Of a stretch of DNA of 64,000 nt, positions 1-64,000 are shown one piece after another (position 1 is the stretch's first letter; each line of letters begins with the position of its first letter). The stretch covers positions 372,001 to 436,000 of the forward strand of contig NZ_CP009518.1 of the NCBI RefSeq assembly GCF_000970325.1. Reading direction: 5' to 3'. A model generated the notes under the pieces. The model was not told the DNA's origin and did not search any database. It saw only the letters and a list, made by a program, of their open reading frames with translations. Origin of the DNA: Methanococcoides methylutens MM1. Lineage in GTDB: Archaea; Halobacteriota; Methanosarcinia; Methanosarcinales; Methanosarcinaceae. Position numbers and translations under genes: made by a program.

Positions 1-85
1 CGAAGAAGCCAAAATGTGGTATGTGCGTGGTTGGAGATTTGTGTCCGTCAAGTATCGAATGAGCAATATTTCGGGAGTGATTAAT

Positions 86-826
86 ATGAATGTCCGTTCA
101 AAATATTTAATGTTTGGAGTTGGTCTTGTTCTGGCATCGACTATCCTCCACCTGATACATTACCTCATATTCCATGATATGCACCACATCTCGATCTATC
201 TTGTGGGCAGGATAGCCTTTGTACCAATGGAAGTTTTGATTGCTTCTTTGATCATCCACCACTTCCTCGAACGTATCGAGAAAAAACACCAGATGGAAAA
301 ACTGAACATGATCATTGGGAGTTTTTTCAGTGAGGTTGGTACCAACCTTCTGACCGTGATCTCTGATGCTGATCCGGATCTTGACAGGGTTAGGGAGAAA
401 TTTGTCATAAAGGATATATGGTCTGAAAGGGACTTCTCAGATCTTGAGAACTTCCTTAAGAACTATGATTACAAGGTCGATGCAAGAAAGATCGATCTGG
501 TCTCATTCTCTTCGTCACTGGTCAGCAAAAGAGCGTACATGGCATCTTTGTTACAGAACCCTATAATGTTCGAGCATGAGCCATTCACCGAGCTCCTCAG
601 GGCTGTATTCCACATGACGGAGGAATTGGATTACAGGGAAGACCTTTCAGTTCTTCCGGAGTCTGATAAGATACATCTTTCAGGTGACATTAAAAGGGTT
701 TACAGTTTACTGGCACGCGAATGGCTGGTTTACATGCAGTATCAGAAAGTTAACTATCCGTTCCTGTTCTCACTTGCGATGAGAACGAATCCGTTCGATA
801 AGAATGCAAGTGTGATAGTTCAGTAA
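86..826 (+). CDS. Hypothetical two-helix membrane protein
   Basis: Not recognised. The protein has about 246 residues from the ATG at 86. That start follows a GGAGTG ribosome-binding site, which favours it over an upstream in-frame ATG at 14. Two hydrophobic segments near the N-terminus (about residues 8-28 and 36-56) are followed by a charged linker (RIEKKHQ) and a soluble alpha/beta-looking domain of about 180 residues with no motif I can name. The likely topology is membrane-anchored with a cytoplasmic domain. It stands alone, with 180 bp before dinB. Reality as a gene is supported by length, start signal and ordinary composition; function is unknown. Confidence 0.75.
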   Translation: MNVRSKYLMFGVGLVLASTILHLIHYLIFHDMHHISIYLVGRIAFVPMEVLIASLIIHHFLERIEKKHQMEKLNMIIGSFFSEVGTNLLTVISDADPDLDRVREKFVIKDIWSERDFSDLENFLKNYDYKVDARKIDLVSFSSSLVSKRAYMASLLQNPIMFEHEPFTELLRAVFHMTEELDYREDLSVLPESDKIHLSGDIKRVYSLLAREWLVYMQYQKVNYPFLFSLAMRTNPFDKNASVIVQ

Positions 827-1006
827 CAGTTGAATGCTGTTCAGCAACATTTACTGATGACCCAATAATGGCAATCCATGAGAGTTTCCATGATCACTTC
901 AAGGTCATTGTAAATCTCATCTATTGGGTTGAGGTTCCTTTTCTCCTCACTTTCAGTCCACTTGCCAAATACTTAAAACCAACTTCCTCCATATTCACTC
1001 TTTACA

Positions 1007-2101
1007 ATGTCCCGAATAATCCTACATGTTGATATGGACTACTTTTACGCCGCCATCGAAGAGCGTGAAGACCCTTCAATTAAGGACAAGGCCGTTGTTG
1101 TGTGCATGTATTCCAACAGAGGCGAGGAAGGAGGGGCAGTAAGCACATGCAACTACATCGCAAGGGATGCAGGTATCCATTCTGCCATGCCATGCAGGCT
1201 TGCCAAGTCCATCAAACCGGATGCTGTGTACCTGCCGGTCAGGAAAGAGTTCTATACCGAGGTCTCAAACCGGATCATGGAGATCCTGCGATCATACGCC
1301 GATGGGGATGGCGAGCTTTTTGAGAAGATAAGCATCGATGAGGCTTTCATAGAGATCACCGATGGTGCAGGTGGTGACTTTGACAGGGCGGAGCAGATCG
1401 CAGAGCGTATCAAAGCGGATGTAAAGGAGATGGAGGGACTTACCTGCTCGGTGGGTATCGGTCCCAACAAGATCATTGCCAAGATGGCATCTTCCCGTCA
1501 GAAACCGGACGGTATCACTCTTATCCGGGAAGGGGATGTAGGAGATTTCCTGAACGAGATGCCGGTCTCAAAGCTCTGGGGCATAGGGAATGTCACCGAA
1601 GATAAGCTGGCAGAGATGGGCATTGAGACTGTGAGCCAGCTCGCTGAACGTGATGTGCAGGAGTTGATCGGGGCTTTCGGAAAGACCCGCGGTACGTGGC
1701 TCAAGATGGCTGCATCGGGTATCGATGACAGTCCGGTGAAGGAGAAGACCAGCTCTGATCAGATAGGCAGGATGGCCTCGCTGACTCATGATACCCGCAA
1801 GAGCGATCTTGTGCTATCCCTGCTTGACGAGCTCATAGATGATGTGTTCTCAAAGGTGCAGTCCCGAAGTGTATCATTTCGGTCTGTTACGGTAACTGTC
1901 ATTCATTCGAACTTCAAGACTGTAACTAAAAGCCACACATTGAATCACCCGGTTGCAGACAAATCAATGCTTCGTGAGATATCTTACCAGATAATGGGCG
2001 AGCTGCTGGATAACAGCACGCTTAATTTCAGGCGTATCGGTGTGCGTGTGGGTAGCCTTCAGGAAAGCAAGGGGCAGAAAACGCTGGCGGAGTTCTTCTG
2101 A
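1007..2101 (+). CDS. dinB: DNA polymerase IV (Y-family translesion polymerase)
   Basis: Y-family polymerase of 364 residues, the usual length for archaeal Dpo4/DinB. It copies past damaged template bases. The catalytic metal ligands are visible: D9 in HVDMDYF and D111-E112 in SIDEAF. A helix-hairpin-helix region (KLWGIGNVTEDKLAEMGI) and the C-terminal little-finger domain follow. The last eight residues, QKTLAEFF, form a textbook PCNA-interacting peptide, and PCNA is encoded in this same window. An A/T-rich TATA-like box (cttaaaac) about 30 bp upstream and no clear Shine-Dalgarno sequence suggest a nearly leaderless mRNA. The next gene starts 12 bp downstream, so the two may be cotranscribed. 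Confidence 0.95.
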   Translation: MSRIILHVDMDYFYAAIEEREDPSIKDKAVVVCMYSNRGEEGGAVSTCNYIARDAGIHSAMPCRLAKSIKPDAVYLPVRKEFYTEVSNRIMEILRSYADGDGELFEKISIDEAFIEITDGAGGDFDRAEQIAERIKADVKEMEGLTCSVGIGPNKIIAKMASSRQKPDGITLIREGDVGDFLNEMPVSKLWGIGNVTEDKLAEMGIETVSQLAERDVQELIGAFGKTRGTWLKMAASGIDDSPVKEKTSSDQIGRMASLTHDTRKSDLVLSLLDELIDDVFSKVQSRSVSFRSVTVTVIHSNFKTVTKSHTLNHPVADKSMLREISYQIMGELLDNSTLNFRRIGVRVGSLQESKGQKTLAEFF

Positions 2102-2113
2102 GGTGTATTCCTT

Positions 2114-2836
2114 ATGTTCTTAAGGACGATTTCACTTAGAGACTCAGCAGAAATGGACAACAGCAGCTATCCTTTTACCATTCCTGTTATCAGGAACTTC
2201 CGGGAGCTCGAACTTACAGGCAACGTAACCTTCTTTGTGGGTGAGAACGGTTCAGGTAAATCCACTCTGCTGGAAGCCATAGCGCATCAGGCAGGCTTTA
2301 ATACTGCAGGTGGGAGTCGCAATAACCTGTATGAAGTCCACAGGTCCGGGTCTGTTTTTGGTGAACATCTCCGATTCTCGTGGATGCCAAAGGTCACGGA
2401 GGGTTTTTTCCTGAGGTCGGAAACCTTCTATGATTTTGCATCCCACATCGATGAACTCCAGAAAATTGACGGCAGGGCCTATGATGCCTATGGTGGCAGA
2501 TCCCTTCATGAGCAGTCCCATGGGGAATCATTTCTATCCCTTTTCAACAACCGTTTCAGGAAAGGGTTGTATCTTCTTGATGAACCGGAGGCTGCCCTCT
2601 CTCCGTTGAGGCAGTTGTCCCTGCTGAAGATAATCCACGACATGGAATCAAGTGGTAGAGCACAGTTCATAATTGCAACACATTCTCCCATACTCATGGG
2701 ATATCCGAATTCCCGGATACTCGACTTTGATGGCGATCGCATAACTGAAGTTGAGTATGAGGATACGGACCATTACAATATCACAAAGGATTTCCTAAAT
2801 GCAAGGGAACGGTATTTCAGGGAACTTTTCCGCTGA
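2114..2836 (+). CDS. ABC-type AAA family ATPase (stand-alone)
   Basis: Soluble ATPase of 240 residues. The Walker A motif is GENGSGKST (about residues 44-52), a signature-like SHGES precedes a Walker B motif GLYLLDEPE (around residue 155), and a switch histidine occurs in IIATHSP. The arrangement matches the compact stand-alone SMC/ABC-type ATPases (COG3910-like) rather than transporter ATPases; no membrane partner is adjacent. The start codon is preceded by GAGGTG overlapping the dinB stop, suggesting coupled expression with a DNA-damage polymerase, but a repair role is inference only. Confidence 0.85.
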   Translation: MFLRTISLRDSAEMDNSSYPFTIPVIRNFRELELTGNVTFFVGENGSGKSTLLEAIAHQAGFNTAGGSRNNLYEVHRSGSVFGEHLRFSWMPKVTEGFFLRSETFYDFASHIDELQKIDGRAYDAYGGRSLHEQSHGESFLSLFNNRFRKGLYLLDEPEAALSPLRQLSLLKIIHDMESSGRAQFIIATHSPILMGYPNSRILDFDGDRITEVEYEDTDHYNITKDFLNARERYFRELFR

Positions 2837-2844
2837 ACACCCCT

Positions 2845-5800
2845 TTACTCTTTGTTTGTGATCCCCTCCAGTTTTCCGAACCCACCGCCTCCGGGCGTTT
2901 CTATCACAAAGACATCTCCCTCATTCATATCGACCTGAGCAGTACCCTCGATCTCCTCGATCTCTCCGCTTTTTCTTACCACAACATTTCTGCCACATTT
3001 TCCACCCTCGGCTCCGTTCATTCCAAAAGGAGGATACTTCCGGTGTGATGAAAGGATAGCTGCTTTCATCTTTTCAAGGAAGCGCACCCTGCGGACAACT
3101 CCATTGCCACCGCTATGTCGACCCCGGCCCCCGCTTCCCTTTCGGATCGAGAACTCCTCGAGCAGCACCGGGAAGCGCAGCTCCAGAACCTCGGGGTCGG
3201 TTATCCGTGAATTGGTCATGTGGGTCTGCACAGCATCGGTCCCGTTAAACCCAACCCCTGCACCGGAACCTCCGCAGATGGTCTCATAATACTGGTATTC
3301 GTGATTCCCGAAGGTGAAATTGTTCATTGTCCCCTGGGATGCTGCCATTACTCCCAGCGCAGCATAGAGGGAATCAACGATATATTGTGAGGTCTCGACA
3401 TTTCCTGCCACCACCGCAGCAGGGAACCTGGGGTTCAGAAGGCACCCTTGTGGGATGATAATCTCAAGGGGCTTCATGCACCCTGCGTTGAGCGGGATGT
3501 TCTCTTTAACCAGGGTGCGGAAAACATAGAGCACTGCAGCCCTGCAGATGGAGGCAGGTGCGTTGAAATTGCTTTCCTGTTGTGGTGAGGTGCCGGTAAG
3601 GTCGATCCTTGCTGAACGTTTCTCATGGTCTATTGCAATGTTCACAGAGATATGGCTGCCGTCATCAAGGGTGTAGGTGAAGCTGCCGTCATGGAGCACT
3701 TCGATCACCCTTCTGACCGCTTCCTCGGCGTTGTCCTGAACATGTTGCATGTATGAGCTGACGGTTTCCAGTGAGTATTTGTCCACCATCTTCTCAAGCT
3801 GCTGTATTCCTTTCTCATTGGCAGCGACCTGTGCCTTGAGGTCAGCTATGTTCTGCTGGGGATTGCGTGAGGGATGATCACCGGATCCCAGCAGTTCGAG
3901 GACATCTGATTCCTTGAACTCTCCTTCTTCCATCAGTTTGAAATTTTCGATCAGGATGCCCTCTTCATATATCGTCGTGCTCCCGGGAGGCATGGAACCG
4001 GGTGTGACTCCGCCGATGTCTGCATGATGACCACGGGATGCCACGTAGAATTGCACTTCTTTTGTTCCGCAGAAAACAGGTGATATGACTGTGATGTCAG
4101 GAAGGTGTGTGCCTCCTGCATACGGTGAGTTTAGCATCCAGGCATCCCCTGGTCTCATGTTGCCGTTCGCTGACCTGATGGTTGCCTTGACCGCTTCCTC
4201 CATGGACCCCAGGTGGACCGGGATGTGGGGAGCGTTGGCTATGAGGTTGCCTTCATTGTCGAAGATGGCACAGGAGAAGTCCAGGCGTTCTTTGATGTTG
4301 ACCGAATGGGCGGTGTTCTGGAGGCGGTATCCCATCTGCTCGGCAACGGACATGAAGCGGTTGTTGAAAACTTCCAGCATCACCGGGTCAGCATCTGTTC
4401 CTATTGCAACACGTTCTGCCTGGGGTTCTGTGCGTGTAAGTAGAATATGGTCCAGGGGCGTGATCTCAGCCTTCCACTCTGGTTCCACTACAATGGTCGT
4501 GGTGTCCTCAATGATAAGTGCAGGTCCTCTAACCACATGTCCGGGTTTCAGGCATTTCCTGATGAATACAGGTGTCTGGTGGTATTTCCCGCACGTGTAC
4601 ATCTTAACGGTGGTCTCACGGGAGCATTCGCCTGCTGCAACTGCATTATTTATGATCTCTTCCGGGTTCTCATTCAGTCCTATAAATTCCAGTGTTATAT
4701 TGGATACTACAAGGTTCCTGTCTTCCATCACAAATCCGAACTGCTTCCTGTGATCTTCCCTGAAGCTTTCCCTTATAGCTTCCATATTCCCGAAATCGAT
4801 CTCAAGGGATGTGTCAGTGCCATTATATCTCACATGGAGCTTACGTTCGAGCACAACTTCCTCTTCTGCAATTCCCTGTTCTTTCATGGCAGGGATGCCT
4901 TCAAGCTCCAGTTCTTCGAACAACTTCCTGATATCACGGATGGTATTGTCAGTAAGTTCTTCCTCCACAGATCTTTCAAGGATCATTCTCTGGTCTGCGA
5001 GTCCCATTCCATAAGCTGATAATACACCGGCATAGGGGTGAATGAAAACCCGTGACATTCCCAGGGAATCTGCAACAAGGCATGCATGCTGTGCTCCGGC
5101 ACCTCCGAAACAGCACAGTGTGTAATCCTTCAGGTCATAGCCTCTCTGGGTTGAGATCCTTTTGATAGCATTTGCCATGTTCTCAACAGCAACTGTCAGG
5201 AAGCCTTCAGCGACCTGTTCAGGAGTTGTGTCCTCTCCGGTATCTTCAGATATTCGACCTGCAAGTCTGGCAAAACGGGAGCTTACGACCTCTACATCCA
5301 GTGGAAGTGTTCCGATTTTTCCGAATACGGCAGGGAAGAACTCCGGAATGACCTTTGAGAGCATCACATTGCAGTCCGTGACTGTCAGCGGACCTCCGCG
5401 CCTGTAGCAGGAGGGTCCGGGGTCAGAACCTGCTGAATCGGGTCCCACTTGATATCTTCCTTCGTCAAAATGTAATATGGACCCTCCTCCGGCTGCAACG
5501 GTGTGTATGTTCATCATCGGAGAGCAGAGGTGTATCCCTGCGACCTCGTTCTCAAAGGAGCGTTCGTATTCCCCGTCATAGTGTGCGACATCGGTTGATG
5601 TTCCTCCCATATCGAAGCCGATGATCTTATGGAAACCTGCCATTTCCGAGACCCTGGCAGCGCCCACGATGCCTCCTGCAGGGCCCGAGAGGATGCTGTC
5701 CTTTCCCCTGAACGACATCGCATCAGTAAGTCCTCCATTTGACTGCATGAACAGCAATCGTGTATCGCACTCATCGGTATGCAGGGCAGCAAGTATCCTG

Positions 5801-6477
5801 TTCACATATCTCTGCAGTACAGGTGAAAGGTAGGTGTCTACCATTGTTGTTTCCCCGCGACCTACGATCTTTATCAACGGGCTTACTTTGTGGGAAAGTG
5901 AGATGTGCTCAAAACCGATGTCCTTTGCTATTTTCTCAATGAGCAGTTCATGGTCAGGGTAGCGGTATGAGTGCATGAGTACAACTGCAAGGGATCGTAT
6001 GCCGCTGGAATAAATGGACTCGAGTTCTCTTCTGGTCTTTTCTTCATCAACAGGAACCAGTTGTTCTCCTTTTGGGCTGAACCGTTGCTCCACCTCGATG
6101 ACCTGTTCATAGAGTACTCCGGGAAGTTCGATGTCCAGTGCGAAGATCTCCGGCCTGTTCTGGTAATCGATCTGCAGTGCATCCCTGAAACCCTTTGTGA
6201 TAACAAGTGCAGACCTTTCGCCTTTCCTTTCCAGAAGCGCATTGGTGCCCACGGTGGTTCCCATCTTAATGCACTCGATCTCTTCAGTAGGGAGTTCATC
6301 GTCCTTTGAAATTCCGAGTAGCTGGCGTATGCCCTTTATGGCTGCGTCGTTGTAGTGCTCAGGGTCTTCTGAGAGCAGTTTGTGTGTGACAATTCTTCCG
6401 TCCGGTCTCCTGGCAACAACATCGGTGAACGTGCCTCCTCTGTCGATCCAGAACTGCCATTTTTTACTTTCGGACAT
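2845..6477 (-). CDS. 5-oxoprolinase / hydantoinase A-B fusion
   Basis: Fusion of 1210 residues combining the HyuA-type ATPase half (about residues 5-690; begins with FWIDRGGTFTDVVARRPDG, has IGFDMGGTSTDV and FGGAGAQHA) and the HyuB half (about 700-1205; NAPHIPVHLGSM, SRGHHADIGG, C-terminal VIETPGGGGFG). The family performs ATP-dependent cleavage of 5-oxoproline or hydantoins. The fused layout matches eukaryotic and bacterial 5-oxoprolinase; in many prokaryotes the halves are separate genes. The substrate here cannot be read from sequence. It converges with the upstream ATPase gene with only 8 bp between stops, and is divergent from the PAP2 gene. Confidence 0.9.
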   Translation of the reverse strand: MSESKKWQFWIDRGGTFTDVVARRPDGRIVTHKLLSEDPEHYNDAAIKGIRQLLGISKDDELPTEEIECIKMGTTVGTNALLERKGERSALVITKGFRDALQIDYQNRPEIFALDIELPGVLYEQVIEVEQRFSPKGEQLVPVDEEKTRRELESIYSSGIRSLAVVLMHSYRYPDHELLIEKIAKDIGFEHISLSHKVSPLIKIVGRGETTMVDTYLSPVLQRYVNRILAALHTDECDTRLLFMQSNGGLTDAMSFRGKDSILSGPAGGIVGAARVSEMAGFHKIIGFDMGGTSTDVAHYDGEYERSFENEVAGIHLCSPMMNIHTVAAGGGSILHFDEGRYQVGPDSAGSDPGPSCYRRGGPLTVTDCNVMLSKVIPEFFPAVFGKIGTLPLDVEVVSSRFARLAGRISEDTGEDTTPEQVAEGFLTVAVENMANAIKRISTQRGYDLKDYTLCCFGGAGAQHACLVADSLGMSRVFIHPYAGVLSAYGMGLADQRMILERSVEEELTDNTIRDIRKLFEELELEGIPAMKEQGIAEEEVVLERKLHVRYNGTDTSLEIDFGNMEAIRESFREDHRKQFGFVMEDRNLVVSNITLEFIGLNENPEEIINNAVAAGECSRETTVKMYTCGKYHQTPVFIRKCLKPGHVVRGPALIIEDTTTIVVEPEWKAEITPLDHILLTRTEPQAERVAIGTDADPVMLEVFNNRFMSVAEQMGYRLQNTAHSVNIKERLDFSCAIFDNEGNLIANAPHIPVHLGSMEEAVKATIRSANGNMRPGDAWMLNSPYAGGTHLPDITVISPVFCGTKEVQFYVASRGHHADIGGVTPGSMPPGSTTIYEEGILIENFKLMEEGEFKESDVLELLGSGDHPSRNPQQNIADLKAQVAANEKGIQQLEKMVDKYSLETVSSYMQHVQDNAEEAVRRVIEVLHDGSFTYTLDDGSHISVNIAIDHEKRSARIDLTGTSPQQESNFNAPASICRAAVLYVFRTLVKENIPLNAGCMKPLEIIIPQGCLLNPRFPAAVVAGNVETSQYIVDSLYAALGVMAASQGTMNNFTFGNHEYQYYETICGGSGAGVGFNGTDAVQTHMTNSRITDPEVLELRFPVLLEEFSIRKGSGGRGRHSGGNGVVRRVRFLEKMKAAILSSHRKYPPFGMNGAEGGKCGRNVVVRKSGEIEEIEGTAQVDMNEGDVFVIETPGGGGFGKLEGITNKE

Positions 6478-6532
6478 GTTGGGGAACCTCTATTGCAAAA
6501 ATGTTTATCCTATACAGTTCCTACAATTATTT

Positions 6533-7051
6533 ATGTCGTTCTCATCCCTGGAGCTTCAGATCATTCAGATCCTGAACTCTTTTCCGGCACTGGATCCTCT
6601 TATGGTGTTCCTTTCTGTGATAGGTGAGGGTCCTTTGTGGATATTGATGGGGGCTTATCTTTTCCTCTCAGGTTCGAGGAGATATGCGATATATTTTGGT
6701 ATGATGGGAATATCTGTCTGGCTGTTGTCGACTTTTTTGAAAACGTTCCTGATGGTTCCAAGACCTGAAGGATTCCGCTTTGTGTTGGAAGCAACGGGAT
6801 ATTCTTTTCCAAGCACCCATTCTGCACTGGCATTTGCAACGGCAATGTTCCTGCACTCAAAAGCAGGGAAGTACAGTCCTCTTTTATGGACAGGTGCCCT
6901 TCTTATGGCTGTCAGCCGTGTGTTTGCCGGAGTTCATTACCCATCAGATGTTATGGCAGGAGCTGTGCTTGGTATTGTTATGGGATATCTGTGGGTCAGG
7001 ATAGGATCTGCTGTAAATATGTATGTGGAAAAAAGAGCGGATCAGGACTGA
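6533..7051 (+). CDS. PAP2-family membrane phosphatase
   Basis: Membrane phosphatase of 172 residues with about five hydrophobic helices. The three-part PAP2 signature is complete: K-x6-RP (KTFLMVPRP), PSTHS, and SRVFAGVHYPSDV, supplying the catalytic histidines. Likely substrates are isoprenoid or lipid pyrophosphates such as undecaprenol/dolichol pyrophosphate or CDP-archaeol precursors, but this is family knowledge only. The ATG at 6533 is chosen over an in-frame start at 6380, which would lie inside the divergent oxoprolinase gene and add a non-conserved tail. The 3' end overlaps the convergent purF by 10 bp. Confidence 0.88.
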   Translation: MSFSSLELQIIQILNSFPALDPLMVFLSVIGEGPLWILMGAYLFLSGSRRYAIYFGMMGISVWLLSTFLKTFLMVPRPEGFRFVLEATGYSFPSTHSALAFATAMFLHSKAGKYSPLLWTGALLMAVSRVFAGVHYPSDVMAGAVLGIVMGYLWVRIGSAVNMYVEKRADQD

Positions 7052-8472
7052 TCCTCTTCCTCAAACTCATCAAGACTGAGCTGTTTGCGGTGACATTTTT
7101 CACCGGGAATTTCTACAGGATAAAGCTCATTGAGGCATCCAAGACAGAGCTCACCCCTGTCAATGCCAATTGCTTTAACAAGACCGTCTATGCTAAGGTA
7201 TCCAAGTGAATCTGCGGTTATTGCATCCCTTACCTTATCGACCGGCTTTTTGGCAGCGATAAGTTCTTCCCTTGTGGCCATATCAATTCCCAGGTAGCAT
7301 GGTGCAATAATTGCAGGACTTCCTATCCTTGCATGTACTTCTTTAGCACCTGCTTTGCGTACCATTTCGATGATACGTTTGGAAGTTGTTCCGCGTACGA
7401 TGCTGTCATCGATAAGAATGACCTTCTTGTCCTTTAGGTTCTCAGAGATGGTGTTCATCTTGAGACGTACAGCTGTCTCTCTCATTGCCTGTCCCGGAAT
7501 AATGAATGTACGACCGATATAACGGTTCTTCATCAGACCTTCCTGGTAATTGATACCGGACTCTTCGGTATATCCGATCGCGGATGTGATTCCGGAGTCT
7601 GGTACAGGGGATACAATATCAGCTTCCACAGGATGCTCTTTTGCAAGCTCCCTGCCGATCCTCTCACGGACCTTGTAAACAAGCTGACCATCAATAATGG
7701 AATCAGGCCTTGCAAAATAGATGTATTCAAAAACGCAGTGTGCAGCGTTCTTTTCGTTGAACATCTGGTAACTTTCAAATCCACTGTCTGTGATCTCGAT
7801 GACCTCTCCGGGTTTTACATCCCTTACAAGCTCACCGTTGAGGGTGTCAATTGCCACACTCTCGGATGCGACCACATATCCTCCGCTGATCTCACCTATG
7901 CATAATGGTTTGAATCCAAGAGGGTCCCTGGCAGCAAAAAGCCTGTCATCGATCATAAGGGCAAGTGAATAGGATCCCTTAAGCCTTGACATCACGGCTT
8001 TGATGGATTCGATAGGGTCATGTTTTAGCAGTTCCTTGACAAGAAGGTGTGCTATGACCTCGGTATCAGAATTAGTTATGAAAATACGTCCTTCGGATTC
8101 CAGTTCGTCCCGAAGGTCATGGCCGTTCACAAGATTCCCGTTGTGTGCAATGGCAACGTTACCACTCTTGTACTTGACCATTAATGGCTGACAATTCTCG
8201 ATCTTAGAATCTCCGGTAGTGGAATAGCGGACATGCCCTACGCCAATGTTACCTTTGAGCTTCAGAAGATCGTCTTTGGAATATACTTCCGGAACAAGGC
8301 CCATGCCTTTGATGGACTTGATGGTCTCTCCACATTTGACCGTTATTCCGGTAGATTCCTGCCCCCTGTGCTGAAGAGCGTAGAGGGAGTAGTATATTTG
8401 AAGTGAAGCGGGTTTAGCCTGTGCATCTGCATCATGCATCAACACGCCGACAACGCCGCATTCTTCTTTCAT
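7042..8472 (-). CDS. purF: Amidophosphoribosyltransferase
   Basis: First committed step of purine synthesis: PRPP plus glutamine gives 5-phosphoribosylamine. The protein has 476 residues. The N-terminus MKEECGVVGV places the Ntn nucleophile cysteine at position 5, so a four-residue propeptide is probably removed. The glutaminase domain (to about residue 230) is followed by a type I phosphoribosyltransferase domain with the PRPP loop VILIDDSIVRGTTSKR. Cysteines near the C-terminus (LCLGCL, EKCHRKQ) suit the Fe-S-binding class. It lies downstream of rpl37e by 29 bp in the lsm - rpl37e - purF order seen in other euryarchaea. Confidence 0.96.
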   Translation of the reverse strand: MKEECGVVGVLMHDADAQAKPASLQIYYSLYALQHRGQESTGITVKCGETIKSIKGMGLVPEVYSKDDLLKLKGNIGVGHVRYSTTGDSKIENCQPLMVKYKSGNVAIAHNGNLVNGHDLRDELESEGRIFITNSDTEVIAHLLVKELLKHDPIESIKAVMSRLKGSYSLALMIDDRLFAARDPLGFKPLCIGEISGGYVVASESVAIDTLNGELVRDVKPGEVIEITDSGFESYQMFNEKNAAHCVFEYIYFARPDSIIDGQLVYKVRERIGRELAKEHPVEADIVSPVPDSGITSAIGYTEESGINYQEGLMKNRYIGRTFIIPGQAMRETAVRLKMNTISENLKDKKVILIDDSIVRGTTSKRIIEMVRKAGAKEVHARIGSPAIIAPCYLGIDMATREELIAAKKPVDKVRDAITADSLGYLSIDGLVKAIGIDRGELCLGCLNELYPVEIPGEKCHRKQLSLDEFEEEDQS

Positions 8473-8501
8473 TTATACTCCGTTTTGAGAATAGTTTGTT
8501 T

Positions 8502-8675
<174 letters not shown>

Positions 8676-8786
8676 TTAATCACCTTTTGTAAATGTTTAA
8701 TGTAATATGTTCCAGTATATTTCAACTGATGTTAGCTGTAATTATATTGGTGGATTTATCCCTGATGCACCTATTCTTCTTATAGG

Positions 8787-9017
<231 letters not shown>

Positions 9018-9253
9018 CTAATGCATTATATGATTTAGATAAGTTATGTTGATCCCGAACTTAATAAGCTTTTAGTTATTGCTTTAGTTCCTGATTTGAT
9101 TCTCCATTGTTGCAAATACTCTATATAAACCTGTCGAAGACAGTTCAGTGTGTATATAATTCTTTAAAATTTGTCGCATTTCTTCTCGTGTAACCACTTG
9201 TTTTTTATTCAACAAATCCAATCTTGTGTTTCATGATCACAGAAGGCAGTAAC

Positions 9254-10603
9254 ATGGACGAGATGGACATCACACCAGTTGTATTGACGATCGCCGGTTC
9301 AGATTCCGGGGGTGGTGCAGGTATAGAGGCTGACATAAAGACCTTTGGTTCATTATATGTGCACGGCACATGTGCCATAACCTCTGTAACTTCACAGAAC
9401 ACCACCGGTGTAAAGAGTGCATATGAACTGCCACCTTCGGTTGTCTCAGACCAGATCGATGCTGTCTGTACTGATATGGACGTCAGGTGGGCAAAGTCAG
9501 GAATGCTCTCATCTGCCGACATCGTAAGGCAGGTAGCAAGAAGCGTGAAGGAATACGGTCTTCATATCATCGTGGACCCTGTAATGGCCGCAGAGGCCGG
9601 AGGGAAACTTCTGAATGAAGATGCTGTTTCCGTATTGAAAGAAGAACTTCTGCCCGTAAGCTATGCAACCACTCCAAATATTGGTGAGGCACAGGCCCTT
9701 TCCGGTATCGATATAAATTCACGTGAGGATGCTAAGGATGCTGCCAGGGCAATTGCTGCCCTTGGTGTAAAGAACGTGGTGATCACAGGAGGTCACTCTG
9801 ACGCTGTGGACCTTGTCTATGAATCCGAAAGTGATCTCTTTGCAGAGGTCCCGGGTAGGTTCATTGAAGGTGGTACACATGGTTCTGGATGCACGTATTC
9901 TTCAGCACTTACTGCTTATCTTGCAAGAGGTTATTCCATTGTGGACGCTGCCATAGCAGCAAAGGAATTCGTCGAATACGGTATCCTGCTTAGCAGGAAC
10001 GTCGGCAAGGGTGTATCCCCTGTGAACCAGATGGGCTACATGCAAATGATGGCGACAAAGGATGAAGTACTCACCAATACCGAGGAAGCTGTAAAGATGC
10101 TTGAGGATAGTCCCAACTTTAGCAGGCTTGTGGCAGAGGTCGGTTGTAACATAGCAATGGCCCTTCCACACGCAAGGAAGGTCTCTGATGTTGCTGCTGT
10201 CAACGGCAGGATCGTCAGGCTTCAGGGAAGGCCAAAGGTGGTGGGATGTGTAGGCTTTGGTGCAAGCAGCCATGTCGCAAGGATCGTGCTTGCGACAATG
10301 GAGTTCGACCCGGAGGTCCGTGCATCGGTCAACATAAAGTATTCACAGAATGTACTGGCCATCTGTGAGGATATGGGTCTTACGATGTCTTCATTCAGCC
10401 GTGCAGAAGAACCGGAACACACCCATACCATGGACTGGGGTGTGACCTATGCAATTGATTCCTATGGAAGGGTCCCTGCCATAATATCCGATGCAGGTGG
10501 CATGGGTAAAGAACCAATGGTACGTGTCCTGGGAAGGGATGCAATAGAGGTTGCAAGCATTGCCATTGAGATCGCAGACCGTCTTGCAGTTATGGAGGAT
10601 TAA
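9254..10603 (+). CDS. thiDN: HMP/HMP-P kinase fused to ThiN thiamine-phosphate synthase
   Basis: Bifunctional thiamine biosynthesis protein of 449 residues from the ATG at 9254 (an in-frame ATG exists at 9224). The ThiD ribokinase-like domain (about 1-265) starts with TIAGSDSGGGAGIEAD and has the GTHGSGCTYSSAL anion-hole motif; it phosphorylates hydroxymethylpyrimidine twice. The ThiN domain (about 285-445) contains NIAMALPHARKVSDVAAV and FGASSHVARIVL and joins HMP-PP to thiazole phosphate, replacing ThiE as in many archaea. No TPP riboswitch consensus was seen in the leader. Confidence 0.94.
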   Translation: MDEMDITPVVLTIAGSDSGGGAGIEADIKTFGSLYVHGTCAITSVTSQNTTGVKSAYELPPSVVSDQIDAVCTDMDVRWAKSGMLSSADIVRQVARSVKEYGLHIIVDPVMAAEAGGKLLNEDAVSVLKEELLPVSYATTPNIGEAQALSGIDINSREDAKDAARAIAALGVKNVVITGGHSDAVDLVYESESDLFAEVPGRFIEGGTHGSGCTYSSALTAYLARGYSIVDAAIAAKEFVEYGILLSRNVGKGVSPVNQMGYMQMMATKDEVLTNTEEAVKMLEDSPNFSRLVAEVGCNIAMALPHARKVSDVAAVNGRIVRLQGRPKVVGCVGFGASSHVARIVLATMEFDPEVRASVNIKYSQNVLAICEDMGLTMSSFSRAEEPEHTHTMDWGVTYAIDSYGRVPAIISDAGGMGKEPMVRVLGRDAIEVASIAIEIADRLAVMED

Positions 10604-10666
10604 AGTTTCCTTTTCTTCTCCTTATTTCCCTTTCTTATCTTATTTTCCAGTTTTTTCAGAATAAGC
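10604..10666. terminator. T-rich convergent terminator region
   Basis: The gap between thiDN and the convergent usp gene is strongly pyrimidine-rich on the plus strand, with repeated runs of T (ttttcttctcc, ttatttt, gtttttt). Archaeal RNA polymerase terminates at T-runs without needing a hairpin, so this probably ends thiDN transcription. Confidence 0.5.
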
Positions 10667-11197
10667 TTACCTGACTACCAGAAGTTCTGTCGGAGAGTTC
10701 CTGATTACCTTTTCTGCAACACTTCCAAGCCTGAACCTGCCATCAGCGGTCTTTCCCAGTGTGCCGATTACCAGAAGGTCCACGTTCTCTTTTTCTGCAA
10801 CATCAAGGATTACGTTTGCAGGATGACCTTCCTCAATTCTGATCTCCGCCTCAGCGCCCATCTCCTTGCAAAGTTCTTCCACATAGGATGTGACGGAACT
10901 GCCTTTCTCTTGAAGATTCTTGTGCCTCTCGGTCTTCCACATGTCATCTGCAACCCTGGCAAATTCGCTCCATTGCTCTTTGGTCATATGTTCGCTGACT
11001 GCCATCTTCATTGAGGCGACGTAGTCCCTGTGGACGGCTTCAGGAGTAACACCTACGGTCTCCATCTCAAGAACATAAAGTGCAATGACCTTAGCACCGC
11101 TCAAGGCTGCTATCTTCACCCCCGATCTTGCAGCTTTCTGTGCGTTCTCAGACCCGTCGGTAGCTATCAGTATCTTCTTGTACTCTTTATCTGCCAT
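10667..11197 (-). CDS. Universal stress protein, UspA family
   Basis: Soluble protein of 176 residues with one Usp domain. The N-terminal strand KKILIATDGSENAQKAA and the ATP-binding motif G-x2-G-x9-GS (GTLGKTADGRFRLGS) near residues 144-160 identify the ATP-binding subgroup. A longer than usual middle insert (about residues 45-110, charged and helical) separates the two halves. The role in stress tolerance is a family property. Its promoter lies inside the long palindrome 11204-11238, about 24 bp ahead of the ATG, so the transcript is probably leaderless. Confidence 0.9.
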   Translation of the reverse strand: MADKEYKKILIATDGSENAQKAARSGVKIAALSGAKVIALYVLEMETVGVTPEAVHRDYVASMKMAVSEHMTKEQWSEFARVADDMWKTERHKNLQEKGSSVTSYVEELCKEMGAEAEIRIEEGHPANVILDVAEKENVDLLVIGTLGKTADGRFRLGSVAEKVIRNSPTELLVVR

Positions 11198-11203
11198 AAA
11201 AAA

Positions 11204-11238
11204 CCCCCGCTTTTAGTTATATAAAACTAGAGCGGGGG
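11204..11238 (-). terminator. valS terminator palindrome enclosing the usp promoter
   Basis: Inverted repeat with arms CCCCCGCT (11204-11211) and AGCGGGGG (11231-11238). On the minus strand it lies 18 bp past the valS stop, and the second arm is followed by TTTTTT, giving a strong terminator. The loop contains a second, imperfect inverted repeat (TAGTT/AACTA) around TTATATAA, a TATA-box candidate centred about 24 bp from the usp ATG. The usp start codon comes 6 bases after the hairpin. Confidence 0.75.
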
Positions 11239-11256
11239 CAAAAATAACTGTTTTGG

Positions 11257-13854
11257 TCAGCGTACTATCACGACGACAGTACCGTTGACATCAAGGACAT
11301 CTACAGCCCTTCCGGCTGAGATTACCTCTTTCTCAATGACGATGCTTTCAGGCTCAAGTTCAATATCCTCTCCATCAACTGTTATGTTAATATTGCCTTT
11401 TGAAGCGATGTCAGCAACTTCCACAGGGTCCATTGATGTGAGTGTCTTGATGATAGCTCCTGCCTGCTTCCTGAACTTCGGACCAATGATGCCCATGTTC
11501 GGTTTGATGTTCACAGGAACATGCTCAAAGTCAGGCTCGCCTTCGATTACCTCTACGGTTGAGTTTGTAACACCGGTAAGGTCGGATACATCTTCAAGTG
11601 TGCCGTAGACCTCGATCTTCTCGAGAGGTGCGTTAAGTGCCATACCTGATTCGGACTTGTATCTTCTGACATTTCCGGCGATCTCCTTGATGAGCTCTCC
11701 TTCCGTCTCAATGTCCTCACTGATCAGTGACTCGTCAACTTCCGGCCAGTTCTGTGCGTGTACGCTTCCTTCACCGATTCTTGAGTACATCTCTTCGGCA
11801 AAGAATGGTGCGAAAGGTGCAAGCATGCGTGACAATGCATCGATAGCCTGGCAAAGTGTGTACTGTGCAGCCTTACGTGCGTTCTCGTCATCTCCGTACA
11901 GCCTGGACTTCACAAGTTCAATGTAGTTGTCAGCAAGGGTTTCCCATGCGAATCCTCTGATGGACTTGTAGGCTTCATCGAACTGGTATGCATCAAGGCT
12001 TTCTGTTACTGACATGATCAGCCTGTTAAGGTTGCTCAGGAGCCACTTGTCGATAATGGCAAGTTCTTCTGGTTTGTAGTCCACGATCTCGGAAATGTTG
12101 TCCTCAAGGTGTGACATTGAGAAGCGGTAGATACTCCACATCTTTGTGAAGAACCTGGATGCTGATACAACATCCTTCCACCTGAACATTACATCTGATC
12201 CGGTGGAACCGCCCACTGCAGCCCACTGCCTGAATGAGTCAGCGCTGTATTTTGCGATAACTTCTTCCGGTGAGATGATATTTCCAAGTGACTTGCTCAT
12301 CTTGTGGCCATCTTCTCCAAGTACCATTCCATTAACGAGTATGGAATCCCATGGTCTCTTGTCGGTCAGTGCCTTTGAGCGCAGGATACTGTAGAATGCC
12401 CATGTGCGTATGATATCGTGTCCCTGTGGACGCAACTGGGTCGGGTTCCTCATTTCCTTATCGGTCAGCCAGCCTGCTACGTGCAGTGCTGTAAGGGATG
12501 AGTCCATCCATGTATCCAGTACATCTTCTTCCGGCTCGAAGTCAGTGGAACCGCATTTACATGCTACTGGTGGCTTTTCCTGTGTTGGGTCTATTGGGAG
12601 CCATTCTTCCTCTGCTACCATTACCTCTCCACATTTCTTACAGTACCATACAGGTATAGGGGTTGCAAAGATCCTCTGGCGTGAGATACACCAGTCCCAT
12701 TCCATGGTGCCTGCCCAGTTCTGGAGCCTGACCTTCATGTACTCAGGGAGCCACTGGATCTCATCAGCTGTCTCAAGGATCTCATCATTGTCGATCTTCA
12801 CGAACCACTGTCTCTCGGATAGGATCTCGATAGGTGTCTTGCATCTCCAGCACATTCCGACGTTCTGGTCCAGCGTCTTCTGCTCATAAAGGTATCCTTC
12901 TTTCTTGAGGTCCTCGATGATAGCTGCCTTGCACTCAGGAATTGTCATGCCTGCATATTTACCTGCGATCTCTGTGATGCGTCCGTTCTTGTCAATGGCC
13001 TTTCTCAGTGGAAGGTCATGCTCTACCCACCATCTGACATCCTGCTTGTCACCGAATGTACAGATCATAACGACACCGGTACCAAATGCCGGATCAACGT
13101 CCTTGTCACCGATGACCTTTACGTCATGACCGAACAGCGGGACCTTGACGGTCTGTCCGATGTGCTCATTGTAGCGGTCATCCTCAGGGTTGATGGCAAC
13201 TGCAACACATGCTGCAAGCAGTTCAGGTCTTGTGGTGGCGATCTCAAGTTTGTCGAAGTGCAGGAAGTTAAGCTTAGTGTCCCTTGCATCGTATTCGACC
13301 TCAGCAAAAGCAATGGCTGTTTCACATCTTGGACACCAGTTCACAGGATGCTCTGACTGGTATAAGCGTTCCATGTTCTTCATCCTGACAAAAGATGTCT
13401 GGGTCTTGACATAGTAGTCAGGTTCCATTGTGATGAACTCATTGCTCCAGTCAGTGGAGAACCCGAGGCGAAGCATTGTAGCTCGCATCTTCTCGATGTT
13501 GCCGACGGTCATTTCCTCGCACATCTTCCTGAACTCGGTACGTGGGACCTGGTTCTTGGTAATGCCGTGGATCTCCTCCACTTTTACTTCGGTAGGGAGG
13601 CCGTGACAGTCCCATCCCTGGGGGAACATCACATTGAAACCCTGCATTCTCTTATATCGCGCAACAAAATCGATGTAGCACCAGTTGAGTGAATTTCCGA
13701 TGTGGAAATTTCCTGTTGGATATGGTGGGGGTGTATCTATTATGTACTGTGGACGGGTCTCATCCTTCCAGTCAAAGTGATACATTGACATGTCCCATGT
13801 GTCTTGCCATTTTTCTTCTATTTCATGAGGGTCGTATTCTTTAGGAATCGCCAT
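11257..13854 (-). CDS. valS: Valyl-tRNA synthetase
   Basis: Class I aminoacyl-tRNA synthetase of 865 residues that charges tRNA-Val. The HIGH signature appears as [13 protein letters not shown] (near residue 50) and the second signature as HKMSKSLGN (near 515). The editing (CP1) domain contains the conserved ATTRPE. Zinc-binding cysteine pairs (CPRC, CWRC, CKKC with CKCG) fit the archaeal form. A winding anticodon-binding C-terminal half completes the protein. It ends 59 bp before usp, with a strong hairpin terminator between them. Confidence 0.97.
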
Positions 13855-13996
13855 TAAAACACTCCAATGATAGTTAAACAGTTATCGTGTATTTTGTTAG
13901 ATTGAGAGGCTTAAGATTATTTAAACATATCTGGTTGGAACTAAGATATGTGCCTTTATTTTAGTCCGGAATAAAAATAGTTAAAAAAAGAAGGTT

Positions 13997-15067
13997 TTAG
14001 CTGGAGCTTGTTTCCGTTGGTTCCCAGCCAAATCTCTTCATGACCATCTTGATACGGGCATTGATCTCCCTCTTATCGAATGGTTTTGAGATATAATCAT
14101 CAATTCCAAGCTTCATTCCCTTGAGCTTGTCCTCGACCTCTGTCTTTGCAGAGACCATTATGACTGCAATATCAGTTGTATCGCTCTTCTGCTTGAGCTT
14201 TTCCACGACCTCATATCCATCCATGTCCGGCATCATGATGTCCAGCAGTATAAGGTCGGGAAGTTCTTCAGTAGCCTTCTTTACGGCCTCTTCACCGCTG
14301 TATGCTATTATGAAATCGTATGGTTCCGTAGCAAGGGAGAGTCTTATCAGTTCAGGAATGTCCGGCTCATCGTCCACGACAAGGATCTTCAACCTGTCCT
14401 TTTTCATCTTCTGCAGGCCGTAGCTCAGGTCGATCTTCCCATCAACTATGGAATACTGCAGGTCCAGGCTGTTCATTCCGATATCGGTATGTATCTTTCC
14501 CTGTTCCGTGATGTCAACGATGACATCAAAGAAGGAGCGCATCAGGCCTTCGGTGTCACCAGGGAGGGCACCTTTTCCAAGCATGGAGATTATGCTGCCC
14601 TGATTGTCACGAACTGTCCTTTCAAGGAATTTAATAAAATTCTCAACGATCTGCAGGTTGTCCTTGGAAAGTACTGTGAGGTCATCAAGAACAAGGATTG
14701 ATCCGGGATTCTGGCTGAATATCTTCGAAGCATGAGACCCGATCCTGATGTAGTCTGTCACAGAATTACAATACAGCGTGTTCGGATCGTTCTTTCCAGG
14801 TCCCTCTGTATCAATGAACCACATTCTTTCCATAAGGTCCCCGACTTGCAGGCCATATTCCTCAAATCTTTCAAGCACATGCTTCCTTGAGGTCTTCAGG
14901 CAAAGCCATACAATATTACGAGAAGGATCACACTTCATTGCAGAATAAGTGTAGAAATAGATCATCCTCTCGCTGAACACATTGACCGGTGCTAACAATA
15001 ATGCATTCTTTGTAGTTAGTTCCTTACAAAGCGTGCTCATGATCTCGTCAGTTTCTTCTGCAGACAT
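13997..15067 (-). CDS. RecA/KaiC-like domain fused to a response-regulator receiver domain
   Basis: Protein of 356 residues with two parts. Residues about 1-215 resemble the RecA/KaiC-like signalling domains of archaea (SILVLDDLTVLSKDN at 123-137 is in a Walker B-like position), but no GK[ST] P-loop is visible: the expected site reads LLLAPVNVFSERM, so ATP binding may be lost. Residues about 226-345 are a complete receiver domain: acidic pocket D232/D233, phospho-acceptor D276 in LLLDIMMPD, and K328 in SKPF. No DNA-binding output domain follows. It probably relays signals by protein contact; no kinase is adjacent. Confidence 0.85.
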   Translation of the reverse strand: MSAEETDEIMSTLCKELTTKNALLLAPVNVFSERMIYFYTYSAMKCDPSRNIVWLCLKTSRKHVLERFEEYGLQVGDLMERMWFIDTEGPGKNDPNTLYCNSVTDYIRIGSHASKIFSQNPGSILVLDDLTVLSKDNLQIVENFIKFLERTVRDNQGSIISMLGKGALPGDTEGLMRSFFDVIVDITEQGKIHTDIGMNSLDLQYSIVDGKIDLSYGLQKMKKDRLKILVVDDEPDIPELIRLSLATEPYDFIIAYSGEEAVKKATEELPDLILLDIMMPDMDGYEVVEKLKQKSDTTDIAVIMVSAKTEVEDKLKGMKLGIDDYISKPFDKREINARIKMVMKRFGWEPTETSSS

Positions 15068-15330
15068 CTTACCCTCACAATTTCAGTACTTACTATTGTT
15101 TTTTTTCTAATATTAATCTTTTCAAATCAACCTCCTTTTTTTGATGTATATTTGTGTCTATTTTCCAGACACTATCCTATTTCTGGTAAGGTCAAAATAT
15201 TGGATGGGCTGATTACAAAAAGGTCTGTCAAATTTGAAAGTGAACTCCATCAGCTAGCAATTCAATGTAAAGTAAAAGAAAAAATGAATTAAGTTGACTA
15301 AAAATTAGGTGGATCAAGAAAATAAATACG

Positions 15331-15350
15331 TGAATGAATGAATGAATGAA
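15331..15350. repeat. TGAA tetranucleotide repeat, five copies
   Basis: Five perfect tandem copies of TGAA in a non-coding A/T-rich interval. The tract is short, so length variation by slippage is possible but nothing nearby would obviously be switched by it. Confidence 0.9.
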
Positions 15351-15371
15351 CTAAAAATAAGCCAAAAAATA

Positions 15372-15412
15372 AAATTGAAGAAGGCTCGCCTTAAACAGCA
15401 AAGCCTTCAATG
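15372..15412 (-). terminator. Terminator hairpin downstream of alaS
   Basis: On the minus strand, 11 bases after the alaS stop, TTGAAGGC pairs with GCCTTCTTCAA across a 16-base loop (two unpaired bases in the second arm). The tract TTTTATTTTTT follows. This is the layout of a hairpin plus T-run terminator. Confidence 0.65.
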
Positions 15413-15422
15413 TAATCAATGT

Positions 15423-18194
15423 TCATTCGATCTGCTCTTTCAGAAGCTCAATACTCCTGTTCAGGGCTTCATCCATTTTTGATGCGTCTGTTCCGCCACC
15501 GCGGGCCATGTTAGGACGGCCTCCGCCGCCACCGCCGACAATTGCGGACATCTCTTTGACTATTGCGCCTACGTTGATGCCATTCTTTACAGCATCTTCT
15601 CCGGCAGCTGCGACGATCTTCACACCGTTCATCTCGCTTATCAGCACAGCGACGACATCGGTTTCCTGTGTAAGTTCACCTGCTGTCTTGGTGAGCTCAT
15701 CGCTGTCTGCATTCGTGATGGATTTTGCGATGACCTTTATGCCATTGATATCCTCAGCTTCGGTGACCAGCTGGCTTACCCTTGCGTGTGCAAGGTCCTC
15801 TTTGAGCCTTGTGTTCTCCTTCTTGAACTCCTTCCATTCCTCGAAGAATCTCTCGATGGTGGGTGGCAGCTGTTCTGCTGACACACGGAGTGTTTCGGAT
15901 GAATCGCGCACAAGTGATTCAAGGTCCTGCATTGCCTTTACAGCAGCTTCTCCTGCTGCATATTCAAGACGCTCCACGCCGTCCTGAATACGTTCTGTCT
16001 TCAGGATCTTGATAGGTCCCACAAGGCCTGTGTTGGTACAGTGGGTACCTGCACATGCTTCGATGTCATTGCCCACCTGCATCACACGGATCATCTTTCC
16101 TGGCGGTACGCCACCCTGGTAAAGGCGGAATCCGTATTTCTGCTCGGCCTCTGTCCTGTCCATCCAGTCGCTTAGCACACGCCTGTTCTCCATGACGGTG
16201 CGGTTTGCGATAAGCTCGATCTGGTCCAGCTCTTCCTGTGTGATACGCTTGTAGTGGGAAAGGTCAAGACGTGCCCTGTCCTTGAATTTCTGTGCACCTG
16301 CCTGCCAGATGTGGCTTCCAAGGACCTCTCTTGCAGCATCATTGATGATGTGAGTTGCAGTGTGGTGTCTTGCATGTGCCATACGGCGCTCCTCATCAAC
16401 CCTGCCTACCACCAGATCGCCTTTCCTGATGTGCAGTTCGTCCTCTATATTATCGATAGTATGGACCACAACTCCATCGTAGATCTGTGTGTCCACCACA
16501 TTAAGCACCTCATCCTCAACGGTCAGTGTTCCATGGTCTGCCGGCTGTCCTCCTCCCTCCGGGTAGAGCAGTGTGTTATCAAGAACGATGTTGTTCTCGA
16601 ATATGTCAAGCACGACACCCTCGAACTCCATCCTGTTCGGTTCATCGTAGAACAGGCGCTTTGTCTTTGGCAATTTTGCGATTCTGTCAGCAAATGGAAT
16701 TACCTTTTCTTCCTTCTCCTCGGACTTACTGTGCTTGTCAGCAACCAGTGAATAGAAGTTGTCCGGAAGGTCTACTTCCACACCTGCTTCTGATGCAACG
16801 GACTTTGAAATTTCCGGTGGGATCCCATGACTGTCGTACATGTCGATGATGGTCTCAAGAGGGATCTTCTCTCCGCTCTTCTTGTAATGCTTTGCAGATT
16901 TTTCCATCATTCTCCTGCCACGGTCGAGAGTATCTGCGAACTTGCGTTCCTCGTGGACCAGAATGTCGTCGATGACGTCGAAGTTCTCCTGGAACTCGGG
17001 GTACTCAGGAAGGTTGTCGATGTGCATCCTGACGATCTCGGAGATTGGTATCTTGATGCCAAGGTCCTTCATCATCCTGAGGGTCCTGCGTATGACAAGC
17101 CTTGCAAGGTAACCTGCCTTGACGTTTGATGGGATACCGCCGTCACCGAGCATGAATGTGAGGCATCTTGTGTGGTCTGTGATCGCGTAGACGCTTTCCA
17201 CAGGCTCCATTATGGAACTTAGCTTTTCTACGGTTGTGCCAATGCTGGATGCTACCTGCTTCCTCAGTTCGAAGAGGTTTGCCTTCTCGCTGACATCCAT
17301 AAGGCCCGCCAGGCGTGCGTTCTGTGAAAGGATGTTGGTGTACTCTTCGTTCTCAAGCTCGTGCTCGATTCCGGCAAGTCCCATAAGCTCGTTCACGATG
17401 CCAGGGAAGATCGCATCATAGATCGTTGGTGAACCCTTTGATGCCCATACGAATCTCTCAAGTCCGTATCCTGTATCCACAATGTAGTTATCCATCTTGG
17501 AATACATGTCTCCCTTGATGTCGATGCTTCCCTTCTTGTCCTGCTTCAGGTCCATGAACACAAGTGTTGCGACCTCAAGTCCGCCGATAAGTGTTTCCAC
17601 ACACGGGCCTGCATTTCCTCCGCCTGCCCATGGTTCTTCCTTATATGTGACTGCCATCGGATCTGCACCAAGGGAGTTGAGAAGTCCGTCACAAAGTTCA
17701 AGGGTTTGGTCCTTCCAGTAGATCTCCTTGTCCTTCTTGTTGAAGGCGTGGTGAGCCATCATCTCAAAGGTCGTAAGGTGCCTGCCACTCCTTCCAACAG
17801 CATCAAGGTCTGAAAGCCTGATGCATGGCTGGGAAATAGTAAGTGGGTTTGCCGGTGGTGGTACCTGGCCTGATGTTACGAATGGCTGGAAGTCGGCAAT
17901 GGATGCAATGGTAAGGTAAATGTCATCTCTCCATCTGGCAATGACCGGATACCTGTCAACACGGGTATGTCCCTGTTCCTCGAAGAACTTGAGGTAGGAT
18001 TCCCGCATATCTGCAAGTTCCATCTTTTTCTTGAATACGGGATTGCCTATGAATGAATAGGGGTCGCATGGTGCGTCTCCACATGTTTCCCTGTCCAGGT
18101 CCCGTGTCCAGAAGTATTTACCGCATTTGGGACACTGTTTTCTGATAAATCCGTTATCAGAGAAAAAATCGATTTGATATTCATCTTCAAGCAT
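15423..18194 (-). CDS. alaS: Alanyl-tRNA synthetase, archaeal type
   Basis: Class II synthetase of 923 residues. The archaeal-specific N-terminal extension carries a cysteine cluster (CPKCGKYFW ... CGDAPC). The aminoacylation core spans about 60-450; the editing domain has the zinc site HHTATH and CAGTHC; the C-terminal region is rich in glycine (VGGGGGGRPNMARGGG), typical for AlaS oligomerisation domains. It both charges tRNA-Ala and removes mischarged Ser/Gly. It is transcribed alone, with a divergent small ORF 294 bp upstream. Confidence 0.97.
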   Translation of the reverse strand: MLEDEYQIDFFSDNGFIRKQCPKCGKYFWTRDLDRETCGDAPCDPYSFIGNPVFKKKMELADMRESYLKFFEEQGHTRVDRYPVIARWRDDIYLTIASIADFQPFVTSGQVPPPANPLTISQPCIRLSDLDAVGRSGRHLTTFEMMAHHAFNKKDKEIYWKDQTLELCDGLLNSLGADPMAVTYKEEPWAGGGNAGPCVETLIGGLEVATLVFMDLKQDKKGSIDIKGDMYSKMDNYIVDTGYGLERFVWASKGSPTIYDAIFPGIVNELMGLAGIEHELENEEYTNILSQNARLAGLMDVSEKANLFELRKQVASSIGTTVEKLSSIMEPVESVYAITDHTRCLTFMLGDGGIPSNVKAGYLARLVIRRTLRMMKDLGIKIPISEIVRMHIDNLPEYPEFQENFDVIDDILVHEERKFADTLDRGRRMMEKSAKHYKKSGEKIPLETIIDMYDSHGIPPEISKSVASEAGVEVDLPDNFYSLVADKHSKSEEKEEKVIPFADRIAKLPKTKRLFYDEPNRMEFEGVVLDIFENNIVLDNTLLYPEGGGQPADHGTLTVEDEVLNVVDTQIYDGVVVHTIDNIEDELHIRKGDLVVGRVDEERRMAHARHHTATHIINDAAREVLGSHIWQAGAQKFKDRARLDLSHYKRITQEELDQIELIANRTVMENRRVLSDWMDRTEAEQKYGFRLYQGGVPPGKMIRVMQVGNDIEACAGTHCTNTGLVGPIKILKTERIQDGVERLEYAAGEAAVKAMQDLESLVRDSSETLRVSAEQLPPTIERFFEEWKEFKKENTRLKEDLAHARVSQLVTEAEDINGIKVIAKSITNADSDELTKTAGELTQETDVVAVLISEMNGVKIVAAAGEDAVKNGINVGAIVKEMSAIVGGGGGGRPNMARGGGTDASKMDEALNRSIELLKEQIE

Positions 18195-18488
18195 AATGAT
18201 TCCAACTGTAATTGTTATTTTGTAATCATGCTGTATGCAATATAGTTAGTACATAATGTGTTCTACCACGTATCCTTCAATAGTTTAAATAAATTTCTCA
18301 TTTTGATCGTGAATACAAATTTTCGTATTTTGTATCCTGCCCTTTTGCCTTTCATGATGTTGTTTTTTCTTTCAGCTCAATTCGTTTCCATTTTTCATGT
18401 GTACATATTTGCTTTCTATCTGCAAAAAACGTGGACACACTGGCTATATGCATGTCCATAGAAACTAGCTATTATACGTTAGGAAAAG

Positions 18489-18773
18489 ATGATCACAATG
18501 CAGGCAGTCAAATATATGTCCCTGGTCTTCAGGGGCGCAGTAGAAGAATATGATAATACAGGTGTTCGGCCATCTGTTTTCCTGGATGCAGCCGGGGATC
18601 TGCAGATCTATCTCTGTGATCCGATACTTGATGACGCTGAGGCTGAGGGCAATGTTCCTGAAATGGAGCTCGAGGTCAATGGTGGTCAGTTCTCTGACTA
18701 TCCTGGTAACAACTTTAACGTCAGCTACAACAGGATGAGGTCCGAAGTGGTGTCCGATCAGCTACCACGCTAA
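18489..18773 (+). CDS. Small acidic hypothetical protein
   Basis: An acidic 94-residue protein (91 if started at the ATG at 18498) with no motif I recognise and no membrane segment. It looks like a compact beta-rich domain (YMSLVFRG, LQIYLCDP, MELEVNGG). GGAAAAG directly precedes the first ATG. It stands alone between alaS and surE, each more than 150 bp away. Even codon use and a start signal support a real gene; function unknown. Confidence 0.65.
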   Translation: MITMQAVKYMSLVFRGAVEEYDNTGVRPSVFLDAAGDLQIYLCDPILDDAEAEGNVPEMELEVNGGQFSDYPGNNFNVSYNRMRSEVVSDQLPR

Positions 18774-18938
18774 CTCTTATTTGACGTGTAATACTGTGTC
18801 TGTCATTCATCAGGTGTTTGCATAATGCCTGCCTGATGGCATTGTTTTAATGTTCATCTATCCTTAAGTCCACACTCCAAATCCCTTTTTACTTTTTTTA
18901 TCTTTTTTGTTCCATTAACTATAATACGACAAAGGACA

Positions 18939-19736
18939 ATGAGAACACCGATGTCAAAGCGAATACTGCTCACGAACGATGATGGTGTCTATGCTGCCGG
19001 TATAAGGGCAGCCTATAGGAGTGTGTCCGACCTTGGCGATGTCACTGTCTCAGCACCGGCTATGCAACAAAGCGGGGTGGGGCGATCGATTTCCATATTT
19101 GATCCACTTCGTATAACACGTACATCCATAGATGGCATAGATGTGCATGCTGTGGGCGGGACCCCCACAGATTCCGTGATCCTGGGTATCTTTTCTATTA
19201 TGAAGGAACTGCCTGATCTGATCCTCTCCGGGTTCAACATTGGTGAGAACATAAGTACCGACACAATTACGACATCAGGGACCATCGGAGCTGCACTCGA
19301 GGGTGCAAGTTATGGTGTTCCCGCAATTGCTGCTTCCATCCAGGTGACAGAGGAAGGCCTGAAGTTCGATGACCTTCGGGATTTCCAGCATGATTTCGAT
19401 GTGGGTGTGAAGTTTGTGAACCGGGTGGCGAAAAAAGTGTTGAATGACGGTCTTCCTGAGAATGTAGACCTTCTGAACATTAACATCCCTCATTTTGCAG
19501 AAGATGATTGTGATGTGGAGATAACAAGGCTTGCACGCAAGTTCTTCGATACCAATGTCGAAGAGCGTCATGATCCAAGGGGAACCTCATATTACTGGAT
19601 CACAGGTGACCTTATCCACGAAGCGGAAGAGGGTACTGATGTCAATGCTATCGAGAACGGTCGCATATCTGTGACACCGATCTCGCTGGATGCAACATCT
19701 CCGATCGATTTTTCAGATATAGAGCATCTGGTCTGA
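18939..19736 (+). CDS. surE: 5'-nucleotidase SurE (survival protein)
   Basis: Metal-dependent nucleoside monophosphate phosphatase of 265 residues (261 if it starts at the ATG at 18951, MSKRILL). The metal-binding N-terminus ILLTNDDGVYAAGI, the loop VGGTPTDSV and LILSGFNIGENIS are characteristic; the last normally reads SGIN.G.N, a mild variation. The AAGGA ahead of the gene is too close to the first ATG and rather far from the second, so the start is undecided. Confidence 0.94.
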   Translation: MRTPMSKRILLTNDDGVYAAGIRAAYRSVSDLGDVTVSAPAMQQSGVGRSISIFDPLRITRTSIDGIDVHAVGGTPTDSVILGIFSIMKELPDLILSGFNIGENISTDTITTSGTIGAALEGASYGVPAIAASIQVTEEGLKFDDLRDFQHDFDVGVKFVNRVAKKVLNDGLPENVDLLNINIPHFAEDDCDVEITRLARKFFDTNVEERHDPRGTSYYWITGDLIHEAEEGTDVNAIENGRISVTPISLDATSPIDFSDIEHLV

Positions 19737-19794
19737 TACTTTCAGCCAGATGAAAAAAGATAGTAATGAATTGAAAGGCAGTACTATATTGGTT

Positions 19795-19944
19795 TTACTT
19801 TTTCAGCTTGATAGTGATGTCCTTCCAGTCAGGGTCGACACCATGAAGCGTCTCCACTGAAGAGCTGGTCATTGCTCCCAGGACCTTCTGCACAAAATGG
19901 TTGATCTCAATATCATTGCCGTCAACTGTAAGTTCAACTTCCAT
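19795..19944 (-). CDS. 49-residue conserved-looking protein overlapping moaA
   Basis: Small ORF read directly from the minus strand: it starts MEVELTVDGNDIEINHFVQK and ends DWKDITIKLKK. Its ATG lies inside the last codons of moaA (11-base overlap), which points to translational coupling. The composition is balanced, with alternating hydrophobic strands (VELTV, IEINHFVQKVL, ITIKL). The sequence suggests a tiny alpha/beta fold. Function is unknown; position suggests a link to molybdopterin or to MoaA itself, which is inference. Confidence 0.7.
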   Translation of the reverse strand: MEVELTVDGNDIEINHFVQKVLGAMTSSSVETLHGVDPDWKDITIKLKK

Positions 19945-20914
19945 CTTTTCTATCTCCGATTATTGTTTTTTTCTCAATGATCCTTTTTTCTTCAGAGTCC
20001 GTGTAGAATGGTATCCTGCGTTCTATGGACGCTCTCAGTAGCTCAGGAAGCTCTTCCTGCTTAGCGTTTGTGAAGTCTATCAGGTTATCATTGACCAGAA
20101 GGCAGGGCTTTAGCTTACCGTCTGCAGTTATCCTTAGCCTGTTACAATTGGCACAGAATTCAGCATTTTCAATAGGTCTGACAAACTCAACTTCTGCTCC
20201 GTTGATGATATAGCTTTTACGGTGATGCATCTTCCGCATCCTTATATCATCTGCACGTCTTTCAAGATCCTCCTCGATCTTTTTGGCATCAAGGTCATAT
20301 TGGGCACCGTCCCTGAAGTCCATTACCTGTATTATCTGTAGCACAAGGTCGCCGCTGTAACCCCTGACGAAATCCAGCATGTCATCGATCTCATTCTCAT
20401 TGATTCCTTTGAGAAGGACCATGTTGATCTTCACCGGAGTAAGGCCAGCATCGATGGCTGCTTTGATCCCCTCGAGCACTTCATAAAGGTCCTCCGGCCT
20501 TCCATGTGTGATATAGGCGTATTTATCGGGGTCAAGGGTGTCGAGACTGACATTCACACGGTCCAGACCTGCTTCTTTCAGGTCGTGTGCACGTCCTTTA
20601 AGCAATACTCCATTTGTGGTCACGGATACATCCTTTAGTTCCGGTAGTGCCTTGAGTATGTCCTCAAAATCTGTCCTGACGAGCGGTTCTCCTCCTGAGA
20701 ACTTGACCTTATTGACTCCGAACTTTGACGCGGTATCCACTATCTGCGCGATCATTTCAACTGTCATCTCGTTTCTGGTACCTTCGTCGCCTTCACTGTG
20801 GCAATAGATGCAGTCAAGGTTGCAACGGTTGGTAAGTGAGATCCGGAGACTTGTGACCGTCCGGCCGAACCTGTCTGTAAGAAGATCTTTTGAGGATTTC
20901 ATGTTCGTATACAC
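19934..20914 (-). CDS. moaA: GTP 3',8-cyclase (molybdenum cofactor biosynthesis)
   Basis: Radical SAM enzyme of 326 residues that makes the first intermediate of molybdopterin/tungstopterin from GTP. The N-terminal cluster is C-x3-C-x2-C in TNRCNLDCIYCH, and the second, substrate-binding cluster is at the C-terminus (FCANCNRLRITADGKLKPCL). The SAM-binding FSGGEPL is present. The start may instead be the ATG four codons in. In methanogens the pterin serves formylmethanofuran dehydrogenase. It is divergent from cfbB and overlaps a tiny downstream gene. Confidence 0.95.
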   Translation of the reverse strand: MYTNMKSSKDLLTDRFGRTVTSLRISLTNRCNLDCIYCHSEGDEGTRNEMTVEMIAQIVDTASKFGVNKVKFSGGEPLVRTDFEDILKALPELKDVSVTTNGVLLKGRAHDLKEAGLDRVNVSLDTLDPDKYAYITHGRPEDLYEVLEGIKAAIDAGLTPVKINMVLLKGINENEIDDMLDFVRGYSGDLVLQIIQVMDFRDGAQYDLDAKKIEEDLERRADDIRMRKMHHRKSYIINGAEVEFVRPIENAEFCANCNRLRITADGKLKPCLLVNDNLIDFTNAKQEELPELLRASIERRIPFYTDSEEKRIIEKKTIIGDRKDGS

Positions 20915-20946
20915 TAGAATGACTTAAGTTATGAACAGGAATAGTA

Positions 20947-22299
20947 ATGGATATATATAAAACCAACTCAATTAGAGGCATGAAACGATCGGTCCTAATT
21001 GCAGGAACACATAGCGGCGTAGGCAAAACCACTGTAGCAATGGGTGTTATGGCCGCTCTTACGAAAAGGAATATGAATGTACAGCCTTACAAGGTTGGTC
21101 CTGATTATATTGATCCTACACATCACACTGCCATATGCGGCAGGTCCTCAAGAAACCTTGATACATTCATGATGGGTGTTGAGGGAGTTCGAAGGACTGT
21201 TGAGAACAGCTACAAGGATGCCGATATTTCCGTTATCGAAGGTGTAATGGGTCTCTACGACGGTATGAACTCCACGGAGATCGCCAGCTCAGCCCATGTT
21301 GCCAAGTCCCTTGATATTCCTGTGATACTGGTCGTAAATGTTCATGGTATGTCCAGAAGCACCGGTGCCATAGTCAAGGGTTTCACCGAGTTCGACAAAG
21401 ACGTTAACATTGCAGGTGTTATCCTGAACAGGGTGGGCAGTCCTCGTCATGCTCAGATGATAAAGGACGTACTTCCTGACATTCCTGTTGTGGGTGCAGT
21501 TCCAAGGAACCAGGACGTAAAGGTCCCCTCAAGACACCTTGGTCTTCACATGGCTGGTGAACAGGACTATGATGTTGGCAAACTTGCAGAGTTCATTGAA
21601 GAGAACGTTGACATCGATGCGATCCTCTCCCTTGCTTCCGAGCCAAAGAAACCCGGGGTTGAGGATGAGAGGTGTATCGAGGATATGTCAGAGGTTACCA
21701 TTGGTGTTGCCCGTGATGCTGCATTTTGTTTCTATTACGAAGAAATGTTTGACATGTTCAGGAAGTGCGGTGCAAAGATCGAGTTCTTCAGTCCTCTTGA
21801 CGGCGAGATCCCTGAAGTTGATGGTATGTATTTCGGCGGTGGCTATCCTGAGCTGAACATTGCCGAACTTGAGAAGTCCCGGACCACAAAGAAGCTCAAA
21901 GACCTTTCCGCAGACGGTATGCCGATCTATGGTGAATGTGGTGGATTGCAGTACCTTTGCAGTTCCTATGAGATCGAGGATGTTGTTTACAAGATGGCAG
22001 ACCTTTTCCCAGCAGAGACCGTCCTTACAAAGAAACTTCAGGCACTTGGATATACTCACGGTGTTGCAAAAGGCAAGTTCATCAAAGGACCTGTCCGGGG
22101 ACACGAGTTCCACTACTCTCTTACAGAGTGTGACAGTGATTCAAGGCTCATCTATGAAATGGAGCGCGGAAAAGGTATCATGAACGGCAAGGATGGTATC
22201 ACAGAGCATAATTCCCTTGCAAGTTACATGCACGCACACCCTGCTTCCTTCCCTGTGGACAGTTTTGTGGAAGAATGCCGTAAGTATGGCAGGAAATAA
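20947..22299 (+). CDS. cfbB: Ni-sirohydrochlorin / cobyrinate a,c-diamide synthase
   Basis: Glutamine- and ATP-dependent amidase of 450 residues in the CbiA/CfbB family. The N-terminal P-loop reads AGTHSGVGKTTV; the C-terminal class I glutaminase domain has the nucleophile in GECGGLQYL and the partner histidine in GHEFHYS. In methanogens this family amidates Ni-sirohydrochlorin for coenzyme F430, and the same or a paralogous enzyme amidates cobyrinate for cobamides. No other cfb or cbi gene is adjacent, so the split cannot be decided here. AGGA six bases before the ATG at 20947 supports that start. Confidence 0.9.
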   Translation: MDIYKTNSIRGMKRSVLIAGTHSGVGKTTVAMGVMAALTKRNMNVQPYKVGPDYIDPTHHTAICGRSSRNLDTFMMGVEGVRRTVENSYKDADISVIEGVMGLYDGMNSTEIASSAHVAKSLDIPVILVVNVHGMSRSTGAIVKGFTEFDKDVNIAGVILNRVGSPRHAQMIKDVLPDIPVVGAVPRNQDVKVPSRHLGLHMAGEQDYDVGKLAEFIEENVDIDAILSLASEPKKPGVEDERCIEDMSEVTIGVARDAAFCFYYEEMFDMFRKCGAKIEFFSPLDGEIPEVDGMYFGGGYPELNIAELEKSRTTKKLKDLSADGMPIYGECGGLQYLCSSYEIEDVVYKMADLFPAETVLTKKLQALGYTHGVAKGKFIKGPVRGHEFHYSLTECDSDSRLIYEMERGKGIMNGKDGITEHNSLASYMHAHPASFPVDSFVEECRKYGRK

Positions 22300-22368
22300 T
22301 TAAGTGGAAATTTGCTGCATTAAACAAAATGCTAAATTTAAAATTAGATCCGGAATTAACTAATAAAT

Positions 22369-22400
22369 TCAAAAGAGGAGGCCTTCAGGTCTTCTTTTGA
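22369..22400. terminator. Hairpin between cfbB and priL
   Basis: TCAAAAGAGGA and TCTTCTTTTGA form an 11-base stem with one mismatch around a 10-base loop. It overlaps the last codons of priL and lies about 70 bp after cfbB, on convergent genes. It could terminate cfbB transcripts, though no long T-run follows on the plus strand. Confidence 0.4.
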
Positions 22401-23443
22401 TTATCTTTTTCCATTTTGTTCTTGAACCACATCCTTCTGCTGTAATATCCTAATGGATGTTTTATGCTCTTGCAGATCTCATCGGGATTGTAACAGTTTC
22501 CGTATGTGCGCATGGTGTTGCAGGACGGTGGCTTGTAGGGCGTACCTGAGGAGCCTGCAATATGCTCTATCTGGTAGCGTGTCTTCTCTTCGTCAAAGTC
22601 AGGCGATACATTGAACATGGCAACAACCTCGTCCACGGACATCCCTATGTTGAGCAGGAACGATGTCATTGCAAATCTCATTGAATGGGCGAGGTTCACT
22701 CCTGCCCTGACCTTTGCGATAGCCTCTACGATACATGGGGGGAACAGTTCACTTTCCACCTTCTGGAACTCTCCGACACCAAAATCGGATTTCTTTTCTT
22801 CCAGGGTCTCGTTGATATCTGTAAGGTGAGGGTTACATGCCTCGCATATCTCTTCAGGAACTGCCAGTGGCAGTGCATTCTGTATGCGTACGCGAATGGC
22901 TTCCTGGAGCAGACGGGCGAACTCTTCCTTTGTGATCCTCACATGGCCTGCTTTCATTTTCCTGTTGACCAGCTTCCAGTTGAGGTCCTTTAAGGGACTT
23001 GCAAGCCTTATGTAATCGGTAAAATGAAGGTCGAAAAGGATGTCATGGGTTTCCTCATTCTCGTAAGTATCTGCATTGATTCGGAAATCGACCCCGATCT
23101 CCTGTAGGAATTCCGGTTGTTGTGTCTTAAGGAGCCTGTATGCAGCCTTTGCTTCTGCAAGTGCATATTTCCTTATCAGGAACTGGTCATCTATGCAGGA
23201 TACCAATATCCTGGCAAAAGGATAGGATAAGAGCTCGGTGAGTATCTTTCCCTCTTCCGAAGCTGAAGGTGAGGGCTTTTCTATCTCTCCGGTCAGTGAT
23301 TGTGTGACACGTTCCTTTCCGCGCATGCGGGCCGCGTCAAGTGCGCGGGAGGATAATAGTCTCTCTGGTGAAAAACCGAGGCTACCGACATATTCGGATG
23401 CCTCGGATACGAAAGGATATAAGGCCAGATCTCTGTTTTCCAT
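22385..23443 (-). CDS. priL: DNA primase large subunit PriL
   Basis: Non-catalytic primase subunit, 352 residues from the ATG at 23443, which begins one base after the pcn stop. An upstream alternative start at 23470 would lie inside pcn. The C-terminal Fe-S domain has the conserved cysteines (CIVEA, then CNTMRTYGNC and CKSIKHPLGYY). It regulates primer synthesis by PriS. Tight spacing after pcn shows a replication operon. Confidence 0.93.
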   Translation of the reverse strand: MENRDLALYPFVSEASEYVGSLGFSPERLLSSRALDAARMRGKERVTQSLTGEIEKPSPSASEEGKILTELLSYPFARILVSCIDDQFLIRKYALAEAKAAYRLLKTQQPEFLQEIGVDFRINADTYENEETHDILFDLHFTDYIRLASPLKDLNWKLVNRKMKAGHVRITKEEFARLLQEAIRVRIQNALPLAVPEEICEACNPHLTDINETLEEKKSDFGVGEFQKVESELFPPCIVEAIAKVRAGVNLAHSMRFAMTSFLLNIGMSVDEVVAMFNVSPDFDEEKTRYQIEHIAGSSGTPYKPPSCNTMRTYGNCYNPDEICKSIKHPLGYYSRRMWFKNKMEKDNQKKT

Positions 23444-23444
23444 T

Positions 23445-24182
23445 TTAGTCAGACTCGATCCTTGGTGCAAGGAGATATCCGATAGTTCCGGCTCCGTTGG
23501 CGATGGAGAAGTTGATCTTTATCGGGAAGTCCTTTCCAAGGTGAAGTGTAACTTCGTTGGATTTAGAGGCGGGTTTGATGATGTCTGAAAGGTAGTCCAG
23601 TGAGAACAGTGAACGTGTGTCGTTGGGCTTGATGTCGATCAGCTGATCTCTTGACATTGTGAGCTTCACACGGTCAGTGTCACCCTCTGCTTCCATGAAG
23701 AAGTCCTCTCCTTCAACACCAAGTAACATGTGGTCGCTGATCTTCTCTGCAGCTTTGACAGCTTTCTGGAGGTCCTTGCCGTTAAGGACGATCTGTGCCG
23801 GAAGGTCGAGCTGTGGTATCCTTGGCTCTGCACGGATGGTTGACGGATCAAGTAAGGATAGTGTGTATGAGAAACCGCCGATCTGGATCATCAGTTTCTT
23901 TGTATCTTCATTGAGTTCCATGTGGACCTTGTCATCCCTGTCTGCAACTCCGAGTATGTCACTTACTCTTGAGAGGTCCAATCCCAGTTCGCAGTCATCT
24001 GCACTGAAATCATCGAAGGCCTCGGTCGCCAGGTCAAAACTGACCATTGCAACGTTTGCAGGATCTACTGCCCGGACGGCGATTCCTTCCGGTGATATCC
24101 TGAACCTTGCTTCATCCACGAGTACAGATAGTGTTTCGACTGAATCCTTTAGAAGATATGCATCAATTGTCGCCTTGAACAT
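23445..24182 (-). CDS. pcn: DNA polymerase sliding clamp (PCNA)
   Basis: PCNA of 245 residues, the normal archaeal length. The N-terminal FKATIDAYLLKDSVETLSVLVDEA, the central loop, and the C-terminal APRIESD match the family. It forms a homotrimeric ring that tethers polymerases; PIP-box tails are present in this window on DinB (QKTLAEFF) and RFC-L (QKTLFDF). It lies in the minus-strand string nudix - tfs - pcn - priL. Confidence 0.97.
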   Translation of the reverse strand: MFKATIDAYLLKDSVETLSVLVDEARFRISPEGIAVRAVDPANVAMVSFDLATEAFDDFSADDCELGLDLSRVSDILGVADRDDKVHMELNEDTKKLMIQIGGFSYTLSLLDPSTIRAEPRIPQLDLPAQIVLNGKDLQKAVKAAEKISDHMLLGVEGEDFFMEAEGDTDRVKLTMSRDQLIDIKPNDTRSLFSLDYLSDIIKPASKSNEVTLHLGKDFPIKINFSIANGAGTIGYLLAPRIESD

Positions 24183-24270
24183 GTTGTTTCTCCGCCAAAT
24201 AGTTTCGATTTCAACTTCTTTATATCAGTTACAGTATATATGTTTTCACTGTTTTGCTTTGACACGGCTT

Positions 24271-24582
24271 TTAGTCGTATTCACGCCATGTGAAGCTGCA
24301 TTTAGTACACTTGAAGAACCTAGTTTCGGATTCATCAGCAGATCTCAGCTGCCTGAGCCACCAGTATGCGGTATTGTTTTCACATTCAGGGCATCTTACA
24401 GTAGTTGTCGGCAGTCCTTCGTCAATATTTCCTTCAAGAACTGTAACTTCTCTTTCTTCACGGTTTGATCTTGATACAAGTTCAGGCGCTTCTTCCTTCT
24501 CTTTTACATACCCGCATTTTTTGCATTTTAATGAGCCTTCGATGGGGAACATCATGCTCTTACATTTTGGACAGAATTCCAT
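24271..24582 (-). CDS. tfs: Transcription factor S (TFIIS-like)
   Basis: Zinc-ribbon protein of 103 residues from the ATG at 24582 (start MEFCPKCKSMMFP). Two ribbons are visible: N-terminal CPKC/CKKC and C-terminal CPEC/CTKC. The acidic hairpin in RSADESETRFFKC carries the D-E pair needed to stimulate RNA cleavage by stalled RNA polymerase, so it should be an active cleavage factor. The gene overlaps the upstream NUDIX gene by 23 bases. Confidence 0.94.
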   Translation of the reverse strand: MEFCPKCKSMMFPIEGSLKCKKCGYVKEKEEAPELVSRSNREEREVTVLEGNIDEGLPTTTVRCPECENNTAYWWLRQLRSADESETRFFKCTKCSFTWREYD

Positions 24583-24979
24583 TAATATCGTCTCCTGCGT
24601 CGTCAATCATTTTCTGGTGGTCGAAAGCTATGTCCGGCAGCTCCTTTATGTCGAACAATGCTACTCCGGCGGCGTCCGTAGCGGCTCTTGGTTCTCCGTG
24701 GCCGATCGCAAGGTAACAAACGGACACAGTATGCCCTCTCGGGTCGCGCGAAGGCTCAGAATATACTCCAACCAATTTAATAATATCGATAGACAGCCCG
24801 GTCTCTTCATTTGCTTCACGAATGACCGCAGCTTCGGTCGTCTCTCCCACCTCCACAAAACCGCCAGGCAATGCGAAGTTGTTTTTAAAGGGAGGGTTCT
24901 TCCTTTTAATGAGTACAATCTTCCTGTTTAATATGATTACGGCATCAACTGTTAGCAGGGGTGTGGTTGGAACTGTCAT
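24560..24979 (-). CDS. NUDIX hydrolase
   Basis: Protein of 139 residues with a complete Nudix box: GGFVEVGETTEAAVIREANEETGL fits G-x5-E-x7-RE-U-x-EE-x-G-U (shown over positions about 41-64). N-terminal VDAVIILNRKIVLIKRKNPPF resembles ADP-ribose pyrophosphatase-type family members. The substrate is probably ADP-ribose or another nucleoside diphosphate derivative. First gene of the tfs - pcn - priL string and divergent from artA. Confidence 0.9.
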   Translation of the reverse strand: MTVPTTPLLTVDAVIILNRKIVLIKRKNPPFKNNFALPGGFVEVGETTEAAVIREANEETGLSIDIIKLVGVYSEPSRDPRGHTVSVCYLAIGHGEPRAATDAAGVALFDIKELPDIAFDHQKMIDDAGDDINGILSKM

Positions 24980-25046
24980 TTGAACAAAACCTTAATACAA
25001 TTAGCAATGATACTATATATCATACCTGTAATAAAGGTGCTTCATA

Positions 25047-25859
25047 ATGATAGAGAATGTACTATGGATCGCAGTTGCCCTGATGGTCCTCTCCTCGGTA
25101 ATTCCTGCAAAAAGAGGCGCAAAGTACCTCGTAGGCGGGGTGGGGTGGATCTTCTTTTCCGTCCATTGGGCATACCAGCCAGTTCACTATATTGAGATCA
25201 GTGATTACTTCAATGTAGTGCTGACCCTGGCAATTGCCGCGTTCTGTCTTTTCATGGCACACAATATGATACGTGAGTACAGGGAACCTTCTATATCAGG
25301 AAGGGGCGGAGATATTGATATTGTCCTGATGGTAACAAGTGCAACGGCCATAGGCTCATTGTTCTATTTCCCTTTCGCAAATATTCCTGCCCTGAACCAG
25401 TGGCTGATATCCAATGTGACCAATGCTACGGCCGGTCTTCTCACCTTTCTGGGATACAATGTGGATTCCACATGGCATAAGATTACCTACAATGGCTATA
25501 CTGTGCAGATAATCCTTGCCTGTACTGCCATCGAAAGCATTGCCCTTTTCACAGGACTTATAATCTCCATCAATGCACCTTTCAAAAGGCTCATGTCAGC
25601 ATTTATGATATCGGTGCCGGTAATATATGCACTTAATATTGTCAGGGATGCTTTTGTGATAGTGGCTTACGGTGACCAGTGGTTCGGTCCTGAAAGTTTT
25701 GAGATCGCACACCACGTGATCGCCAAGATCGGATCAGCTATCGCACTCTTTGTGATAGCTTATGCTGTGATGCGAATATTACCTGAGCTTCTTGACATGA
25801 TCGACGGTCTGTGGCAGATGACAACCAGGCGTGTCAGGAATATTGTACGGAAAAGCTAA
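25047..25859 (+). CDS. artA: Archaeosortase A
   Basis: Polytopic membrane protease/transpeptidase of 270 residues with about seven hydrophobic helices. The catalytic triad is visible: C159 in ILACTAIES, R200 in NIVRDAFV and H222/H223 in FEIAHHVIAK. The family removes the PGF-CTERM tail of surface proteins and joins them to a lipid. It is followed by the decarboxylase (11 bp) and then the archaetidylserine synthase genes. As I recall, haloarchaeal ArtA needs PssA and PssD homologues for its lipid substrate, which fits this operon. Confidence 0.93.
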   Translation: MIENVLWIAVALMVLSSVIPAKRGAKYLVGGVGWIFFSVHWAYQPVHYIEISDYFNVVLTLAIAAFCLFMAHNMIREYREPSISGRGGDIDIVLMVTSATAIGSLFYFPFANIPALNQWLISNVTNATAGLLTFLGYNVDSTWHKITYNGYTVQIILACTAIESIALFTGLIISINAPFKRLMSAFMISVPVIYALNIVRDAFVIVAYGDQWFGPESFEIAHHVIAKIGSAIALFVIAYAVMRILPELLDMIDGLWQMTTRRVRNIVRKS

Positions 25860-25870
25860 GGACCTCGGAA

Positions 25871-26500
25871 ATGTTAGCTAAAGATTCGACCTCATGGATC
25901 GCTTTTATGGGCTTTTTTGCTCTGGCAGTTACAATAGCATCTTTCATTACTGGTCTTTTGTCGCTCCGCTACTTGTCATATGCTACTGTTGCTGTCTTTG
26001 TTTTCATGGTCTGGTTCTTCAGGGACCCTGACAGGACAACAAAGATATGTGACCACTGCCTGTTCTCTGCTGCAGACGGAAAGGTCATAGACGTTAGCAA
26101 TGGGAAGGTCTGTGTTTTCATGAACATCCATAATGTTCATGTCAACCGTGCACCGATCTCCGGTAAGATCCGCAGCATAGAGCACAAAAAAGGTGGACAT
26201 ATACCTGCCTTCAACAAAGATTCCGACCGAAACGAGCGTACTATCACAATCATAGAGAGCAGTCATGGTGATGTGGAGGTGACCCAGATAGCCGGTGTCC
26301 TCGTGCGCAGGATCGTATCCTATTTGCAGGAAGGTGATGAGGTTGTCAGCGGCCAAAAGATCGGTATGATCCGCTTTGGGTCCAGGGTCGATGTGAGCCT
26401 TCCTTCAAACTTCGAGATATCCTGTAAGGTAGGTGACCGCGTTTATGCAGGAGAATCCATGATCGCAAAAGAAAAAGGCTTCAGGAGGAAACAAAAATGA
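25871..26500 (+). CDS. asd: Archaetidylserine decarboxylase
   Basis: PssD-family decarboxylase of 209 residues from the ATG at 25871. An N-terminal hydrophobic hairpin (about 10-50) anchors it. The self-cleavage site is G170-S171 in IRFGSRVD, which yields the pyruvoyl cofactor. HNVHVNRAP is the family histidine motif. It converts archaetidylserine to archaetidylethanolamine. The stop overlaps the next start by 4 bases (ATGA). Confidence 0.92.
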   Translation: MLAKDSTSWIAFMGFFALAVTIASFITGLLSLRYLSYATVAVFVFMVWFFRDPDRTTKICDHCLFSAADGKVIDVSNGKVCVFMNIHNVHVNRAPISGKIRSIEHKKGGHIPAFNKDSDRNERTITIIESSHGDVEVTQIAGVLVRRIVSYLQEGDEVVSGQKIGMIRFGSRVDVSLPSNFEISCKVGDRVYAGESMIAKEKGFRRKQK

Positions 26501-27177
26501 TGTTCAAGCTCCTCCGTATCCCTGACTTCATGACGCTTGGTAATGCCCTTTTCGGCATGATGGCGATCTTCAGTGCATGCTCCGGTTATGATGACCTTGC
26601 TTTCATATTGATACTTTTTGCAGCTATTGCTGATGGAATGGATGGTTTCCTGGCTCGAAAGGTTGGTAGCAGTGACGTTGGTGAGTATCTTGATTCCCTT
26701 GCAGACGCGATATCTTTCGGTGTTGCACCTGCCTGTGCCTTATACTTCATCTATGGATACTCTCATCCATACCTGATGGCAACTGTGGCCTGTTTCTATC
26801 TGTTCTGCGGAATTCTTCGTCTTGCAAGATTCAATACGAAGCACAAAAGCATACCTGACTTTGAGGGCCTGCCAATAACCGCAGCTGCCGTAGTAATGGC
26901 TTCCTATCTGCTCATAGCAGACCGTTACGTTTACTTTTACGGCGTAATCGGTATCATGGTATTGCTTTCTTTACTTATGGTCAGTGAATACCCATATCCA
27001 AAGCTAAGAGGTCCAAAAGCAATGGGATTTGTGGCTCTAGTATTTGCTTTACCCATAATCTCTTATTTTGTGTTCCCTGCATATCTTTCTGTATTTTCCA
27101 CAGTAATGTTTCTCTTGTTATTCCTCTATCTTGAATCTCCGATAATGAGGGTCCCGAGGAAATATTATGAGGACTGA
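26497..27177 (+). CDS. pssA: CDP-archaeol:serine archaetidyltransferase
   Basis: CDP-alcohol phosphotransferase of 226 residues with six or more membrane helices. The family signature DG-x2-DG..AR-x8-G-x3-D-x3-D is present as DGMDGFLARKV..SSDVGEYLDSLAD. Linkage to asd identifies it as the serine transferase. The operon artA-asd-pssA couples surface protein lipidation to polar lipid synthesis. Confidence 0.9.
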   Translation: MMFKLLRIPDFMTLGNALFGMMAIFSACSGYDDLAFILILFAAIADGMDGFLARKVGSSDVGEYLDSLADAISFGVAPACALYFIYGYSHPYLMATVACFYLFCGILRLARFNTKHKSIPDFEGLPITAAAVVMASYLLIADRYVYFYGVIGIMVLLSLLMVSEYPYPKLRGPKAMGFVALVFALPIISYFVFPAYLSVFSTVMFLLLFLYLESPIMRVPRKYYED

Positions 27178-27256
27178 ACTGGAAACTACGACTGGCAAAT
27201 TCCTTTCGTGATAGTCCTATCCAAAATTTGGTCTGGTAATGTTAAAAAAGTATTAA

Positions 27257-27275
27257 AGGGGATCATCTATCCCCT
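27257..27275 (-). terminator. clpB terminator
   Basis: Perfect 7-bp stem AGGGGAT/ATCCCCT with a 5-base loop, located 9 bases after the clpB stop on the minus strand and followed by TTAATACTTTTTT. It also sits between the convergent pssA and clpB genes. Confidence 0.8.
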
Positions 27276-27283
27276 CTAAAGTC

Positions 27284-29890
27284 TTATTCTTCAGCCCGTT
27301 CTTTCACTTCAACAGTGATTCCCCGTTCATTGGCATCCACGACAACGGTACATCCTTCAAGTGCCTTTCCTGCAACGATCAGTTTTGCAACTGCTGTCTC
27401 TACCTCATTCTGGATCACACGTTTTAGTGGGCGTGCCCCAAACATTTCACTGTAACCTGCATCTCCAAGGTAGTGCTTGGCGTCATCGGTGATCTCAAGG
27501 GTTATCCTCTTGTCCCTGAGCCTGTGGACAAGGTCTGCAACCTTTATGTCCACGATATGAACAAGCTGGTCTTTCGTCAGTGGCCTGAAGATCGCCAGCT
27601 CGTCGATACGGTTGATGAACTCCGGCCTGAAGTGCTTTGTCAGCTCATTCTGTGCCATCTCCTGCATCTTTGCATAGTCCTCGCCTTTCTCAAGTTTTGA
27701 GATCGCGTAGTCCACGCAGATGTTCGATGTCATGATTATCAGCGTGTTCTTGAAGTCCACCGTCCTTCCCTGTGAATCTGTCAGGCGTCCGTCATCGAGA
27801 ATCTGGAGCATAACATTGAACACATCATGGTGGGCCTTTTCGATCTCATCGAACAGGACTACGGAATATGGTCTCCTGCGTACTGCTTCGGTGAGCTGCC
27901 CACCTTCCTCGTGGCCGATGTATCCTGGTGGAGCACCGATAAGCCTTGAAACGGTGTGCTTTTCCATGTACTCGGACATGTCAATGCGGATCATGTTGTT
28001 CTCATCATCGAACAACTCTGCTGCAAGTGCTTTGGCAAGCTCTGTCTTACCAACCCCGGTAGGTCCCAGGAAAATGAAGCTTCCGATGGGTCTTCTGGGA
28101 TCCTTGATACCTGCATAGGCACGGATGACCGCATCCGAGACTGCCTTAACAGTTTCATCCTGTCCGATCAATCTCTCGTGGAGCTTGTCTTCCAGGTGGA
28201 TCAGCTTCTCACGTTCTCCTTCCATAAGCTTCGTGACCGGAATATTGGTCCACTGGCTGACTACCTGTGCAATATCCTCTTCTCCGACCTCTTCCTTGAG
28301 GAGCATCTCTTCCTGCTGTTCCTGCAGTTTTTCTTCCTCTTCCTTGTATTGGTGTTCGAGAGGCGCAAGTGTACCGTATTTCAGCTTGGATGCCTGTTCG
28401 AAGTCTCCGCTGTTCTCGGCAAGCTCTAATTGGACCTTTATTTCTTCGATCTGCTGCTTCAGGGAACCAAGGTTTGCGATGACATCCTTTTCAGCCTGCC
28501 ATTTTGCCCTCATGGCATCGGATTCGGCGCGGATGTCCGCAAGCTCTTTCTCAAGGTCGGCAAGCCTTTCTTTTGAAGCTGCATCCTTCTCTTTTTTGAG
28601 TGCTTCGCGCTCGATCTCCAGCTGGAGTATCTTCCTGTCAGCTTTGTCAAGTTCCGGTGGCTTGCTGTCGATGGATGTCCTTACTTTTGCAGCTGCCTCG
28701 TCCACAAGGTCTATGGCCTTGTCAGGAAGGAACCTGTCCGAAATGTAGCGGTCGCTGAGAACTGCTGCTGCCACAAGTGCGGTATCCTTAAGCCTTACTC
28801 CGTGGTGGACCTCATACTTCTCTTTCAGTCCCCTGAGGATTGAAATGGTGTTCTCAACATCAGGCTGGTCCACAAGCACCGGCAGGAAACGTCTCTCAAG
28901 AGCTGCATCTTTCTCAATGTATTTGCGGTATTCATCAAGGGTGGTAGCACCGATACAATGGAGTTCACCCCTTGCCAGCATAGGCTTTAACAGGTTTCCT
29001 GCATCCATGGCACCCTCTGTGGCTCCTGCACCTACGATGGTGTGCAGTTCATCGATGAAGAGGATTATCTGTCCTTCTGATTCCACAACTTCCTTTAAGA
29101 CTGCTTTGAGGCGTTCCTCGAACTCTCCTCTAAACTTCGCTCCTGCGATCAGGGAACCCATGTCCAGTGCGATGATCTTCTTATCTTTCATATCATCGGG
29201 GACGTCCCTTTTTGCAATACGCAGTGCAAGGCCCTCGACAATTGCGGTCTTACCGACACCGGCCTCTCCGATGAGGACCGGGTTGTTCTTTCTGCGCCTG
29301 GAAAGGATCTCGATTGTGTGCCTGATCTCCTGGTCCCTTCCGATAACAGGGTCAAGTTTACCCTGTGCAGCAAGTTCTGTAAAGTCGATGCCGTATTTCT
29401 TTAACGGTTCCATTGTATCTTCGGGATTTTCGGTTGTGATGCGGCGGTTCCCCCTTAGTTCTTTTATTGCCTGTAATATTGTTTCTGTTGTGACTCCTGC
29501 CTCCTGAAGTATACGAGAGCTGGAGCTTCCTTTCTCTTTTAATAATGCTATGAGGAGGTGTTCAACACTGACGTACTCGTCGCTCATGGCGCGGGCTTCC
29601 TTGTCTGCTGTATCCAGTACCCGGTTGTAGGACTGGCTCACGTATGCCTGCTCGCTCCCCGGGCCGGATACCTGTGGAAGTCCTGATAAGTGCTGTTCAA
29701 GCTTCCGGACGATCTCCTGTGTGTCAGCGTCCATGTTTGTAAGAAGTGTGGATACGAGGCCACCCTCCTGTTCCATCAATGCAAGGAACAGGTGTTCACA
29801 ATCTGTCTGCTGGTTGTAGTATCTTGCAGAAATTGTGAATGACTTCTGGATGGCTTCTTGTGCTTTCTGTGTAAAACGGTTTAGATCCAT
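27284..29890 (-). CDS. clpB: ClpB protein disaggregase
   Basis: AAA+ chaperone of 868 residues, the bacterial ClpB length. Order of domains: Clp N repeats (about 1-150), NBD1 with [13 protein letters not shown], the coiled-coil M-domain (about 410-530, long charged heptads), NBD2 with [14 protein letters not shown], then a C-terminal oligomerisation domain. It works with Hsp70 to rescue aggregates. AAGGAGGT just ahead of the ATG is an unusually strong ribosome-binding site for this window. ClpB is patchy in archaea and in methanogens is usually thought to derive from bacteria. Confidence 0.96.
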
Positions 29891-30222
29891 TTGAACCTCC
29901 TTATGTTATGTTCATGTAATGGTTTGTTCTACTCTCTGTCATTGGTATGAATTAGATTTTTAACAATAAGTTTCAACAATAACCAAATTGTGTCCTTGAA
30001 GCATACTCCCTTTGCTATCCGGATGGTGCTATTGTATTTTTAGGTCACAATTGGTATGTTTGTGATCTATTTTATTGAACACTTTTATTCATCTTTTCTG
30101 CTATTTAAGCGTTTCGCAAAACATCGATTTATTTTCGATTTTATATCGTCGTTATTTATTTTGTCGAAATGATATCTACAAAAACAATAAGTTATTTATG
30201 TTAAAAGACCAATGTATCTTTG
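29891..30222. promoter_or_regulatory. Divergent control region between clpB and an HTH regulator
   Basis: A/T-rich interval of 332 bp with no gene. The clpB Shine-Dalgarno (complement at 29892-29900) is strong. ATTGGTATG occurs twice in the same orientation (29941-29949 and 30049-30057). Near the regulator side CGATTTATTTTCGATTTTATATCG (30124-30147 region) repeats CGATTT and is followed by a TATA-like tract gttatttatg. These may be operator and promoter elements for heat-shock control, but no known consensus was matched. Confidence 0.45.
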
Positions 30223-30630
30223 ATGACTCGCCAGATCATCCTTATAAATATTGAAAAACCCGTGGAAAAGGACCTTGAAAATGACATCCATTGGTTCTGT
30301 GATAGTTTCGGGCTTTCTTCGGGCAGGGATGTGGAGGAAATCTCCAAAAAGATAGTAATGGATATGCTCTCAAACCTTTCCCGTAACGAAGGTGTTACTT
30401 CTGAGATGCTTGCAAATTCCCTTGATATCAGTTTATCAAGGGTAAATCATCACCTCCGAAATCTCATTGGCTCGGGTCTTGTCTACCGTAGAAAAAAGGT
30501 GTTGTATCTTCGCGGTGGTAGTCTAAGGGCTGCGGTCTGTGAGATGAGGAAAGATTCAGAAAGGATCTTCGATGAGCTGGAAAAGATCGCTGAGGAGATC
30601 GATGATGAGGTTGGCCTGAGAAGTAGGTGA
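30223..30630 (+). CDS. Winged-helix transcriptional regulator, ArsR-like
   Basis: Protein of 135 residues starting at the ATG at 30223 (a TTG precedes it by one codon). The central winged helix (about residues 45-100: TSEMLANSLDISLSRVNHHLRNLIGSGLVYRRKK) is of ArsR type; a charged C-terminal helix (RKDSERIFDELEKIAEEIDDE) may mediate dimerisation. Divergent from clpB, so it is a candidate regulator of clpB, in the style of archaeal heat-shock regulators; this is inferred from position. Confidence 0.82.
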   Translation: MTRQIILINIEKPVEKDLENDIHWFCDSFGLSSGRDVEEISKKIVMDMLSNLSRNEGVTSEMLANSLDISLSRVNHHLRNLIGSGLVYRRKKVLYLRGGSLRAAVCEMRKDSERIFDELEKIAEEIDDEVGLRSR

Positions 30631-30710
30631 GCTTCCTCTTCCTGATTTTATATTTTTGACGTCATAATCAGGCATCCTTATATAAAGCCTGATTATATAT
30701 TATGTATTGA

Positions 30711-31961
30711 ATGATTGTGGGGTACAATTATTCATATGGGGTTTCAGGAGGTTTTCCTATCACCAGAAAGTATGCATCTGATGTAAAAGATGGGCTTGGG
30801 GCAGCCCGGCTTAGTTCTTCTCCTAATGAAAAGCCAGAGAATTACATTTCTGGCAACACTAATAGTAGCAATGCGGAGAAAACGATAAAAAGCAGGGAAT
30901 CCCTTTTAAGAAATGTCCTGGAAGCTACGGACGACGGTATTGCTTTTTTTGATATCAATGGGACGATAAGGCTGTCGAACAAAAGGTTTCGTGAGATCTG
31001 GAATATTCCCAATGAAGCTGAGATCGGGAAGAACTACCTTGAAGCATTTACCAAATATGGTGTATCCCAACTAAAAAATGCCAGCGAAGTCCTTTCAAAG
31101 ATACAGAACCTTTCAGGTCCTCAAGGGTCTGATTCAGATCTTCTTTATTTCAGGGATGGGCGTATTTTTGAGTACTATCTTTTTCCTGTAATTACAGATG
31201 GAATTCTTAAGGGGTATGTATGCAGTTACAGGGATATCACTATGAGGAAGAAGGCAGAGTCCGATCTTCAGGAATATGCCTGGGAACTGGAGCACTCTAA
31301 TGAACTTAAGGACCTGTTCACAGATATCATTCGCCATGATCTCATGAATCCTGCAGGTCTTGTGAAAGGATTTGTGGAGATTTTGCTTAGAAGGGAATTC
31401 GACCCGGACACCACTGAAAAACTCCGTGCAATTAAGCGAAATAACGGAAAGCTTATCGATATGATCGAATCAGCATCCAAGCTTTCAAGGCTGGAAGCGA
31501 TCAGTGTACTGGAGTTCAAGGAAATGGACGTTGGTGCGATCGTAAAGCTGGCAATACAGTCCCTTGGCAAACAATTCAGGAGCAAGAATATAGTTCTTGA
31601 GGACAATGCAACCGGTAAATACAATGCAAAGACAAGCCCTGTACTGGAAGAGGTCTTCGTGAACCTGCTTTCAAATACAATAAAATACAGTCCTGAGGGA
31701 AGCAGGGTTATTGTTGACATTCTCGACAACGGTGATGAGTGGAAGGTGACAGTAACTGATTCCGGAGAGGGGGTTGCTGATGAGGACAAGCCATTCGTTT
31801 TCGAGAGGTTCAAACGTGCAACCAAGGCATCTGTAAAGGGCACCGGTCTGGGCCTTGCTATCGTCAAAAGGATAATTGACCTTCACGGGGGCGAAGTGGG
31901 GGTCGAGGACAACCCCGGAGGACAGGGAAGTGTTTTCTGGGTTACTGTGAAGAAGGTCTGA
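30711..31961 (+). CDS. PAS-domain sensor histidine kinase
   Basis: Soluble kinase of 416 residues. After a low-complexity N-terminus (1-60) comes a PAS domain (about 62-180), the dimerisation/phospho-acceptor helix with H209 in IIRHDLMNPAG, and a HATPase domain with N-box (NLLSNTIKYS), DSGEG, and GTGLGLAIVKR. No membrane segment, so it senses an internal cue. A TATA-like box (ttatataaag) lies about 30 bp upstream of the ATG at 30711; no better start was found although an AGGAGG occurs inside the reading frame at 30746. No partner response regulator is adjacent. Confidence 0.9.
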   Translation: MIVGYNYSYGVSGGFPITRKYASDVKDGLGAARLSSSPNEKPENYISGNTNSSNAEKTIKSRESLLRNVLEATDDGIAFFDINGTIRLSNKRFREIWNIPNEAEIGKNYLEAFTKYGVSQLKNASEVLSKIQNLSGPQGSDSDLLYFRDGRIFEYYLFPVITDGILKGYVCSYRDITMRKKAESDLQEYAWELEHSNELKDLFTDIIRHDLMNPAGLVKGFVEILLRREFDPDTTEKLRAIKRNNGKLIDMIESASKLSRLEAISVLEFKEMDVGAIVKLAIQSLGKQFRSKNIVLEDNATGKYNAKTSPVLEEVFVNLLSNTIKYSPEGSRVIVDILDNGDEWKVTVTDSGEGVADEDKPFVFERFKRATKASVKGTGLGLAIVKRIIDLHGGEVGVEDNPGGQGSVFWVTVKKV

Positions 31962-31983
31962 AGGCAGTTTCATTCTTTCGTTG

Positions 31984-32036
31984 TCTTCTTCTTCTTCTTC
32001 CTCATCCCTTTTAGAATTTCAGGTAACCGTATTGGC
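31984..32036 (+). terminator. T/C-rich termination tract after the kinase gene
   Basis: A run of TCT repeats (about six units from 31984) and further T-rich sequence follows the histidine kinase stop by about 20 bases. It is probably the transcript end. It is followed by a TATA-like element (ggctttatatttt) for the next gene. Confidence 0.4.
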
Positions 32037-32088
32037 TTTATATTTTCAGGTCAATCTCGACCCAATAAACTATCAAGGTAGGTAGCAT

Positions 32089-32445
32089 ATGGCCGAAAAC
32101 ACAATAACTGACAGGGACAACGTACTTTTTGAAGCCGGGATCAAACTCGGAGCTTTATATCACCAGTTCACCGGCTCTCCTGTGAGCCTGAGGACCGTGG
32201 AAAGTCTTGAGGAAGCTATTGCACAGAGCATCTCAGTACAGCCATGCGTGGAGAACATCACGGTTTCCATCGACAGGGATATGGTACGTTCAAAGCTCAA
32301 TGATGAGTTCGGCTACTGTGAGCTGGAAGGTCGTATGCTCAATGTCCAGATCGATGCGAAATATGGCTCCGCAAAGGTCCATGTCTCAATGGAATTCAAT
32401 AAGGGGCTGGACTATCCGTTAATGAAAATAGATAAAATAGAGTGA
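32089..32445 (+). CDS. mptD: Probable archaeal dihydroneopterin aldolase (MptD/DUF372 family)
   Basis: Protein of 118 residues. The N-terminal DRDNVLFEAGIKLGALYHQF tract is, as I recall it, the hallmark of the PF04038 family, in which methanogen members act as dihydroneopterin aldolase in tetrahydromethanopterin synthesis. The conserved E15, K19, Y24 and H25 would sit near the active site. A TATA-like box lies about 45 bp upstream. Assignment rests on family recognition of a short protein. Confidence 0.7.
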   Translation: MAENTITDRDNVLFEAGIKLGALYHQFTGSPVSLRTVESLEEAIAQSISVQPCVENITVSIDRDMVRSKLNDEFGYCELEGRMLNVQIDAKYGSAKVHVSMEFNKGLDYPLMKIDKIE

Positions 32446-32501
32446 CTGCCTTTCAGGCAGCCATCTGAATGTCTTATTTTATGCTTTAAGTTCCAAAGTG
32501 G

Positions 32502-33584
32502 TTAGATGGAAGAGAACCCTTCCACGACCTTCTTATTCTGCTCTTCTGTACCAATGGTAATGCGTATGAGTGAATCCCCTGCATTGGCAAAGGAAGTGCA
32601 GTCGCGTACTATTATTCCTTTTTTGAGCAATTCTGTGGTAACATCGCGTGCCTTGTGCGGTGCTACGTCAACAAGCACAAAGTTTGCCTGGGTGTCGTAG
32701 ACCTTGAACGGGATGTTGTCCTGAAGATACTTCTTGCCCGTGCGTGCCAGTTCAATACTCATGTTGAGGTGTTCTGCATCCGAAAGTGCAGCAACACCTG
32801 CAGCTACTGCTGCAGAGCTTACATTGAACGGGGTTGCGATCTTCATGTACTCTTCCTTGAGCCAGATAGGAAGCATACCGTATCCGATCCTCATACCGGC
32901 AAGTCCGAATGCCTTTGAGAATGTCCTTCCCACAATGATGTTGTCATATTCCGGAACAAGGTGTGCGATATTCCTGTCAGCAAATTCCACGTATGCCTCA
33001 TCAACGAACACGAGGGCATCAGTGGCTTCTGCGATACGGAGTATGTCCTCTTCAGGTATCACATTTCCTGATGGGTTGTTTGGTGAGCACAGGAAGATGA
33101 TCTTTGTTCTTGGCGTGATAGCATTGATCAGCTTTTCGATGTCCACTGAGAAATCCTCTTCACGCTGGACATAAACAGGAACAGCACCGTTGGCACGTGC
33201 GGATATCTCGTAGTAGGAGAACGTTGGTGTTGTGAGGATTACCTCGTCACCACGGCTTATGAGAAGTCTTGCAAGTCCGTCCAGAAGCCCGTCCATGCCA
33301 GGGCCGGATGCCACGATGTGCTCGGCAGCTATACCGGTATATTCGGAGATTGCCTCAACGAGCTCACGTGCATCGGCTGATGGATAAATGCTGATGGCCT
33401 TCGCATCATTAATGAGAGCTTCCACAGCTTTTGGTGATGGTCCCAGCGGGTTCTCGTTGGAGCCGAGCTTGATGACAGATGCAGGGTCAAGACCGTATGC
33501 CCTCACGATATCATTTATGGATTTGCCGGGGACATATTTTGCAATGGATGCGACCTCTTCTTTTATCAGCTCATATCTGGGCAA
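32502..33584 (-). CDS. hisC: Histidinol-phosphate aminotransferase
   Basis: PLP-dependent fold-type I aminotransferase of 360 residues. The lysine-bearing motif [16 protein letters not shown], the phosphate loop [15 protein letters not shown] and [10 protein letters not shown] are typical of HisC. It acts in histidine synthesis. The start overlaps the argD stop by 14 bases, so the two aminotransferases are one transcriptional unit. Confidence 0.93.
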
Positions 33585-34743
33585 TTATGTCCACCACCGC
33601 GTCGATCTGTTCTTTTGTAATAACAAGAGGAGGTGCGATACGGATGACCTTTTCGGATGTGCAGTTGAGGAGCACTCCGTTCTCTCTTGCAAGGTCTACG
33701 ATATCTGCGCATGGCCTGTTGATCTCCACGCCGATCATGAGACCCTTTCCGCGGACCTCTACGATGTTGTCTAGCTCAAGTGAGTTGAGCTTGTCCATGA
33801 AGTACTTTCCCATCTGTGCTGAGCGCTCCACAAGGTTCTCGTCCCTGATAACTCCTATGGATGCAAGGGATGCGGCACATGCCAGTGGTCCGCCTCCGAA
33901 GGTCGCAGCGTGCTGGCTTTTGTCGAAGGTTACGCCATCACGTGCTGCGATAGCACCCATGGGGAATCCTCCGCCGATTGCCTTTGCCATTGTCATGATA
34001 TCAGGTTCAACCTTTGAGTGTTCCTTGCAGAACCACTTTCCTGTCCTGGCAAAACCGGTCTGGACCTCGTCGAATATCAGGAGCATGTCGTTCTCATCAC
34101 AGATCTCACGCACCTCTTTGAGGTAGTCATCGGATGGGACATTGATCCCGCCTTCTCCCTGTATCGGTTCAACGATGACTGCTGCGGTGTCCTTTGTGAT
34201 CGAATCCCTGATGGCCTGTGCGTCGTTGTAGGGTACGAACTTCTCTCCCTGTATGAGAGGTTCGAAAGGTGTCCTGTAGATGGACTTGTGTGTAACTGTA
34301 AGGGAGCCCATGGTACGGCCGTGGAATGAGTGTTCTGCTGCGATGAACTCGGTCTTTCCGGTTGTTACTCTTGCCAGTTTCATTGCAGCTTCAACGGCCT
34401 CGGTGCCGGAATTACAGAAGAATACACGGGCCATGCCGGTAATACCTACAAGTTCCTCGGCAAGCTGTGCCTGGACGTCGGTATAATAGAGATTTGAAAC
34501 GTGGATGAGCTTCTCAGCCTGTTTGCTGATCGCCTCTACAACACGTGGGTGGCAGTGTCCTACATTGTTCACGGCAATTCCTGCCACACAGTCAATGTAC
34601 TCATTACCAGTGATGTCGCGGACAACTGAGCCTTTCCCGCTCTCAAGGGCTATAGGCTGGCGTGTGTATGTCTGCATTACGTAATTTTTATCCTGTTCTA
34701 CTATTGATTCGTAATCTTTTGATAGAGTAATCTCTTTGGTCAT
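33571..34743 (-). CDS. argD: Acetylornithine aminotransferase
   Basis: Class III PLP aminotransferase of 390 residues from the ATG at 34743 (MTKEITLSK); an upstream alternative at 34773 would overlap the next gene. The motif [16 protein letters not shown] and the lysine region [14 protein letters not shown] are intact. It acts in arginine synthesis and may also serve lysine synthesis in archaea. Upstream neighbour is the bactofilin-like gene, 26 bases away. Confidence 0.93.
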
Positions 34744-34769
34744 AGAATACCTCAGAATTAGGTATGTTG

Positions 34770-35633
34770 TCAAATATCGAGTGTCATCAGCTCATTATCT
34801 GTGAGGACATCTTCTCCTTCTCTTTCGAAGACGATACCTCCTGATGCTCTCATGACACCGTCCACACGTGCAGTCTCATGTATCCTTATGGAACTGGCAT
34901 TGATCTCTCCAAGGACGTGTGTGCCTTTATCGATGTACACCTCTCCACGTGAGACTATGTTCCCGTGTATGATGTTGTTCTCACCAAGGTTCACCGTGTT
35001 CATGGTGCGTATGCTTCCGTAAAGTGTGGTACCATTTGCCATGTCGAGCGAAGTGGCGCGGATGTTCCCTACAAGGCGGCAATCGTTTCCGACCACAGCG
35101 TTTGAAGGAACTCTTATTGAGTCCATGGATATCTTTGAGCCGTTGGGTATGATCATAGCAACGTTTCCGATGGTCTCGACTTCTTCATCGAACAGCTCAT
35201 TCAATGCCTTCTCGACCTCTTCATCCTTGCCCATGCGTAAAAGTTCGGTCAGGTACAGGAACAGGTAGGCGATCACCGGGACCGGGTTTCTTACCACGAT
35301 CCATCCCTTTGCCTCAAAACCGCCCTTGATCTTTACATCGTTGCCTATGTCAAGGTCTCCTTTGACCACAAGTTTCCCGTCAATAGAGACGAACTCTCCG
35401 ATGTAGGCGTTCTCTTTGGTCTTGACAGTGCCGCCGATGTGGGACCATATATCGATCCTGATGTCTGATATTGCTTTGATATCGCCGGAAACCTCAACTC
35501 TTTCCCCAAGGATCGCAGAATTAGCTATAAGGCCATATCGTACATCGGAATGGTTACCTATTATGATGTCCCCATCCAGCACAATATTGCGCTCTTCCAT
35601 TTTTGTATTGTCCGGAATGACAAACGTTTTCAA
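34770..35633 (-). CDS. Bactofilin-like / polymer-forming protein with beta-helix repeats
   Basis: Protein of 287 residues made largely of hexapeptide-like beta-helix repeats (GDIIIGNHSDV, GDLDIGNDVKI, VGNDCRL, GENNIIHGNIV, GTHVLGEI). This resembles bactofilins and the polymer-forming cytoskeletal family. A central insert (about 120-170) contains a helix and a hydrophobic patch (VPVIAYLFLYLTELLR). The start is TTG at 35633: GAGGAA lies six bases before it and TTATATAT lies about 52 bases upstream, leaving a leader of about 27 bases. No ATG or GTG is available between that promoter and the TTG. Confidence 0.78.
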   Translation of the reverse strand: MKTFVIPDNTKMEERNIVLDGDIIIGNHSDVRYGLIANSAILGERVEVSGDIKAISDIRIDIWSHIGGTVKTKENAYIGEFVSIDGKLVVKGDLDIGNDVKIKGGFEAKGWIVVRNPVPVIAYLFLYLTELLRMGKDEEVEKALNELFDEEVETIGNVAMIIPNGSKISMDSIRVPSNAVVGNDCRLVGNIRATSLDMANGTTLYGSIRTMNTVNLGENNIIHGNIVSRGEVYIDKGTHVLGEINASSIRIHETARVDGVMRASGGIVFEREGEDVLTDNELMTLDI

Positions 35634-35684
35634 GAATTCCTCTTCTGCGATGATCTCACCCTCCGACGAGATGAATTTGAGGCG

Positions 35685-35692
35685 ATATATAA
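35685..35692 (-). promoter_or_regulatory. TATA box of the bactofilin-like gene
   Basis: TTATATAT on the minus strand, followed about 25 bases later by the expected transcription start and then the GAGGAA ribosome-binding site and TTG codon. The order supports the non-ATG start. Confidence 0.5.
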
Positions 35693-35778
35693 GTTCACAG
35701 CTTATTTAACCTGTTGCTATATGTAGATTTTGACGTCAGGCACAGGTTTATTCCATATGCCTGTAAGGTTTTCCGGTT

Positions 35779-36249
35779 TTACTGTTCACATCCGCAGCGT
35801 ACATCCACGGCAGCACCGGTGTCCAGAGCTTCGACCTCATCGGGTGAAAGGAGGAGTTGTCCAGTTGCAATGGCATTGTCATTCTCATCAACAACGATGA
35901 CCTCGTCCCCGCTTCGAAGGCCAGGATCGATCGCAGTCACATGCTTTGCGAATGTTGTTTTTCCCTTTGCAACAAAAGGAACCGCATCATCACAGACCGT
36001 AACCCTGAGACCCGGTGCAGGTATGTGTGAGTGGACCGTTGCAGCAGCTTCCATACTGAGTGTGAGCATTCCGTCCTTTGCCCTTGCTGTTGCAACACGT
36101 TTTCCGTCAAACATGATCTGTCGGATACGTTTTGTCCTTGAGAGCTGGAAGGTTATGTTATCGGGGAACAGGATCTCTCCGCATCCCTTGCCGAACTGGT
36201 AGTCAGCCATAACACGAACTCTTTTAATCATCTTCGCCTTTTTATCCAT
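35779..36249 (-). CDS. PUA-domain RNA-binding protein (archaeosine transglycosylase-type)
   Basis: Protein of 156 residues. The C-terminal PUA domain (about 78-152) reads like the PUA of archaeal tRNA-guanine transglycosylase (AKHVTAIDPGLRSGDEVIVVDENDNAIATGQLLLS). The N-terminal part (GCGEILFPDNITFQLSRTKRIRQIMFDG) resembles the C2 domain that precedes PUA in that enzyme. It is thus probably a split-off C-terminal portion that binds tRNA. The ATG at 36249 is used, with an A/T-rich promoter close upstream; the ATG at 36231 is an alternative. Confidence 0.82.
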   Translation of the reverse strand: MDKKAKMIKRVRVMADYQFGKGCGEILFPDNITFQLSRTKRIRQIMFDGKRVATARAKDGMLTLSMEAAATVHSHIPAPGLRVTVCDDAVPFVAKGKTTFAKHVTAIDPGLRSGDEVIVVDENDNAIATGQLLLSPDEVEALDTGAAVDVRCGCEQ

Positions 36250-36636
36250 GGGCGCAAAATTAAGAATATAACTTAAAATGGTTGACGGTCGGATAGTGGA
36301 AAATCCGGTTATGGAAAATTATCCATCACGTCTTTTATATTTAAAGGATATCGAACATCTTTAAATATTATTATATCATTTTATTATTTGAGGAAGCGGA
36401 CAGATTGCTTGCAAACTTTTGTGTTGTAAATGACTGTAATCAAGCAAACCATTCATCCCCTCAAACAAAGCCGTTTCCTCACTCTCTTGTAGTCTTTTGT
36501 TATTCCTGAACTCTTTAAGCAAAGCTATTATTTCTGCATTCAATTGCTTCAAACAGTTGCTTTTATCGAAGTCTGGGTATGTTCTATATTCAGTTCCGTA
36601 TGATCCGCGTATTATCCAAAAGGAAATGGCCGAAGA
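36250..36636. other. Gene-poor interval between the PUA gene and rtcB
   Basis: Promoter-like A/T-rich sequence (36330-36390) and a structured or decayed segment at 36384-36636. On the minus strand an open frame without an ATG near its beginning runs from just after the rtcB stop (36636) to a TGA at about 36373; it has coding-like stretches (AEIIALLKEFRNNKRLQ) and may be a gene remnant. The same DNA can fold as the hairpin listed at 36390-36480. Confidence 0.4.
36390..36480 (+). ncRNA. Possible structured RNA next to rtcB
   Basis: Two nested stems: outer GAGGAAGCGG (36390-36399) with CCGTTTCCTC (36471-36480), ten pairs including one G-T; inner TTGCTTG (36405-36411) with CAAGCAA (36441-36447), seven pairs. 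A TATA-like tract (tttaaatattatta) lies about 25-30 bp upstream on the plus strand. No C/D or ACA box is evident, so the RNA class is unknown and the call is tentative; strand is uncertain. Confidence 0.3.
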
Positions 36637-38109
36637 TCAGCCTTTTACAACACCAAGAGGCATCATTCTGGCAACCTTTCCTGCGATGCCAAGATCGTGG
36701 ACAACATTGACCACATCACTGCTGGACTTGTAAACCTCGGGTGCTTCCTCTGCGATAACAGATGGATGTGCTGCTCTGACCATGATTCCGCTTTTCTCAA
36801 GATCGCTCTTGACATCCTCGCCGTGGAACTCCTTTTTCGCATGGGCACGGCTCATGACCCTGCCGGCTCCGTGGCATGCACTTCCGAAAGAGATGTCCAT
36901 TGAGGCCTCTGCTCCGTGAAGTACGAAAGATGCAGTCCCCATACTTCCTGGTATCAATACCGGTTGTCCCACGTCACGATATGCCTGCGGAACTTCCTTG
37001 TGTCCAGGTGGGAATGCCCTTGTAGCGCCTTTCCTGTGGACATAGACATTCTTTTTCTTACCGTCCACAGTATGCTCTTCCAGCTTTGCAACGTTGTGTG
37101 CAACGTCATATACAAGATCAAGTCCGAGCTCATCCATGTCTGACCTGAATATATCCGAAATGACCTCTCTGGTCCAGTGGGTGATGATCTGCCTGTTATT
37201 CCATGCATAATTTGCAGCGCATATCATGGATCTGAAGTAGTTCTGTGCTTCATCAGACTGTGCCGGAGCGCATGCAAGCTGTTTGTCAGGAAGTGCGATC
37301 TTGTACTTCTTTGAGGCTTGTGAGATCGTACGAAGGTGATCCGTACAGATCTGGTGCCCTGTACCTCTTGAACCGCAGTGTATCATGAAGGTGACTTGCC
37401 CTTCTTCCAGCCCGAACTTCTCGGCAACTTCCTGGTCATATATCTGGTCGATGTACTGTACCTCAAGGAAGTGGTTACCACTGCCCAGTGTTCCGGCCTG
37501 TGGTTTTCCTCTCTTGCGGGCTTTGGCGCTGATATGGCTGACATCTCCTCCTTCAATGCATCCACCGCCTTCGCAGTGCTCGAGATCAGCTTCCACGCCG
37601 TAACCGTTCTCAACTGCCCAGCGGGACCCGTGCAGGAAAATATCGTCAAGTTCACTATCTGATGCCCTCAGGCGGCTTTTTGAACCCACGCCTGCAGGCA
37701 CGGACTGGAAAAGCTTCTCTGTGAGCTCTTTCATCACAGGGCGTACATCATCAACAGTGAGATTGGAACGCAGGAGGCGAACTCCGCAGTTGATGTCAAA
37801 ACCGACGCCACCGGGGCTGATAACTCCTTCTTCCTCGTCGAAGGCGGCAACGCCTCCTATTGGGAAGCCGTACCCAAGGTGTGCATCGGGCATGGCCATG
37901 GAATATTTCTGAATTCCGGGAAGCATTGCCACGTTTGCAACCTGGTCGAGTGCCTCCGGCTCAAGGTTGTGGATAAGTTTGTCTGAGAGAAATATCCTTC
38001 CCGGGACATTCATTCCCGGCTTTGTTCCGATGGGTATCTCCCATATGTTATTGTCTATCCTTTTGAGTGATTCCTGTATGCTGCCCTGTCCTTCTTGTTC
38101 TTCTTCCAT
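36637..38109 (-). CDS. rtcB: tRNA-splicing ligase RtcB
   Basis: RNA ligase of 490 residues that joins 2',3'-cyclic phosphate and 5'-hydroxyl ends, for example of split tRNA exons. Visible motifs include MPDAHLGYGFPIGGVAAF, GGVGFDINCGVRLL (metal cysteine), LGSGNHFLEVQ and HGAGRVMSRAHAKKEF with the guanylylated histidine region. No intein interrupts it, although inteins are common in this family. The cofactor archease is encoded directly upstream (46 bp), so they form an operon. Confidence 0.96.
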   Translation of the reverse strand: MEEEQEGQGSIQESLKRIDNNIWEIPIGTKPGMNVPGRIFLSDKLIHNLEPEALDQVANVAMLPGIQKYSMAMPDAHLGYGFPIGGVAAFDEEEGVISPGGVGFDINCGVRLLRSNLTVDDVRPVMKELTEKLFQSVPAGVGSKSRLRASDSELDDIFLHGSRWAVENGYGVEADLEHCEGGGCIEGGDVSHISAKARKRGKPQAGTLGSGNHFLEVQYIDQIYDQEVAEKFGLEEGQVTFMIHCGSRGTGHQICTDHLRTISQASKKYKIALPDKQLACAPAQSDEAQNYFRSMICAANYAWNNRQIITHWTREVISDIFRSDMDELGLDLVYDVAHNVAKLEEHTVDGKKKNVYVHRKGATRAFPPGHKEVPQAYRDVGQPVLIPGSMGTASFVLHGAEASMDISFGSACHGAGRVMSRAHAKKEFHGEDVKSDLEKSGIMVRAAHPSVIAEEAPEVYKSSSDVVNVVHDLGIAGKVARMMPLGVVKG

Positions 38110-38155
38110 GCTTTCCCTCCCACTGTGATGTTGGACTATTATTGTAACTATATGA

Positions 38156-38596
38156 TCATGTATCCACTGTGACCTGTACCATGAACCCTTCCGGTGTTTC
38201 TTCTGCCTTAAGGTCGTTGTATGTCACAGCTTTGACCTCGGTATCTATCTCGTGTTTTTCGAGGTCTATCTCTTCACCGCTTGCGCGTGCTGATAATTTG
38301 CATTCTCCATCCTCCTGTGTGATACTTTTGACCTCGAACTTCCCGAAGGATATGAAGTCCACCTCAAAGATGAACAGGAGTTCTGAGAGCCAGTCCACCA
38401 GAAGGTCGTCAATGTCAGGTGCTGCAAGCTCGATATCTTCTGTATGTATGCAGTCGACCTTTGAGGTATTGATCATTACATTGAACATGGCAACGGCTGC
38501 GTTCTCAAAGGCCTCTTCCATTGTTTTCCCGTAGGCCCTGAACTTAGCATCTGCCGTGTGTTCAAGATATTCATATTCCAGGTCCGAATTCTGCAT
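38156..38596 (-). CDS. Archease
   Basis: Protein of 146 residues that promotes guanylylation and turnover of RtcB. The signature EYLEHTADAKFRAYGKTMEEAFENAAVAMF at the N-terminus and the acidic metal-binding C-terminal region are typical. Upstream partner of rtcB on the same strand. Confidence 0.95.
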   Translation of the reverse strand: MQNSDLEYEYLEHTADAKFRAYGKTMEEAFENAAVAMFNVMINTSKVDCIHTEDIELAAPDIDDLLVDWLSELLFIFEVDFISFGKFEVKSITQEDGECKLSARASGEEIDLEKHEIDTEVKAVTYNDLKAEETPEGFMVQVTVDT

Positions 38597-38666
38597 GTTT
38601 TTTAGATGGACTTTGCTCTACTTTAAACTATTCCAGAAAAAAATCGCCATCAGAAGAAGAGAACGG

Positions 38667-39275
38667 TTAGAGGAGCTTCCATATGCTGCCCATTCTCTGT
38701 ATGGTAGTTATGTGGCTTCCGATAGCTATGATGATTATGCCCCATCCTATCATGCTGTATCCCAGCACCATCTCGCTGTGGATGACGTATGCTATGGATG
38801 CAAGAAGTATCACCACGAGCCTGTCAGCCCTGCCCATGATGCCGCCGTAGAACCTTCCGATTCCCAGTGCCTGTGCCTGTGTTCCTAGATAGCTGACCAG
38901 CAGTACAAGGATGATTGTTATTGTACCGATCTGCCACTGCACATGCCCTCCGAAAAACATTCCACAGATGATGAACACATCGGAATAGCGATCGATGACA
39001 TGGTCAAGGAAGTCTCCTTTCCTGCTATCGGTGCGCATGTATCTTGCAACTGCCCCGTCCAGTGCATCAAGGGATGAATTGAGACCGACGAAAAGGAGTG
39101 CTGCAAGTGCGAATAGCGGTGTTTCGACCGAGAAGTAGAAACAGATACCTGCCAGAACTGCGAAACCTAAGGATGCAATTGAAAGGGAGTTTGGTGATAT
39201 ACCCCTTCTTGCGATCGATATGGCTAGCGGGTCCAGTATCCTTGTGGCAGCAGGTCTTAATGCATCGATGGTCAT
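38667..39275 (-). CDS. CDP-alcohol phosphotransferase, probable archaetidylinositol phosphate synthase
   Basis: Integral membrane enzyme of 202 residues. The motif D-A-L-D-G-AVAR-x8-G-x3-D-x3-D (SLDALDGAVARYMRTDSRKG..LDHVIDR) is complete. The N-terminal RPAATRILDPLAISIARRGISPN matches archaeal members that transfer inositol 1-phosphate to CDP-archaeol. The substrate is family-based, since several sister groups look alike. It is 35 bp downstream of the aldolase gene on the same strand. Confidence 0.85.
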   Translation of the reverse strand: MTIDALRPAATRILDPLAISIARRGISPNSLSIASLGFAVLAGICFYFSVETPLFALAALLFVGLNSSLDALDGAVARYMRTDSRKGDFLDHVIDRYSDVFIICGMFFGGHVQWQIGTITIILVLLVSYLGTQAQALGIGRFYGGIMGRADRLVVILLASIAYVIHSEMVLGYSMIGWGIIIIAIGSHITTIQRMGSIWKLL

Positions 39276-39310
39276 GGACTTCTCCTTATCTTGCTCTTTC
39301 TTATTAGGTG

Positions 39311-39880
39311 TTATGGTGTCCCGGGTATTCCCTTCTTTGCAAGATCTACCAGATATTTGATCCTGCAGGAATGCTCGATCTGTGTTGTGATTATATAGGC
39401 CTCAGCAAGCGTCTTGCCGATGGCGAAGGTCCCGTGGCTGTATGCGATAGCTCCTTTATGGTCGGACAGTGAATTTGCCGCCCCTTCTGCCAGTCCGGCA
39501 GTACCCATCATTCCCCTGAAAACAGGGATCTCATGCAGGAAGTGGATGCCTTCGCTGTCAAGGGGAATGATGCTTTCAGGATCCCCAATGAGCGTCTGGA
39601 CGACTGAATACGGACAATGGGCGTGCATTATGGCAAGTGCAGGAGTGTTCCTGTAAATGGCGCGGTGCACCACGGTCTCAGTGGATGCTATCCTGTCAAG
39701 TTCCGAAGTTCCCTCTATGGGTACTTCCACAACGCCATCCTCAGTGATCTCATCAAGTGCCACGCCACTTTTTGTTATTATCATCCTGTCTGCGATACGC
39801 ACGCTGATATTCCCGAAATTGGACTCAACAAGCCCATGATCTACCAGCTTTTTCCCGAATTTTGCCATTTCCTGCCACAT
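39311..39880 (-). CDS. Class II aldolase (fuculose-1-phosphate aldolase-like)
   Basis: Protein of 189 residues with the zinc-binding histidines in HAHCPYS and YSHGTFAIG, and the phosphate-binding SNFGNISVR near the N-terminus. Methanogen members have been proposed to make lactaldehyde, a precursor of the phospholactate of coenzyme F420; other class II aldolase substrates are possible. Confidence 0.88.
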   Translation of the reverse strand: MWQEMAKFGKKLVDHGLVESNFGNISVRIADRMIITKSGVALDEITEDGVVEVPIEGTSELDRIASTETVVHRAIYRNTPALAIMHAHCPYSVVQTLIGDPESIIPLDSEGIHFLHEIPVFRGMMGTAGLAEGAANSLSDHKGAIAYSHGTFAIGKTLAEAYIITTQIEHSCRIKYLVDLAKKGIPGTP

Positions 39881-39954
39881 GATATCTCTACCATGGTAAA
39901 TTCAACCATAACATTTATTTGTTATTATGCATTGTATGGGTACGTTTCAATAGC

Positions 39955-40028
39955 GCCTCGATGGCTCAGCCTGGCAGAGCGAGTGATTTGTAATCACTAG
40001 GTCGCGTGTTCAAATCACGCTCGAGGCT
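39955..40028 (+). tRNA. tRNA-Thr (TGT anticodon)
   Basis: A 74-base cloverleaf without intron. Acceptor GCCTCGA pairs with TCGAGGC; D-stem GCTC/GAGC; anticodon stem AGTGA/TCACT around the loop TTTGTAA with anticodon TGT; T-stem GCGTG/CACGC with loop TTCAAAT. Discriminator base is T and no CCA is encoded. The accessory-looking patch begins immediately downstream. Confidence 0.96.
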
Positions 40029-40155
40029 TATTCTTTTTTTTGTAACTGTTGATTCATTGCTTAGATTGATGTATTTTTTCTTTATCAATCCAATTTGAGT
40101 TCATTTAGTTTGTGATCCAGTTGTTCAATGCTTTTAGTGATTGAAATTCGATGTT

Positions 40156-40489
40156 TTACTTTGCTGGACGAAAACTTTCCACGGTTTTGATGATGTCTTC
40201 TATAGATTCAACTGTTTCTTGAGTCGGATCGATATCGACTGAAACTTTCAAAGCTATGCGTTTAGCTTGGTAGAGGATTTCTATAAAGTCTAAATACTTC
40301 TACAGAAATCTTTGCTATCATAAGAGAGTTCAGGTGCTCATCTAAAGTATATTGATGGATGCTGTATCTTGATATTTTTGGTTGAAACCATGTTAGGTTT
40401 CTACATTCTTTGATTCGTTGTTTTTTAGTTGCGGCAACATCAATGAGGTTATACTCTCGAATTTTACAATCAAAATTATGTTTTTTTAT
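40156..40489 (-). pseudogene. Broken reading frame, unknown family
   Basis: On the minus strand an open frame without a start (IKKHNFDCKIREYNLIDVAA ...) runs from 40489 to a TAA at 40262. A second frame overlapping its end continues with FIEILYQAKRIALKVSVDID and stops at 40156. Together they read like one protein broken by a frameshift near 40290-40300 and truncated at its N-terminus. I do not recognise the family. Confidence 0.4.
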
Positions 40490-40526
40490 TCACCCAATAG
40501 TAGGAAATAGCTTACCAGGATGCGAT

Positions 40527-40586
40527 TTGACCACAAAGTGGGCTATTTGACTATAAAGTAAGGTAGTTGACCACAAAGTAAGGGAC
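40527..40586. repeat. Three tandem 20-bp direct repeats
   Basis: Units at 40527, 40547 and 40567 share TTGACYAYAAAGTRRGG with exact 20-bp periodicity. Copies 1 and 3 both begin TTGACCACAAAGT. Internal 20-bp repeats of TTGAC type remind me of the multiple terminal repeats of IS21-family elements, but no istA/istB gene is present, so this may be an orphan end or a protein-binding array. Confidence 0.8.
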
Positions 40587-40717
40587 TTTATGGGCAAGCC
40601 CCATGTATTAGAAAACATTATATAGTAGTATATAGTACAAAGGATGCCGACTGTCGTAAAGACAAAGGGCAAACTAAAGGAGCAAAAACGATACTTAAAT
40701 CAAAAGGAGAAATCCTT

Positions 40718-40861
40718 ATGGTAAATAAGATAGAAGTTAGAGTTGTATCATCTTCACCTCTGCCACACGCATTGCATGGTTTCAGGTTAAGCGACGGAAT
40801 AGTCAAGGGAAGCAACGCACACCCTGTTATTGACAGCTCCGCTCGCAGAGTAACTGAGTGA
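40718..40861 (+). CDS. Small ORF of 47 residues, doubtful
   Basis: The ORF begins MVNKIEVRVVSSSPLPHA and ends SSARRVTE. AAAAGGAG lies seven bases before the ATG, and a 26-residue ORF (MPTVVKTKGKLKEQ...) ends just upstream. No family was recognised. It could be a translated fragment of a mobile element or a chance ORF; a 98-codon frame on the opposite strand is even less convincing. Confidence 0.3.
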   Translation: MVNKIEVRVVSSSPLPHALHGFRLSDGIVKGSNAHPVIDSSARRVTE

Positions 40862-41001
40862 TAGTTGTCACTTTTTACAGGCATTGATATATCCTCCCGA
40901 CATATCATTGCCACAACTTATTTTCAAAAATGATTAACTAAGTGGATGATTCATAGACTTTGTCAGGATCATAATATGTTTAGAAGGGATGTATCAAGAG
41001 A

Positions 41002-41030
41002 GTTATGGGTATGCGGCACGCATACATAAC
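41002..41030. repeat. Inverted repeat in the tRNA-Thr patch
   Basis: GTTAT-gg-GTATGC, loop GGCAC, then GCATAC-ATAAC: eleven paired bases with a two-base bulge. It is not followed by a T-run, so it is more likely an operator or remnant of a mobile element end than a terminator. Confidence 0.6.
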
Positions 41031-41251
41031 TATGGCAAAGTTTCTGCCCAATAACCTTTAACAAAATTCGTTAATGATCTTCGTACAAAAGTTTAATTGT
41101 GATTTAAGATGTCCTTTTAAGGCCGATAACAGGCGTAGCTTTAACACGAGGTAAACAGTCCACCTGAGGCTCTGGTCTTTTTTCATTGTCTTTACTGATA
41201 CAGGGCTATAGTTTTGTTCTAAAAGTTGGTTTCTAGAAAAAAGAAAGGAAA

Positions 41252-42115
41252 TTACTTCAGAACAGCATCTCTGAATTTTTCGCTTCCCATCCTGTCCATG
41301 ACATCCCCAAGTCTCTCGTCCTTTCCACCATTCTCGCGGTAATATTCTATCGTCCTGTTAACGATGTCATAAACTTCTTTTTCAGTGGCAACTTCTGCTA
41401 CCCTGGTTCCATCGCGTGGGAACCTGCCCACTTTCCCGCCTGCAAATATGGTATATCCTGTTTTTGAAGGTACTATCGCATCCTTTGGGCAGGCGAGGAT
41501 ACATTCTCCGCAGAGTATGCAGTTGTCCGTGTCGGTATGTACCTTTCCCTCTTCCAGAGTTATGGCATCTGCTTTGCAGCGCTTTACACACACTCCACAT
41601 CCTGTGCATGCATCCTTTTTCCATTCAGGATGAACGGCTCCCATGATCCCCAGGTCGTTCTCCTGTGGTTTCAGGCACGCTGCAGGACATCCTGTGATCG
41701 CGATCTTGAACTTGTACGGAACATCTGCTCCGAAATGTTCGCTGTCGATCTTTTCAGCAATTCCCTGGGAGTCTATCAATCCATGGTTACACACCCGGTT
41801 GCCCTGGCATGCGACGACAGCCCTTACCCTTCTTCCGGCAACACCCGGGCGGACATCTGCGTTTTTCATCTCTGCTTTTACAGCTTCCACGTTCTCAAGA
41901 TCAACAAAAGGAACTTCGATACCCTGTCTGGAGGTGATATGTACATGTCCATCTCCGTACTTCTCAGCAGCATCTGCAAGGGCTCTTAGCTGTGCAGCTT
42001 CCACATAGCCGCCGGTGATTCCAACACGCATTGAAAACAAGTGATTCTGTCTCTGTGGTAGAAATCCATCTTTCTTTAATTGTTCCTTATTAATCGCATT
42101 TTGCATAGGCTTCAT
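41252..42115 (-). CDS. Sulfite/nitrite reductase-like hemoprotein (Dsr-LP) with ferredoxin domain
   Basis: Compact reductase of 287 residues. The sirohaem-[4Fe-4S] cysteines appear as C103-x5-C109 and C143-x3-C147 (TGCPAAC). A two-cluster ferredoxin insert follows: C170/C173/C176/C180 and C199/C202/C205/C209. This matches the small dissimilatory-sulfite-reductase-like proteins common in methanogens, whose physiological role is uncertain (sulfite detoxification or assimilation have been proposed). It lacks the F420-dependent domain of Fsr. A DUF1724-type regulator gene lies directly upstream on the same strand. Confidence 0.9.
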   Translation of the reverse strand: MKPMQNAINKEQLKKDGFLPQRQNHLFSMRVGITGGYVEAAQLRALADAAEKYGDGHVHITSRQGIEVPFVDLENVEAVKAEMKNADVRPGVAGRRVRAVVACQGNRVCNHGLIDSQGIAEKIDSEHFGADVPYKFKIAITGCPAACLKPQENDLGIMGAVHPEWKKDACTGCGVCVKRCKADAITLEEGKVHTDTDNCILCGECILACPKDAIVPSKTGYTIFAGGKVGRFPRDGTRVAEVATEKEVYDIVNRTIEYYRENGGKDERLGDVMDRMGSEKFRDAVLK

Positions 42116-42137
42116 CTCATTTTGATGATATTAATCC

Positions 42138-42150
42138 ACTCAACTTGAGT
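42138..42150. promoter_or_regulatory. Palindrome ACTCAACTTGAGT upstream of the Dsr-like gene
   Basis: Perfect 6-1-6 palindrome 22 bases upstream of the ATG, in the gap after the regulator gene. It is placed near where a promoter of the Dsr-like gene would start transcription and could be an operator for the adjacent regulator. Confidence 0.45.
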
Positions 42151-42193
42151 AGGGTGGCTGCTATGCTGAACTGCTATATACGGGTTTTGATTT

Positions 42194-42955
42194 TCACTTC
42201 TTTGTTTTGGTCCCATAATATGGAAGTGCCTTTTCCCAGTAGTGATTAAAAACTTCGCTGCACCATCTACGGAAATCTTCATCATGGCCAATTATGGCAA
42301 GATCTCTGTCTATCTTCCCGTCAAAGCCCGGAAAAGCTATCAGGCTGAAACTGTCAGTGATGTTCACTACCAGTCTGATCTCATCCAGCATTCGGAATTC
42401 TATCCTGTTCCTTATTTCGGGCTTTATCTCAGGCCAGAGCTCATCCAGAAGAGCTTTCGGGTATATTGCCCTGAATTTCACTCCCTCTTCCAGTTTCTTT
42501 TCTATTGCAGGAAGGTAGAAACGTGGGAAGTCGTCAGAAAGGTAATATGAATCTTCCTTTATCTCATCAAAAAGGGATGTCATCTTGTTTACCAGAACGA
42601 AGACTCCCCTGATAATTTCACCTTTTGACAGGTCATCCATCCTATGTAGCAGGTGGGGTGGGATAGGTGAAGTATCATGTTTCAGGAAAAAATCAGAATT
42701 CTTTGCAATGGCCTCAATATTGGGTATGCATGAGACCACGAGCTCTCCAAAAGGCGTGAGTGAATAGTGACCGTCGGCGTCCTTGCGTATCAGGTTTACT
42801 GCAAGCAGCCTGTTCAACTGCCTTGAAGCTTCAGGAGATGTCATATCGATCTCGTCTGCTATCCTTGTGAACTTCAGCTCTCCTTCTTTAAGGGCATGCA
42901 ATATTGAAAGCCGGTTCTCAGATGCCAGTTCCGTGAAGAGTTCGTAACCTTTCAT
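42194..42955 (-). CDS. Winged-helix regulator with FilR1/DUF1724 domain
   Basis: Protein of 253 residues from the ATG at 42955. The N-terminal winged helix (about 1-75: ELASENRLSILHALKEGELKF, TSPEASRQLNRLLAVNLIRKD) is followed by a C-terminal ligand-sensing region of the type found in the many DUF1724 regulators of methanosarcinal archaea (EEGVKFRAIYPKALLDE, FPGFDGKIDRDLAIIGHDE). Probably regulates the downstream Dsr-like gene; this is inferred from order and the palindrome between them. Confidence 0.85.
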   Translation of the reverse strand: MKGYELFTELASENRLSILHALKEGELKFTRIADEIDMTSPEASRQLNRLLAVNLIRKDADGHYSLTPFGELVVSCIPNIEAIAKNSDFFLKHDTSPIPPHLLHRMDDLSKGEIIRGVFVLVNKMTSLFDEIKEDSYYLSDDFPRFYLPAIEKKLEEGVKFRAIYPKALLDELWPEIKPEIRNRIEFRMLDEIRLVVNITDSFSLIAFPGFDGKIDRDLAIIGHDEDFRRWCSEVFNHYWEKALPYYGTKTKK

Positions 42956-43067
42956 TTTCAAACCCTGTATCAACTATATTACTTAGTCATATTAATGTTA
43001 CCACTGTATCAATTCTTCCAGATTTCTTTAAAATACTCTTTGCTGCATAGTGTTAATTGTGAGAGAA

Positions 43068-43304
43068 ATGGGCGATGAGGAATTTGCATTCTCTGTTGCA
43101 ATACGTGATCTAAATATCGTAAAAGGATTGAGTCTAAGGTGTGATTGCACCAATGAGGTGGAGATCAACGGAATGCTCGACATCGGTGAAATTACACTGA
43201 TCGAGGGAACTGTCCTGAGGATCTCAGGCAAATTCGGTGAGATCGACCTTTCTATCACCAGATCAAAACTTGAAAGAATACTGAAAGAAGGTGAAAACAA
43301 ATGA
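43068..43304 (+). CDS. Small conserved-looking hypothetical protein
   Basis: A 78-residue protein from the ATG at 43068 (an in-frame GTG lies at 43050). Alternating strands (EFAFSVAIRDLNIVKGLSLRCDC, GEITLIEGTVLRISGKFGEIDLSI) suggest a beta-sandwich or barrel. TTTAAAATA about 35 bp upstream is a promoter candidate. The stop overlaps the start of the next small gene (ATGA), so the pair is coupled. Function unknown. Confidence 0.7.
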   Translation: MGDEEFAFSVAIRDLNIVKGLSLRCDCTNEVEINGMLDIGEITLIEGTVLRISGKFGEIDLSITRSKLERILKEGENK

Positions 43305-43483
43305 GATCGGATAGAACAGGTGCATGGTTTGGATTACTGGTTATGCTTGTGGGAATTATTTACTTGCTTGCAGACCTGGCAAAGGAGTTCACAATGGGAA
43401 TTAGTGGCTGGACCACATTCTTCCTGCTTGGGGGGATCTGGCTTCTGTGCAGGAATGGTAGAAGATCAGGTTTATCTGACTGA
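43301..43483 (+). CDS. Small two-helix membrane protein
   Basis: A 60-residue protein with two hydrophobic helices (about 9-27 and 36-50) and basic ends (CRNGRRSGLSD). Start overlaps the preceding stop by four bases; the methyltransferase gene follows 32 bp later. Not recognised; probably a membrane partner of the preceding small protein. Confidence 0.7.
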   Translation: MRSDRTGAWFGLLVMLVGIIYLLADLAKEFTMGISGWTTFFLLGGIWLLCRNGRRSGLSD

Positions 43484-43515
43484 TCTTCTATATTTTATTC
43501 CGGAGAGTGGTAAAT

Positions 43516-44085
43516 ATGTACAACCTGAAAGCAAAGATGTTCAACCGAAAAGCTGCTGGTCCAAAAAGCAAACCTGATAAAGTAATAAGTTCCCTGTCTC
43601 TCAAAGAGGGGCAACATGTTGCAGATATCGGGGTAGGTGGCGGGTATTTTTCTTTCCGTTTTGCTGAACTGGTAGGTGAAAGCGGGAAGGTTTACGGCAT
43701 AGATACGGACAGGAAATTCCTTGAATTTCTGGAAACGAATGCAAAAAAACAGGGATATTCAAATATAGTTACTGTATTGGCTGCAGGGAAAGGCTTCCCC
43801 CTGAGTTCCAACAAACTGGATCTTGTATTCTTGCGTAATGTGTGTCATCATATTCCTGACAGGGTGGACTATTTCAGGGAACTTGCCACATGCCTGAAAC
43901 CGGATGGCAGGGTTGTAATAATTGATTATAGCGGCAAAGGCAGCTGGAGCTTCCATCGCATGTTCGGCCACTACGTGGACAAGGAAACGATCAGTTCAGA
44001 GATGAGTGAGGCGGGTTATAAGTTATCTGGGGAATATGACTTCTTACCGGAGCAGAGTTTCCAGGTGTTCAGATTGACTGACTGA
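43516..44085 (+). CDS. Class I SAM-dependent methyltransferase
   Basis: Protein of 189 residues from the ATG at 43516 (GGAGAG lies upstream; GTG at 43507 is less likely). Motif I is VADIGVGGGYFSFRFAE; the acidic loop is VYGIDTDRKF; the UbiE-like motif is LVFLRNVCHHIPD. Substrate unknown. Related small methyltransferases often act on metalloids or quinones, but nothing here decides it. Cotranscribed with the two small genes upstream. Confidence 0.85.
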   Translation: MYNLKAKMFNRKAAGPKSKPDKVISSLSLKEGQHVADIGVGGGYFSFRFAELVGESGKVYGIDTDRKFLEFLETNAKKQGYSNIVTVLAAGKGFPLSSNKLDLVFLRNVCHHIPDRVDYFRELATCLKPDGRVVIIDYSGKGSWSFHRMFGHYVDKETISSEMSEAGYKLSGEYDFLPEQSFQVFRLTD

Positions 44086-44148
44086 CTTTCCAGAGAGTTT
44101 TTAATACTAATGGGGGTGCCAAAAAATAGAAGGTAATGTTAACGGCCA

Positions 44149-44502
44149 TTACCAACCGTGAATTACACCCTCAGGTTCACTTCTATCTTCGTAGATCGTG
44201 AATTCCTTCTTTGCTTCGTCCTCGGTAAGGACGAACTTATCCTCTTTTCCCATCTTCGCATAGACCAGGGGCGCGGGACCCTGTGTGTTTTCCGGTGATC
44301 TCATGTTGAAGTAGCCCGGGATCTTACTTTCGGGAAGGAATGCTGCGATCACGAACCACCCGATCTCACCGATGTAATCATCCCTGATATAGCGACTGTT
44401 GCTAGGTGGAATTGTGCTGTTGTTCTGGTGTATGTATTTGCCGTCTGCTCTGTATGCTGCGAAGCGCATGTTGTACTTTGTCTTGTTCTTCACAATAGCC
44501 AA
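44149..44502 (-). CDS. Hypothetical protein with TTG start
   Basis: Protein of 117 residues, soluble, with many Tyr/Asn/Pro residues and no motif I know. The start is TTG at 44502, with GGGGT seven bases ahead; no ATG lies nearby in frame. It is divergent from the MFS gene; a long perfect palindrome lies between them. Confidence 0.6.
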   Translation of the reverse strand: MAIVKNKTKYNMRFAAYRADGKYIHQNNSTIPPSNSRYIRDDYIGEIGWFVIAAFLPESKIPGYFNMRSPENTQGPAPLVYAKMGKEDKFVLTEDEAKKEFTIYEDRSEPEGVIHGW

Positions 44503-44574
44503 TTTATTACCCCCTAAAATTATAGATTGGTTATCAAAATGATTTGTACTAATAGTATATAATCATTATCACTT

Positions 44575-44604
44575 GTTTTAAGTAAAGTAAATTTTACTTA
44601 AAAC
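44575..44604. promoter_or_regulatory. Perfect 12-bp inverted repeat, candidate operator
   Basis: GTTTTAAGTAAA and TTTACTTAAAAC separated by six bases, in the divergent region between the TTG-start gene and the MFS transporter. All arm bases are A/T-rich, as in archaeal metal-sensor operators. A similar but shorter palindrome precedes the ABC ATPase gene at 46024. Confidence 0.6.
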
Positions 44605-44710
44605 CACAGTTAGTCTCTATTGATGGCTTTATATCATTTTTTGGATAAACTGGGGAGCTATAAGATGTTGCAGAACTTTTTTGAAGAAAGCTGATACTAA
44701 TGGTGGATAT

Positions 44711-45877
44711 ATGAAATTCAAATCCTACCATCTGCTGTTCCTTGCAATAACCGTATTCTTTGCAATGGCAGGCGGTGCCATCCTTGCTCCTGTACTTCCG
44801 CAGATGGTGGAGCCGTTAAGCAGCAGCCCGAATGAAGTGGCACAGCTCATGGCGGTCTACACCATATCAACAGCCATTTTTTCCCTTGTTATCGGGCACT
44901 TTGTTGACCGTGTTAACAGGAAATCAGTGCTTGTTCCTTGCCTGGTCATAAACGGGTTGATGGGCCTTTTTAGCTTCTTTGCCACAGACCTGCAAACTCT
45001 TCTCATTCTGAGATTTGTACAGGGTATTGGTATCGCCGGTATGATGTCACTGGTGATGCTGGTTATAGGGGATGTCTACTCAGGGATCGATCGTGTACAT
45101 TCCATGGGCAGGATCAGTATGGCAATAGCCATTGGTTCGGTAACTGCACCTCTTATTGGTGGCGGGCTGGCAACCATCGGTTGGAACTATCCATTCCTTT
45201 TCTATGTGCTCTCACTACCATTCGCTCTGCTTGTCTTTCTGCTGCTTCCTGAAACAAAGGAATGCGAATCATCAGATGGAAGTGGAATTGGGGATGCAGT
45301 CCGTGAACTAAGGGACTTCCGGATACTTTACACCGTTTTCCTGAGCTTTGCTATCTTCTTCCTGCTGTTCTCCATAGTCGTTTTCCTGCCGTTCATGCTC
45401 AAGGATGTGTTCGGATTTGCTGCTAAGGAAGCCGGTCTGGTTCTTTCCATCCAGGGGCTTGCAATTATTATGGTGGCATCGAACATCAAAAAGCTTGCAG
45501 AAAAGCTTTCCCTGATCGTCCTCATAGGTCTGGGCTTCACTCTGGTTGGTATCTCCATATCCCTTATCTCATGGACAGCTTCACTTCCTGTCCTCTTCCT
45601 GTTATTGCTGTTGTTCGGTGGTGGCTTCGGGCTTTGCCAGACTGCAATTGATTCGCAGATCATTCAGATCTCTCCTCCGAGATCCCGTGGTGGTGTACTT
45701 TCCATTCACAATACCATGAAATATGTGGGACAGAGTGCCTCACCTGTGGTCCTGGGTATCATATTGCTTTTCTTCGACCTGCATATGGTGTTCCTCTTTT
45801 CAGGTATCTTTGGAATACTCGTTGCAGTTGCAACCCTGCTCTTCAGAGGGAGATTCATTGTGGAAAATAGTATCTGA
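44711..45877 (+). CDS. MFS transporter
   Basis: Major facilitator protein of 388 residues from the ATG at 44711 (GGTGG just upstream) with twelve hydrophobic segments. The loop 2-3 motif appears as GHFVDRVNRKSVLVP, and helix 5 has the antiporter-type GPxxGG-like VTAPLIGGGLATI. Most like drug/proton antiporters (EmrD/Bcr type). Substrate unknown. The broken ogt and the ABC ATPase gene follow. Confidence 0.88.
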   Translation: MKFKSYHLLFLAITVFFAMAGGAILAPVLPQMVEPLSSSPNEVAQLMAVYTISTAIFSLVIGHFVDRVNRKSVLVPCLVINGLMGLFSFFATDLQTLLILRFVQGIGIAGMMSLVMLVIGDVYSGIDRVHSMGRISMAIAIGSVTAPLIGGGLATIGWNYPFLFYVLSLPFALLVFLLLPETKECESSDGSGIGDAVRELRDFRILYTVFLSFAIFFLLFSIVVFLPFMLKDVFGFAAKEAGLVLSIQGLAIIMVASNIKKLAEKLSLIVLIGLGFTLVGISISLISWTASLPVLFLLLLLFGGGFGLCQTAIDSQIIQISPPRSRGGVLSIHNTMKYVGQSASPVVLGIILLFFDLHMVFLFSGIFGILVAVATLLFRGRFIVENSI

Positions 45878-45898
45878 TCAAAGATGGTGGTATGACGA

Positions 45899-45997
45899 AT
45901 GGATTATGATCTCATAAAAACGAAACTTGGAAGCATTCTACTGGCCGGAGATGATGGGGAGCTGAAAGTGCTTAACATTCAGGATGAGGGGAGGTAA
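45899..45997 (+). pseudogene. ogt: N-terminal remnant of an O6-methylguanine methyltransferase gene
   Basis: An ORF of 32 codons reading MDYDLIKTKLGSILLAGDD then a stop after QDEGR. It closely resembles the start of Ogt/Ada-type methylated-DNA-protein-cysteine methyltransferases (xYxxIKTxLGSILLAGDDxGL). The catalytic PCHR region is absent: within a few dozen bases the sequence passes into the promoter of the ABC ATPase gene. Probably a deletion remnant. Confidence 0.6.
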
Positions 45998-46023
45998 TGT
46001 CATATCCTCTTTGATTGGTACCA

Positions 46024-46038
46024 GTAAATTTAATTTAC
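46024..46038. promoter_or_regulatory. Palindrome GTAAATTTAATTTAC before the ABC ATPase gene
   Basis: Perfect 7-1-7 palindrome that also contains the likely TATA element, about 30 bp ahead of the ATG at 46067. A repressor bound here would block transcription. It resembles the core of the 44575 palindrome (GTAAATTTTAC). Confidence 0.5.
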
Positions 46039-46066
46039 ATTGCAATTGTTCAGTAGAAATATTCAG

Positions 46067-46885
46067 ATGATCCATATGTCCAGCGATACAAAACCTCTTT
46101 TAGAGTACCATAATGTGACTGTCAGAAAAAAAGAACGGAACGTTCTGGATTCAATCTCTTTGAACATCGATGTCGGTGAGAACGTTGCCATCATAGGTCC
46201 CAATGGTTCCGGCAAATCCTCGCTGATCAAAACAATCACAAGGGACTACTATCCTCTTGCTGATTGTGAGGATCTTGTCTTCAGGATCATGGGGAAGGAT
46301 GTGTGGGATCTTTTTGAAATGCGCCATTTTCTGGGCCTCGTGTCCTATGACCTGCAGGAAGAGTATGAAAGGAACGTTTCCGGACTGGATGCGGTGATCT
46401 CTGGTTTTTTCAGCAGCATTGGGCTGTATCCTAACCATAGGATCTCGCCTGAAATGAAGGAAAAGGCCCTTGGGCTTCTTGAACTCCTTGGCATATCGCA
46501 TCTTTCTGAAAAGAAGATGTCAGAAATGTCTACTGGTGAGGCCAGACGTGTCCTTATTGCAAGGGCGCTTGTACATGATCCGCAGACTCTTGTGCTCGAT
46601 GAACCCTCGAACAGTCTTGACATGAGTTCACGTCATGTTTTCAGGGAGACATTAAGAAAAATAGCTTCTGCAGGAAAGAGCATCATACTTGTGACACATG
46701 ACCTTGATGATGTTATTCCTGAGGTCGGTCGTGTTGTGCTGTTAAAGGAAGGACAAATTTTCCTTGAAGGCCCCAAGGAGGATATACTTACGGCAGGGAA
46801 CCTCTCCGAACTCTTCGATATGGATGTTGAGGTTGCTTGTGAAAAAGGATATTACAGGACATGGATCGATCCATTGTCCCTTTGA
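46067..46885 (+). CDS. ABC transporter ATP-binding protein
   Basis: ATPase of 272 residues from the ATG at 46067 (46076 also possible). Walker A is GPNGSGKSS, the signature is the variant MSTGEARR rather than LSGGQ, Walker B is TLVLDEPSNSLD, and the H-loop is ILVTHDL. It resembles ModF/YlmA-like ATPases that lack an adjacent permease, and no permease or binding protein is adjacent here. The role is therefore open. Confidence 0.88.
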   Translation: MIHMSSDTKPLLEYHNVTVRKKERNVLDSISLNIDVGENVAIIGPNGSGKSSLIKTITRDYYPLADCEDLVFRIMGKDVWDLFEMRHFLGLVSYDLQEEYERNVSGLDAVISGFFSSIGLYPNHRISPEMKEKALGLLELLGISHLSEKKMSEMSTGEARRVLIARALVHDPQTLVLDEPSNSLDMSSRHVFRETLRKIASAGKSIILVTHDLDDVIPEVGRVVLLKEGQIFLEGPKEDILTAGNLSELFDMDVEVACEKGYYRTWIDPLSL

Positions 46886-46927
46886 TCTTGATTTTTGATT
46901 TTTAAATTTTTGCTTTAAAGGAATAGG

Positions 46928-48448
46928 TCAGAAGTCGAACAGGGTCTTCTGAGGCTTTGCTTTTGCAACCGGTTTTGGCTCCGGCTTCGGTTCAGCTTTT
47001 GTAGCCGGGTCTGCAGCCTTTGAACTCTCTGCAGCATCTGAATTCCCTTTTGATGCAGCATTTTGCATTATCTGGTTCAGATCCATCTGCTTTTTGTCCT
47101 GTACCTTTCTGGCTGCCTTCTTCTCAAAGAATACTGGCGCATCGTCAGTGCCATAGGTGCTGCGTTTTTCCTGTGCCAGGTCATAGATCTTCTGTATGCC
47201 TTTTGTGACCTTTTTGCCACCGGTAAGGTAGACGATCTCATCCACGGTCAGGTCCAGGTCCACAGTAACATCTACTGCATAGGCATCATCCTTCAGCATC
47301 CTGCCGTAGAGGTGTGCCAGGTCTGTGCGTGAATAACGCATGGACTCGTTGCAGTGGTCACCGATCCGGGATGCAATATTATCCCTCATATCACGTTTTG
47401 ACCTTAACTGCCCCATCTTCCGCCAGAATGAAGGTGGCTGGTATTTTGTGAAACCGCGGCTGACATGTGATTTCGATACAACTGTTCCGCATGTCATGAG
47501 GACACTTGCATATCTCCAGAGGCGGTAGCTCTGTCGCTTTCTCACACGACCAAGGTACCTGTCTGCTTTTGAAAGGCGCCTGTAGCCTGTTATTACATCC
47601 TCTTCGGCACCTTCCTGTGTGCCATATTGTAATGGCAGGTTCTCGTCGATCCAGTGGATAAGGTTCTCAGGAGTTTCGTCCAGGCCGTATGTGGCCTGCA
47701 ATGCACTTTTCGGGTCGGTGCTCTTGAAGATCTTTCCCATTACCTTGAAGATGTTTTCCTTCGTGTCCCTCTCGGAGGTGGCGATATCCTCAATGTAGAT
47801 CTCATCCCTTCCCAGCGAAACTGCCTGAAGGTCTTTGACAGCACTTCGCATGTCTCCGCCAGCGTTCTCAGCTAACTTCTCAAGGACTCCAACCCCGCAC
47901 ATGATCTTCTCCTCGACGCAGATCTTCTTGAGTGCCGGGATCATCGACCTTCCCTGCACCGAGTTGAACTTCAGCTCAATGCAATTTGAGCGTATAGTAG
48001 GTGTGAGTCCGTAGAGGTCATTAGCGATCAGCACGATGGGCTGGTCAGTTGTCTTGATTATATTTCCCACAGCACGGGAGCCACCCCTGTCGGCATTTCC
48101 GTGCATGTTGTCGGCTTCATCCAGGATGATAAGTCTCTTTGAGGACGTGCCGGTAAGTGAGCTCATCTTCGATGCAGAACCTGCTACCCTTTCGATAGCA
48201 CCTGCTGTTCGCTGGTCACTTGCATTCAGCTCGATGGTCTCCCAGCCGAAGTCCCTGGCGAGTGCGTGTGCTGCGGATGTCTTTCCGACCCCTGCAGGTC
48301 CGTAGAGTATGGCTGCACGCTTTTCCGGTGTGCCGGTGAGCCATGATTCTGCCCACTCTCTCATATCCACGACCGATTTCTTGTTGCCCACAAGATCTGA
48401 AAGGGACTGTGGCCTGTATTTTTCAACCCATTCGATAGATTCTGCCAT
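46928..48448 (-). CDS. rfcL: Replication factor C large subunit
   Basis: Clamp loader subunit of 506 residues. The AAA+ core has [21 protein letters not shown], and a sensor 1 region; then a collar domain, a low-complexity Ala/Lys/Pro-rich linker and a C-terminal PIP-box QKTLFDF that contacts PCNA. It loads PCNA together with RFC-S, which is not in this window. No intein is present. Confidence 0.96.
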
Positions 48449-48568
48449 CTGTGATCATACCTTCAATAAAAGGGAAAAGTAATTAATGTTTGCATTTCTT
48501 TGTTGATTCTGATTAATATCATTTCTGGCAGGTGATCCGGCATGTAGAACGATAGCACGACTGGTCTT

Positions 48569-49393
48569 ATGGATGTTGTCCGGAAAAGGGCTCTTTCAAA
48601 CACTGCAAAAGTGGCTATTGGTGTACGTGATCCGACACCCAAGATGATCTCCAGCATAGAGAAAGCCCACGACGAGGGTTATGCACACGTTATCCTTGTA
48701 GGGGATAAGCAGGAGATCGATGCCGTTGGCACTTCCCTTGAGATAATCAACACCCATGAGCCGGAGCTGGTCCTTGGTGACCTGCTGGCATCGGGTTCGG
48801 TGGATGCGGCTGTAAGGGGAACTGCAAAGGCCTCGGGAACTCTTTCCCATCTCAAGGATGTCCTGAAGATCGACCGCCTGCACCGCATGGCATTTCTCCT
48901 GACATCCGAAGGCGTTCCGTTCTTCCTCGCACCTGTGGGGATAGATGAGGGAAATAACCTTTCAGACAAGATCACACTTGTCAAACTTGGTGTGGAACAC
49001 ATGCGCAGGTTCGGGGTTGAACCGGTGGTCGGTGTCCTCTCCGGTGGCAGGATGGGTGACCTCGGGAGGCACGAGAACATTGACCGCACACTTGCAGATG
49101 CTGATTTCCTGGCAAGCAGGTTGCGGGAAAATGGTATATGTGCAAAGCATTATACAATACTGATCGAGGATGCTATAAAGGAAGCGAACTTCATCTTTGC
49201 TCCAGATGGCATAACCGGTAACCTGATATTCAGGACCCTTGTTTTCCTCGGAGGGGGGGACGGTATCGGTGCACCGGTATTGATGGATGACCATGTCTTC
49301 GTGGACACATCACGCGTTGGTGGCCACTACACAAAGGCCATAATGATTGCAAGTGCCCTTGTGGACATGAAAAATGAGAGAAATAGATCTTGA
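48569..49393 (+). CDS. mtxX: Putative methyltransferase subunit MtxX (methanogenesis marker 4)
   Basis: Protein of 274 residues related to phosphate acyltransferases ([46 protein letters not shown]). It is a family restricted to methanogens, with no proven biochemical function. First gene of mtxX-mtxA-mtxH, with the next start abutting its stop. Confidence 0.9.
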
Positions 49394-50011
49394 TTGTATG
49401 AATTATGGGGTGTTGACATAGAAACGGTTGCATGTGGATGGCCTGTTGTGAAAGGAGATTGCAGTGCCGGAAATTCAGATTCCTGTATTGCAGTAATAAC
49501 TCTTGCAAGCTCGCTTGAACCTTATGATGAAGCTGCCATGTGGGGCACCTGCAAGACCGAGAACCTTGGTGCAGAGAAGATCATCATAAACACGGTATCG
49601 AATTCAAATATCAGGTATCTCCTTATCTGTGGCAGTGAATCCAGAGGTCACCTTGCAGGAAAAACGCTTGTTGCACTTCATAAGAACGGCATAGATGAGG
49701 ACGGGCGGATCATCGGTTCTGATGGTGCTATTCCTTTCATCGAGAATGTCAGCCGGGATGTCATTGAACGTTTCCAGAAGCAGGTAAGTCTCATTGAACG
49801 TATCGGCCTTGTGGATATTGATGAGATCCGCCGGATCGTTGATGAATACAAGGGCAAGGAAGGCCCGTACTGTGAAGCGGCTTTCGTTGTGGAGAGTGCC
49901 CGGAAGAAAAGCAGGCCTGTCATGGATATCACATCAGGTGACATCATGGTATCAGGTGATGTAATGCTTGATTCGGCTTCAGGTATAGTATGTGAAGTGG
50001 ATTCCGAGTAA
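49394..50011 (+). CDS. mtxA: MtrA-like corrinoid protein MtxA
   Basis: Homologue of subunit A of the methyl-H4MPT:CoM methyltransferase, 205 residues. The corrinoid-ligand histidine is conserved as H86 in GSESRGHLAGKT. Family landmarks ACGWPVVKGD, WGTCKTENLGAEK and NSNIRYLLICG are present. Unlike MtrA, there is no C-terminal membrane helix, so it should be soluble. The start is TTG directly after the mtxX stop; no ATG or GTG fits. It likely carries a methyl group on cobalt for MtxH. Confidence 0.88.
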   Translation: MYELWGVDIETVACGWPVVKGDCSAGNSDSCIAVITLASSLEPYDEAAMWGTCKTENLGAEKIIINTVSNSNIRYLLICGSESRGHLAGKTLVALHKNGIDEDGRIIGSDGAIPFIENVSRDVIERFQKQVSLIERIGLVDIDEIRRIVDEYKGKEGPYCEAAFVVESARKKSRPVMDITSGDIMVSGDVMLDSASGIVCEVDSE

Positions 50012-50070
50012 GTATCGTTCTAGTTACATTGTTATCTTAATCATTGTTATATTTCGTAGAGGTTGTGTTC

Positions 50071-51003
50071 ATGTTCAGGTTCCAGAAAGAGCAGGAGATC
50101 GTCAATATTGCAGGTGTGAAGATCGGAGGTCAGCCGGGTGAGCTGGCAACAGCGCTTGCAGGTACTATATTCTATGAAGGCCACAGTATCGTGGAAGATG
50201 CAGATGCCGGTATCTTTGACAGGGCAGGAGCAGAAGCACTTGTGAACATGCAGGATTCCATGTCAGATGAGACCGGAAATCCCGCAATTGTCCACATCTT
50301 TGCCAATACTTTCGAGAGTATGGAGAAATACATCGATTTTGTGACCTCGGTAAGTGATTCTCCGTTCATCATCGATTCCCCGCAGCCTGCTGTGAGGATG
50401 GCTTGTGCAGAATATGTTACCGACATAGGACTTGCTGACAAGACAATCTACAATTCCATTAACATGAGCATCAGCGATGAGGAATGTGCCTCCCTTGCAA
50501 AATCCGATATTGACAGTTCCATAATCCTCGGTTTCAATGCAATGGATTCCTCCCTTGATGGTAGGATGGCATTGCTTGAGAACGGTGGCAAACTGATGGA
50601 TAGGGGCCTGCTGGAAATTGCTGATGAATGTGGTATCACTAACGTGCTCATCGATCCCAGCATAACTCCAATGGGCGATGGTGCAGGCATTGCTCTTCGC
50701 ATGACCATGACCGCCAAGGCGAAATGGGGCTATCCTGTAGGGTCTGGAATTCATAATGCTCCTTCTTCCTGGAGCTGGCTTAAGGCTAAAAAGAAGGAAG
50801 ACTCCCTGGTCTATAAGATGTGCGACATAGGAACGGTTTCCATGCAACAGCTTGCCGGTGGCGATTTTGTGCTCTATGGCCCAATTGAGAATTCAAAGTA
50901 CACTTTCCCGCTTGCGGCAATGGCGGATATCATGATCTCAGAGGCATCTTCTGACCTTGATATCGAACCTTCATCCTCACACCCGCTTAACCTGCTGGTG
51001 TGA
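50071..51003 (+). CDS. mtxH: MtrH-like methyltransferase MtxH
   Basis: Homologue of MtrH, the subunit that passes methyl between tetrahydromethanopterin and the corrinoid, 310 residues from the ATG at 50071 (AGAGG nine bases upstream). TIM-barrel, pterin-binding type: VNIAGVKIGGQPGE, FIIDSPQPAVRMA, NSINMS, ILGFNAMDSS, GSGIHNAPSSW. With mtxA it would form a soluble methyltransfer pair separate from the membrane Mtr complex. The methyl donor or acceptor outside H4MPT is unknown. Confidence 0.9.
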   Translation: MFRFQKEQEIVNIAGVKIGGQPGELATALAGTIFYEGHSIVEDADAGIFDRAGAEALVNMQDSMSDETGNPAIVHIFANTFESMEKYIDFVTSVSDSPFIIDSPQPAVRMACAEYVTDIGLADKTIYNSINMSISDEECASLAKSDIDSSIILGFNAMDSSLDGRMALLENGGKLMDRGLLEIADECGITNVLIDPSITPMGDGAGIALRMTMTAKAKWGYPVGSGIHNAPSSWSWLKAKKKEDSLVYKMCDIGTVSMQQLAGGDFVLYGPIENSKYTFPLAAMADIMISEASSDLDIEPSSSHPLNLLV

Positions 51004-51073
51004 ACCCTTTTTTGGAAATGCTTATGTATCCTATGGATGCATATTCTTTTTAGCTTTCCCGGGTTGATGTGGC

Positions 51074-52237
51074 ATGAAAGAACTTAAGATCAGTATTTCC
51101 GATGAGTTGTATGAGGAACTATCAAATGTTCCTGATAAGGATTCCTTTTTGGCAGAACTTATTGGGAATGAGCTGAAAGTATCTGCCGGGGATACCTCTG
51201 AAGACCTTCCTGAAGAAGCATACTTTGAACTTGAAGATACGTTTGAAGAGGAAGCATCTATAGAAAATGTTGAGGAAGAACCTCTTACTTTATCCTGTGA
51301 TGGCAGTCTGGTGGATCCGGATGATCTCGATGGTTGTGCTGAACTTTTCACAGACATTGACCTTGAAGATGAGGTGAGAGATGAAGTAAAGCCAGCCTCT
51401 GATATGACATCTTTTTCTGAAGAGGGCAACATTCCGGTTGAGAACACAGCTTGCTTCCAGAACATCATTGTTGATCTGACAGACCGTATCTGTGAGCTTG
51501 AGAAGCAGATCATGGATATGAATTCCAGTATCCAGTCCATAAAAGACAGGTCCGTATTATTTGACATCTCTGATGACAATGTAGGGGGGCAGCAAGTTTC
51601 TGTTGTGCAGCCAGATAATATTGCTACAGAAAGAACTGAGGAAAATGTTCCCTATGCTACCCTTTCTTTCCCTGATCTAAGGGTCCCTCCTGAATTGCTG
51701 GGCGATGCCGAAGTTTCACCAGCAGAACTACCGGGCAATGATACTGGAAAACCGGTTGAAAATGTCTCATTGGATGTCCCGGATTCCATCGTTGAAGAAA
51801 CTTCTTTACCTGAACCATTTTCAAAGCCTTTGTTATTCGATGCTAAGGTTCCGCCACTGTCTTCTCAGCAGGACTCTGAGGCGGGTTATGAGAGGGAACT
51901 GCCGTATTTTTTGCAGGGCGATGAAGTTGATACCGGGGATGTTGGTCCTGACAGTAATGCTGATGTTGGTTCTGATTCTTCGAAACCCCCTGTCCCGGCA
52001 GAGAATCCTGCTGTCCCTGTACCTGACCGAAATGTTCCTATCACGGACAAGCTTGAAAGTTGCATATTTGCTTATCTCCCGTCCGGTTCAGAAGTAAAGA
52101 AAGATGTTATCAAAAGCCTTCTTTCCAAGAGGTATGCGGATTCTGAAGTAGAATCCAGAATAGATCAGCTTCTATCAGATGGCAGAATAGCCAGTATTGT
52201 AAAGGATGATAAGGTATATCTCAGGAGTTCCCCTTGA
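51074..52237 (+). CDS. RHH-like / acidic linker / winged-helix-like protein
   Basis: A 387-residue protein of unusual build. Residues 1-35 (KELKISISDELYEELSNVPD..FLAELIGNEL) look like a ribbon-helix-helix DNA-binding unit. Residues about 36-315 are extremely acidic and proline-rich, with a coiled-coil segment (RICELEKQIMDMNSSIQSIKD, about 136-156). Residues about 322-387 (LESCIFAYLPSGSEVKKDVIKSLLSKRYADSEVESRIDQLL..) look like a winged helix. No family name was recognised. It follows mtxH by 70 bp on the same strand. Confidence 0.7.
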   Translation: MKELKISISDELYEELSNVPDKDSFLAELIGNELKVSAGDTSEDLPEEAYFELEDTFEEEASIENVEEEPLTLSCDGSLVDPDDLDGCAELFTDIDLEDEVRDEVKPASDMTSFSEEGNIPVENTACFQNIIVDLTDRICELEKQIMDMNSSIQSIKDRSVLFDISDDNVGGQQVSVVQPDNIATERTEENVPYATLSFPDLRVPPELLGDAEVSPAELPGNDTGKPVENVSLDVPDSIVEETSLPEPFSKPLLFDAKVPPLSSQQDSEAGYERELPYFLQGDEVDTGDVGPDSNADVGSDSSKPPVPAENPAVPVPDRNVPITDKLESCIFAYLPSGSEVKKDVIKSLLSKRYADSEVESRIDQLLSDGRIASIVKDDKVYLRSSP

Positions 52238-52353
52238 AAGGGGTCCGATTGACAATGTTTCTGATCTTGAAGTAATTCGGTTCAATAGGTCAAAATGAGT
52301 GAAAAGAGATCAAAAGTAATAAAAAAGGAGCAAGCTGCTTAAAGTAGCAGCTT

Positions 52354-54015
52354 TTAGTCCCTGATAGCTCCCCTGTTTGCGGAGCTAACTGTTTTTCGGT
52401 ATCTTGAAAGGTAACCTGTGACCTCCTTTTCCAAAGGCTTGAAGTCAGCTCTCCTCTTTTCCAGTTCTTCGTCTGAAACGTTAAGTTCAAGCTTTCTTCC
52501 AGGCATATCGATATCGATTATATCGCCTTCCTGTATCAGGCCGATAGGTCCGCCTTCATAGGCTTCAGGTGAGATGTGGCCGATACATGGTCCTCTTGTA
52601 CCTCCTGAGAACCTTCCGTCTGTGATGAGTGCGACTGAGTCGATGAGTCCCATTCCAGCGATCGCTGATGTTGGGGAGAGCATCTCACGCATACCAGGAC
52701 CTCCTTTTGGTCCCTCATACCTGATGACAACGACATCTCCGGGTTTGATGTCACCCTTCATTATGGTTGACATTGCTTCTTCTTCACTGTTGAATACTCT
52801 TGCAGGGCCGGTGTGTTTGAGCATCTTCTCATCCACAGCTGCCTGCTTGACAACTGCTCCATCCGGTGCGAGGTTTCCTTTAAGGACAGCAATTCCACCT
52901 TCCTCGTGGAGTGGGTCCTCAAGTGTTGTCAGGATACGAGCGTTCAGTTTTGGATTATAGATTACGAATTCCTCGACATTCTCACCAACGGTCTTTCCGG
53001 TGATGGTCTTTTCATCAAGGTTGAGTTTTGTCTTAAGCCTCTTCATGATCGCATGAACTCCGCCGGCTCTCTCGAAATCGAGCATGAAGTTCTCTCCACC
53101 CGGTCTGAGTCCTATCAGGTGTGGAGTTGTCTTGCTGAGCTCATCGAACTTCTCAAGCGGAAGTTCAATTCCAAACTCGTGTGCGATTGCAGGCAGGTGA
53201 AGTGTTGTGTTGGTACTTCCACCGACTGCAAGGTCGACCATGATAGCATTCTCAAAGGATCTCTCGGTGACGATCTGGCGTGCTGTAACTCCTTCCTGTA
53301 CAAGCTCCACGATCCTTTCACCGGTATCTTTTGCCATACGCATCTTCTTTGCATCAACTGCATGGGCTGTTGCACAACCCGGGAGGCTAAGTCCAAGTGC
53401 CTCTGTCATGCATGCCATGGTATTTGCTGTGAACATTCCTGCACATGAACCTGCACCGCAGCAACACATATCTTCAAGCTGTTTCAGCTTGTCAGATGAG
53501 ACTGCACCGCTCTGGCAGGATCCGACACCTTCGAAAACGGAAACGAGGTCTGTATATTTGTCATCAACATATCCCGGAAGCATAGGTCCGCCTGTGACGA
53601 CCATTGTCGGGATGTCAAGTCTTCCTGCAGCCATTAGGTGTGCAGGTGTGATCTTGTCACATGATGTTACCATGACCATACCGTCCATCTGCTGTCCCTG
53701 GATCATGATCTCAATGGTGTCCTCTATGGCTTCCCTGCTTGGAAGGGAATATTTCATTCCTTCGTGTCCCATTGCGATACCATCACAGATGCCTATGGTA
53801 TGGAATTCGAAAGGAACACCGCCTGCATTGCGAATACCGGCCTTTACCGCTTCTGCGACCTTGTCTAAGTGAATGTGTCCCGGAATGAACTCAGTCCATG
53901 AATTCACAACAGCTATGAACGGCTTCTTCATCTCAGAATCGGTAACCCCTATCGCTTTCAAAAGCGACCGGTTCGGTGCACGTGCATCTCCTTTCTTTGT
54001 ATTGTCACTTCTCAT
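52354..54015 (-). CDS. ilvD: Dihydroxyacid dehydratase
   Basis: Fe-S dehydratase of 553 residues in branched-chain amino acid synthesis. Cluster cysteines occur in [16 protein letters not shown] and [17 protein letters not shown]-terminal [28 protein letters not shown] is diagnostic. Typical archaeal length. It converges with the preceding acidic protein gene. Confidence 0.96.
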
Positions 54016-54236
54016 ATGATAACCTCAGTAAAACTCCATGACGTACTATCCTACACGATTAAAGTATAAGTACTTCATGGGGTTCTGTCCGGTTGCTTAA
54101 AGGCAGAGTATAAGGCATCAGCCCGGGAAAGGGGAAAACGTTTGATCTCATGAAGAATGTGATTATCTATATGCAGTAGTTTTACTATAAAGACAATAGG
54201 GGTTGAATTTATCTTCATAAAATGGGGGAAATATAG

Positions 54237-54587
54237 ATGCTACTGAAATTAATTTCAATTATTGTCTTGGTGCATGGCTTGATCCATCTTATTGGTGTTG
54301 TCACCTTCTGGAAAATCAGCCTCCATGAGCATTATTCAACTAAGGTTCTGGGTGGGGTACTGGATATTGGAGTGCGAGGGACCTATGTGTTGGGGTTTGC
54401 CTGGCTGGTTGCAGCCATTGGTTATACTATTGCTGCCTACGGCATGTTCACGGATCAGGTTTGGTGGCAAACCAGCTTGTTCGCAGCAGCCTCGTATTCG
54501 TTGATCCTTACTCTGCTTGGCTGGAAAGATGCCATTTCTGGTACAATATTAAATCTTGTGATTCTGATCTCTCTGATTCTTATATGA
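54237..54587 (+). CDS. Small membrane protein of unknown function
   Basis: A 116-residue protein with four hydrophobic helices (about 2-22, 42-62, 67-86, 95-114). A histidine-containing stretch HGLIHLIGV lies in the first helix. GGGGGAA lies nine bases ahead of the ATG. Not recognised beyond a likely small integral membrane protein. Confidence 0.7.
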   Translation: MLLKLISIIVLVHGLIHLIGVVTFWKISLHEHYSTKVLGGVLDIGVRGTYVLGFAWLVAAIGYTIAAYGMFTDQVWWQTSLFAAASYSLILTLLGWKDAISGTILNLVILISLILI

Positions 54588-54636
54588 TCTCCCTTCAAAA
54601 GGTTCATTTATAAAGTATCCTTCCATTCTAATTCTC

Positions 54637-56331
54637 ATGAGAACAGTGATCATAGACGGTTATGTGGACGAGCCCGCATGTTTCGGGGTTCCGCCATACA
54701 TCTCCCCTTACATTCGCTACATAGCCGGTGCCCTCCGTGACAGGGGAATCTCAGAAGATGATATTCATTATTTTACCATCGATCAGCTCAGGACAGCAAC
54801 AGCAGACGATGTCCTTGCACTAAAAAGTGCAGACCTTGTTGTCATATTGTCAGGCATGACCGTCCCGGGCAAGTACCTCAGGTCATCCCCTATAACTCCC
54901 GGTGAGATCGAGAACATCTGCAGCCTTTCACAGGGACTGAAAGTGATAGGTGGTCCCATCCGTCTCGGTTTCAGTAAAGAGGGTGGTACAGGTGCCAGTG
55001 AGCTGGGTATCGAAGCAGAGGATGTTGTCATTTCAAAGCAGGACATCGAGGCTTTCGTCTATGATCTCTTTGAGGAAGGTTCCCTGCTCGATCCGGATGA
55101 TATTAACCACAGGCTGAGGACAGTAGGTGAGATAGGTAAATGGTCCCATCTTGGTGCTTTTATCATCGAAAAACATCCGGAGTATCCGTATGTTATGTGC
55201 GAGCTTGAGACCTATCGTGGCTGTGGCCGTAAGGTCCACTGCTCCTTCTGCACCGAAAGGTTCTACGGGCCTTCGGATTACCGCCCCGTATCCGATGTGA
55301 TCGATGAAGTATCTTCCCTCTACGCTGCCGGTGCAAAATATTTCCGTATAGGAAGGCAGCCAGATTTGTTCGGTTTCCACGCTAAGGATGTCGGTGCGGA
55401 CATCCTGCAACCCGACCCTTCTGTTCTGGAATCGCTTTACGGAGGTATACGAAAGGTGGCACCTGATCTTCAGGTGTTGCACATGGACAACGCAAACCCG
55501 GCAACGATTGCTGCTTATCCGGAACAGGGTATTGAGATAATGAAGACCATTATCCGCCATCACACATCCGGTGATATTGCTGCTCTTGGAATGGAAAGTG
55601 CTGATCCTGCCGTGGTGAGTGCCAATGACCTGAAGGCCATGCCGGAGGATGTTATGGATGTGATCAGGATGTTCAATGAAGTCGGTGCTTCAAGGGGTAG
55701 CAACGGACTTCCTGAGCTTTTGCCGGGGTTGAACTTTGTCCACGGTCTTCCCGGGGAGACTAAGAAGACCTTTGATATGAATTATGATTTTCTCAGGGAT
55801 GTGCTGGACTCAGGACTTCTTGTAAGAAGGATCAATATCCGGCAGGTCATGGCATTTCCGGGTACCCGGGTCTATGGCAATGATGAGCTTGTGGGGAAAC
55901 ACAAGAAGCTGTTCCTGAAGTACAAGGAAAAAGTACGAAAAGAGATCGATCTGCCAATGCTTCGTAAGGTCGTTCCGAAAGGCACCGTACTCAGGGATGT
56001 GATGTGTGAGGTACATGATGAAAGCTCAAAACACGATTTGACATTCGGCAGGCAGTTTGGTACCTATCCTTTGCTTGTTGGTATTCCGCTTACACTTCCA
56101 CTCTGGAAGTTCACCGATGTTGTGATCACTGGGCATGGGCAGCGTTCCGTAAAGGCAATCCCATATCCGCTTGAGATCAATTCAGCACCTCTTTCTGTGA
56201 TAAAGGAGATCCCTGGTATAAGTGATCTTGAAGCTTCAGAGATCTATAGCGGGGTACCTTATGCAAATAAGAATGAGATCCTGGAAAAGGTAAGTGATGT
56301 GGAAAGAATGCTGGACTATATTATAGTGTGA
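54637..56331 (+). CDS. Radical SAM protein with C-terminal helix-hairpin-helix
   Basis: Enzyme of 564 residues of the COG1031 type. The radical SAM cluster spacing is C196-x5-C202-x2-C205 (CGRKVHCSFC), not the usual C-x3-C-x2-C. An N-terminal domain of about 160 residues resembles a cobalamin-binding-like Rossmann region (ADLVVILSG, VIGGPIRLG). The C-terminus (about 510-560: SAPLSVIKEIPGISDLEASEIYSG) is a helix-hairpin-helix, suggesting nucleic acid binding. Substrate unknown. Confidence 0.88.
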   Translation: MRTVIIDGYVDEPACFGVPPYISPYIRYIAGALRDRGISEDDIHYFTIDQLRTATADDVLALKSADLVVILSGMTVPGKYLRSSPITPGEIENICSLSQGLKVIGGPIRLGFSKEGGTGASELGIEAEDVVISKQDIEAFVYDLFEEGSLLDPDDINHRLRTVGEIGKWSHLGAFIIEKHPEYPYVMCELETYRGCGRKVHCSFCTERFYGPSDYRPVSDVIDEVSSLYAAGAKYFRIGRQPDLFGFHAKDVGADILQPDPSVLESLYGGIRKVAPDLQVLHMDNANPATIAAYPEQGIEIMKTIIRHHTSGDIAALGMESADPAVVSANDLKAMPEDVMDVIRMFNEVGASRGSNGLPELLPGLNFVHGLPGETKKTFDMNYDFLRDVLDSGLLVRRINIRQVMAFPGTRVYGNDELVGKHKKLFLKYKEKVRKEIDLPMLRKVVPKGTVLRDVMCEVHDESSKHDLTFGRQFGTYPLLVGIPLTLPLWKFTDVVITGHGQRSVKAIPYPLEINSAPLSVIKEIPGISDLEASEIYSGVPYANKNEILEKVSDVERMLDYIIV

Positions 56332-56382
56332 TCCTGCAATTACTTCTTCATCCTTTTATCTCTGTCCTTAATCTTTTATTTC

Positions 56383-57417
56383 TTACTTTTCGACTGAACT
56401 GCTCATGAAATCTGCATCTTTCAAAACCTTCAGGCTCACGAAGCTTCCTGCAATTATGTTCGTATAATATGTGAGGGCTCTCCAGGCCAGTACGGTTATC
56501 CCTATTAATGCCGGGGATGCTACCAGTACTGAGAAAAGTGAGCTTGCACCGAACTCTGCAACTCCGCTTGCTCCCGGGGTTGCAGGTATGATCATTACGA
56601 TCGTCAGCAGGATCTGTGCTGCGAATGCCACCACTACTTCTGGTGGCTGGTTCAGTCCGGATAGTATGATCGGCAGGATGGAATAGAGTGTGCAGCGATA
56701 GATTATTGTGCATATTGTGCCGTAGAGCAGACCTCTTCTTCCTTTTCTCAACAGGTATCGAAGTCCAAAGTGGAAATCATCCACTTCCGTATCCACTTTT
56801 TTCAGCAGATGTGCAAGTGCTTCATCGGTCTTCCTTCCGTGAAAGCGCCTTGTCCTGTGCACGAGGAAATGGATCATTCTCTTTATGCGATGCGGTTTCC
56901 ATACGGCATATATCAATATTCCAAGGGCTGAGAGGAGCACCGCTTCTCCGGTGATGAGAAGGATGTCGAAATTCTCGCCAGGGATGACACCTCTGAAGAT
57001 ATAGAGTGCTATCGGTGCGGTCACGAGTATTAAAAAAGCATCAGTGAGCCTCTCTCCAATTACTACTGATGTTGCCTGTCCTATCGGGATCTCGTTCTTT
57101 GAAAGAAGGTGCACCCTTAGGGCCTCTCCTCCGGCAGAAGACGGTGTGACAGCAGCTACGAGGAGGCTTGATATGGCGATCTCTGTGGTCTTTAATAAAC
57201 TGATATCGTGGCCCAGGGACTGGCACATAAATTTCGTACGAAGTCCCCAGACAATATAGGAAAACACTTGAAGTGCGATGGCAGCTAAGATCGCTTCCTT
57301 TTTGATGTTAAGGATGGAATCGATCGTGGTCGTATCCACTGTGAAGACCAGCAAAAATACAATTGATGTAAAGCTTAACAGCAGTGATATTACGAGCCAC
57401 TTAAAGAATCGATTCAT
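56383..57417 (-). CDS. Flippase-like membrane protein (UPF0104 / lysylphosphatidylglycerol synthase TM region)
   Basis: Integral membrane protein of 344 residues with about eight helices. The family motif PSSAGGEALRVHLL and the C-terminal PATPGASGVAEFG are typical of AglD/MprF-type flippase domains. It lies 25 bp after the nucleotidyltransferase gene on the same strand; the two likely act in surface glycan or glycolipid building. Confidence 0.88.
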   Translation of the reverse strand: MNRFFKWLVISLLLSFTSIVFLLVFTVDTTTIDSILNIKKEAILAAIALQVFSYIVWGLRTKFMCQSLGHDISLLKTTEIAISSLLVAAVTPSSAGGEALRVHLLSKNEIPIGQATSVVIGERLTDAFLILVTAPIALYIFRGVIPGENFDILLITGEAVLLSALGILIYAVWKPHRIKRMIHFLVHRTRRFHGRKTDEALAHLLKKVDTEVDDFHFGLRYLLRKGRRGLLYGTICTIIYRCTLYSILPIILSGLNQPPEVVVAFAAQILLTIVMIIPATPGASGVAEFGASSLFSVLVASPALIGITVLAWRALTYYTNIIAGSFVSLKVLKDADFMSSSVEK

Positions 57418-57442
57418 GTTCTTGAGGTTTTCTTATCTCATC

Positions 57443-58603
57443 TTATTCGAATTCAGGGTCGATGATTGTCTCCTTGATCCTTGATCCTGCTTTGATATTG
57501 ATCTCTGGCCATATCTTCACATCGGAATGGATGGTGGAGTCATCATTGATGTTCACGCGGGGACCGATCACTGTTCCGTTCTCCATGCTGCAGTTCTTTC
57601 CTATCACAGTGTTGTTGTCAATGATAGATCCGGATGCATTGGAGTTGTTCCCTATGGTGACATCATTGAATATGTATGATGACAGTATCCTGCTGTTGTC
57701 CTTGATGACACAGTTGGAGCCGATGGCGGTGTATGGTCCAATCAGTACGTTGTTCCCGATGGTTGTGTTCTCGCCGATGACAATTGGTCCCACGAGTGCG
57801 GAGTTTGAACCCACAGATACGTTGTTACCGATCTTGAGGGGGCCGACGATTCGTGAATTTTTTGTCTTGAAATTTCCTTCTATAGAAGTTCCGGGAAGAG
57901 ATTCAAGCATCCATCTCTGTGCCTCTCTGTAGGCGTGTGCACTTCCTACATCTGTCCAGTGGCCGCGAACCAGCATGCCATTGATCTTCCTGTCATCATT
58001 CATCAAGGCAGGGAACAGGTCCTTTGCGAAATCATACTGCTGATTTTCAGGTATCCAGTCGAAGATCTCCGGGCAGCACATGTATATTCCTGTGCTGGCA
58101 AGATTACTGAATATCTCTCCGGGTCCTGGTTTTTCCAGGAATCGGTGTATCCTGTTGTTAACATCCATGTCGGCGATACCGAATTCCCGCGGATCATCAA
58201 TGGACATCAGTCCGATGGTAACCATTGCATCGTTCGTCTCATGGTATCTGTACATGTTACGAAGGTTAAGGTCCATAACGTGGTCCCCACCTACTATGAT
58301 GAACGGTTCATCCTTGAGGTACTCCTCTGCGTTCTTCACACTTCCTGCAGTACCCAGTTTTGTTTCTTCATAGACGTAGTCGATATGTACTCCGAACATA
58401 CGCCCGTCCCCAAGGCTTTCTTCTATCTTTTCAGCCATGTATCCGATCGTTATTACGATCTCATTGAACCCTTCTTTTGCAAGGTGCTCTATCAGATGAA
58501 CAACGGATGGCTTGTTCATAATTGGTATGCTTGGCTTTGGTCTGTCAAAGGTTAAAGGACGAAGTCGTGTGCCTTCTCCCCCGCACATGATACACGCTTT
58601 CAT
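57443..58603 (-). CDS. Sugar-phosphate nucleotidyltransferase with beta-helix C-terminus
   Basis: Protein of 386 residues from the ATG at 58603 (a GTG at 58627 would extend it). N-terminal transferase signature CGGEGTRLRPLTFDRPKPSIPI, active region IVGGDHVMDLNLRNM; C-terminal hexapeptide repeats (IGNNVSVGSNSALVGPI, NTTIGNNVLIGPYT) form a left-handed helix. Fits mannose-1-phosphate guanylyltransferase or glucose-1-phosphate thymidylyl/uridylyltransferase; the nucleotide cannot be decided. Confidence 0.9.
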   Translation of the reverse strand: MKACIMCGGEGTRLRPLTFDRPKPSIPIMNKPSVVHLIEHLAKEGFNEIVITIGYMAEKIEESLGDGRMFGVHIDYVYEETKLGTAGSVKNAEEYLKDEPFIIVGGDHVMDLNLRNMYRYHETNDAMVTIGLMSIDDPREFGIADMDVNNRIHRFLEKPGPGEIFSNLASTGIYMCCPEIFDWIPENQQYDFAKDLFPALMNDDRKINGMLVRGHWTDVGSAHAYREAQRWMLESLPGTSIEGNFKTKNSRIVGPLKIGNNVSVGSNSALVGPIVIGENTTIGNNVLIGPYTAIGSNCVIKDNSRILSSYIFNDVTIGNNSNASGSIIDNNTVIGKNCSMENGTVIGPRVNINDDSTIHSDVKIWPEINIKAGSRIKETIIDPEFE

Positions 58604-58670
58604 ACTTTTAGAAAACGCCCTTTTCACTTATATTGTTACCGTTATGTGTTTGTGGCACCTGCGTTCACAT

Positions 58671-59051
58671 TCAGGTGATGCGAACATCCTTTTCCTTCTG
58701 GACGACGATCTCAAGTTCTCCTTCATATTCTTCCAGTATGCCTGTAACATGTACCTGATCGCCTCTGGAGATCCTTTCGTTCATCTCTTCGGCTCCCTTG
58801 TTGTTAGGTATGAAAACAGCTATGGGTTGGGTTCTGTGACCAACTTCAAGAATGAGGTGGTCTCCGGTGTATGTGAGGCGTTTGCTTAAGACCTCTCCTT
58901 CCACGAACACCTTCTCTCCCAGTCCGGATGAATCTGTCAGTGGCTGAATATCACCTGTCAGCTCACCGGGGAGGTATGTAAAATAAGCTACTGCAAGTGA
59001 CAGGATGGCCATCACCAGCAGGACTCCTACGATCTTTTCTTCCTTTTCCAT
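58671..59051 (-). CDS. Membrane-anchored OB-fold protein
   Basis: A 126-residue protein: short charged N-terminus, one helix (about 7-28, VGVLLVMAILSLAVAYFTYL), then an OB-fold (GEKVFVEGEVLSKRLTYTGDHLILEVG, GDQVHVTGILEEYEGELEIVVQKEKDVRI). This resembles the tRNA_anti/NirD-like OB domains in archaeal surface-anchored proteins. Ligand unknown. Located between the FKBP lipoprotein and nucleotidyltransferase genes. Confidence 0.8.
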   Translation of the reverse strand: MEKEEKIVGVLLVMAILSLAVAYFTYLPGELTGDIQPLTDSSGLGEKVFVEGEVLSKRLTYTGDHLILEVGHRTQPIAVFIPNNKGAEEMNERISRGDQVHVTGILEEYEGELEIVVQKEKDVRIT

Positions 59052-59087
59052 CCTTGATCCGTTTTTATTTGTTTGATGTTTGTTTTA

Positions 59088-59630
59088 TTACTGTCCGATA
59101 GACACCAGTGTTATCTTAAAGACAAGCGTCTTTCCTGCAAGGTGGTGGTTGTAATCGATGAATGCATGGGTCTCATTCATTTTTGCGACGGTTACCTGGC
59201 CGTGCTGGGTGTAAAGTGCCATCCCTACTTCAGGCTCGATCCCCATCTCTTTTAGATGGCTGATCTCGATCGGCTGGACAAGTTCCTCGTCGTACTCTCC
59301 ATATGCTTCTGCTGCAGGGATAGTTACAGTACGTTCTTCTCCGATCTCCATTCCAACTACACCATTGTCGAAACCTTTGATCATCTGGCCTGCACCTACA
59401 GTGAATCCGAGCGGGTTGTATTCCCTTGCAGGGTTATACTGTCCGGCTTCCTTTGCGACCTCTTCCAGTGATGTATCAAAGATAGTTCCGTCTTCAAGCT
59501 GGCCAATGTAATTGACAGTGATATAATCTCCTTCTTTTACCATTGTATCTTCCTGATCCCCGGAATTGCCCGCACAACCACTTATTAGGACAATGCATGC
59601 AAGTATAACAAGTAATATTGTTTTTTTCAT
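59088..59630 (-). CDS. FKBP/SlyD-type peptidyl-prolyl isomerase, lipoprotein
   Basis: Protein of 180 residues from the ATG at 59630. The signal peptide MKKTILLVILACIVLISGC ends in a lipobox cysteine (C19), so it is exported and lipid-anchored. The FKBP core contains GDYITVNYIGQLEDGTIFDTS and a flap insert typical of SlyD-like archaeal enzymes (KEMGIEPEVGMALYT, THAFIDYNHHLAGKTL). It assists folding of surface proteins. Confidence 0.93.
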   Translation of the reverse strand: MKKTILLVILACIVLISGCAGNSGDQEDTMVKEGDYITVNYIGQLEDGTIFDTSLEEVAKEAGQYNPAREYNPLGFTVGAGQMIKGFDNGVVGMEIGEERTVTIPAAEAYGEYDEELVQPIEISHLKEMGIEPEVGMALYTQHGQVTVAKMNETHAFIDYNHHLAGKTLVFKITLVSIGQ

Positions 59631-60181
59631 TGGAATCAACATTTCTAACCTTATAATGTGTGATAAGTATTTTGATATTGTATATGGGGTTCTATATTGT
59701 TTGACACAAATTTAGTGTTATTTATATTTTTTTTTTAAGAACATGTATAATTAAAACTCTATCCTGTATGATTAATTGTATATACTGTATATAATTAATA
59801 TTTTAATTTCATTTCTATGTTTTCATATTCAGCAGATGGTGGATTTCTGGGTGTTTTATCCAGATGAATCGCAGCTTCTTGATTTTAAATTTATTATTTT
59901 GTATAGTTGTTATGATTTGCAAACAAAAACTATCATAAAAGCTAATATACATATGTTATAAAAGATACAAAATTATCTATATGTAATACATATGTCATTC
60001 AAAAAAACATCTTTATATATCAGAATGGTATCATCTATCTCATTCAATTACACTTGTCTAATTCAATAAAAATCATATCTGAATGAATATGATTTAAAAA
60101 ACTATTAATTTGGGTGGTAGAAGTGTTGCTAATAACATACATTTTAAACAAAAGTTTAAGATCTGCAAGAGGTGCTTGTGA
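59631..60181. promoter_or_regulatory. A/T-rich control region upstream of the HmuT-like gene
   Basis: About 550 bp with no credible gene. Two identical palindromic sites ATACATATGT lie at 59947-59956 and 59986-59995, centre spacing 39 bp. Candidate TATA tracts occur at 60013 (tttatatat) and 60089 (atttaaaaaa). A ribosome-binding site GAGGTG precedes the ATG at 60182. Confidence 0.45.
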
Positions 60182-60856
60182 ATGAATATGGTACTTCTCA
60201 CTGTAGTGGGAATACTGATAGCCATTCTTCTGTTTGGTATTAAGACCGGAATTGGTTGTGGTTTTTCTAACCGTAGTACAAAACAGATCCTTGCGCTTGC
60301 AGGAAGCTATTTCATCCTGTCAGTGATAATCGGCAGCCTCATAGGATATGTTGACCAGTCAAACCTTGACCTCATCGCAAGTATGGGTATGTCCCTGCAC
60401 GTTCTGGTGGCTTTGCTTCTCATCGGAGCAGGCATCTATACCCAGAAGCAGTGGAACTGTGGTTGTGATGTTTCACACCGCACATTCCTTGTGATCTCCC
60501 TTCCGTGTCCGGTTTGTCTGACAGCACTTTTCATATCCTGCATGCTTCTGGCAACATCCCTTGAGATGAGTGGGCTCTGGATCGGATTCCTCGTGGGAGT
60601 TGTGTTCTTCGTTTCTGTGGTTGCAACCTCATTTTTATGCAAGAAGCTGAACAAGACACCTGAGACCCTTGGTAACATCATGATGATCCTTGGTATCTAC
60701 TACCTCATGGGTGCTATCCTGGTGCCTGCTTACATTAAAACAAAACAGATGAACATCCCTGCATATCATGCACCACCTGTGGAGATCCTTCCATTCGTGG
60801 TCTTTGCAATATTCATTGCAGGTGGATTTGTTCTTGAAAAAATAAGGAGTAACTAA
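60182..60856 (+). CDS. DUF2162-type membrane transporter (HmuT-like)
   Basis: Integral membrane protein of 224 residues with about six to seven helices. Cysteine motifs WNCGCDVS and LPCPVCLTA stand out in a loop and following helix and could bind metal or haem. It matches the DUF2162 family of putative transporters. It leads an operon of closely spaced genes: the ExbB-like gene starts 2 bases after its stop. Confidence 0.82.
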   Translation: MNMVLLTVVGILIAILLFGIKTGIGCGFSNRSTKQILALAGSYFILSVIIGSLIGYVDQSNLDLIASMGMSLHVLVALLLIGAGIYTQKQWNCGCDVSHRTFLVISLPCPVCLTALFISCMLLATSLEMSGLWIGFLVGVVFFVSVVATSFLCKKLNKTPETLGNIMMILGIYYLMGAILVPAYIKTKQMNIPAYHAPPVEILPFVVFAIFIAGGFVLEKIRSN

Positions 60857-60858
60857 AT

Positions 60859-61482
60859 ATGGGTATTGATTCTTCTTTGTTCCAGATCATGTATACCGCT
60901 GCATCTGCTATGCTGTATCCGGTGGTAATACTTTTGATCCTGACAATTGCGTTATCACTTGGTCTGATCGGTGAGTTCATTTCAGAATATGCAAAACGTC
61001 ACCGAAACGTCAAAGAGCTGGAACATATAGGCAGAAGCGTTCAGGAGAATGTAAAGAATTCTTCCTACGACGATGCTGCATCACACCTTCTGAAACTTGA
61101 CCAGAACCAGCTTGTCACATCATTTGCACATGATGCTGCAGAGCACCTGAAAAATAATGCGCTTTCTTCTATCGACTGGTTGTCAGAAGAGTATGAGGTC
61201 AGGATGACAAAGCGTCTGGAGCAAACAAAGATAATGTCCACAGTAGCCCCTATGCTCGGACTGATGGGAACTTTAATTCCACTGGGTCCCGCACTCATCG
61301 GTCTTGCACAGGGTGACATTCTCCAGCTCGCTAACAACCTGATGATAGCGTTTGCAACAACAGTTCTTGGCCTTTTTGCAGGTATCGTGGGGTACGTACT
61401 TACACTGGTCAGAAAAAGGTGGTATTGGCAGGACATGGCAGATATCGACTATCTCGTTGATTCCATGGGGATTGGAGAATGA
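60859..61482 (+). CDS. MotA/TolQ/ExbB-type proton channel
   Basis: Protein of 207 residues with three hydrophobic segments (about 14-36, 126-150, 163-188). The channel motif is clear: MSTVAPMLGLMGTLIPLGPALIGLAQGD and ATTVLGLFAGIVGYVLTLVRKRW. It would couple proton or sodium flow to motion of a partner. Overlaps the DUF2149 gene by four bases, typical of ExbB-ExbD pairing. Confidence 0.9.
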   Translation: MGIDSSLFQIMYTAASAMLYPVVILLILTIALSLGLIGEFISEYAKRHRNVKELEHIGRSVQENVKNSSYDDAASHLLKLDQNQLVTSFAHDAAEHLKNNALSSIDWLSEEYEVRMTKRLEQTKIMSTVAPMLGLMGTLIPLGPALIGLAQGDILQLANNLMIAFATTVLGLFAGIVGYVLTLVRKRWYWQDMADIDYLVDSMGIGE

Positions 61483-61838
61483 GAAGGAAAAGGTATCATC
61501 GGACGGGAATTCTCTACGAGGAAGAGGACCAGAACCCTCTGACCGGAGTGGCCAACCTCTTCGATGTTGCCATGGTATTCTCAGTAGCATTGCTGATCGC
61601 TCTTGTGATGTCTTACCAATTGCCTGAGCTGCTAAGTCCGACTGAGGATATAACCATCGTAAAGAATCCCGGTCAGGAGAACATGAAAATTATCGTCAAG
61701 GAAGGACAGGACATCGAAGTCCTGAACATGACCGAACAGATCGGTGGGGGCACCGGTGAAGCACTGGGTACAGCCTACCAGCTGGCAGATGGTCGTGTTG
61801 TTTACGTTCCCGATTCAGGGAATGAGACGAGCACCTGA
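61479..61838 (+). CDS. DUF2149 protein, ExbD/TolR-like topology
   Basis: A 119-residue protein: basic cytoplasmic N-terminus, one helix (about 29-47) that begins with D29 (NLFDVAMVFSVALLIALV), then an external domain of about 70 residues. An acidic residue at the start of a single helix is what ExbD/TolR use in the ion channel, so this is probably the stator partner of the ExbB-like protein. Assignment of DUF2149 is by recall of the family. Confidence 0.8.
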   Translation: MRRKRYHRTGILYEEEDQNPLTGVANLFDVAMVFSVALLIALVMSYQLPELLSPTEDITIVKNPGQENMKIIVKEGQDIEVLNMTEQIGGGTGEALGTAYQLADGRVVYVPDSGNETST

Positions 61839-61892
61839 TCCTTTCAAGAGTGTGTGGTAATGACAAATAGAAATTTTGAATGAAATGAAAAT

Positions 61893-61963
61893 GTGTGGAT
61901 AATGAAAGTTGGATACACCCCGGACAGCCGCCAAGCAAAGTTCCGGGGTGTCTTACACATTAT
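61893..61963 (+). promoter_or_regulatory. Structured leader ahead of the CobN-like gene
   Basis: A perfect 10-bp stem (ACACCCCGGA at 61915-61924 with TCCGGGGTGT at 61942-61951) has a 17-base loop. It is flanked by GATAATG (61898-61904) and CATTATC (61957-61963), which can extend the fold. It lies between the DUF2149 stop and the CobN-like ATG. No cobalamin riboswitch consensus was matched. Confidence 0.6.
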
Positions 61964-62062
61964 CGGGTGGATAATATGCGAAATATAATACCTCGATTAT
62001 TACTTTTAAGTGTTTTGATTTTACTGGTAGCTTCGCCAGTGGTATCGGCAGAAGAACAGAGA

Positions 62063-62499
62063 ACAAAAATAACTTACATCGGTTATTCTGATGCTTATTC
62101 TGAGAATGAATGTCTGGAGATTGCCAGTCAGACGAATGATCACAGCTGACTTGATAGAATACACTTTCATTGCATACGCTAACTCAACATATGGTGCAAG
62201 CGAAGAGTTACTGGCAGCTGCAGAAACGGGATTCTTGGAAACACAGGATGTTATACTCTGTGATATGGTAGGAGCTGATGTGTATACAGCATATAACGGC
62301 ACTATAAATGAAAGTCTGATAAGGGCACAAGAGAAAGGAACCGAATTGTATAGTATAAGTTCTAAAAACACCCCTTCATATTTTGATTATATATCAGAAA
62401 ATACGGATGATTCAGACCCTATATGCACATACTATCAGGGAATAGATACCACTGAGAAAGGAATCGAAAATGCTGAGAACCTGCTGATGTATCTGGCAA
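62063..62499 (+). repeat. Tandem duplication unit A (with the extra C)
   Basis: 437 bases nearly identical to 62505-62940: the differences are one extra C (62146) and three substitutions near the end. The spacing is 442 bases, or 441 without the extra base, so the duplication is in frame (147 codons). Confidence 0.95.
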
Positions 62500-62504
62500 T
62501 GAGG

Positions 62505-62940
62505 ACAAAAATAACTTACATCGGTTATTCTGATGCTTATTCTGAGAATGAATGTCTGGAGATTGCCAGTCAGACGAATGATCACAGTGACTTGATAGAA
62601 TACACTTTCATTGCATACGCTAACTCAACATATGGTGCAAGCGAAGAGTTACTGGCAGCTGCAGAAACGGGATTCTTGGAAACACAGGATGTTATACTCT
62701 GTGATATGGTAGGAGCTGATGTGTATACAGCATATAACGGCACTATAAATGAAAGTCTGATAAGGGCACAAGAGAAAGGAACCGAATTGTATAGTATAAG
62801 TTCTAAAAACACCCCTTCATATTTTGATTATATATCAGAAAATACGGATGATTCAGACCCTATATGCACATACTATCAGGGAATAGATACCACTGAGGAA
62901 GGAATCGAAAATGCCGAGAAGCTGCTGATGTATCTGGCAA
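62505..62940 (+). repeat. Tandem duplication unit B (frame intact)
   Basis: Second copy, with CACAGTGAC where unit A has CACAGCTGAC. It is followed directly by the unique CobN-like sequence. Confidence 0.95.
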
Positions 62941-64000
62941 CAGGGTGCTCCACTTTTTCGGAAATAGCTATTCTTGGAAATGATGAGGTCGATTTCAATA
63001 AATTTATATTTATATTGGGCACAGAGTTTAATGAAGTTTCTCTAAATAATGCAACCCTTGATACAAACATCTCTGAGAACTTGAATGTTACCATATTCAC
63101 TCCTTCTAATCCTGTACCTGACGAATTTGATTTCTCAGGATATGGAGTTATCTTCATAGAGTCTCAGAATGAATCATTGGTAGATGGATGGACTTCCAGT
63201 ATAAAATCTGCCAAGTCAGGTGGTGCAATGGTAATAGGGTACAATCTTTCATCCAATGTAACGGTATCCAATGTTGACCTTTATTCTGAGGAATATACAG
63301 ATATAGAAAGGTATTGGATTCAGGGTGGGGATTCCAACATGGAATCCATGCTCAAATTCATGGGTCAAAAGTTCAGTGATCAATGGGTAAGTGAATCTAT
63401 CTCCAAACCTGAAGTAGTTCACCCAAAAATCAATGTGACTTATATTCTAAACGACTATGGAACCCTTTCCACTCTAAACAATGTTCTTTCAGAGAGGGCT
63501 GTTGTAACCGATCGTTTCAATGTATCTGTTATGAACGGTGAGTATGCGGTTGAAAACCTGGTTGATGTTTCTGATCAGGATGTCATAATACTTTACATGC
63601 TAAGGGGGACACAGATTACTGAATTAAAGGCAGTCTTCCAGGAAACTAAAGCTGAAGACACACAAATTGGAATGTTTGGTATAGATAATCCTGAGATCTA
63701 TGGCATTGCTACTTTTGATATGAACAGTTCTAGCTATAATTTTTTGCAAGAATACTTTTACAATAATGGCTACTCCAATATGGAACAGTGGATAAGGGCT
63801 ATCGGCTTCACTTTTGAAGGTGCATATATTGAATATTCAGAAGCAACGCAACCTTCTATACCTGATCATGGTATTTATCATCCTGATGCTTTCCCAAGAA
63901 TATTTGAGGATAGCGGCGAATATCTTGAGTGGTACAAAAACCACGGTTATAATGCATCCGCACCAACCATAGGCATAATAGCAAATTACAAGATTGGAAA

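Follow-up and report, generated by a model that had tools for sequence, protein, structure and literature searches.

What reaction is catalysed by a putative radical SAM enzyme whose cluster cysteines are unusually spaced, and what does it act on? The question is raised by an intact open reading frame at 54637..56331 (+) in the 64,000-nucleotide stretch of Methanococcoides methylutens MM1 DNA analysed here (the window), which has an ATG start and 564 codons plus a stop, and codes for a 564-aa protein. The original prediction described a radical SAM enzyme with a Rossmann-like N-terminal domain and a helix-hairpin-helix (HhH) C-terminus, these two domains suggesting modification of RNA or DNA, in a family without a reaction that could be named. 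The gene is present in a single copy in its own genome, its nearest named relative (89%) is from M. vulcani, and in the window it is solitary, with a small ORF on one side and a run of opposite orientation on the other. Its features are as follows.

54637..56331 (+): radical SAM gene; open reading frame with full-length homologues in the phylum, single copy
54637..55191 (+): N-terminal domain, residues 1-185; signature DGYVDEP..GVPPY and VPGKY, 17 invariant columns in 32 rows
55192..55866 (+): predicted radical SAM core, about residues 186-410; PF04055 in 58/58 members, hhalign to the methylthiotransferase core at probability 97.8%
55222..55251 (+): cluster motif C196-GRKVH-C202-SF-C205; cysteines invariant in 95/95 rows, loop length 3, 4, 5 or 7
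55978..56172 (+): possible TRAM-like region, residues 448-512; hhalign score 23.0 against 16.3 for the best of 30 column-permuted controls
56167..56328 (+): C-terminal HhH tail, residues 511-564, degenerate here; family profile matches ComEA-like 2duy, HHH_3 in the family, hairpin IPGIS

Elsewhere in the window, one run at 48569-51003 brings together genes for Mmp4/MtxX, a protein like MtrA and a homologue of MtrH; it may be an additional methyltransferase set, separate from the main Mtr complex. Immediately 3′ of the MtrH homologue, 51074-52237 codes for a 387-aa protein without a Pfam or NCBIfam match.

Cluster cysteines and loop spacing

Our first alignment held 77 sequences (the window protein, L002 and 75 loci picked for diversity among the listed matches) and was extended to 95 rows with 15 further archaeal sequences (from tail-less, Natronorubrum and split-match genomes) and three Streptomyces proteins. 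Residues 196-205 of the window protein read CGRKVHCSFC, that is CX5CX2C (C196/C202/C205), exactly as first described. Loss of these cysteines among homologues had been named beforehand as the finding that would speak against the prediction; all three are kept in 95/95 rows, every other cysteine column is filled in at most 70 of the 95, and more than 60 further residues are invariant in the family alignment. PF04055 matched each of the 58 family members scanned (best E 1.3e-12), and the window protein alone scored 24.4 bits, under the cut-off of 29.5. The motif and the Pfam matches thus support, from sequence, the assignment of the family members as radical SAM enzymes.

The first loop of the motif is variable, with CX3 in 21 rows, CX4 in 26, CX5 in 26 and CX7 in 22, each before CX2C. 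At least six changes of loop length are required on the tree of the 95-row set, a quick build that left out the loop and the tail and in which 25 of the 92 inner branches are weakly supported. CX5 itself occurs in the taxonomic family of the window, in relatives from its order and in the Streptomyces proteins. The contrast drawn with the usual CX3CX2C therefore holds for the window protein but not for the family, and because loop length changed repeatedly inside the family, CX5CX2C reads as a lineage trait and no family hallmark. Nor is it new to the radical SAM superfamily, since passages of two papers (PMC10100467, PMC4389238) report CX5CX2C for HmdB/HcgA, the same spacing as in the window protein, and CX14CX2C for QueE; as a distinctive feature, the spacing had to be abandoned. 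The HmdB family was absent among NCBIfam matches up to E 0.01.

Domains on either side of the core

The N-terminal domain is highly conserved (17 invariant columns in 32 rows that include one Streptomyces row). The Rossmann-like fold proposed for it is weakly supported: the B12-binding model PF02310 reached no better than E 0.076 and matched two of the 58 members, the best hhalign probability was 9.5% and a search of the PDB gave no meaningful match, which gives little support to a B12 domain. Nor was UPF0004, the N-terminal domain of the methylthiotransferases, supported (hhalign 2.3%, score 19.5 against 17.1 for the best permuted control).

The methylthiotransferases are nevertheless among the closest known systems. 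The best solved relatives of the family profile by sequence include RimO (2qgq, 4jc0) and MiaB (7mjv), and aligning the full family with 20 archaeal methylthiotransferases in hhalign gave 98% over 340 columns, reaching the end of TRAM. What is shared is the radical SAM core (97.8%) and perhaps a TRAM-like region downstream of it, a suggestive but weak call in which the score of 23.0 against the methylthiotransferase TRAM stands beside the absence of a Pfam TRAM match and of a meaningful PDB match. In contrast to this family, the methylthiotransferases have UPF0004 with three further conserved cysteines, whereas only C196, C202 and C205 are invariant here, which leaves no cysteines for an auxiliary cluster.

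At the C-terminus, the family profile matches ComEA-like HhH chains (2duy, E 2.3e-5), HHH_3 was found in 47 of the 58 members scanned and 66 of the 87 rows with a tail retain the GxG hairpin. The window protein itself matched no Pfam HHH model up to E 5, its hairpin is IPGIS instead of IPGIG and its tail is acidic (net charge −6). The predicted HhH C-terminus is thus, by these matches, real in the family but degenerate in Methanococcoides. It is missing in 8/95 rows, namely L116 and L117, L118-L120 (families f33/f34) and the three Streptomyces proteins; its presence requires three changes on the tree, with at least two losses in archaea. L116 and L117 are Methanosarcinaceae-type and their sister L036, of the same genus, is tailed; in the 400 bases 3′ of the tail-less genes we found no tail remnant in three frames, and another gene comes next. 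The tail-less archaeal members retain the core. An AlphaFold model built from two sequences only (window protein plus L002) had a pLDDT of 33.8 and was discarded.

The described architecture and archaeal distribution of COG1031, 'radical SAM superfamily enzyme with C-terminal helix-hairpin-helix motif', are like those of this family, which may belong there; a putative locus name for it is MJ1155. No paper on the family was found in the open-licence PMC literature under COG1031, MJ1155 or the family title, and no NCBIfam model was reached, in line with the initial view that the reaction has no name. TIGR03916, another radical SAM family with HhH, linked to uracil-DNA glycosylase, was likewise absent among NCBIfam matches up to E 0.01.

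Distribution in the phylum

Matches at E≤0.001 were found in 185 of 246 sampled phylum genomes. Three weak ones among them (G079, G110 and G025; E 1e-4 to 1e-5) proved with the family profile to be generic radical SAM cores, and their removal leaves full-length open homologues, with about 40-97% identity, in about 182/246 genomes, many more than chance would give. Double matches in seven haloarchaeal-type genomes raised the possibility of inteins, which we rejected because the two matched pieces share a single open frame and are only a short distance apart. The gene is carried by both haloarchaea (for example on a Natronorubrum bangense plasmid) and methanogens, and is absent from 9/9 genomes of family f3, of 99% completeness, which we infer to be Methanotrichaceae. 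When 24 gene-less or weak-match genomes were searched with the profile, 13 gave matches, none of them above 36 bits or extending beyond the radical SAM core, so the absence in these genomes is real. Given its presence in haloarchaea and its absence from f3, the gene is not specific to methanogenesis.

Neither the archaeal profile nor the Streptomyces protein found a relative in viral contigs, and phages gave none for the Streptomyces enzyme or its deoxyribosyltransferase neighbour. In PADLOC, the archaeal and Streptomyces enzymes matched no defence model; the only matches were to a kinase-like protein of the Streptomyces operon described below (best E 2.7e-8).

Candidate substrates

Our best reading, of moderate confidence, is that the family is a housekeeping radical SAM enzyme whose substrate would be an RNA base or a nucleotide. 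Within this, we tentatively favour a housekeeping enzyme of many Halobacteriota that would modify an RNA base, most likely in rRNA or tRNA. By analogy with the superfamily, the cysteines would hold a [4Fe-4S] cluster with one iron open, SAM would be cleaved to a 5′-deoxyadenosyl radical, and this radical would take a hydrogen from the substrate; more speculatively, the TRAM-like region and, in tailed members, the HhH tail may position an RNA base as the substrate. This reading draws on the invariant cluster cysteines and the more than 60 other invariant residues, on the likeness to RimO, MiaB and the archaeal methylthiotransferases (which act on tRNA or ribosomal protein), on the HhH tail of most members, on a TRAM-protein gene close by in 12/77 loci (all of the CX3 haloarchaeal type) and on the nucleotide-type enzymes beside the Streptomyces relatives. 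Occurrence in haloarchaea and methanogens alike fits a general, not a methanogenic, task. The tail losses and its degeneration in Methanococcoides count against an RNA target, as do the matches of the family to PsbU and T2SSK HhH models, which belong to non-nucleic-acid proteins, and the weakness of the TRAM-like call; absence from the nine f3 genomes implies that any such target is dispensable in some methanogens. The nucleic-acid modification first proposed is plausible.

Bacteria supply the strongest independent hint of a nucleotide-type substrate. A plasmid search at ≥80% query coverage returned five records, Natronorubrum and four Streptomyces plasmids; the Streptomyces relative is 30.8-32.3% identical to the window protein over 89% of its length, lacks the tail and has CX5CX2C. 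In the three Streptomyces plasmids examined (L112, L113, L114), it is the first of seven genes kept in one order at 49-85% identity, followed by genes for an arylmalonate-decarboxylase/racemase-like protein, a 267-aa protein weakly similar to EndoIII (E 0.2), a PfkB kinase, a nucleoside deoxyribosyltransferase, a thymidylate-kinase-like protein and a MazG-like protein, perhaps a nucleoside pathway. The flanks of the operon differ among the three plasmids. A tail-less enzyme at the head of such an operon, and the core kept by tail-less archaeal members, would suit a free nucleoside, nucleotide or base as substrate instead of RNA, with the HhH tail as an accessory. We consider this unlikely, though worth keeping in view, as none of the six other operon proteins was matched by any ORF in the 77 archaeal loci and the Streptomyces sequences sit on a long branch of 1.69 changes per column, so the substrate may have changed in Streptomyces.

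Archaeal gene neighbourhoods point elsewhere in one clade. In the CX7 clade, mptE lies directly upstream in 17/17 loci, and a TrkA-DHH gene is present in 17/17 loci. Of the 15 mptE overlaps measured (with start codons chosen by us), 14 extend 4 or 11 bases into the ORF of the radical SAM gene. This arrangement points away from RNA and suggests a role in pterin (methanopterin/folate) metabolism beside MptE, which we judge improbable for the family: mptE lies inside the fetched stretch in only 18/77 loci, 1.7 kb distant in the eighteenth, and Methanotrichaceae, to which the gene-less f3 genomes probably belong, make methanopterin. Furthermore, IleRS and Thg1 genes share the neighbourhood with mptE, so the cluster may be a general housekeeping one. 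None of the neighbourhoods examined is constant across the family. A CxxCxxCC (YkgJ) gene is near in 16/77 loci (13 haloarchaeal-type and three of family f11), and in both f31 loci (L064:8608-11543, L065:4090-7001) the gene is the last of a run that includes a B12-type radical SAM gene, DUF488 and the gene for a 185-192-aa protein that has no Pfam match and by eye resembles a transcription regulator. Separately, three f11 loci (L042, L043, L044) have small cupredoxin-like genes immediately 3′ of the family gene.

A protein, lipid or other cofactor as substrate would agree with the best single matches, the NCBIfam model TIGR04014 of the methyl-coenzyme M reductase glutamine C-methyltransferase (24.2 bits, cut-off 360) and the PDB entry 9ccb (E 4.8e-7 with the profile), and with the ability of HhH tails to bind protein, but seems hardly likely to us, as the similarity is restricted to the radical SAM core and so says little about the substrate.

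Returning to RNA, one orphan modification may be matched with the family. Passages of one paper (PMC2584109) describe in Haloferax volcanii 16S rRNA an unidentified cytidine of mass 330.117, N-330, at E. coli position 1404, report it also in Thermotoga maritima, and assign it to Archaea and many Bacteria, with Eukarya lacking it; the enzyme is entered there as '?'. According to part of another (PMC7005279), the residue at this position in Pyrococcus abyssi was tentatively modelled as hm5C, the sole modification in that model without mass-spectrometry confirmation. Among the matches listed from the open-licence PMC literature on N-330, there was no later assignment. A radical SAM enzyme that modifies bases could fairly be proposed as the source of N-330. 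That this family makes it in the decoding centre, using radical chemistry to add a side chain to the base, with the Streptomyces operon performing related chemistry on a free nucleotide, is a long shot: bacterial relatives were found only on Streptomyces plasmids, which sits poorly with a modification of 'many Bacteria'.

Within a single radical SAM lineage, then, the cluster loop has repeatedly been altered between 3, 4, 5 and 7 residues, which makes spacing alone unfit for defining families. A radical SAM enzyme with an unassigned reaction that is retained by most of a phylum represents a missing piece of archaeal biology, and if the family modifies rRNA or tRNA, it would fill the place of an orphan modification.
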